Shown here: piece after piece, positions 1 through 32,407 of the stretch
How positions within the stretch are numbered: position 1 is the first letter of the stretch
Layout of the letters: the number at the start of each line of letters is the position of its first letter
Origin: Melioribacteraceae bacterium
GTDB taxonomy: Bacteria; Bacteroidota; Ignavibacteria; Ignavibacteriales; Melioribacteraceae
Direction: 5' to 3'
Assembly: GCA_021740785.1 (NCBI GenBank)
Contig: JAIOZI010000055.1
Coordinates: forward strand, 1-32,407
DNA length: 32,407 nt
Program-made: the position numbers and the translations under genes
The notes under the pieces: model-generated
The model's input: only the letters and a program-made list of their open reading frames with translations
What the model was told of the DNA's origin: nothing
The model's database searches: none

Positions 1-2
1 TA

Positions 3-80
3 GAAGCCAAACAAATTTATGATGCAGCTCTATGTAAAGAGACTCAAAAAGCAGTCAAAAAATATGTAGTGTACCACTGA
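3..80 (+). CDS. C-terminal end of an unidentified protein (5' truncated by window edge)
   Basis: Reading frame 3 is open from the first full codon to TGA at 78-80 and gives a 25-residue tail, EAKQIYDAALCKETQKAVKK followed by YVVYH. It is lysine-rich and helix-like, with no stop in this frame; the other two forward frames hit stops at once. Too little is present to name a family. It could also be chance open sequence, because the DNA after it is all repeats. Confidence 0.4.
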   Translation, partial: EAKQIYDAALCKETQKAVKKYVVYH

Positions 81-230
81 AATCTTTAAGTGGTTGTTTT
101 TACACAACTTATACCCCCGATTTGCCAAGTTGGGTTAACGAAGGGGGAAGCCTTGGCGGAGGTTGGCGCTAATTCGAAAATTCACAAATTCGACAACCTG
201 TCCCGGCGAAGTGTTTTTTACGGAGACGGA

Positions 231-312
231 TCCGTTATCCATTAACCCATCCATGTTTTCATCCATTTATCTGGAGCGTTTTTTGCGACATCCCGATGAC
301 TTTTATCGGACG
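231..312. repeat. 82-bp direct repeat, copy A
   Basis: Matches copy B at 349-430 over 82 bases with two substitutions and no indels; the offset is 118 bp. Near its end is a small hairpin, CCGAT-(7 nt)-ATCGG. Each copy is followed directly by an array of 8-mers, so the real duplicated unit seems to be this module plus an octamer tail. Confidence 0.9.
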
Positions 313-352
313 TTAATCCGAAAATCCGCCAATCCGTAAATTCGAGAATCCG
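313..352. repeat. Octamer array (5 units)
   Basis: Five adjoining 8-mers: ttaatccg, aaaatccg, ccaatccg, taaattcg, agaatccg. The consensus is nnAAtcCG. A shorter, more degraded set (ctaattcg, aaaattca, caaattcg) is at 169-192. Confidence 0.8.
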
Positions 353-430
353 TTATCCATTAACGCATCCATGTTTTCATCCATTCATCTGGAGCGTTTT
401 TTGCGACATCCCGATGACTTTTATCGGACG
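349..430. repeat. 82-bp direct repeat, copy B
   Basis: Second copy of the module at 231-312, with two substitutions (c to g in 'attaac(c/g)cat', t to c in 'ccatt(t/c)atc'). It is followed at once by the longest octamer array. Confidence 0.9.
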
Positions 431-494
431 TAAATCCGTAAATCCGCCAATTCGCAAATCCGCCAATCCGCCAATCCGCCAATTCGCCAATTCC
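431..494. repeat. Octamer array (8 units)
   Basis: Eight adjoining 8-mers beginning taaatccg, taaatccg, ccaattcg, caaatccg, ccaatccg, ccaatccg, ccaattcg, ccaattcc. The array follows directly on the second copy of the 82-bp module. Confidence 0.85.
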
Positions 495-556
495 CTGATA
501 GTTATTGCGGTCGGACGAATTGAATATTGACAATCTCCTACATAAAGCCGGGGAAA

Positions 557-605
557 ATTGACTATTGACTATTGATGATTGACGATTGACGATTGATGAT
601 TGACT
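557..605. repeat. Heptamer array (7 units, attgaNN)
   Basis: Seven perfect-length 7-mers in a row: attgact, attgact, attgatg, attgacg, attgacg, attgatg, attgact. Only the last two bases of the unit vary. Confidence 0.9.
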
Positions 606-631
606 ATTAAAAAAAGATGCGTTCTCATTCC

Positions 632-666
632 CTTGTTTCTTACCTCTTAAATCTTACGTCTTAGCT
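632..666. repeat. Heptamer array (5 units, cttaNNt)
   Basis: Five 7-mers: cttgttt, cttacct, cttaaat, cttacgt, cttagct. The start and end of the unit are kept while the middle varies. The same unit type reappears at 724-758 after an irregular pyrimidine-rich spacer. Confidence 0.85.
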
Positions 667-723
667 TTTCCCAAGTTCTCCATTTCCCCCTTCTCCCCTT
701 CAAAAACAACTCTTCTCCCTTCC

Positions 724-758
724 CTTAACTCTTAATTCTTATTTCTTAAGTCTTAAGT
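724..758. repeat. Heptamer array (5 units, cttaaNt)
   Basis: Five 7-mers: cttaact, cttaatt, cttattt, cttaagt, cttaagt. Same family as the array at 632-666. Read on the opposite strand, it resembles the caagtat/taagtat array after nuoF. Confidence 0.85.
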
Positions 759-963
759 ACCCGTTTTTGATCCTTTTCACTATGTGCTTTGCCCTTTGCC
801 TTTAACCGTTCTCCACTTCTCCGTTTCAATCATTCAAAAACAATCCACAACCCTTCTGCTACGGATTCACGAATACAAAAATTAAGAATAGCCTTTGACG
901 AATGATCGATTCCGTGAAAATCGGTGTTGTCTGTGTAGTCCGTGTTCTATTCTTTGAAATCGT

Positions 964-1362
964 CATTTTACGATTCGATCTCTTCATTTTGCGATTTGAT
1001 GTCGTCATTTTGTGAATCAACTGCGCCATTCTGTCAGCCGAGTGCGCCATTTTGTCGTCGCAAGTTGTCATCAGGTGACTTAGAGTTGCCATCAGGAGAT
1101 TTGAAGTTGTCATCAGGAGAGTTGAAGTTGCCATCAGGTGACTTGAAGTCGTCATCAGGAGACTTGAAGTTGTCATCAGGAGAGTTGAATTCGTCATCAG
1201 GAGAGTTGAAGTCGTCATCAGGAGAGTTGAATTCGTCATCAGGAGAGTTGAAGTCGTCATCAGGAGAATTGAAGTTGCCATCAGGAGATTTGAAGTCGTC
1301 ATCAGGAGAGTTGAAGTCGTCATTTGGAGTGTTGAGGTCGTTATCAGGAGACTTGAAATTGC
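964..1362. repeat. 21-bp minisatellite, 19 units
   Basis: Nineteen tandem units of exactly 21 bp with no length variation. The first five (964-1068) are diverged and begin catttt or cattct. From 1069 on, most units begin catcagg and end ttgaagtcgt or ttgaagttgc. Variation concentrates at unit positions 8, 11, 17, 19 and 21. Because 21 is divisible by three, all frames that lack a stop in the unit stay open: SSGELKS heptapeptides on the plus strand, and FNSPDDD and LLMTTST heptapeptides on the minus strand. No frame has a ribosome binding site at a plausible start outside the array, so I treat it as non-coding, with a repeat protein as the alternative. Confidence 0.93.
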
Positions 1363-1492
1363 CTTTAGTTATTTCAGACAATACCAAGGCATTGGAAATT
1401 ATTTTACCAATCGATATCGAAAATCCTTATCTTTATTTCGTAATGAAAAATTGATGTAAATCCATTCTTTAGAAATAAAATTGGAGGAACTC

Positions 1493-3703
1493 ATGGCTTA
1501 CTATGAAGACCTCGATAAAATAGCCATATCAGTAAAATCACACCGTTTATGTAAGAAGCTGCTGAAAGAAAATCCTAAGTTAGAAGAGATAATGTTTGCC
1601 TCGAAGAATGAAACCGAAGCGCTAATTGGAGTAAAAAATTGGATATTGGAAAATCTTACCGATAGCCCCCAGGCAATTGAATATTATGAACAGGGTGTTG
1701 CGAGCGGAATTTCTTTTAAGTCGTTAAAGTGGAGTGACATTGCCGCTATTCGTTTTCTGGATTACATCGATAATGCCGGAAGAGAATTTATCGATCTGAA
1801 TTTACGGGGACAAATTGCCGTGAGTAATCCAATTAAATTAATTTGGTTAGCGGTTAACAAAGGAACCGGCGGCGCTAAACCCGATTTCTTCGAAGATATG
1901 CTTCATTTATTCCGCCAGTTACTAGGTAAAGATGAACGACAAATTTATACCCGGGAAAAACTAAATATGTGGATGAACAGGTTTCCAGCCGGACTCGATC
2001 CCCGCATTGTTGCACTTCGCGAAGAAAACCGTGAGAGAATATTAAAGATCATTATTAATAAAATTGATGAAGGGGAAATAAACGATTCTAAGTACAAGTT
2101 TGAACCCGGTATGAATCAAGATGAAAAATTACAAGCTGCACTTGGCTGGTGGAATGAAAGTACATTCCATCTTAGGTTTGCTGTTCGAAGTGCGGATTTG
2201 CTTAATGAGATGCTCGGTTACTCGCTTGATCCCGATACGATGAAAATATTATACGATGCAGAGAAAAAGGGAATTCCGTTTTTTGTTAATCCGTATTATT
2301 TATCCCTGCTGCATGTGCGCGTGCCTTACTTTGCAATCGGCGCCGATCTGGCAATACGGCATTATGTTGTTTACAGCCGTCAGCTCGTTGATGAATTCGG
2401 TTACATCACCGCGTGGGAAAAGGAAGATAAAGTTGAACCGGGTAAACCTAATGTTGCCGGCTGGATTTTACCTTCGCATCATAATGTTCATCGTCGTTAC
2501 CCTGAAGTAGCAATACTAATTCCCGATACAGTGGGAAGAGCATGCGGCGGCTTGTGTTCATCTTGCCAGCGCATGTATGATTTTCAAAACGGGTACCTCA
2601 ATTTCAACCTAAACAAATTGAAACCCGACGAAACCTGGCCGGAAAAACTTGAGAGGTTGATGAAATACTTTGAAGAGGATTCGCAGCTTCGTGATATTCT
2701 TATTACCGGCGGCGATGCATTGATGAGCAGTGATCATTCTCTTAAAAAAGTATTGGATGCAGTTTATGAAATGGCTAAACGAAAAAAAGAAGCCAATGAA
2801 AATAGACCTCTTGATAAAAAGTATGCGGAAATTCAGAGAGTGAGATTAGGAACAAGGCTCCCGGTTTATTTACCTCAAAGGGTAACGGATGCTCTTGCCG
2901 AACTGCTGGCTGAGTTTAAAAATAAATCCGCAGAAATTGGAGTTAAACAATTCGTTATTCAAACTCATTTTGAATCTCCTATGGAAGTAACTCCCGAAGC
3001 CAAAGCTGCTGTATCAAAATTAATTGAAGCAGGCTGGACGGTTACGAATCAGCATGTATTCACTGCGGCGGCATCTAGACGCGGACACAACTTAAAGCTT
3101 CGCGAAACTCTTAATGAAATTGGTGTGCTTCCGTATTACACGTTCACCGTAAAAGGGTATATGGAAAATTATTATAACTTTGCCCCGAACGCCAGAGCAG
3201 TTCAAGAAAGTATTGAAGAAAAAGTTCTCGGACTTGTACCCGAAGAAAAGTATGATGAAATAAAAACCTTCCCGGAAAATGCAGAGTCAATGATTGATAA
3301 TATTCAATCAATAAAGAAAGAATCAAAAATCCCTTTTTTGGCAACTGATAGAAATGTACTTAACCTGCCTGGTGTCGGAAAGAGTTTGACTTACCGGGTA
3401 ATCGGAATTACACGATACGGCAGAAGGGTGCTGGAATTTGAACATGACGGAACGAGGAATCATAGTCCGATAATAGAAAACATGAAAAAAATAGTAATAA
3501 TTGAATCGAAATCAATTAGCGAGTACTTGAAGCAGTTAGAGGAAATCGGGGAGGAAATATCAGAGTACTCGGGGTTGTATGGTTATTCAATCGGTGAAAC
3601 AGAATCGAGAATTCCGATTTATGAATATCCCGAATATGATTTTGAAATAACGGATAAATTTACAAACCTGAAAATTCCGGCAGATATAAAGATGACAGGT
3701 TAA
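1493..3703 (+). CDS. KamA-family radical SAM aminomutase (lysine/glutamate 2,3-aminomutase-like), long form
   Basis: Radical SAM, PLP-dependent amino-group migrase of the lysine 2,3-aminomutase family. The [4Fe-4S]/SAM motif CGGLCSSC supplies Cys351, Cys355 and Cys358 in the CxxxCxxC spacing. LPGVGK near residue 630 aligns with the glycine-rich loop that carries the PLP lysine in lysine 2,3-aminomutase (PGGGGK), so Lys630 is the likely Schiff-base residue. At 736 aa it is much longer than the classic enzyme (about 415 aa); the extra is mostly an N-terminal region of some 300 residues with no motif I recognise. The start is ATG 1493, because GGAGG at 1483-1487 is well placed for it; the TTG at 1481 would lie inside that site. 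No lysine-fermentation genes are nearby, so the substrate (lysine, glutamate or another amino acid) is open. Confidence 0.88.
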   Translation: MAYYEDLDKIAISVKSHRLCKKLLKENPKLEEIMFASKNETEALIGVKNWILENLTDSPQAIEYYEQGVASGISFKSLKWSDIAAIRFLDYIDNAGREFIDLNLRGQIAVSNPIKLIWLAVNKGTGGAKPDFFEDMLHLFRQLLGKDERQIYTREKLNMWMNRFPAGLDPRIVALREENRERILKIIINKIDEGEINDSKYKFEPGMNQDEKLQAALGWWNESTFHLRFAVRSADLLNEMLGYSLDPDTMKILYDAEKKGIPFFVNPYYLSLLHVRVPYFAIGADLAIRHYVVYSRQLVDEFGYITAWEKEDKVEPGKPNVAGWILPSHHNVHRRYPEVAILIPDTVGRACGGLCSSCQRMYDFQNGYLNFNLNKLKPDETWPEKLERLMKYFEEDSQLRDILITGGDALMSSDHSLKKVLDAVYEMAKRKKEANENRPLDKKYAEIQRVRLGTRLPVYLPQRVTDALAELLAEFKNKSAEIGVKQFVIQTHFESPMEVTPEAKAAVSKLIEAGWTVTNQHVFTAAASRRGHNLKLRETLNEIGVLPYYTFTVKGYMENYYNFAPNARAVQESIEEKVLGLVPEEKYDEIKTFPENAESMIDNIQSIKKESKIPFLATDRNVLNLPGVGKSLTYRVIGITRYGRRVLEFEHDGTRNHSPIIENMKKIVIIESKSISEYLKQLEEIGEEISEYSGLYGYSIGETESRIPIYEYPEYDFEITDKFTNLKIPADIKMTG

Positions 3704-3792
3704 TTGTATTATAAAGGAAATTCTTTAGTATATAATTTCTTAGTTACTTATTTTTATTAAAACAATTTGATTCCAAAATCACGTATTAATTT

Positions 3793-4785
3793 ATGGTTAA
3801 AAGCAGCGATCTTTTCAGTAAAGTAGAACCCGATAATTTATTCATAAGGATTACACAATTTCCTATCCTAAGAATATTTATTATTACCGCAATTCTCCTT
3901 CCCGTTACAATCGCAAGTGAAGCCTTTCATCAATTTGTAATTTCCGACAGTAATTTCAAATACATACAGTACATAGCTTATGCTGCCGGTATATTTTTCA
4001 TTGTGTTAAATATTTGGGTCTATTCACTTTATACAAAGGGATACGAAAGAAGAAAGGCGCTTGAATTTTCTCTGAACGGATTTATCGGTGAGTTTGCCGG
4101 TGGTGCAGCTATCGCGTTCGTTGTTGTGACCTTTGTTGTTGCTTTAATGTACTTCATGGGCTATTACCAGATCGAAGGAATCAATTCATACCAAAATGCA
4201 ATATTTATGTTTTTTGAACAATTGGATGTCGCATTCATTGAGGAACTGCTATTCCGGTTGATTTTATTCAAACTGGTTGAAGAGTTTGCCGGGAGCTGGA
4301 TTGCAATCGCTGTTCAGGGAATATTATTCGGGTTCGCACATTTTTTTAATCCAAATGCCACACTGTTTACATCTCTGGCTTTGGTTCTGGCTTACAGTGT
4401 TTTGTTCGGCGCCGGATTTATGATGACACGCCGCATCTGGTTTGTTATGGGTCTGCACTGGAGTTGGAATTTTTTTCAAGCCGGAATTTTCGGAATGCCT
4501 AATTCCGGAAATATTCAGCCAAGTTTAATTGCTGCGGATATTAACGGACCGGTATGGATTACCGGCGGAGCATGGGGAATTGAAGCTTCTTATATCTCAA
4601 TTTTTATTCTTTTTGTGATTGGAATTATAATTTACCGTAAGGCAAAGAACAGGGGACAAGTTGTGCAGCCGAAATGGAAGAGAGATAACGACGATAAAAA
4701 TAATTTCCAAAAAGAAACATCTCCGCAAGCTGAATCAGATACAACTAATTATGACGACAAAATCATTTCTCCCGATCAATTCTGA
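3793..4785 (+). CDS. CPBP-family intramembrane metalloprotease
   Basis: Polytopic membrane protein of the CPBP (CAAX protease and bacteriocin-processing, Abi) family. The family motifs are all present in order: EELLFR (Glu150, Glu151, Arg155), FGFAHF (His183) and HWSWN (His222, Asn226), which form the membrane-embedded metal site. Hydrophobic segments run from about residue 25 to 275, followed by a charged cytosolic tail of about 50 residues rich in Lys, Asp and Asn. No strong Shine-Dalgarno site precedes the ATG, and the 89-bp gap from kamA holds no convincing terminator. The stop lies 6 bp before the next start, so it is probably co-transcribed with the hydrolase gene. The substrate is unknown. 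Confidence 0.88.
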   Translation: MVKSSDLFSKVEPDNLFIRITQFPILRIFIITAILLPVTIASEAFHQFVISDSNFKYIQYIAYAAGIFFIVLNIWVYSLYTKGYERRKALEFSLNGFIGEFAGGAAIAFVVVTFVVALMYFMGYYQIEGINSYQNAIFMFFEQLDVAFIEELLFRLILFKLVEEFAGSWIAIAVQGILFGFAHFFNPNATLFTSLALVLAYSVLFGAGFMMTRRIWFVMGLHWSWNFFQAGIFGMPNSGNIQPSLIAADINGPVWITGGAWGIEASYISIFILFVIGIIIYRKAKNRGQVVQPKWKRDNDDKNNFQKETSPQAESDTTNYDDKIISPDQF

Positions 4786-4791
4786 GAATTT

Positions 4792-5553
4792 ATGTTCAAT
4801 TGTGCAATTGTAAAACGTCCTTGTAAAAATATGATTAATGGTTTGACGAAAGCCGGTCTCGGCAAACCGGATTATCAACTCGCATTGTATCAGCACAGCA
4901 ATTATGTAGATGCACTTGAGCAGTGTGGTGTTAATGTTACAGTATTGGATGCTGATGAGAATTTCCCGGATTCAACTTTTATCGAAGATGCAGCGTTATG
5001 CACTCCGAAGTGTGCGGTGATAACAAATCCCGGTGCGGAATCACGTAAAGGTGAAACTGATTCAGTTTATCAATCATTACAAAAATTTTATGAATCAATT
5101 GAATTTATTAAATTTCCTGGGAATCTTGATGCCGGGGATGTGATGATGGTTGGTGATCATTATTATATCGGGATCTCCGGTAGAACTAATAAAGACGGTG
5201 CTGAACAGCTCATCACTATTTTGAATAAATACGGAATGACAGGCTCGACTGTAGAATTAAACAGTATGCTTCATCTCAAATCCGGTACGGCATATTTGGA
5301 GAATAATTTTATGCTCTTAGCAGGTGAATTCATTAATAAACAAGAATTCGATAAGTTCAATAAGATTACTGTTGAGCCTGAAGAAACCTATGCCGCAAAT
5401 TCAATTTGGGTAAATGAAAAAATAATAATACCTGCCGGGTATTTAAAAACCCAAAAGAAAGTTGAAGATGCCGGATACGAGGTTATTACTGTCGATGTGT
5501 CGGAATTCAGAAAGCTCGATGGTGGTATCAGTTGTTTGTCATTGAGATTTTAA
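4792..5553 (+). CDS. N(G),N(G)-dimethylarginine dimethylaminohydrolase (DDAH)
   Basis: Hydrolyses asymmetric N-methylated arginines to citrulline and methylamines; member of the guanidino-group-modifying (pentein) superfamily. The 253-aa product matches the bacterial DDAH pattern along its whole length: FPDSTFIEDAAL near residue 60, GAESRKGETD, LDAGDVMMVGDHYYIG, SGRTN, the catalytic histidine in LHLKSG (His161), and the C-terminal catalytic cysteine in DGGISCLSLRF (Cys248). These positions agree with His162 and Cys249 of the Pseudomonas enzyme. Length and the C-terminal Cys-Leu-Ser-Leu-Arg-Phe ending also fit, which favours DDAH over arginine deiminase or amidinotransferase. It starts 6 bp after the CPBP protease stop, with no separate ribosome binding site visible, suggesting translational coupling. 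Confidence 0.93.
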   Translation: MFNCAIVKRPCKNMINGLTKAGLGKPDYQLALYQHSNYVDALEQCGVNVTVLDADENFPDSTFIEDAALCTPKCAVITNPGAESRKGETDSVYQSLQKFYESIEFIKFPGNLDAGDVMMVGDHYYIGISGRTNKDGAEQLITILNKYGMTGSTVELNSMLHLKSGTAYLENNFMLLAGEFINKQEFDKFNKITVEPEETYAANSIWVNEKIIIPAGYLKTQKKVEDAGYEVITVDVSEFRKLDGGISCLSLRF

Positions 5554-5613
5554 AATATGATTCACACCTCTTGCTTATTTTAATCATCAAAAGGAATTAT
5601 ATATATTTGTTAC

Positions 5614-5949
5614 ATGAATGAGAAAATTTTAAATATATACCTAGTTATTAACGATGGAATTGTAACCGCCTTTCGTGCTAAATCCTATGAAATGGATGGC
5701 GATGATTATGATAAAATCGAGTTTTTAAAGTCACGCGCCGTTCATGATTTTGAAAACACATTTCAATTCGAAGCCCCGACAAACAAACACGGTAAATTTA
5801 TGCAGTATAAAAAATTTGCCAGACTTGAACAACAGGGTATGCATTTCCAATTGTTTGAGGAAATTTTTACGAAATTCAGAGTTCCGGAAAATCCTCTTAT
5901 TTGCGTAACGCCCGTTGTTGATGGTGAAATCTATTCTGATAAAAAATAA
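5614..5949 (+). CDS. Small hypothetical protein (111 aa)
   Basis: I do not recognise this protein. It is soluble-looking, with no signal peptide or membrane segment, acidic in the first half (YEMDGDDYDKIEF) and aromatic-rich throughout. It starts at ATG 5614 after a 60-bp A+T-rich gap and ends 17 bp before transketolase. The close spacing to tkt suggests co-transcription but says nothing firm about role. Composition resembles that of its neighbours, and the frame is clean, so it is probably a real gene. Confidence 0.75.
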   Translation: MNEKILNIYLVINDGIVTAFRAKSYEMDGDDYDKIEFLKSRAVHDFENTFQFEAPTNKHGKFMQYKKFARLEQQGMHFQLFEEIFTKFRVPENPLICVTPVVDGEIYSDKK

Positions 5950-5966
5950 AACTTCTGGAGAAAATA

Positions 5967-7979
5967 ATGAATAATACTGATAATAATATTGAACAATTAT
6001 CGATTAACACGATAAGATTCTTAGCTATCGATGCAATTCAAAAAGCGAATTCGGGTCATCCCGGAATGCCGATGGGCTGTGCGCCTATCGGATATTTACT
6101 TTATAAAGAGATTATGAACCACAACCCCGCTAACCCGCATTGGTTAAATAGAGATAGATTTGTTTTATCCGCCGGTCACGGCAGTATGCTTCTTTATTCA
6201 CTTTTACATTTATCGGGTTATGAAGTATCATTAGATGATATTAAAAATTTCCGCCAGTGGGAAAGCATAACTCCCGGTCACCCGGAATATGGAATGACAC
6301 CCGGAGTTGAAACAACCACCGGACCTTTAGGGCAGGGTTTTGGTAATGCAGTGGGAATGTCTGTTGCCTATCATCATCTGGCAGCGAAATTCAACAAACC
6401 GGGCTTACAATTATTTGATCATAATATTTATGCCATTGTCAGTGACGGTGATTTGATGGAAGGTGTTTCGCATGAAACCGCTTCGTTTGCCGGTCATAAT
6501 AAATTGAGTAACTTAATTATATTTTATGATAATAACCGCATCACAATTGACGGCAGCACGGATTTAGCTTTTTCAGAAAATATCGAAATGAGATTTAAAG
6601 CTTACGGCTGGAATGTATTGACAATCGATGATGTTAATGATTTAACACAAAACCGTAATGCGGTTACCGAAGCACAGAATGAAAAAGAGAAACCGACATT
6701 GATAATCACGAATACAGTGATTGGTTATGGAAGTCCGAGCAAACATAATACTGCAGGTGTTCACGGTTCACCGTTAGGTGATGAAGAAATTAAATTAACA
6801 AAAGAAAACTTTGATTGGAATTATAATGAAAGCTTTTTCATCCCGGATGAGGTAAGAGAAGATTTCAAATCGGTTGTACAAAAAGGGAAGGATTCGCAAA
6901 GTAAATGGAATGATTTACTTAAACGATATTCGGAGGAATATCCTAATGAAGCTGAGTTACTCAACAATCTTATTAACGGAAATTTTGGAACAGAATGGAA
7001 AGATCATTTGCCCGGTTTTGAAAATTATGGAGAGAAGCTGGCAACTCGCAGCGCATCGGGTAAAGTACTGAATGCAATTGCAGAATATTTACCTTCATTG
7101 ATTGGCGGTTCGGCTGATCTTGCTCCATCCAACAACACAATGCTTAATAATTATGAAGCTTTTTCCGCGGGTAATCATTCCGGTAGAAATTTTCATTTTG
7201 GAATCCGTGAACATGCGATGGGCAGTATACTGAATGGAATGTCGTTGTATGGCTTGGTAATTCCATACGGCGGGACATTTTTAATCTTTTCGGATTATAT
7301 GCGTCCGGCAATCCGTCTGGCTTCACTATCAAAATTAAATCCCATTTATGTTTTTACACATGACAGTATTGGGTTGGGAGAAGATGGTCCAACGCATCAG
7401 CCGGTTGAACATCTTGCGTCGCTGCGTGCGATTCCGGGTTGTGTGGTGCTGCGTCCCGCTGATGCAAATGAAACCACCTATGCATGGCAGGCTGCACTCG
7501 AGCACAAAGGCGGACCAGTAGCATTAATTTTGACAAGACAAAAATTGGTTACAATTGATAGAAATAAATATGCCCCTGCAACTGAAACTCTAAAGGGTGC
7601 GTATATATTACGCGATACGGAGACTGATCCTGATGCAATAATTATCTCAACAGGATCGGAAGTTACTCTTTGTCTTGAAGCTGCTGAAAAACTTGCATCG
7701 GAAAATATTAATGTTAGAGTCGTTTCAATGCCGAGCTGGGAATTATTTGAAAATCAAAATGAGCAATATAAAAAATCGGTGCTGCCTAATAATGTAAAGG
7801 CAAGAGTTTCGGTTGAAGCGGGTGTTTCGTTCGGATGGCAAAAATATATTGGTGATAAAGGCAAAGCTATTTCAATCGAAAAGTTCGGAGCATCTGCACC
7901 GGCAAATATCTTGATGGATAAATATGGTTTTAGTATCGATAATGTAATTGCAAAAGTTAGGGAAGTAATTGCTGAATAA
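5967..7979 (+). CDS. tkt: Transketolase
   Basis: ThDP-dependent enzyme of the pentose phosphate pathway that transfers two-carbon ketol units between sugar phosphates. At 670 aa it has the full single-chain length. The N-terminal part shows KANSGHPGMPMG and the ThDP/Mg motif SDGDLMEG with a downstream YDNN; the central pyrimidine-binding part shows FGIREHAMG (catalytic Glu), SDYMRPAIRLA and HDSIGLGEDGPTHQPVEHL, all transketolase hallmarks; the C-terminal domain is complete. GGAG lies about 9 bases before the ATG. A small unknown gene sits 17 bp upstream, and the gene downstream is convergent, so this is the last gene of its transcript. Confidence 0.97.
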   Translation: MNNTDNNIEQLSINTIRFLAIDAIQKANSGHPGMPMGCAPIGYLLYKEIMNHNPANPHWLNRDRFVLSAGHGSMLLYSLLHLSGYEVSLDDIKNFRQWESITPGHPEYGMTPGVETTTGPLGQGFGNAVGMSVAYHHLAAKFNKPGLQLFDHNIYAIVSDGDLMEGVSHETASFAGHNKLSNLIIFYDNNRITIDGSTDLAFSENIEMRFKAYGWNVLTIDDVNDLTQNRNAVTEAQNEKEKPTLIITNTVIGYGSPSKHNTAGVHGSPLGDEEIKLTKENFDWNYNESFFIPDEVREDFKSVVQKGKDSQSKWNDLLKRYSEEYPNEAELLNNLINGNFGTEWKDHLPGFENYGEKLATRSASGKVLNAIAEYLPSLIGGSADLAPSNNTMLNNYEAFSAGNHSGRNFHFGIREHAMGSILNGMSLYGLVIPYGGTFLIFSDYMRPAIRLASLSKLNPIYVFTHDSIGLGEDGPTHQPVEHLASLRAIPGCVVLRPADANETTYAWQAALEHKGGPVALILTRQKLVTIDRNKYAPATETLKGAYILRDTETDPDAIIISTGSEVTLCLEAAEKLASENINVRVVSMPSWELFENQNEQYKKSVLPNNVKARVSVEAGVSFGWQKYIGDKGKAISIEKFGASAPANILMDKYGFSIDNVIAKVREVIAE

Positions 7980-7988
7980 ATTTATTTT

Positions 7989-8014
7989 AGAGCTGTCATT
8001 TTATTGGCAGTTCT
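7989..8014. terminator. Hairpin between convergent genes (possible bidirectional terminator)
   Basis: Stem agagctgtca (7989-7998) pairs with tggcagttct (8005-8014) over 10 bp, including two G-U pairs, across a 6-nt loop. It lies just after the transketolase stop and overlaps the last codon of the minus-strand gene. There is no strong U-tract on either side, so intrinsic termination is possible but unproven. Confidence 0.5.
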
Positions 8015-8627
8015 AGAATACATACTTAATAACTGCAAATCCGCCTACTAATAAAACTGTAAAACCTATTGCGAGCCAGTTGAAATATTTATCAATAAAT
8101 CCTTTTATCTGCTCGCCGAATTTCCAGATCAAAAATGCAACGAGGAAGAATCTTCCTGCCCTGCTTATAATCGATGCAATAACAAACGGTATCAAGCTTA
8201 TCTCAAAAGCTCCGCTTGAAATTGTAAATACCTTATAAGGTATGGGAGTAAACCCGGCTGTGAAGACAATCCAGAAATCCCATTCTTCATATAAATTTTT
8301 TACTCGGTAGAATACATCGTGAGTAAAACCGGGAATGTTATCAAAGAAGAAAATTGCTAACCCCGAAAATTCATTTGATGTTCCCCACCACATATAATGA
8401 CCGATTGCATAACCCAGTAAAGCCCCTAAAACAGAGGCGATGGTTGAATTTGCAGCAAACTTAAATGCTTTTGATCTTGCCCCAAGTACTAAAGCTATCA
8501 GCAATGCATCCGGCGGAATAGGAAAGAAAGAAGCTTCAGCAAATGCAAGTATGAATAAGGCAATGGGACCGTATGGAGTCTCAGCCCAGTGCAGCATCCA
8601 ATCATAAGTTTTTCTCAACCACTTCAT
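8013..8627 (-). CDS. YqaA/DedA-like (VTT-domain) integral membrane protein
   Basis: A 204-aa inner-membrane protein of the YqaA branch of the DedA/SNARE-associated (VTT) family. Features seen: an early hydrophobic segment reading FAEASFFPIPPD near residues 29-40, which matches the family's ExxxPxPxD-type re-entrant motif; a glycine-rich segment GALLGYAIGH; and the second half-repeat GFTPIPYKVFTISSGAF. Four to five membrane segments are likely, ending in a hydrophobic tail at the C-terminus. DedA relatives are linked to lipid-carrier flipping and proton-dependent membrane homeostasis; the role of the YqaA branch is not settled. It is transcribed alone, convergent to tkt and divergent from the acyl-CoA ligase. 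Confidence 0.85.
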   Translation of the reverse strand: MKWLRKTYDWMLHWAETPYGPIALFILAFAEASFFPIPPDALLIALVLGARSKAFKFAANSTIASVLGALLGYAIGHYMWWGTSNEFSGLAIFFFDNIPGFTHDVFYRVKNLYEEWDFWIVFTAGFTPIPYKVFTISSGAFEISLIPFVIASIISRAGRFFLVAFLIWKFGEQIKGFIDKYFNWLAIGFTVLLVGGFAVIKYVF

Positions 8628-8726
8628 TCTGATTATCTATTTTTAATGGAAGTGCAATAATAAGGAAAAAAGGCGGTTATCAAAAAGAAATAATTCTATT
8701 TTGATTTTCGTTTTCGTCCGGTTTAA

Positions 8727-8758
8727 TTTGATTTTTTACACTGTGAGGATTAAATTGG
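8727..8758 (+). promoter_or_regulatory. Candidate Bacteroidota-type promoter for the acyl-CoA ligase gene
   Basis: TTTG (8727-8730), a 20-base spacer and TAAATTGG (8751-8758) fit the Bacteroidota consensus TTTG-N19-21-TAnnTTTG with one mismatch. Transcription would begin about 15-20 bases before the start codon. A strong ribosome site, AAAGGAGAG, lies just before the ATG at 8783. Confidence 0.35.
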
Positions 8759-8782
8759 CTTGAATTTTTCAAAGGAGAGATC

Positions 8783-10612
8783 ATGCCAGCATTAAAAGAG
8801 TTCAAAACAATTTCGGCGTTATTCGAATTTGTAACAACCGATTTCGGAAGCAAGCAGACGAAGCCTGTTCTTAAACATAAATATGAAAATGAATTTGTGG
8901 ATATTTCATATACGGAATTTCGTGAGGCAACGGAAAATCTTGCGCTCGGTCTTGCAGCAATGGGTATTAAAAGAAATGATAAAGTAGCAATTATTGGCGA
9001 GAACCGGCCCGAATGGGTTTATTCAGATTTTGCGATATTGGGTTTAGGAGCAATTGATGTTCCGTTATATCCCATACTTACTTCAGAAACAATTGAATTT
9101 ATTCTAAATGATTCCGGTTCTAAAGGGATTATTGTTTCAAATAAATTCCAGTTAAACAAAGTTCTTAAAGTAAGGGATAATTGTAAAACCCTTCAGTTCA
9201 TTGTTGTTATGAATGACCTTGATGAAGCTGATAGACTGGGACCGGAAGTATATTCTTTAAAAGAAATTCAGGGTAAAGGTAAAGAATTCCAAAAAGAAAA
9301 CCCGGATCATTTTGTTGATAGCCTAAAGATTGCTCAACCGGATGATGTTTGTACAATCATTTATACATCCGGCACAACGGGCGAACCGAAAGGAGTTATC
9401 TTAACTCATTGGAATATTATGTCGAATGTAAAAGCTGCTCATGAAATTTTTAATATCGGTGATAAAGATATATTCCTTTCCTTCCTTCCACTGTGTCATA
9501 TTTTTGAAAGAATGGCAGGTTACTATACTGCGTTGGCAGCGGGCTCAACAATTGCCTACGCAGAGAGCATCGAAAAAATTGCACAGAACATGGGAGAAAT
9601 AAAACCGACATTAATGACAGCGGTTCCAAGATTATTTGAGAGGATGTATTCAAGGATTAGAAGGAATGTTGAAAGTCAGCCCGAAAAGAAACAAAAGATT
9701 TTTAATTGGGGAGTTGAAACCGGGAAAGAGTATATGGAATATGTCCGTAATGGTGAGAATCCTCCGATTGGATTGAACTTGAAAAGGAAGCTTGCAGACA
9801 AATTAGTGTATTCAAAGTTAAGAGAAAGAACAGGAGGTAAACTGAGATTTTTTATTTCCGGCGGAGCAGCGCTTGCCCGAGAACTTGGTCAATTTTTTGA
9901 AGCTGTGGGAATACTGATAGTTGAAGGATACGGGTTAACAGAATCCTCACCGGTTATTGCTGCAAATAGGGAACATGATTATAAGTTCGGGACAGTAGGA
10001 AAAGTTATGCCCGGTGTTGAAGTTAAAATTGCGAGTGACGGTGAAATTCTTGCTTCCGGTCCGAATATAATGAAAGGTTATTATAACAATAAGAAAGAGA
10101 CAGAAGCTGTGCTGAAGGATGGGTGGCTTCATACCGGTGATATCGGCGTCTTTGATGCGGAAGGATTTTTAATAATTACAGATAGGAAAAAACATTTATT
10201 CAAAACTTCGGGCGGTAAGTATGTTGCTCCGACGCCGATTGAAAATATGTTTCTTGCAAGTAAATACATTGAGCAGTTCGTATTGATCGGCGACAGGAGG
10301 ATGTTCCTAACAGCACTTATTGTTCCCGATTATGAAGCGTTAAGAGAGTATGCCGATGCTCATCGAATAAGCTATTCAACCAATGAAGATATTGTTAAGA
10401 TGAAACAAATTTACGAATTACTTGAAAAAGAGCTGGGAGAATTCCAAAAGAAACTCGCCGCATTCGAAAAGGTTCGTAGGTTTACACTATTAGATAAACC
10501 ATTTACAATTGAGGATGGAGAATTAACTCCGAAACTCAGCGTAAAAAGAAAAGTTATCGAGGAACGATATAAAGATTTAATTGATGATATGTACAAAGGA
10601 TTGGAATCTTAA
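8783..10612 (+). CDS. Long-chain fatty acid-CoA ligase (AMP-forming)
   Basis: Activates fatty acids to acyl-CoA through an acyl-adenylate; peripheral membrane or cytosolic enzyme of the ANL superfamily, FadD15/ACSL type. Core motifs in order: the phosphate-binding loop YTSGTTGEPKG (residues 194-204), LPLCHIFERMAGYY, the adenine-binding GYGLTESSPV, the ATP-binding WLHTGDIG, the hinge ITDRKKHLFKTSGGKYVAP, and a C-terminal LTPKLSVKRK holding the likely catalytic lysine. At 609 aa it is full length for the long-chain class, which carries an extra segment after FERM. The AAAGGAGAG ribosome site is well spaced. It is followed by a HAD phosphatase gene 37 bp downstream, perhaps in the same transcript. 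Chain-length preference cannot be read from sequence. Confidence 0.93.
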   Translation: MPALKEFKTISALFEFVTTDFGSKQTKPVLKHKYENEFVDISYTEFREATENLALGLAAMGIKRNDKVAIIGENRPEWVYSDFAILGLGAIDVPLYPILTSETIEFILNDSGSKGIIVSNKFQLNKVLKVRDNCKTLQFIVVMNDLDEADRLGPEVYSLKEIQGKGKEFQKENPDHFVDSLKIAQPDDVCTIIYTSGTTGEPKGVILTHWNIMSNVKAAHEIFNIGDKDIFLSFLPLCHIFERMAGYYTALAAGSTIAYAESIEKIAQNMGEIKPTLMTAVPRLFERMYSRIRRNVESQPEKKQKIFNWGVETGKEYMEYVRNGENPPIGLNLKRKLADKLVYSKLRERTGGKLRFFISGGAALARELGQFFEAVGILIVEGYGLTESSPVIAANREHDYKFGTVGKVMPGVEVKIASDGEILASGPNIMKGYYNNKKETEAVLKDGWLHTGDIGVFDAEGFLIITDRKKHLFKTSGGKYVAPTPIENMFLASKYIEQFVLIGDRRMFLTALIVPDYEALREYADAHRISYSTNEDIVKMKQIYELLEKELGEFQKKLAAFEKVRRFTLLDKPFTIEDGELTPKLSVKRKVIEERYKDLIDDMYKGLES

Positions 10613-10649
10613 TTCCGGTCCTTTAACATCTTCAATTATTCTCTGAATT

Positions 10650-11339
10650 ATGAAATATAAAATTGCACTATTTGATGCGGACGGTACTCTTTTTGATTAT
10701 GACAAAGCTCAGAAAAGCGCGATGTTCAATGCCTTCGAGGATTTCGAAATTCAATATGATGAAACATTTCATTTGAAGGTATTCGGAAAAATCAACCATC
10801 TTATTTGGAAAGAATTCGAGAAAGGTAATATTCAGGCTGAAGACATTAACATAGTTCGCTTTGAGCAATTTGTTGATGATTTGGGATTAGATGTTAATCC
10901 TAAAAATTTTGGTGATTATTACCTGCAGAAACTATCGGAAAAACAATTTTTACTAGATGGAGCCGAAAATTTACTTTCATCGTTAAGCGGCAGGATAAAT
11001 ATTTCTATACTTACCAACGGTTTACAAATAGTGCAGCGGAATAGGATCGGGAATTCAATTTTATCAAAATACTTTTCGGAGTTATTTATTTCAGAGGAGA
11101 TTGGTTACCAAAAACCAAAGAAAGAAATTTTTGAATATGCTTTATCGGCATTAAATCATAAAACAAAGAATGATGTAATAATGATAGGGGATAACTTGGA
11201 GTCGGATATTTTAGGCGGCAATAATTTTGGAATTGATACATGCTGGTATAATCCCGGTCGTCTGGAAAACCTAACAGGTATTCATCCGGTTTATGAAGTA
11301 GATTCTTTGGATAAAATTTATCATATAGTAATAAGCTGA
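10650..11339 (+). CDS. HAD-superfamily hydrolase, YjjG type (pyrimidine 5'-nucleotidase-like)
   Basis: Haloacid dehalogenase-type phosphatase of 229 aa. Motif I is FDADGTLFD, with nucleophile Asp9 and acid/base Asp11; motif II is ILTNG; the motif III lysine sits in KPKKEIFEYAL; motif IV is MIGDNLESDILGG. The order, the helical cap between motifs I and II and the YQKPKKEIF element match the YjjG/TIGR02254 subfamily, whose E. coli member is a nucleoside monophosphate phosphatase active on non-canonical pyrimidine nucleotides. Other HAD substrates are possible. It lies between the acyl-CoA ligase and metG with gaps of 37 and 75 bp. Confidence 0.85.
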   Translation: MKYKIALFDADGTLFDYDKAQKSAMFNAFEDFEIQYDETFHLKVFGKINHLIWKEFEKGNIQAEDINIVRFEQFVDDLGLDVNPKNFGDYYLQKLSEKQFLLDGAENLLSSLSGRINISILTNGLQIVQRNRIGNSILSKYFSELFISEEIGYQKPKKEIFEYALSALNHKTKNDVIMIGDNLESDILGGNNFGIDTCWYNPGRLENLTGIHPVYEVDSLDKIYHIVIS

Positions 11340-11414
11340 TATTTTTAATCACATCAGGCAACTTCAAATAAAAACTCAAAAATTCCGTATATTTAAATTT
11401 GCTTTAAAAAAATA

Positions 11415-13457
11415 ATGGAAAGTTACGTGGACAGAGAAAAAGTTTTAGTTACTTCAGCATTACCATATGCAAACGGACCGATTCATTTGGGTCATCTTAG
11501 CGGTGCGTATTTGCCTGCGGATATTTATGTACGGTATAAAAGATTAAACGGCGATGATGTTCTATACATTTGCGGATCGGATGAACACGGCGTACCGATT
11601 ACTATCACCGCCGATAAAGAGGGAGTGAAACCTCAAGTAATTATCGATCGTTTTCATGAAATCAATAAAAAAGCTTTCGATCAATTCGGGATGAGTTTCG
11701 ATATTTATTCAAGAACAAGTATTCCGGAACATCACGAAACGGCTAAGGAATTTTTCACCAATTATTACAATCAGAAACTACTCAATGAGAAGAAGACTTT
11801 TCAATTTTATGATGAAAAAGTAAAAATGTTTCTTCCCGATCGATACGTGGAGGGAACCTGTCCAAGATGCAAGTTTGAAGAGGCGAGAAGTGATGAATGC
11901 GAAAGCTGCGGGTCTTTATATGATCCCAGTGAATTGTTGAATCCGAAAAGTAAAATAACCGGCGAAACGCCAAAATTAAAGGAGACTTCTCATTGGTATT
12001 TTCCTCTTGGTAAATATCAGGAGAGACTTGAAAAATATATTGATGAAATGAATCAAAAGTTCGGCTGGAAAGAGAATGTACTTCAGTACTGCCGCGGTTG
12101 GTTCAAAGATGGTTTAAAAGATAGAGCATACACCCGTGATTTGGATTGGGGAGTAAAAGTACCGCTGGAAAATGCTGAAGGTAAAGTTTTATACGTTTGG
12201 TTTGAGGCGGTTCTGGGATATATATCTGCTACTAAAGAACTCTCGGAGAAGCGCGTTGATCCGGAACTTTGGAAAAAGTACTGGCAGGGTCCGGATACAA
12301 AGTATGTTGCATTCATCGGTAAAGATAATATCGTATTCCACACAATTATTTTCCCCGCAATGTTGATGGCTTGGAATGACAGCGGTAATGAACAGTATGT
12401 TCTGCCTCAAAACGTACCTGCAAATGAGTTTCTAAATTTTGAAGGAAAGAAATTTTCAAAATCCCGTGGCTGGGGAATTGACGTAATTGACTTTATGAAA
12501 TTATTTCCGGCAGACCCGCTCCGTTATACACTTGCAGCAAATCTTCCTGAAAACAAGGACACTGATTTTTATTGGAAAGAATTTCAGTCACGAAACAATA
12601 GTGAGTTAGCTGATATTTTAGGAAACTTTATTAACCGGACTTTTATTTTTGCCAACAAACATTTTGAAAATTGCGTGCCGGAAGTAACCAAACTGGAAAA
12701 TATTGATGAAGAGATGTTGAATCAATTGGTGGAGGCGCCAAAGAAAATTGCTTCTTTGCTGGAACGGTATAAAATAAAAGATGCCGTATTTGAGATGATG
12801 TCTCTTGCACGAAAAGCAAATAAATATTTTAACGATTCCGAACCTTGGATAACAGTTAAGCGGGACAAAGATAAATGCGCTTCAACAGTATTTGTATCAC
12901 TTCAAACCATTTTTACACTTGCCGAGATTTTTTATCCAGTAATTCCATCTTCGAGCGAGAAACTATTTAAAATGCTTAACGCTGAACCGGTTGAATGGGG
13001 AAATTGCGGAATGGAAAACTTAAAACCGGGACACAAATTAAATAAAGCGGAAATTTTATTTAAGAAAATTGATGATGAAGTTATAGAGGATCAGAAAAGT
13101 AAAATGGGTAATGGTGAAGAGGAGCAGGTTGAACAAATCACTATTGATGATTTTTCGAAAGTCCATTTGAAATCCGCTAAAATTATTCATGCTGATAGGA
13201 TTAAGAAAAGTGAAAAACTATTGAAACTGCAGATCGATCTTGGTACAGAAAAACGACAGGTAGTTGCCGGAATTGCGAAAAGTTATTCGCCAGATGAACT
13301 TATCGGGAAACGAATTATTGTTGTAGCAAACTTACAACCGGCAAAACTTTTTGGAATTGAATCACAAGGGATGATTCTCGCAGTAGAAAATAATGAAGGC
13401 GGTCTTAATATTTTGGAGACCCCGGAAAATATTGAGCCCGGAACACGAGTGAAATAA
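11415..13457 (+). CDS. metG: Methionyl-tRNA synthetase with C-terminal tRNA-binding domain
   Basis: Charges tRNA-Met with methionine in the cytosol. Class I signatures: HLGH at residues 24-27 (HIGH motif) and KFSKS at 346-350 (KMSKS motif, second residue Phe). The zinc knuckle CPRCKFEE...CESCG near residues 150-170 has four cysteines, the E. coli-type zinc-binding form. An anticodon-binding helical domain follows, and from about residue 580 there is an OB-fold tRNA-binding (EMAP II/Arc1p-like) domain, recognised by KVHLKSAKIIHADRIKKSEK and LFGIESQGMILA. The total of 680 aa fits the dimeric E. coli-like enzyme. The DNA methyltransferase begins only 34 bp after its stop. Confidence 0.97.
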   Translation: MESYVDREKVLVTSALPYANGPIHLGHLSGAYLPADIYVRYKRLNGDDVLYICGSDEHGVPITITADKEGVKPQVIIDRFHEINKKAFDQFGMSFDIYSRTSIPEHHETAKEFFTNYYNQKLLNEKKTFQFYDEKVKMFLPDRYVEGTCPRCKFEEARSDECESCGSLYDPSELLNPKSKITGETPKLKETSHWYFPLGKYQERLEKYIDEMNQKFGWKENVLQYCRGWFKDGLKDRAYTRDLDWGVKVPLENAEGKVLYVWFEAVLGYISATKELSEKRVDPELWKKYWQGPDTKYVAFIGKDNIVFHTIIFPAMLMAWNDSGNEQYVLPQNVPANEFLNFEGKKFSKSRGWGIDVIDFMKLFPADPLRYTLAANLPENKDTDFYWKEFQSRNNSELADILGNFINRTFIFANKHFENCVPEVTKLENIDEEMLNQLVEAPKKIASLLERYKIKDAVFEMMSLARKANKYFNDSEPWITVKRDKDKCASTVFVSLQTIFTLAEIFYPVIPSSSEKLFKMLNAEPVEWGNCGMENLKPGHKLNKAEILFKKIDDEVIEDQKSKMGNGEEEQVEQITIDDFSKVHLKSAKIIHADRIKKSEKLLKLQIDLGTEKRQVVAGIAKSYSPDELIGKRIIVVANLQPAKLFGIESQGMILAVENNEGGLNILETPENIEPGTRVK

Positions 13458-13491
13458 ATCCGATGATGCGCGTCGGTGAATATTAGGAAAA

Positions 13492-14424
13492 ATGAACAGA
13501 TCAAAAAAAAATAAAACGTTATCGTTATCGCAATCAGAGATTGACCGTTATTCTAAAAAATTAATAAAATTAAAAAGAAAGTCATCAGTAGATCGAATTA
13601 CAAATAAGACAATCAACCAGGATCTGTTTTCGGTAATCGAAAAGCTGCCAGAAAAATTTATAGATTTATTAATCGTCGACCCGCCGTATAATCGTTATAA
13701 ATTGTTTAATGAACATCGGCATAAACTGATGCCGATAAATGAATATGCGGAATGGATCGACAGTTTTTTATCAAAGTTAGTTCCATGTTTGAAAGATACC
13801 AGCTCGATTTATTTTTGCGGAGATTGGCTGACTTCAACTTCAATTCATCTGATTCTCAATAAATATTTTACGGTTAGAAATAGAATTACCTGGGAACGGG
13901 AAAAAGGCAGAGGGGCAAATTCAAACTGGAAGAGTAACTCCGAAGATATATGGTTTTGTACTGTTTCAAACAATTATACTTTCAACACAGCGAATGTGAA
14001 GTTAAAGCGCCGGGTATTAGCGCCATACAAAGACAAGAGCGGGATTCCAAAGGATTGGAAAAAAACAAAAAACGGTAATTACCGTTTAACTTTTCCGTCA
14101 AATATATGGAATGATATCACAATCCCATTTTGGTCTATGCCGGAAAATACCGAGCATCCAACACAAAAGCCCGAAAAATTAATTGCTAAAATTATACTCG
14201 CCAGTTCAAATGAAGGCGATTTGGTATTCGATCCTTTCCTTGGGTCTGGAACAACATCGGTGGTTGCAAAAAAATTAAATCGCAAATATTCGGGTGTTGA
14301 AATCGATAAAAAATATGCTTGTATTGCAGAAAAACGACTTGAATCAGCAAAAAAGGACAACAGAATACAAGGTTACAGCGATGGAATATTCTGGGAAAGA
14401 AATACATCTGGGGAACAAGCTTAA
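13492..14424 (+). CDS. Solitary beta-class DNA methyltransferase (N6-adenine or N4-cytosine)
   Basis: AdoMet-dependent DNA amino-methyltransferase of 310 aa. The catalytic motif IV is DPPYN (residues 63-67), ahead of the AdoMet-binding motif I FDPFLGSGTT (246-255). The order IV to I marks the beta class, and DPPY favours N6-adenine over N4-cytosine (usually SPPY). The segment between, with WEREKGRGANSNWK and SEDIWF, matches motif VIII and its surroundings, followed by the probable target-recognition region. HPTQKPEKLI before motif I is the usual motif X. The N-terminal 50 residues are unusually Lys/Ser-rich. AGGAA lies about 8 bases before the ATG. No restriction gene lies on either side, so it appears to be an orphan enzyme or phage-type modification gene. 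Confidence 0.9.
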   Translation: MNRSKKNKTLSLSQSEIDRYSKKLIKLKRKSSVDRITNKTINQDLFSVIEKLPEKFIDLLIVDPPYNRYKLFNEHRHKLMPINEYAEWIDSFLSKLVPCLKDTSSIYFCGDWLTSTSIHLILNKYFTVRNRITWEREKGRGANSNWKSNSEDIWFCTVSNNYTFNTANVKLKRRVLAPYKDKSGIPKDWKKTKNGNYRLTFPSNIWNDITIPFWSMPENTEHPTQKPEKLIAKIILASSNEGDLVFDPFLGSGTTSVVAKKLNRKYSGVEIDKKYACIAEKRLESAKKDNRIQGYSDGIFWERNTSGEQA

Positions 14425-14536
14425 TCCTAGGTTTTATAAGCATTTGGGTTTCGTTTATATTCTAATCTTCTTGATTTTCAGACCCATTATAGGTAAAATT
14501 CTTAGTTAAATTCAAATAGATACGGAGGAAAGTTTT

Positions 14537-16522
14537 ATGCGAAATGCTGCTTCATTACTGATTGTAGTTTCATCATTACTTTTAATCTATGCATGTTCAC
14601 CCGAAGCATCAAAAATAATTGTTGCAAATTATAATGATGAATCAATTACGGTTGAAGAATTTGAAAAAGCTTACGTAAAAAATGTAGGTGATGAAGAGAA
14701 AGCCATGCAGGATTCTCTTAGTGATTATGAAAGGTTTTTAGACCTTTATGTTAATTTTAAAATGAAATTGAAAGATGCCGAAGTTAGAGGTTATGATAAA
14801 TCCGAAGAATTACAGGATGAAATGATTGACTATCAGAAAAATGTCGGCGTTCCGTATTTTATTGAAAAAGAATTAGTAGATCCGGGCGTTAGAGATTTAT
14901 ATGATAGAAGAAAAAATGAAATTCGTGTTAGTCATATTATGATAAGGACGGATAATAAACCTGATAAAGAAGCCCGTGATTTAGCCAAGTCTTTATTAAA
15001 AAGAATTAATGCCGGAGAGAGTTTTGAAAAATTAGCTTATGAAAATACAGAGCATGAATTTTCGAAAGCGGATAGCGGCGATATATATTACATAACTGCT
15101 GGTCAGATTGACCCGGAATTTGAATCTGCCGCTTACAGCACACCGGTTGGATCGGTTTATTCAGAGGTACTAAAGACACGTTACGGTTATCATATTTTGA
15201 AAGTGACTGAAAAACAGCCGCGTAGATACAAACTTCAGGCAAGTCACATATTAATAAATTTTGTAGATGATAATGGAAATCTTGATACAGCGAAGGCTTA
15301 TGAAACGATAAGCAAGATTAGAGATGAAGCTTTAGCAGGCGCTAGTTTTGATTCTTTAGCAAGAGTTTATTCTGATGACAAAGGAAGCAGTAAAAAGGGT
15401 GGTGATTTAGGATTTTTTGAAAGACGTGCAATGGTAAAACCTTTTGATGAAGCCGTATTCAATTTGAATGTCGGTGATCTTTCCGATATAGTCGAAACAA
15501 AATTCGGTTATCATCTTATCAAACTCGAAGATGAAAAACAATATCCTGCATTTGAATCAGAAAAAGAAAATTTGAAAAAAGTTTACAAGAACACGACTTA
15601 TAAAACCGATTATATAGCAATGCTGGATGAATTAGCTGAGAAATATAATTATTTACCGAATCCAAACATTACTGCAATTGCAACTAATCTAAATGATACA
15701 ACGAAATTTAATTCCGATTATTGGGAAAGTGATTTCCGAAGCAAGATCAAGGATACGGTTGTGTTTACAATTGATAATAATCCGTATGTATTCGATTCGC
15801 TTATGTCGTTTACAATTAATGCCGGAAAATATTCCGAAGAAATGGTAAAGGAATCTGCCGTATCAAAAGCTGTAAATGATTTTAGAGAACAGATGCTTTT
15901 GGAAACTAAGGCAATGCTGCTGGATGATGAGTACCCGGAATTTGCATCATTAATGAATGATTATAAGCATGGCATTCTTGTATTTAAGTTACAGGAAGAG
16001 GAAGTCTGGAATAAGATTGAACTCGACAGTGTAAAAATACACCGGTTTTACGAAGAGACTAAAGATGATTATAAATGGCCTGATAGGGTACAGTTTACCG
16101 AATTATTTACAAAAACAGATACGAATATTGTTAAATATCAGAAGATGTACAAAGATGGTATGAGCTTAGATTCCTTAGCGGCAAAATATACCGAACGAAG
16201 AGGAATGAAAGCTAGGAACGGTCAATTCGATTTGATGCCGGTTGGTTCAAGTCCGATTGCCAAACATGCATATTCAATGAAAGTTGGAACCGTTTCGTAT
16301 CCTTTTGAAGTACCGGGAGGATGGGTGATGGTAAGATGCGATGTAAAAGACCCGGCAAGAATTAAAACTTTTGAAGAAGCCAGACCCGAGGTTACGAGCG
16401 CATTCCAGGAAATGGAAAGTCAAAGGCTGCAAGAAGAATATTTGAATAGATTAAAAGAAAGGTACAAACCGGTTCTAAATTATGATGAACTTGAAAACTT
16501 ATTTACCGGGGAAAGCGAATAA
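14537..16522 (+). CDS. Lipoprotein with multiple parvulin (PpiC) peptidyl-prolyl isomerase domains
   Basis: Envelope folding factor of 661 aa. The signal peptide ends in the lipobox LIYAC with Cys20 as the likely lipidated residue. A SurA-type helical N-terminal region follows. There are two clear parvulin domains at about residues 127-232 (VSHIMIR ... RYGYHILKV) and 233-338 (ASHILINF ... KGGDLGFFERRAMVKPFDEA ... FGYHLIKL). A third, more diverged parvulin-like fold is seen near residues 510-630 (VQFTELFTK ... YSMKVGTVSYPFEVPGGWVMV). GGAGGA precedes the ATG with good spacing. It heads a run of three related genes and its 3' end overlaps the next by 41 bp, indicating an operon. The likely location is the periplasmic face of a membrane. 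Confidence 0.9.
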   Translation: MRNAASLLIVVSSLLLIYACSPEASKIIVANYNDESITVEEFEKAYVKNVGDEEKAMQDSLSDYERFLDLYVNFKMKLKDAEVRGYDKSEELQDEMIDYQKNVGVPYFIEKELVDPGVRDLYDRRKNEIRVSHIMIRTDNKPDKEARDLAKSLLKRINAGESFEKLAYENTEHEFSKADSGDIYYITAGQIDPEFESAAYSTPVGSVYSEVLKTRYGYHILKVTEKQPRRYKLQASHILINFVDDNGNLDTAKAYETISKIRDEALAGASFDSLARVYSDDKGSSKKGGDLGFFERRAMVKPFDEAVFNLNVGDLSDIVETKFGYHLIKLEDEKQYPAFESEKENLKKVYKNTTYKTDYIAMLDELAEKYNYLPNPNITAIATNLNDTTKFNSDYWESDFRSKIKDTVVFTIDNNPYVFDSLMSFTINAGKYSEEMVKESAVSKAVNDFREQMLLETKAMLLDDEYPEFASLMNDYKHGILVFKLQEEEVWNKIELDSVKIHRFYEETKDDYKWPDRVQFTELFTKTDTNIVKYQKMYKDGMSLDSLAAKYTERRGMKARNGQFDLMPVGSSPIAKHAYSMKVGTVSYPFEVPGGWVMVRCDVKDPARIKTFEEARPEVTSAFQEMESQRLQEEYLNRLKERYKPVLNYDELENLFTGESE

Positions 16523-17333
16523 CTTTATTTTAATTCATCTTGGTGTGGTTTTATTTTTATTATTATTTGGCTGCGTTGAACAACAAGAAGACGAAAAAAA
16601 GGTTGTTGCCGAAGTTAACGGGAATCAATTAACTGAGGAAGATTTCCAAATGTTGATTTCTGATAAACGGTTTCAGAAAAAGTATAAGAATGAAATATTA
16701 AGACAATGGATTGAAAAGGAACTGCTCTATCAAGAAGCAGTTGAACAAGATATTGTTTCATCGCAGGAATTTGAGTCGTATATAAGATATTCAGAGAGGG
16801 AATTGGCAGGATCAATGGTTGTTAGAAATTATATTTCCGATAACTTACCTGAGATTACAAACGCTGAGCTTGTTTCCTTTTATGATGATAATAAAGAACA
16901 GTTTCAAGTTGACAGAGAATCATATTTATTAAATATGATTACATTTACCGACAGGGAGAGAGCAATTAAATTTCGATCGATTCTAATAAACAGCGATTGG
17001 AATTCAGCAGTAAGTTCTTTTTCAAATGATTCAACTGTAACATCAAATTTTACGAATAATTTATTTTATGCAAATCATATTCAGCCGCTGAAGTTTTTAC
17101 GTGTAGTTAGAGAACTCTTCCCGATGGAAGTAAGTATTGTTGTAGAGACGGAACCGGGAATGTTTAGTGTTGTTCAAATGATTGAAACTCTTGATAAGAA
17201 TTACGTTCCCGAATTTAATTTTGTCAAAGAGATTGTGAAGGAAAGATATACGATTAAACTCCAGAAGGATTTATATAACAAGTTAATAGAAAATCTATAT
17301 ACGAAGTACAGTGTCGAAATAAAAAGGAAGTAA
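16482..17333 (+). CDS. SurA-N/parvulin-related lipoprotein
   Basis: A 283-aa protein with a signal sequence ending in LLFGC (Cys31 lipidation site). Next comes KKVVAEVNGNQLTEEDF, the typical opening of SurA N-domain and PrsA-like proteins, and a helical segment (EILRQWIEKELLYQEAVEQ). The C-terminal half is parvulin-like in layout (residues about 135-240) but has lost the usual GGDLG and GYH motifs, so isomerase activity is doubtful and a chaperone role is more likely. It overlaps the previous gene by 41 bp; ATGATG offers two adjacent starts (16482, 16485), with no Shine-Dalgarno site, as expected for translational coupling. The surA-like gene starts 2 bp after its stop. Confidence 0.82.
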   Translation: MMNLKTYLPGKANNFILIHLGVVLFLLLFGCVEQQEDEKKVVAEVNGNQLTEEDFQMLISDKRFQKKYKNEILRQWIEKELLYQEAVEQDIVSSQEFESYIRYSERELAGSMVVRNYISDNLPEITNAELVSFYDDNKEQFQVDRESYLLNMITFTDRERAIKFRSILINSDWNSAVSSFSNDSTVTSNFTNNLFYANHIQPLKFLRVVRELFPMEVSIVVETEPGMFSVVQMIETLDKNYVPEFNFVKEIVKERYTIKLQKDLYNKLIENLYTKYSVEIKRK

Positions 17334-17335
17334 AA

Positions 17336-18607
17336 ATGAAGAAAATTTTTGTGTTGGTGTTTTTCATAATCGGAATAAATGTAATTGCACAAAATGTTTT
17401 GGATAGAGTTGTTGCTGTTATTAACAACGAAACAATTCTAAAATCCGAATTGGATTTCAGAGTAAACTATCTTGCGGCAAGATCAAACTTGGACCCAAAT
17501 GATAATGACCTGCAGGTAAAAGTACTGAATCAAATGATTGAGGAGAAACTCTTATATGTTCAGGCTGAACTTGATTCTATTCAAGTACCGGATGAGCGGG
17601 TAGATGCTCAATTAGATCAGCAGATGAATTATTTTATTTCTCAATACGGAAGCCGGGAAAAGGTTGAACAAATTTACGGTATGAGTATCGAAAGAATTAA
17701 ACGTGAATTCAGAGATGATGTTCGCAAAGAAATGATGGCGCAGACAGTTCAGCAGCAAAAATTTGGAATGATTGATGTAACAAGGAATGAAGTTCATGAC
17801 TTTTTCGAGGAATTTCAAGACTCGCTCGGACTTATACCTGAGAAAGTGGAATTGCAGCATATATTTGTAAATCCCAAAGGCGGGGATAAAGCTAAAGCAG
17901 CCGCTAAAGAAAAAGCAAAAATGATTTTGGATTCACTTAAAAAAGGCGGCGATTTTGCCGAACTTGCTAAACAATACTCCGATGATCCCGGAAGCGCTTC
18001 CCAAGGCGGTGATCTAGGTTTTGTAAAGAGAGGTGTTTTCTTCCCGGAATTTGAAGCCGCAGCATTTTCTCTGGAACCCGGTCAAATTTCAGGAATCGTT
18101 GAATCTCCCGTAGGCTATCATATTATTGAATTGTTGGAAAGAAGGGGAGAATCGATTCATACAAGACATGTTTTGATTAAAGTTAAGGGTGACGATGATT
18201 CGGATTTACGTACTATCGAATTTTTAACAGATATTAGAGACAGCATTTTAAGCGGTGAGAAAAATTTTGAGTACTATGCAAATGAATATAGTGATGACAA
18301 AGAAACTGCAAATTACGGCGGTACGCTCGGAACTTTTGAAATGAGTCAGCTAGATAAAAATTTACTGACCATTGTAGAAAAATTAAAACCTGGTGAAATA
18401 AGTTTTCCTAAAAGACTGAACATCGATCGCGATATATACGGCTACCATATTGTAAAATTGGTTAATCGTGTGCCTGAACACCAGGCATCATTAGAGCAAG
18501 ATTTTGAAGATATTAAAAGACTTGCCGAATTTAGGAAAAAACAGAAATTGTATGAAAAATGGATTAGTAAACTCAAAGATGATATTTACTGGGAAATAAA
18601 AATTTAG
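17336..18607 (+). CDS. surA: SurA-like periplasmic chaperone / peptidyl-prolyl cis-trans isomerase
   Basis: Periplasmic chaperone for outer-membrane proteins. The 423-aa product begins with a cleavable signal peptide (about residues 1-19, ending VIAQ) and directly continues into LDRVVAVINNETILKSELD, the SurA N-domain signature. Two parvulin domains follow at about residues 169-270 (ELQHIFVNP, GGDFAELAKQYSDDPGSA, QGGDLGFVKRG, VGYHIIELL) and 275-378 (HTRHVLIKV, GGTLGTF, YGYHIVKL), the standard SurA plan. The ribosome site AAAGGAAG lies just before the ATG. It is the third and best-conserved of three clustered parvulin genes; MoxR follows after 9 bp. Subfunctions of the three cannot be separated from sequence. 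Confidence 0.92.
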   Translation: MKKIFVLVFFIIGINVIAQNVLDRVVAVINNETILKSELDFRVNYLAARSNLDPNDNDLQVKVLNQMIEEKLLYVQAELDSIQVPDERVDAQLDQQMNYFISQYGSREKVEQIYGMSIERIKREFRDDVRKEMMAQTVQQQKFGMIDVTRNEVHDFFEEFQDSLGLIPEKVELQHIFVNPKGGDKAKAAAKEKAKMILDSLKKGGDFAELAKQYSDDPGSASQGGDLGFVKRGVFFPEFEAAAFSLEPGQISGIVESPVGYHIIELLERRGESIHTRHVLIKVKGDDDSDLRTIEFLTDIRDSILSGEKNFEYYANEYSDDKETANYGGTLGTFEMSQLDKNLLTIVEKLKPGEISFPKRLNIDRDIYGYHIVKLVNRVPEHQASLEQDFEDIKRLAEFRKKQKLYEKWISKLKDDIYWEIKI

Positions 18608-18616
18608 GAAATTATT

Positions 18617-19612
18617 TTGAATAACATTGATAAATCCACCCAAGATGTAGAACTTGTAGAAAAACTTAATAGTACTGTTAAAGAAATAAAAAGTGAAATT
18701 GCGAAAGTAATCGTCGGGCAGCATCAGACTATTGATGACCTATTAATCAGCCTGTTATCTAGAGGACACTGTCTCCTGGTTGGAGTGCCCGGTCTAGCAA
18801 AAACTCTGCTGATCAAAACCCTCGCGGAAGTTTTGGATCTCAGTTTCAATCGAATTCAATTCACACCGGATTTAATGCCAAGCGACATTACCGGTACGGA
18901 AATTATTGAAGAGGATCAGGTTACTAAACAAAGATCTTTTAGGTTTATTAAAGGTCCTATTTTTGCTAATATTATTTTAGCCGATGAGATAAACAGAACA
19001 CCGCCAAAAACTCAAGCTGCACTGCTTGAATCAATGCAGGAGCACAGGGTAACTGCAGCCGGAAATGTTTACACTTTACAAGAGCCGTTTTTTGTTTTGG
19101 CTACTCAAAATCCGATTGAGCAGGAAGGAACATACCCGTTACCGGAAGCTCAGCTAGACAGGTTTATGTTCAATCTTTGGCTCGACTATCCTCAATTTGA
19201 TGAAGAGGTGGAAATTATTAAAACTACTACTAGTAATTATTCTCCTGAATTACATAAAGTTATAGACGGTGATTCCTTAATCAAATTTCAAGATTTAGTG
19301 AGACGTGTTCCGGTAGCTGACAATGTAATTGAGTTTGCCGTAAAAATGGTAGGCAAGACACGTCCTGTAAATCAAAATGAACAAAATAAAATCTCCGAAT
19401 GGATACAGTGGGGAGCAGGACCACGTGCTGCTCAGTATTTAATATTAGCTGCGAAAACAAGATCAATTATTAGCGGAAGATTCACTCCAAATATTGATGA
19501 TGTTAAACAATCAATGATCCCGGTTCTTCGTCACAGGATAATACCTAATTTTAATGCGGAAGCTGAGGGAATCGGAACTCTGGATATTATTAACGAATTA
19601 TTAAGATCATAG
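18617..19612 (+). CDS. MoxR-family AAA+ ATPase
   Basis: Cytosolic chaperone-like ATPase of 331 aa. Walker A is GVPGLAKT (residues 56-63), Walker B is ILADEINR (Asp123, Glu124), the pre-sensor segment NRTPPKTQAALLESMQE is textbook MoxR, and sensor 1 is ATQNPIEQEGTYPLPEAQLDRF. The start is TTG at 18617 with AGGAA 6 bases upstream; no ATG fits better. MoxR proteins normally work with a DUF58 protein and VWA-domain partners encoded next door; none is in this window, and the next gene is an M23 peptidase instead. It probably shares a transcript with surA (9 bp gap) and the M23 gene (17 bp gap). Confidence 0.93.
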   Translation: MNNIDKSTQDVELVEKLNSTVKEIKSEIAKVIVGQHQTIDDLLISLLSRGHCLLVGVPGLAKTLLIKTLAEVLDLSFNRIQFTPDLMPSDITGTEIIEEDQVTKQRSFRFIKGPIFANIILADEINRTPPKTQAALLESMQEHRVTAAGNVYTLQEPFFVLATQNPIEQEGTYPLPEAQLDRFMFNLWLDYPQFDEEVEIIKTTTSNYSPELHKVIDGDSLIKFQDLVRRVPVADNVIEFAVKMVGKTRPVNQNEQNKISEWIQWGAGPRAAQYLILAAKTRSIISGRFTPNIDDVKQSMIPVLRHRIIPNFNAEAEGIGTLDIINELLRS

Positions 19613-19629
19613 AAAGTATTTTACCGAAT

Positions 19630-20895
19630 ATGAAAAAAAAATCTGTATGGTTGTTTCTGATAGTTCTTTCTTATTTAATTTTTACCGGTTGCTCGGATAA
19701 TCAACAAACTATTGATGAAAACGCTTCTGTAGAAAGTGATTCTCTAACTATTGAATTAAATGAATTCGGTTTAAACATCGATTCACTTACCGAACACAGG
19801 TTGATTGTAAAACGGAATCAAACTTTGGCTGATTTACTTCTACCTTTTAATGTTCCTTATGGTCGAATAGTGGCTATTGCAGATTCAATTAAACCCGTTT
19901 TCGATGTTCGCAAAATTAAGGTGAATGATAGGTATTTCATATACACAAAAGATGATTCCACAAAAAGTATCGCATATATGATTTATCAATCCGACCCTGT
20001 GAATTATTTCTATCTTAACCTTGACGATACAATCGCTGTATCTGCTCAGCACAAAAATATAATCACAAGATCGCGGCAGTTGGCAGGAGTAATAAACGGG
20101 AGCTTATGGCAGACAATGAGTGAGCTTGAGGTAAGTCCGGTTTTAGCATTAAAGCTTGCTGAATTGTATGCATGGCAGATAGATTTCTATGGAATCCAAG
20201 CGGGTGATGCATTCAAAGTAATTTTCGAAGAGAATTTTATTGATACTACTTTTGTAGGAATAAATAAAATCATTGCCGCTGAATTTATTCACAGAGGTAA
20301 GAATTTTTACGGATTTATTTTCGAACAGGATGGTGTTTATGATTATTTCGATGAAGAGGGAAATAGTCTGCAGAAACAGTTCTTGAAAGCGCCATTAAAG
20401 TTCAACAGGATAAGTTCGAGATTCAGTAATAATAGATTTCACCCGATACTGAAGCGTTACAGAGCTCATCATGGAATAGATTATGCAGCACCGACCGGTA
20501 CGCCGGTTCAGGCTGTTGGTGAAGGAATTGTAATTGAAGCCAGGTACAAAGGGGGAAATGGAAATTTCGTGAAGATAAAACATAATTCTACCTATCAAAG
20601 CGGATACCTGCATTTATCAAAGTACGGTAAAGGTGTTAGAGCCGGGTCAAGGGTTCAGCAAGGTCAGGTTATAGGTTATGTTGGAAGTACAGGATTATCA
20701 ACCGGTCCTCATCTCGATTTTAGATTTTATAAACACGGAACCGCGGTAAATTATCTTGCAATTGAATTCCCGCCTTCACATCCTGTTGATGAGGCTAATA
20801 AAGAAGAATATTTTGAGATAATTGATATCTTGAAAAAGCGGATAGATAATATGAATCTACCCGCTTCCAATAATGAAGATCTTGTTGTTAACTAA
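19630..20895 (+). CDS. M23-family peptidoglycan endopeptidase lipoprotein (variant HLD zinc motif)
   Basis: Predicted envelope lipoprotein of 421 aa; lipobox IFTGC with Cys21. The central region resembles the LysM-like and Csd3/ShyA-type inhibitory domains found before the catalytic domain of MepM-like enzymes (HRLIVKRNQTLADLLLPFNV; VLALKLAELYAWQIDF). The LytM domain starts near residue 255: zinc ligands His280 and Asp284 (HHGID), catalytic-type His328 (YLHLS) and His361 in GPHLDF. The third ligand position of the HxH motif is Asp363 instead of His, which could still bind zinc or could weaken activity. It ends in a convergent 8-bp overlap with the 2-oxoglutarate dehydrogenase gene. The role is likely cell-wall remodelling, alongside the MoxR/SurA genes. 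Confidence 0.87.
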   Translation: MKKKSVWLFLIVLSYLIFTGCSDNQQTIDENASVESDSLTIELNEFGLNIDSLTEHRLIVKRNQTLADLLLPFNVPYGRIVAIADSIKPVFDVRKIKVNDRYFIYTKDDSTKSIAYMIYQSDPVNYFYLNLDDTIAVSAQHKNIITRSRQLAGVINGSLWQTMSELEVSPVLALKLAELYAWQIDFYGIQAGDAFKVIFEENFIDTTFVGINKIIAAEFIHRGKNFYGFIFEQDGVYDYFDEEGNSLQKQFLKAPLKFNRISSRFSNNRFHPILKRYRAHHGIDYAAPTGTPVQAVGEGIVIEARYKGGNGNFVKIKHNSTYQSGYLHLSKYGKGVRAGSRVQQGQVIGYVGSTGLSTGPHLDFRFYKHGTAVNYLAIEFPPSHPVDEANKEEYFEIIDILKKRIDNMNLPASNNEDLVVN

Positions 20896-23800
20896 AGGCT
20901 GCTTTAATTAATTTTTCCTGCGTCTGTAAAAATATTTTTGATGAACCGGAAGCCGGACTCGGGCTGTCATCTCTGCCGATATAACTCAACTTTTGTTTCT
21001 TGCCCAAATCATCTATTAAACGCGGGAACATAAAACTCCAAGCGCCCATGTTCTTTGGTTCTTCCTGAACCCAATAAACTTTTTTAGCATTTCCATACGA
21101 TTGAACTATTTCGGAAATTAAATCTGCACTGTAAGGATAATACTGCTCAACCCTAACAATTGCGGTATCTTTAATTTGATTTGCATCCCGGTATTTAATC
21201 AAATCATAATAAACTTTACCGCTCGTTAAAATAACTTTTAAAACATCAGTCTTGTTTGATATTTCGGAATCATCAATAACTTCTTGAAATTTCCCATCTG
21301 TAAAATCATTAATCGGGGAGCGTGCTGCAGGTAATCGTAATAGACTTTTGGGAGTCATTACTATCAACGGTCTATCGATTTTATTCATCGCTTGTCTTCT
21401 CAACAAATGGAAATACTGAGCGGGAGTAGTCGGGTTGCAGATAGTCATATTATCTTCGGCACAAAGAATTAGGAATCTTTCCAAACGAGCGCTGCTGTGT
21501 TCGGGTCCTTGTCCTTCCTGTCCATGCGGCAGAAGCATAACTAGCTGATTGGGTAAATGCCATTTCGTTTTTGATGCGGCAATAAAATTATCAATTATTA
21601 CTTGTGCGCTATTAGCGAAATCTCCGAATTGCGCTTCCCAAATAACAATCGCAAGCGGATCGGAGACACTGTAACCGAATTCAAATCCCAGCACCGCAGC
21701 TTCGGAGAGCAAACTATCGAGAGGTTCCAGAAGCGCTTGATCACTTCTAATCATATTGTGAGGAATAACTTCTTCACCGGTATTTAGTTCACTTAAAATA
21801 AGATGACGCTGACTGAACGTTCCGCGTGCGCTGTCCTGCCCGCTTAACCGGACGGGTCTTCCATCTAATAGCAAAGTACCGAATGCCAATGCTTCACCGA
21901 ATGCCCAATCAATTCTCGCATTACCGGTCAAGAGTTCTTTCCGTTTATCAATATGTTTTTTGAGTTTCGGATTTAAAGTGAAATCATCCGGGAATCTTGT
22001 AATTCCCCGGACTACTTCTGCTAATACTTCATAGGATACTTTTGTTTCATCAACATATTTTGTCTTTTCATATTCTTCCTTCGGGTATGCATAGGGTAAA
22101 TCCGTAACCATTTTTATTGATCTCTTTTTGGAGTCTTTTAATGATTGATCAAGACTGGAATAAATGGATTTATCTAATCCCTTGATTTCCTTTTCAGTCA
22201 ATATTTTTTCTGCAATTAATTTTTTCTCAAAAATTTCTTTCACCGAAGGATGACTCTTTATTGCTTTATACATTACCGGTTGTGTATAAACAGGATCGTC
22301 TCCCTCGTTATGACCATGACGCCTGTATCCGTACATATCAATAACAACATCTTTGTTATATCTTTGCCTGTATTCAAACGCTAATTTTACTACCCATAAA
22401 GTAGCTTCGGGATCATCTCCGTTTACATGAAAAATAGGAGCCTGAACCATCTTTGCCACATCAGTAGGATAAGGTGAAGACCGGGCATCCTTTGGAGATG
22501 TTGTAAACCCGATTTGATTATTAATAATTACGTGAATCGTTCCGCCGGTTCGATAGCCCTTAAGCTGCGAGAGATTTAAGGTTTCGGCAACAATACCTTG
22601 TCCGGCAAATGCCGCATCCCCATGAATCAAAACCGGTACAATCGAATCACCTTCGGCATCACCGGAGCGGGTTAATTTTGCTCTAACAATTCCCTCAACT
22701 ACCGGGTTAACCCATTCGAGATGTGAAGGATTAGATGCAACCGAAACCTTGATTTTCTTTCCATTGTAAGTCTCATAAGTTCCTGAAGCTCCGAGATGAT
22801 ACTTAACATCACCGGTACCCTGTGGAGAATCGGGATCGATTTCTTCTTCAAATTCCGAGAATATTTTTTCGTATGTTTTACCGATAATATTCGATAACAC
22901 ATTCAACCTGCCGCGGTGCGCCATACCTAAAAATACTTCAACCGAACCATCATCGGCAGCTAAACCGAGAAGATGATCGAGTGCGGGAATTAAAGTTTCG
23001 GAACCTTCCAATGAAAATCTTTTATGACCAATAAACCGTGTATGCAGAAAGTGTTCAAACGCTTCAGAGATTATCAACTTCTCCATGATTCGTTTCTTTT
23101 CTACCGGGACAAATTGCGGAATATTTTTTACCGGCTCCATTTTACTTTGAAGCCATACTTTCTCTTCGTGATTCTGAATATGCATATATTCAACACCAAT
23201 CTTATCGCAATAAGTTTGATGCAGAAGATCTAAAATATCACGGAGAGTTCCGGTTTCCATTCCTTTTAATACATCAGTTAGAAATTGTCTGTCGTAATCC
23301 CAGATTGTAAATCCATAATTTGCCGGATCAAGTTCTTCATGATACATTGCTCTATTCGAGAGGGGATTTAAATTTGCAATCAGATGACCTCTTACACGGA
23401 ACATATTAATTAGCTGAAGTATGCGAGCCTGCTTTTCAACTCTTTCACTATCGCCGCTGAATGCAGTCTTTTTTGATGACGTATCAAAACCCCAGCCGAC
23501 CGGCTTCTGCGGAATTTCAAGATCTTCAAAAATTCTATCATAAAAATCTGCTTCTCCCAGAAATAAATTATCAACCTGCTTTAGGAATTCACCCGATTCG
23601 GCTCCTTGAATTATTCTATGATCATAGGTGCTGGTAATATTCATTACCTTGCCGATTCCGTATTTAGCAAGTGCTGTCTGATGCATCGCCTTAAATTCTG
23701 CAGGATAATCAATCGCACCGATCGCAATTATTGCACCTTGACCGGTCATCAATCTTGGATTTGATGAAACAGTTCCGATACCGCCGGGATTCGTTAATGT

Positions 23801-24529
23801 TATAGTTGTCCCTTGGAAATCAGCCGGCTCAATTTTACCTTCTTTAGTTCGAGTAATTAAATCATTGTAAGCTGCATAAAATTGCTTAAAGTTCATGCTG
23901 CCGGCTTTCTTGATATTCGGGACAATCAATGAACGTGTCCCGTCTTTTCGCACGGTATCGACAGCGATTCCAAGATTAATATTTTTTTTGATTACCTTAT
24001 ACGGTTTATCCTCATTGTAAGCAAATGAATTGTTAATATTCGGAAATTCTTTAAGCGCCCGAACCAGTGCATACGCAACGAGATGTGTAAATGATAATTT
24101 TCCGCCGTTCAATCTTTTTAAATGATGATTAATAATCTTCCGGTTTTCTTCAAGCAACTTTACCGAAATCGTACGTAGTGATGTTGCTGTAGGTATCGAA
24201 AGACTGCTGTCCATATTTTCAATAATGCGCGCACCGACACCTGTAATGAGCTGAAGATCATCGTTCGGCGAAATCTCAAAAGAGGGCTGAATCTTTGTGC
24301 TTTTCGGCTTCTCCTTTGATTTGACAGGCTGATCAACCTTGGCGGCTTTATCTGATTCTTTTGAAGGAGGCACGCCCGATAATAAGTTCGTGAAATAATT
24401 CTGCCAATAATCCGAAACCGATTCCTTGTCTTGTAAAAATTTGTCTAAAAGATCGGCAACAAATCCAAAATTATAACCGAAATGATTAAATAATTCCGAG
24501 TGGTATTTCTGTATGTTTTTTTCTTCCAT
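20888..24529 (-). CDS. kgd: Multifunctional 2-oxoglutarate dehydrogenase/decarboxylase (E2 catalytic domain fused to E1)
   Basis: TCA-cycle enzyme that decarboxylates 2-oxoglutarate with ThDP. The 1213-aa chain has the mycobacterial Kgd/corynebacterial OdhA plan: a short N-terminal E1-type helix (FGYNFGFVADLLDKFL, DYWQNYF), a Lys/Pro/Ser linker, a 2-oxoacid acyltransferase (E2) catalytic domain at about residues 115-330 with His304 in TYDHRIIQGAESGEF, then E1 from about 370 to the end. E1 motifs include MAHRGRLNVL, the ThDP/Mg motif HGDAAFAGQG with NNQIGFTT, GYRRHGHNEGDDP, SGQDSARGTF and LLPHGQEGQGPEHSSAR. No lipoyl domain is present, so a separate lipoylated E2 and an E3 must exist elsewhere, or it acts as a decarboxylase/carboligase. 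Its 3' end overlaps the M23 gene by 8 bp. Confidence 0.93.
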   Translation of the reverse strand: MEEKNIQKYHSELFNHFGYNFGFVADLLDKFLQDKESVSDYWQNYFTNLLSGVPPSKESDKAAKVDQPVKSKEKPKSTKIQPSFEISPNDDLQLITGVGARIIENMDSSLSIPTATSLRTISVKLLEENRKIINHHLKRLNGGKLSFTHLVAYALVRALKEFPNINNSFAYNEDKPYKVIKKNINLGIAVDTVRKDGTRSLIVPNIKKAGSMNFKQFYAAYNDLITRTKEGKIEPADFQGTTITLTNPGGIGTVSSNPRLMTGQGAIIAIGAIDYPAEFKAMHQTALAKYGIGKVMNITSTYDHRIIQGAESGEFLKQVDNLFLGEADFYDRIFEDLEIPQKPVGWGFDTSSKKTAFSGDSERVEKQARILQLINMFRVRGHLIANLNPLSNRAMYHEELDPANYGFTIWDYDRQFLTDVLKGMETGTLRDILDLLHQTYCDKIGVEYMHIQNHEEKVWLQSKMEPVKNIPQFVPVEKKRIMEKLIISEAFEHFLHTRFIGHKRFSLEGSETLIPALDHLLGLAADDGSVEVFLGMAHRGRLNVLSNIIGKTYEKIFSEFEEEIDPDSPQGTGDVKYHLGASGTYETYNGKKIKVSVASNPSHLEWVNPVVEGIVRAKLTRSGDAEGDSIVPVLIHGDAAFAGQGIVAETLNLSQLKGYRTGGTIHVIINNQIGFTTSPKDARSSPYPTDVAKMVQAPIFHVNGDDPEATLWVVKLAFEYRQRYNKDVVIDMYGYRRHGHNEGDDPVYTQPVMYKAIKSHPSVKEIFEKKLIAEKILTEKEIKGLDKSIYSSLDQSLKDSKKRSIKMVTDLPYAYPKEEYEKTKYVDETKVSYEVLAEVVRGITRFPDDFTLNPKLKKHIDKRKELLTGNARIDWAFGEALAFGTLLLDGRPVRLSGQDSARGTFSQRHLILSELNTGEEVIPHNMIRSDQALLEPLDSLLSEAAVLGFEFGYSVSDPLAIVIWEAQFGDFANSAQVIIDNFIAASKTKWHLPNQLVMLLPHGQEGQGPEHSSARLERFLILCAEDNMTICNPTTPAQYFHLLRRQAMNKIDRPLIVMTPKSLLRLPAARSPINDFTDGKFQEVIDDSEISNKTDVLKVILTSGKVYYDLIKYRDANQIKDTAIVRVEQYYPYSADLISEIVQSYGNAKKVYWVQEEPKNMGAWSFMFPRLIDDLGKKQKLSYIGRDDSPSPASGSSKIFLQTQEKLIKAAFS

Positions 24530-24853
24530 AATTGTTGTATTTACACCTTTATTTCAGACTTAGTAATTTATTTGTACAATTTTGATTGACATTTCCCGTT
24601 CATTTTTAACTTTGCCGAAAATTAAAAACAGATATAATATTCTATATAGAAATATTATTTAAAATAAAAACTAAAGAGATTTTCTCAATATTCCTAAGAA
24701 ATTTGCAAACATATAAATAGTTTGAAATAAATTCTGCTTTTAACAAATATAGATCATTCATCCAATTAAAGTCCAAACAAAAGAAAAATTATTTCGGTTC
24801 AATAAATTTTGCTGTAACTTTTAGCATCTCAGTTACATCTAAACACTAAAAAG
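24530..24853. other. 324-bp divergent intergenic region (kgd / ECF sigma factor)
   Basis: Very A+T-rich DNA separating two divergent genes, so it should hold promoters for both. I see a perfect 12-bp palindrome, TTCTATATAGAA, at 24640-24651, which could be a regulator site. No confident promoter, hairpin or small gene can be named; neither start codon has a close Shine-Dalgarno site. Confidence 0.6.
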
Positions 24854-25420
24854 ATGCAGGAAATTTTGGAAAAAACTTTAGTTGTTCGGGCTCAATCGGG
24901 TGAAAGAAAAGCATTTAAAAATCTTTTTGAATTGAATGTTGATAAATTATACAGATTCTTGCTTCAATTCTCAAGGGATCATGATCAAGTTTCCGAATGG
25001 GTTCAATCAGCATTTATAAAAGCGTTTACTAAAATAGGGGGTTTCAATTTTCAATCGAAATTTTCAACATGGCTTTTCAAAATTGCGATTAACGAAATGA
25101 GAACTGATTGGCGAAGAGAGAAATCCAAAAAAAAATATTTAGTAAATGAGAATTTTAATAATAGTGAAGCTGAAACTTATTATATAGGTGAAGAATTTGA
25201 ATGGCGGCATGATTTACATGAACTCCTTAAAGAAATTGATGAAACTAAATCTGCAATATTTATTCTGTTCGAGGTAGAAGGATATTCCCATGCGGAAATT
25301 TCCGAAATTCTCGGAATATCTGAAAGCGCATCAAGAACATATTTGTACAGGGTGAAGGAAATATTAAAAAGAAAATACTTAGAGGATGAAAGCAATGATA
25401 GACCCGCAAAAATTTTATAA
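24854..25420 (+). CDS. ECF-family RNA polymerase sigma factor
   Basis: A 188-aa sigma-70 family protein with region 2 (about residues 22-90: AFKNLFELNVDKLYRFLLQF, EWVQSAFIKAFTKI, FSTWLFKIAINEMRTDWRR) and region 4 (about 127-180: IFILFEVEGYSHAEISEILG, ASRTYLYRVKEILKRK, a helix-turn-helix). Regions 1 and 3 are absent, which defines the ECF class. The usual DxxQ-type aspartates of region 2.2 are partly replaced (DQVSEWVQ). It overlaps the following membrane-protein gene and sits divergently from kgd. Sigma factors of this class usually activate their own operon and are held by a co-encoded membrane anti-sigma factor. Confidence 0.92.
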   Translation: MQEILEKTLVVRAQSGERKAFKNLFELNVDKLYRFLLQFSRDHDQVSEWVQSAFIKAFTKIGGFNFQSKFSTWLFKIAINEMRTDWRREKSKKKYLVNENFNNSEAETYYIGEEFEWRHDLHELLKEIDETKSAIFILFEVEGYSHAEISEILGISESASRTYLYRVKEILKRKYLEDESNDRPAKIL

Positions 25421-25901
25421 AGATGATCAAAATATTCCATCTAAAAAAAGAAGAGAAATCTGGCGGAATATTTCTAACCGGCTTCCCAAAGGTGAATCGT
25501 CAATAAATAGTTTTATTCACAAACAAAGCTTTGCACTAGGATTTGCTTTTTCGTTATTGCTGATTCTTTCAGCTATCGGATTGTATTCAGTAATTAACTC
25601 TATCAATATTAGTAAAGGTGAAAATGAAATTATTAATAACACATACTCTGCAGCGATTAATGAATTTGAGCGGAGTTTACCGATCATTTTATCTTCAAAA
25701 AATATGTCGATGGAAACAAGTCAAATACTCGAAGCAAGAAAGGAACAACTTGATTTTATAGATTCGGCAATTGACGAGATGAGGAGTGAATCCCCAAATT
25801 ATATTGAAGAAAAACAAAAGAGGCTTAGAGATTTATATAGAATGAAATTGAAAATAATAGATAACATAATAGAGCTGGAGAGAAACAATGAAAATTATTA
25901 A
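25395..25901 (+). CDS. One-pass membrane protein, candidate anti-sigma factor or sensor
   Basis: I do not recognise a named family. The start at ATG 25395 is preferred because AGAGGA is 8 bases before it; the earlier in-frame ATG at 25386 lies within that site. This gives 168 aa: about 45 charged cytosolic residues (KKRREIWRNISNRLP), one membrane segment near residues 50-67 (FALGFAFSLLLILSAIGLYS), then about 100 extracytoplasmic residues forming helices rich in Glu, Lys and Leu, likely coiled coil (SQILEARKEQLDFIDSAIDEM; EEKQKRLRDLYRMKLKIIDN). The gene overlaps the ECF sigma gene by 26 bp and the next gene by 14 bp. Position and topology suggest a sigma regulator, perhaps like CnrX/ZraP-type helical sensors, but the N-terminus lacks a clear zinc-binding anti-sigma motif. 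Confidence 0.72.
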   Translation: MIDPQKFYKDDQNIPSKKRREIWRNISNRLPKGESSINSFIHKQSFALGFAFSLLLILSAIGLYSVINSINISKGENEIINNTYSAAINEFERSLPIILSSKNMSMETSQILEARKEQLDFIDSAIDEMRSESPNYIEEKQKRLRDLYRMKLKIIDNIIELERNNENY

Positions 25902-27288
25902 AGAGGTTTTAATAGGACTTCTCTTTATTTCCGTAACGCTGATTGCAGATGAAAGTAAAACAGTAAAAAAAACATTCGATGTTAGTGAAGGGAATACAAT
26001 TAAATTAGAAACAGTTTCCGGGATGGATGTTGAAATTATAGTTTGGGATAAAAATCAAATCAGCATTGATTTAGAAATTGAGATTTCATCTTCGGATAGA
26101 GATTTCGAAAGGGAGTACATCCAAAAGTTTGATATATCAATGAGAGAATTCGGAGATGAAACAATTGTAAGAATTAATGAATTCGATGATGACCCGGACT
26201 GGTCATTCTGGGATTTATTCAAACTGAGATTTAATTATCGTGTTGAAAAAGATATTCGCGGAAGGATATTTGTTCCGGCAGACAGCCCTCTTATTTCCGA
26301 CTTTGCATACGGTAATGTTTCAATCGACGGAATTAAAAATGAACTGACATTGCTGGGTAAAGGGAATGAACTGATTTTTTCAAATTGTGCATCGGTACAA
26401 AAAGTAGAAAACAATTATGGTGAGATTAAGCTGACGAATTGCGGCGGGAACCTCGATCTTGAAAGTCAAAGTTCAACAATAGAAATCAATTCTTTTGAGG
26501 GAGCGGCTGTTATTGTTGCGAGGTACAGTGAAATTAGAATCAACAATGTGTCGGGTGATGTTAACATTGAATCGCAAAGTGCAAATGTTGAAGTCGATAA
26601 CGTGACGGGAAATTTGATAATTGATTCGAAATATTCGGAAATCGAAGCTTCGTTTATTGATGGAATGATTGATGTTGAGAGTCAGAGCGCCATAATTAAG
26701 ATTAAGAATGCCGGCGGTGTAATTATCGACAGCCCTTATAGTGATGTATTCATAAGAAATATAAGCGGTAAATCTTCTAATGAGATGAAAATCAAAAATC
26801 AATCGGGAACTATTGATATATCAAGCGCCGCGGGTAATTTAATAATTGATGACAGCTATTCATCAGTCTCGCTAAAGACAATTGAAGGCAACATAAAGTT
26901 ACTAACTAAATCCTCAAACATTTACGCCGGTGACATAAAAGGGGATTGGTACTCAGACACGCAATATTCAGAATACCATTTGGAAAATTTTGAATCCAAA
27001 AATATAAAAATCGATAACTCAAGCGGTGCGGTGAGATTAGATCTAAAAACACTTCCGGAGTTAATTGATATTAAGAATCGTTACGGAAATGTTTCATTGA
27101 AATTACCTGCTGATTATACGGCACAGGTAGAGTTAACTGCACATTACGGGGAAATTAATTCAGATTTCCCGCTGCTGTTAAAATCGAAATCGAGTGATAC
27201 TTATGCTTCCGGACAAATCGGAGTAAATCCAACCAGGCAATTAAAAATCGAAACCAGTTCAGGCAGTATTTTCCTCAATAAAAAGTAG
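25888..27288 (+). CDS. Exported DUF4097-like beta-repeat protein
   Basis: A 466-aa protein with a signal peptide (about residues 1-20, ending LIAD) and GGAGAG before the ATG. The N-terminal beta-rich part (KKTFDVSEGNTIKLETVSGM) is typical of DUF4097/putative adhesin proteins. From about residue 150 it is built of roughly 20-residue strands that alternate between two signatures, ESQS(A/S)xxxIxN and xYS(E/D)xxxxxI, giving a period near 40 residues (for example VNIESQSANVEVDNVTG followed by LIIDSKYSEIEA). This suggests a stacked beta-helix-like fold on the cell surface or in the periplasm. It closes the ECF sigma operon by a 14-bp overlap and may be an output of, or input to, that system. The true function is unknown. 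Confidence 0.8.
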   Translation: MKIIKEVLIGLLFISVTLIADESKTVKKTFDVSEGNTIKLETVSGMDVEIIVWDKNQISIDLEIEISSSDRDFEREYIQKFDISMREFGDETIVRINEFDDDPDWSFWDLFKLRFNYRVEKDIRGRIFVPADSPLISDFAYGNVSIDGIKNELTLLGKGNELIFSNCASVQKVENNYGEIKLTNCGGNLDLESQSSTIEINSFEGAAVIVARYSEIRINNVSGDVNIESQSANVEVDNVTGNLIIDSKYSEIEASFIDGMIDVESQSAIIKIKNAGGVIIDSPYSDVFIRNISGKSSNEMKIKNQSGTIDISSAAGNLIIDDSYSSVSLKTIEGNIKLLTKSSNIYAGDIKGDWYSDTQYSEYHLENFESKNIKIDNSSGAVRLDLKTLPELIDIKNRYGNVSLKLPADYTAQVELTAHYGEINSDFPLLLKSKSSDTYASGQIGVNPTRQLKIETSSGSIFLNKK

Positions 27289-27325
27289 TGGAATTTTATT
27301 AATTAGGGGCATCTTAAATGATGTC

Positions 27326-27359
27326 CCCCGGTATAAATGATGCCCCGGTATAAATGATG
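27326..27359. repeat. Two exact 17-bp tandem repeats with alternative stems
   Basis: ccccggtataaatgatg occurs twice back to back (27326-27342, 27343-27359). GGGGCATC at 27306-27313 can pair perfectly with GATGCCCC at 27339-27346, or with one bulge with GATGTCCCC at 27320-27328. The element follows the DUF4097 gene stop by 20 bp, so it may act as its transcript end, though no U-tract follows. Confidence 0.7.
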
Positions 27360-27430
27360 TGACTTCCAATCCCGTCATTATTAAGCTTTATAAATTATTC
27401 CCTCCCAATCATTCGATATTTTGTTAAAAT

Positions 27431-27459
27431 CAAAAAATTCATTGGAAATGAATTTTTTG
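27431..27459. repeat. 13-bp perfect inverted repeat, 3-nt loop
   Basis: caaaaaattcatt (27431-27443), loop gga, aatgaattttttg (27447-27459). A perfect A+T-rich hairpin ending in six Ts before the closing G. It resembles an intrinsic terminator on the plus strand, though the T-run lies inside the stem. Confidence 0.65.
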
Positions 27460-27514
27460 CCGCTAGGCGCTCATAAAATGTTTTAATTAAATATTTAATG
27501 TTGCGGGATTAACC

Positions 27515-27610
27515 CCGACAATTTGTACGAAAAATATTTTACTTAAATAACGAATACCAAAATTTCTATATGATTAAGTATTTGATATTTCACAACTTAC
27601 AAATTGTCGG
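27515..27610. repeat. Separated 13-bp inverted repeat bounding 96 bp
   Basis: ccgacaatttgta (27515-27527) is the exact reverse complement of tacaaattgtcgg (27598-27610). The 70 bases between are A+T-rich and non-coding. This layout is what a very small terminal-inverted-repeat element (MITE-like) would look like; it might instead be a long RNA stem. Confidence 0.6.
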
Positions 27611-27619
27611 CACGAAGGG

Positions 27620-27642
27620 CAGATTTTCCAATGGAAAATCTG
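27620..27642. promoter_or_regulatory. Palindrome just upstream of the nuo promoter (candidate operator)
   Basis: cagattttcca (27620-27630) and tggaaaatctg (27632-27642) are exact reverse complements around a single base. The palindrome ends 7 bases before the TTGACA element of the candidate nuoA promoter, a usual place for an activator or repressor site. It could equally form a hairpin in a longer transcript. Confidence 0.5.
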
Positions 27643-27649
27643 GGTTAAA

Positions 27650-27680
27650 TTGACATTCACTCAATTTTTGGATAATTTTG
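27650..27680 (+). promoter_or_regulatory. Candidate promoter of the nuo operon
   Basis: TTGACA (27650-27655) is a perfect -35 hexamer with a 17-base spacer to TAATTT (27673-27678). The same stretch also reads TTG-N20-TAATTTTG, an exact match to the Bacteroidota -7 element TAnnTTTG with allowed spacing. Transcription would start near 27687, about 20 bases before the nuoA ATG. Confidence 0.55.
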
Positions 27681-27707
27681 ACGAATTAATTAACTAGCAG
27701 AAACAAA

Positions 27708-28076
27708 ATGATTGAACAATATCTCCCAATATTCATCGTATTATTTGTTGCTTTCGTATTCGGAGCAGCGGTAATTTTCTCTTCAAAATTGTTTGGTCCC
27801 TTTCGTCCATCAAGAGTTAAAGTTAGTCCATACGAGAGCGGCAAAAATCCTATTGGTTCAACCAAGGAAAGAATTTCGATCAAATATTATATGGTAGCAA
27901 TGCTGTTCATCATTTTTGATATTGAAGTGATATTTGTATATCCGTGGGGAGTGGAATTCCGCAGGTTATTCCACGAACATGGAATTTTTGCCTTCTTACC
28001 GATGTTAGTGTTTTTAGTAGTACTTGAATTAGGATTTTTATATATCTGGAAGAAAGGAGGCTTAAAGTGGGACTAG
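27708..28076 (+). CDS. nuoA: NADH-quinone oxidoreductase subunit A
   Basis: Small membrane subunit of respiratory complex I, at the junction of the membrane and peripheral arms. The 122-aa chain has the three expected membrane helices, the signature [22 protein letters not shown] in the loop (residues about 44-65) and the conserved acidic segment [14 protein letters not shown] in helix 2. First gene of the nuoABCDEF run; its 3' end overlaps nuoB by 10 bp. No clear Shine-Dalgarno site precedes the ATG. Confidence 0.96.
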
Positions 28077-28585
28077 AAGCTAAATTAGAAGGTGATGGTT
28101 TTCTAACCACTAAGCTGGATGCAATTATAACATGGGCGAGAAAAAACTCAGTATGGCCGATGCCGATGGGAATAAGCTGCTGTGCGATTGAAATGATGTC
28201 AGCTGTTGATCCGAAATATGATATGTCCAGGTTCGGATCCGAAGTAATGAGATTCACACCGCGGCAGTGTGATTTGATGATTGTAGCCGGAACAGTTACA
28301 TATAAAATGGCACAAGTTGTAAGAAGAATTTATGATCAAATGCCGGAACCCAAATGGGTTATAGCGATGGGTGCTTGTACATCATCGGGCGGGATGTACA
28401 GATCGTACTCGGTAGTTCAGGGAATTGATCAGTTTATCCCGGTTGATGTATACACCGCCGGCTGTCCGCCGCGTCCGGAAAACTTATTAAATGCATTAAT
28501 TACCGTTCAAGAAAAAATTGGAAAATCTAAAGCGCGGGATTATCAGGACAATTTGACACTCGACTTTGAAACCGCGAAGAATTAA
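28067..28585 (+). CDS. nuoB: NADH-quinone oxidoreductase subunit B
   Basis: Peripheral-arm subunit holding the terminal [4Fe-4S] cluster N2, which passes electrons to quinone. Ligands are visible: the tandem Cys38-Cys39 in [10 protein letters not shown], Cys104 in GACTSSGG and Cys133 in GCPPRPE. Length 172 aa is typical. Translation starts at GTG 28067, with AAAGGAGG 6 bases before it inside the nuoA coding end; the two genes overlap by 10 bp and are probably coupled. Confidence 0.97.
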
Positions 28586-28588
28586 GCG

Positions 28589-29086
28589 ATGGAAATTAAA
28601 GAAAAAATCATAGATAAAATTAAAAGTCTTTCCGATTCCGCACTCGAAGATATTTCCGAATCAAATGGTTATTTGTCACTTACAATCAATTCACATGAAA
28701 TCCTTAACGTTTCCAAATTGCTCTATGAAGATGAAGATCTTCAATTTGTTATGTGCAAAGATGTAACTGCCGTAGATTGGGCAGCGAGAAAGGACAGGTT
28801 TACGGTTGTGTATCACATCTTTTCATTATTGAATAATTTTGAACTCCGGTTGAAAGCCAACCTAAAAGATAAAGAAGAATCAATAGAATCAGTTACTTCC
28901 GTATGGCACAGCGCAAATTGGTATGAAAGAGAAACTTACGATATGTACGGAATAAATTTCAAAAATCATCCGGATTTAAGAAGAATGTATATGCCCGAAG
29001 AATTTGAATATTATCCGCTCAGAAAAGATTTTCCTATACTTGGAATCCCGGGTTCTCTACCACTTCCCAAAAAGGAAGAAAGTTAA
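28589..29086 (+). CDS. nuoC: NADH-quinone oxidoreductase subunit C
   Basis: Peripheral-arm structural subunit (30-kDa type) of complex I, 165 aa. The family signature is present toward the C-terminus: WHSANWYERETYDMYGI followed by HPDLRRMYMPEEFEYYPLRKDFP. It is a separate gene here rather than a NuoCD fusion. It starts 3 bp after the nuoB stop and its stop lies 1 bp before the nuoD start codon. Confidence 0.96.
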   Translation: MEIKEKIIDKIKSLSDSALEDISESNGYLSLTINSHEILNVSKLLYEDEDLQFVMCKDVTAVDWAARKDRFTVVYHIFSLLNNFELRLKANLKDKEESIESVTSVWHSANWYERETYDMYGINFKNHPDLRRMYMPEEFEYYPLRKDFPILGIPGSLPLPKKEES

Positions 29087-29087
29087 C

Positions 29088-30344
29088 ATGGACGACAGAC
29101 ACATGATTGATATTACCAGTGATGAAAAATTATTGAAATCATTACTGGCTGATGAAAATATATCTATCGAAGATGCGTTAGAAAACGAGATGGTGATTAA
29201 TATGGGTCCGCAGCACCCTGCTACTCATGGTGTGTTGAGACTTGTACTCAGACTTGATGGTGAAACTGTTGTAAAGGTTGTACCGGAATTAGGGTATCTT
29301 CACAGAGGTTACGAGAAGATGGCGGAAGGGATGACATATTATGAGTACATTCCTCATACTGACCGTCTCGATTATACTGCCACAATGGCAAATAATGTTG
29401 CATACACACTTGCAGTTGAAAATCTTGCCGGAATACAAGCTCCGAAGCGTGCTCAGTACATTAGAATGATAGTGGCTGAACTCGCTCGAATTATGGGACA
29501 TCTTGTTGCAATCGGAACTTTTGCGATGGATGTCGGCGCAGTAACGATGGTATTATGGACATTTCGTGAACGTGAAGTAATTCAGGATATCTTCGACAGG
29601 GTTGCCGGTGCAAGATTTACTACGAGTTATACTCGTATCGGCGGAGTCGCTTCTGATATGGATGATCAAGCAATAAAAATGACTGAAGAAGCGCTTGTTC
29701 TGATTTCAACTAGAGTTGAAGAATATGAAAAATTACTTAACTCAAATAGAATATTTGTCGAACGATTGGAAGGTGTTGGAGTCTTATCAAAAGAAGATGC
29801 AATTAGGTACGGAGTAACCGGTCCGAACCTTAGAGGCTCCGGTGTTGATTATGATGTGAGACGTTCGAAGCCTTATTTATACTATAACGAAATTGATTTT
29901 AATGTACCGGTCTATAATGAAGGAGATTCTCTCGCCAGGTATTTTGTAAGAGTTGATGAAGTAAGAGAAAGTATTAAAATAATTCGTCAATGTATTGCTC
30001 AAATGCCTAAGGGACCTATAATTGCAAATGAAGCAAAAAAAGTTCTTCCGCATAAAGATGAAATTTATTCAAAAATGGAAGAATTGATACATGATTTTAT
30101 GTTGGTAAATTTTGGTATAAATCCGCCTGTTGGAGATTCATTTTTCTCGGTTGAAAATCCAAAAGGTGAATTAGGATTTTACATTGTAAGTAATGGCAAA
30201 GGTTATCCGTGGAAATTAAAAATCCGTTCGCCCTCATTCTGCAATCTACAGGTAATCCCTTTGATTTGTAAGGGACATTTCATTTCCGATGTAGTTGCAA
30301 TTATCGGCAGTCTCGATCCGGTTATGGGAGAAGCAGATAAATAA
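29088..30344 (+). CDS. nuoD: NADH-quinone oxidoreductase subunit D
   Basis: 49-kDa-type subunit that forms the quinone pocket with NuoB. Motifs: NMGPQHPATHGVLRLVLRLD near the start, the LGYLHRGYEK histidine segment, HTDRLDY, and the C-terminal GELGFYIVSNGKGYPWKLKIR. The start is ATG 29088, which has AAAGGAAGAAAG upstream and gives 418 aa, close to the family norm; the frame stays open further upstream, but that extension lies inside nuoC and is not supported. The N-terminal 30 residues before the core (DDRHMIDITSDEKLLKSLLA) are a modest extension. A 40-bp gap separates it from nuoE. Confidence 0.96.
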   Translation: MDDRHMIDITSDEKLLKSLLADENISIEDALENEMVINMGPQHPATHGVLRLVLRLDGETVVKVVPELGYLHRGYEKMAEGMTYYEYIPHTDRLDYTATMANNVAYTLAVENLAGIQAPKRAQYIRMIVAELARIMGHLVAIGTFAMDVGAVTMVLWTFREREVIQDIFDRVAGARFTTSYTRIGGVASDMDDQAIKMTEEALVLISTRVEEYEKLLNSNRIFVERLEGVGVLSKEDAIRYGVTGPNLRGSGVDYDVRRSKPYLYYNEIDFNVPVYNEGDSLARYFVRVDEVRESIKIIRQCIAQMPKGPIIANEAKKVLPHKDEIYSKMEELIHDFMLVNFGINPPVGDSFFSVENPKGELGFYIVSNGKGYPWKLKIRSPSFCNLQVIPLICKGHFISDVVAIIGSLDPVMGEADK

Positions 30345-30384
30345 GGTTACTAAAAGAAACTTTAATTAGGAATATCAAAAAGCA

Positions 30385-30858
30385 ATGGCTTTCAAATTCA
30401 CAGAAGAGAATCTTCAGAGAATAGAGAACTCAAAGAAAAAATATCCCACCAATTTAGCAGCCGTGATGGATGCATGTTATATCGGTCAGGAACAAAACGG
30501 TTACATCAGCAATGAAGTGATGGCAGAGATTGCAGAAGTATTGGATATTGATAAAGTAAACGTTCTCGGTGTTGTAACATTCTACACAATGTATTTTCAA
30601 AAGCCGATGGGTAAGTACCACATTCAGATTTGTACTAATGTTTCTTGTATGCTTCGAGGTGGTTACGAGATTTGGGAAACGGTTAAAGATAAGCTAGGTA
30701 TCGAAAATATGGGTGTTACTGAAGATAGCAAGTTTTCGCTCGAAGAGGTTGAATGTATGGGCGCTTGCGGTTATGCGCCGATGATAGCAGTAAATGAAGA
30801 CTTTTATGAAAATCTGACTAAAGAAAAAGTTTTAGAAATTATAGACTCGCTCAAATAA
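30385..30858 (+). CDS. nuoE: NADH-quinone oxidoreductase subunit E
   Basis: 24-kDa-type subunit of the NADH-dehydrogenase module, binding the [2Fe-2S] cluster N1a. Four ligands are seen at Cys83 and Cys88 (CTNVSC) and Cys124 and Cys128 (CMGAC). The N-terminal helical region (YPTNLAAVMDACYIGQEQNGYIS; VLGVVTFYTMY) is typical. 157 aa. TAGGAA lies about 15 bases before the ATG. Its TAA stop shares one base with the nuoF start (TAATG), a sign of translational coupling. Presence of nuoE and nuoF implies NADH as electron donor, unlike the truncated 11-subunit complexes. Confidence 0.96.
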   Translation: MAFKFTEENLQRIENSKKKYPTNLAAVMDACYIGQEQNGYISNEVMAEIAEVLDIDKVNVLGVVTFYTMYFQKPMGKYHIQICTNVSCMLRGGYEIWETVKDKLGIENMGVTEDSKFSLEEVECMGACGYAPMIAVNEDFYENLTKEKVLEIIDSLK

Positions 30859-32189
30859 TGGAACAAAATATAAAAATTGTATTACCCGAAATTCCGAATC
30901 TGCACGAACTTGATGTTTACATCCAAAACGGCGGATTTAATGCTGCGAAAAAAGCTTTTACTCAATCACCGGATGATTTAATAGAACAAGTTAAAAAATC
31001 CGGACTCCGGGGAAGAGGAGGAGCTGCATTTTCAGCGGGATTGAAATGGAGCTTTATGCCCAAAACAACCGACAAACCAAAGTACCTTGCAATTAACGGT
31101 GATGAGAGCGAGCCGGGTTCCTTTAAAGATCGTCAAATTTTTGAATACAATCCCCATCAGCTTATTGAAGGAATACTTATAACTTGCTATGCTATCGGGG
31201 CAAAGACCGCATATATTTATATTCGCGGTGAATATCATAAATGGATTAGACTGATGCAAAAGGCGTTGGATGATGCTTATTCTAAAGGCTGCATTGGTGA
31301 AAAAATGAAAGATACTTTTAATACGGAATTCTTTTGTGATATTTATATTCATAAAGGAGCCGGTGCCTATATTTGCGGTGAAGAATCATCATTAATGAAT
31401 TCCCTTGAGGGGCACAGAGGCTATCCGAGAGTTAAGCCGCCTTTTCCTGCTCAGCGGGGATTATGGGGATGCCCTACGACAATCAATAACGTTGAGACAA
31501 TTACAAACGTTCCGAAAATAATTGAAAACGGCTGGGAGTGGTTTTCGAAAATTGGCGCGGAGAAACATCCCGGAACTATTTTATATGGCATAAGCGGTCA
31601 CGTTAACAAACCCGGTGTGTATGAATTACCAACAGGTATTCTTCTCACTGAATTAATCTATGATATTGCCGGAGGAGTTGCCGGTAATAAGAAAATTAAA
31701 TGCGTTATCCCTGGAGGATCATCTATGCCTCCGTTACGCGGTGATCAGCTAGAAGGAATTAGGATGGATGCCGAATCTTTGAAAGCTGCCGGTTCGGCAA
31801 TTGGTACCGCGGGTGTTATGGTTATGGATGAAGATACCGACTTACTCAGAGTTCTCGCCAGGATTACGAAATTCTATTATCATGAAAGTTGTGGTCAATG
31901 TACTCCTTGCAGAGAAGGTACAGGATGGATGCTGAAAACTCTAAACAGAATGATTGAAGGTAATGCTACATCTGATGATATTGATCTTCTAATTGAGGTT
32001 GCAAATAATATTGAAGGAAATACGGTTTGCGCATTAGGTGATGCCGCTGCATGGCCGGTAAAATTTATGCTTGACCGGTTTAGAGATGAATTTGAAAAGT
32101 ATGTAAAAACGGATGTATCATTACCTGTTCGGAATAAAGTGCATGCGATGCGCGGAACTGTGGTTCCTTTAGTTGATGTGAAGAGATAA
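30858..32189 (+). CDS. nuoF: NADH-quinone oxidoreductase subunit F
   Basis: 51-kDa-type subunit, with the NADH site, FMN and the [4Fe-4S] cluster N3. Seen in order: the FMN/NADH glycine-rich GLRGRGGAAFSAGLKW, NGDESEPGSFKDR, GAGAYICGEESSLMNSLEG, a SLBB region (GVYELPTGILLTELI), and cluster ligands Cys345, Cys348, Cys351 (SCGQCTPC) and Cys391 (TVCALGDAAAW). 443 aa, intact. It is the last complex I gene in view: the next 130 bases hold a heptamer array and the start of an IS3-type transposase rather than nuoG. Proteins of this type also occur in hydrogenases, but the nuoA-E context settles the call. Confidence 0.96.
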   Translation: MEQNIKIVLPEIPNLHELDVYIQNGGFNAAKKAFTQSPDDLIEQVKKSGLRGRGGAAFSAGLKWSFMPKTTDKPKYLAINGDESEPGSFKDRQIFEYNPHQLIEGILITCYAIGAKTAYIYIRGEYHKWIRLMQKALDDAYSKGCIGEKMKDTFNTEFFCDIYIHKGAGAYICGEESSLMNSLEGHRGYPRVKPPFPAQRGLWGCPTTINNVETITNVPKIIENGWEWFSKIGAEKHPGTILYGISGHVNKPGVYELPTGILLTELIYDIAGGVAGNKKIKCVIPGGSSMPPLRGDQLEGIRMDAESLKAAGSAIGTAGVMVMDEDTDLLRVLARITKFYYHESCGQCTPCREGTGWMLKTLNRMIEGNATSDDIDLLIEVANNIEGNTVCALGDAAAWPVKFMLDRFRDEFEKYVKTDVSLPVRNKVHAMRGTVVPLVDVKR

Positions 32190-32198
32190 ATGTAAAAA

Positions 32199-32261
32199 CA
32201 AGTATCAAGTAGTAAGTATCAAGTAGTAAGTATCAAGTATCAAGTAGCAAGAAACAAGAAA
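32199..32261. repeat. Heptamer array after nuoF (9 units)
   Basis: Nine adjoining 7-mers starting 9 bp after the nuoF stop: caagtat, caagtag, taagtat, caagtag, taagtat, caagtat, caagtag, caagaaa, caagaaa. On the other strand the unit reads like the ctta-type arrays at 632-758. It lies between nuoF and the insertion sequence. Confidence 0.9.
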
Positions 32262-32281
32262 CGAAAGGCAATGACAATCCC

Positions 32282-32407
32282 TGAATAGTGTTGACCGAAA
32301 AAGGAAAGGGAAACATTATGAAGAAGATAAGATTACAGAGAAAGAAAGTCTATAGTGAGGAGTTCAAAAGAGCGCGGATAAAGGAATATGAAAGTGGAGA
32401 ATTCAGT
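32282..32407 (+). mobile_element. Left end of an IS3-family-like insertion sequence (cut by window edge)
   Basis: An OrfA-like transposase gene begins at 32318, preceded by a short leader reading tgaatagtgttgaccg. IS3 elements usually begin with TG and place orfA within about 60 bp of the terminal repeat, so the left boundary is probably near 32282; this is inferred, because the right end is outside the window. Confidence 0.6.
32318..32407 (+). CDS. IS3-type transposase OrfA, N-terminal fragment
   Basis: Thirty codons are visible, running off the window: after a basic start (KKIRLQRKK) comes VYSEEFKRARIKEYESGEFS, the classic opening of the IS3/IS911 OrfA helix-turn-helix domain. AAAGGAAAGGG lies about 7 bases before the ATG. 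In this family OrfA provides sequence-specific DNA binding and is joined to the catalytic OrfB by programmed frameshifting. The rest cannot be judged here. Confidence 0.82.
   Translation, partial: MKKIRLQRKKVYSEEFKRARIKEYESGEFS

Follow-up and report, generated by a model that had tools for sequence, protein, structure and literature searches.

The window analysed in this study, a contig of 32,407 nucleotides (C9) from a 4.85-Mb Melioribacteraceae genome in 115 contigs, contains a tandem array of nineteen 21-bp units at positions 964..1362, which we judge with about even confidence to be an orphan, helically phased non-coding array that was amplified unit by unit. In the explanation proposed here, the conserved property would be the spacing, with one short sequence placed every 21 bp in intergenic DNA. 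A length of 21 bp corresponds to two turns of B-DNA and equivalent letters are therefore found on the same face of the helix. The spacing may be kept through proteins bound side by side on this face (the partner protein where it is present), while the units would multiply by unit-length slippage or unequal crossing-over, as a comparison with a second copy in the same genome (contig C49) suggests. The window array would be an orphan of a partnered kind of array found in other genomes, its partner gene having been lost from, or never present in, this genome.

Structure and setting of the array

The nineteen units of the array (964..1362, unstranded) span 399 bp without any change in length, as the original prediction stated. 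This was observed in the TRF output, in the unit alignment and in the leave-one-out register, where all nineteen units prefer position 0 within ±10 bp. TRF assigned a period of 21 to three segments (953-1012, 1006-1056 and 1062-1361), and the third of these has 14.3 copies and 0% indels. The lag-21 identity of the array is 0.79 compared with 0.26 expected from composition, whereas the identities at lag 7 (0.24) and lag 14 (0.25) are at background, which indicates that the 21-bp unit does not consist of three heptamers. Units 1-5 (964..1068, unstranded) are diverged and of the CATTTT or CATTCT type, while units 6-19 (1069..1362, unstranded) are of the amplified CATCAGG type, with CATCAGG in units 6-17, CATTTGG in unit 18 and TATCAGG in unit 19. 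The divergence from the consensus is 0.10 for units 6-19 and 0.20 for all nineteen units together, and the predicted gradient from five diverged to well-kept units is thereby borne out. The units are contiguous and do not show the constant repeats and unique spacers of a CRISPR array. No pairs of inverted repeats were found in positions 1-1500.

A flank of dispersed short-word repeats (500..960, unstranded) precedes the array, and pieces of it occur at many sites in the genome. On the other side, the array had been placed just upstream of kamA, and a KamA-like radical SAM gene (1493..3703, plus strand) does start with an ATG at 1493, 131 bp 3' of the array, its TIGR00238 score of 167.8 bits being under the cut-off of 199.2.

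The surrounding DNA is itself rich in repeats. Positions 1-139 are the end of a multi-copy element with thirteen more copies (99-100% identity), all of them at contig ends, so that the element breaks the assembly. Intergenic DNA made of 7-, 8- and 9-bp words dispersed through the genome was observed at 200-960 and 32197-32258, and a word of about 40 bp from this DNA (CCGTGAAAATC...) matches 14 other genomes of the family.

Related copies and searches for the unit

The genome has two sites at which the array was found together with about 460 bp of flank, and a third site with only part of the array. In the second copy (C49, locus L021), the flank shows 77% identity to window positions 500-960 and the first units show 95% identity to positions 999-1060. 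The C49 array consists of 17 diverged units with a mean divergence of 0.36 from the consensus, of which sixteen are in register. The common first units are followed there by some twelve diverged 21-bp units of other sequence, only two of which have the form [CT]ATCAGG, whereas C9 has 13-14 CATCAGG-type units and one additional unit at the 5' end. As C49 holds only two, the [CT]ATCAGG unit was probably amplified in or near the window; the alternative is a loss in C49, and we favour the former direction because the C9 units have diverged so little. The C49 array is flanked on one side by the 3' end of a T9SS-type gene (type assigned by eye) and on the other by what is left, on the reverse strand, of a second such gene end. 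This remnant is 66 bp long, is 79% identical to L101 and has a stop directly ahead of it. The third site (C76, locus L022) carries about 90 bp of the array, in which two anchors are 32 instead of 42 bp apart, a shift of 10 bp.

Searches of other genomes did not recover the CATCAGG array, and no match to the unit was obtained in plasmids or phages. Pattern scans for the unit returned eleven stretches in genome contigs and three in viral contigs, none of the fourteen being within a longer 21-bp array, although the matches L136-L138 have a few local direct copies. Among 150 listed matches, pairs of GTCATTTT are spaced by 21 in fifteen cases compared with ten and four at the neighbouring spacings; these are mostly due to chance and we draw nothing from them. 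A further 21-bp array with a different unit (TGACGCCGTTCTTCCTGACGA, 6.8 copies) is found on contig C14 of the same genome (L082, 771-912). Among the 37 arrays outside long ORFs in this genome, eleven have a period that is a multiple of 7.

Coding potential

Two open frames run through the array, one on the plus strand (942..1454, 170 aa, repeating SSGELKS) and one on the minus strand (1034..1387, 117 aa, repeating FNSPDDD), and neither was accepted as a gene. The array had been described as open in three frames. This is true with one qualification: plus frame 2 and minus frame 0 are free of stops over 964-1362, and the FNSPDDD frame contains two stops, both in units 1-5, with 108 codons open; the other three frames contain 15, 3 and 28 stops.

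Coding constraint had been suggested from the variable unit positions 8, 11 and 17, which were correctly calculated to be third bases in both the SSGELKS and FNSPDDD frames. The per-frame check of this bias showed that third positions are indeed the most variable, both in C9 (entropy 0.94 vs 0.74 and 0.50) and in C49 (1.46 vs 1.15 and 1.02), and the non-consensus letters in the fourteen well-kept units are distributed 14, 10 and 5 over third, second and first positions of the plus frame. The excess does not, however, extend beyond column permutation (p = 0.23 and 0.16). The SSGELKS frame has no stops in either C9 or C49, and under two nulls this stop avoidance has P values of 0.0195 and 0.010 in C49 and of 0.0025 and 0.0425 in C9, six frames having been examined and the column null for C9 mixing two unit types. 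When parts of the arrays were considered, units 5-16 of C49 alone gave P values of 0.031 and 0.032 while units 6-19 of C9 alone were uninformative (P = 1.0 and 0.20). The strongest argument against a non-coding reading is this avoidance of stops in one frame, for which that reading does not account.

The C9 ORF (P0001) matches Pfam DUF4097 (PF13349) with 31.4 bits, over the gathering cut-off of 22.9 (E = 1.5e-7), while the C49 frame has no match. Translations of other 21-bp arrays match an unrelated family at E = 2.7e-6, below the cut-off of that family, and we read the DUF4097 match as a coincidence of repeats. The codon log-odds are -0.06 for C9 and -0.26 for C49, whereas all 25 genes of the window lie between +0.13 and +0.39; the test is unspecific because the closed minus frame 2 of C49 scores +0.26, inside the range of genes. 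The open frame of C49 terminates across the 66 bp that are antisense to the remnant of the T9SS-type gene end. No homologue of the SSGELKS frame was found in viral contigs, and the 164 genomes of the order yielded only weak heptad look-alikes, several of them with stops. The antisense end of the C49 frame, the 10-bp shift in C76, the codon content and the lack of a convincing homologue together suggest that the window array is non-coding and probably not a gene. The ORF tails of C9 and C49 were also compared as possible homologues (p = 0.028 for DNA, 0.28 for protein), a candidate that was abandoned as the C49 tail is antisense to the T9SS-gene end.

Strict 21-bp arrays beside PQLLE-like helical genes

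A heptad protein query retrieved, from other genera, strict 21-bp arrays whose units differ in sequence from those of the window, although a query with a 7-residue period favours a period of 21, which biases the arrays found first. Two of the retrieved arrays were located 5' of homologous genes. A search with the helical protein encoded there found 18 places in 9 of 164 genomes of the order, and a 13-row profile found 66 places in 32 of 391 genomes of the class. A gene was counted as positive where the lag-21 identity reached at least 0.55 in an 84-bp window not more than 1 kb upstream. The link, first seen in the heptad-query loci, was then tested on the 18 places, on 25 new loci of the 66 and on 35 later loci from the 36 places that remained, the 36th (G095:C129) being L303, which was already included. 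Left out were a 43-codon fragment at a contig start (L312) and two genes with less than 300 bp upstream among the first 43 loci, as well as three of the 35 later loci with too little upstream DNA; weak partial matches such as L376 (49 codons with a stop) were retained. Array limits were placed by eye or by lag threshold.

Of 40 helical-family genes with enough upstream DNA, 31 were positive, thirteen among the 15 genes of the order set and eighteen among the 25 of the class set, compared with 9 of 795 control regions (Fisher p = 2.6e-40). Of the genes fetched later, 17 of 32 were positive upstream, and five of those that were not gave a signal of 0.58-0.96 on the downstream side. In total, 48 of 72 helical genes were positive compared with 2 of 189 genome-matched controls (p = 9.6e-32), the counts of arrays not being independent as the partner genes include close relatives. 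The remaining 24 partner genes have no upstream signal at the threshold, and seven of these have a downstream one. The 795 regions of the first control are upstream of other long ORFs in six genomes, of which G030 alone holds the partner; this control is thus unmatched, and the second was drawn from nine partner-holding genomes. At least five of the nine passes in the first control also have a lag-7 identity of 0.69 or more, and both passes in the second are one region with a 7-bp repeat. The control regions overlap in places.

The units of the partnered arrays are unrelated between most loci, with a GC content from 0.23 to 0.68, while the period is constant. Over 35 of these arrays, 20 of 397 units were out of register in the leave-one-out analysis, fourteen of which are first or last units. 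With the edges counted, eleven of the 35 arrays have no open frame among the six. No codon-phase bias was found over 32 arrays (Fisher p = 0.998), and the p-values are shifted upwards (KS p = 0.014), contrary to what coding would produce. A census of a 1.6-Mb sample yielded no additional long array of 21-bp period. Four 21-bp arrays in other genomes (L170, L172, L176 and L184) have no partner within the fetched 2-3 kb, and the L170 array was found in only one of twelve genomes of its genus, which is its own. No neighbour family recurred in more than six of the compared loci once the partner, translated arrays and antisense frames were set aside.

The partner protein is about 230 aa long, with longer variants. 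The NCBIfam PQLLE family (NF052641) matches 13 of 13 members of alignment A1 with a best E of 4.6e-14, a weak match as the one displayed score is 47.4 bits against a curated cut-off of 80, and the entry as displayed carries no function. No convincing match was found in Pfam, PHROGs or PADLOC. The AlphaFold2 model is all-helical with two long helices (33-89 and 137-192; pLDDT 89.6, pTM 0.73) and a low-confidence Gly/Pro-rich tail. Foldseek found no match to it at E ≤ 0.001 in PDB or BFVD, and the best VIA-align Z of 9.0 is in the common range of the tool for helical models, which is a generic helical likeness. The partner was not found in viral contigs, plasmids or phages (the latter two queried with one member). 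Neither the single protein nor the 13-row profile detected it in the genome of the window, and a broader profile found no helical-family gene in the window, L021 or L022.

The window array has the spacing and the strictness of the partnered arrays and no detectable partner gene, and we do not claim that it belongs with them. As their unit sequences are arbitrary, period and strictness are the only features through which a kinship could be recognised; both this kinship and the binding of a protein are what we infer. We tentatively suggest, as a rather doubtful extension, that the array with its conserved 21-bp spacing and the all-helical protein that would recognise or maintain it form a two-part module of this bacterial class, of which the window array would be an orphan.

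Several other features were observed in the loci compared. Cas9-like frames (by eye) are found near PQLLE-like genes in three genera (L332 3-632, L335 2-553 and L307 2-781), and in L332 a 21-bp array lies between the divergent Cas9-like and PQLLE-like genes. Recombinases that by eye resemble integron integrases, and that share 66% identity, occur in L301 (271-1311), adjoining a PQLLE gene with an array, and in L172 (3-989), adjoining a 21-bp array in a locus with no PQLLE gene. A second pair of related proteins, helical by eye (L174 888-1376 and L178 1-360), has a strict 21-bp array directly downstream; one more profile match of this family (L287) is without an array. L256 (19-2442) contains repeats spaced by 65-67 bp with a constant ACTTTAATCGCACCTATATGGAATTGAAAT core and has a CRISPR-like look.

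RNA structure

RNA of the window array was found to be no more structured than shuffles on either strand (z of 0.71 for plus and +3.37 for minus), and Rfam gave no match at threshold, with one match far under its threshold. In the partnered arrays, folding of the gene strand is slightly better than that of shuffles (z negative in 23 of 32, mean -0.97), so that an RNA role of those arrays is conceivable; no such advantage was seen for the complement (z negative in 16 of 32, mean -0.10).

Alternative explanations

A peptide gene, a structural DNA or RNA element and neutral slippage DNA were the options originally offered for the array. Among these a DNA element of fixed spacing fits best, neutral slippage is a serious rival, a peptide gene is disfavoured, and an RNA element finds no support in the folding of the window array. 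The array could be a plain minisatellite without function, formed by slippage or unequal crossing-over in intergenic DNA that is rich in repeats and close to a mobile element, with the strict period resulting from unit-length duplication, and we give this reading a substantial though minor share of our confidence. The repeat-rich flank with its dispersed words, the failure to find the array elsewhere, the young look of the fourteen well-kept units at a divergence of 0.10 and the missing partner gene all agree with it. On the other hand, indels would be expected in C49, where 16 of 17 units are in register despite a divergence of 0.36, and a neutral origin leaves the link of 21-bp arrays to one gene family unexplained. 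The window array itself may function as the partnered arrays would, with sites lined up along one face of the DNA, or it may be a relic or a neutral minisatellite.

We consider it improbable that the array is a fast-evolving short protein gene with the heptapeptide repeat SSGELKS in the plus frame. The frame is open in both C9 and C49 with stops avoided, third-position entropy is highest and DUF4097 is matched over its cut-off, yet the entropy is within permutation, the C49 tail is antisense to the remnant of the T9SS-type gene, C76 is shifted and the codon log-odds, in a test that is unspecific, are unlike those of the genes. Relatives are absent from viral contigs and limited in the order to weak look-alikes, several with stops, and the E values reached by translations of other 21-bp arrays with an unrelated family diminish the weight of the DUF4097 match. 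A repeat RNA, such as an antitoxin resembling those of type III toxin-antitoxin systems, in which tandem RNA repeats precede a protein gene, shares its layout of repeats followed by a gene with the partnered arrays, the gene strand of which folds somewhat better than shuffles. It is nevertheless the reading to which we give the least weight, as the window array is not structured beyond shuffles and matches no Rfam family at threshold, the gene that follows it is KamA-like and not a nuclease toxin, and the partner is modelled as all-helical with no significant structural match. The array might also be a minisatellite carried inside a dispersed, MITE-like element of the kind of BrickBuilt from Porphyromonas gingivalis; the two copies with flank and the third fragment agree with this, but no inverted repeat was reported in positions 1-1500 and the full composite was found only twice, which makes such an element unlikely.

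Comparison with known systems

In the available text on BrickBuilt, the unit is 23 bp long with nineteen occurrences in one strain and small inverted-repeat ends (PMC4596501). As far as that description goes, the window array resembles it in being an intergenic, spacerless tandem array with a unit in the low twenties of bp and a flanking leader, and differs in its unit of 21 bp, its occurrence as two copies and a fragment, and the absence of detected inverted repeats. In the open PMC literature we found nothing on PQLLE, on intergenic bacterial 21-bp tandem repeats or on intergenic tandem repeats with the search term Ignavibacteri.

The heptanucleotide STRR repeats of cyanobacteria are intergenic, as is the array studied here, and multiples of 7 are frequent periods in the genome of the window too, but the window array has no 7-bp substructure (lag-7 identity of 0.24 vs 0.26 expected). 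Type III toxin-antitoxin repeats are 34-46 nt long. In the accessible descriptions they resemble the partnered arrays as tandem repeats upstream of a protein gene, whereas the window has no structured RNA, no toxin-like partner and a period of 21. In iteron and partition-site arrays, direct repeats are spaced by whole turns of the helix and lie next to a gene encoding the protein that binds them. The 21-bp arrays resemble them in this spacing, with a putative cognate binding, while no Rep or Par gene was recognised in the window.

Bacterial minisatellites are often regarded as slippage noise. If the two-part module is true, the orphan array in the window could serve as a free binding track, a decoy or a relic, and the combination of a fixed two-turn period, a free sequence and a strong link to one uncharacterised family would mean that the spacing itself is selected.
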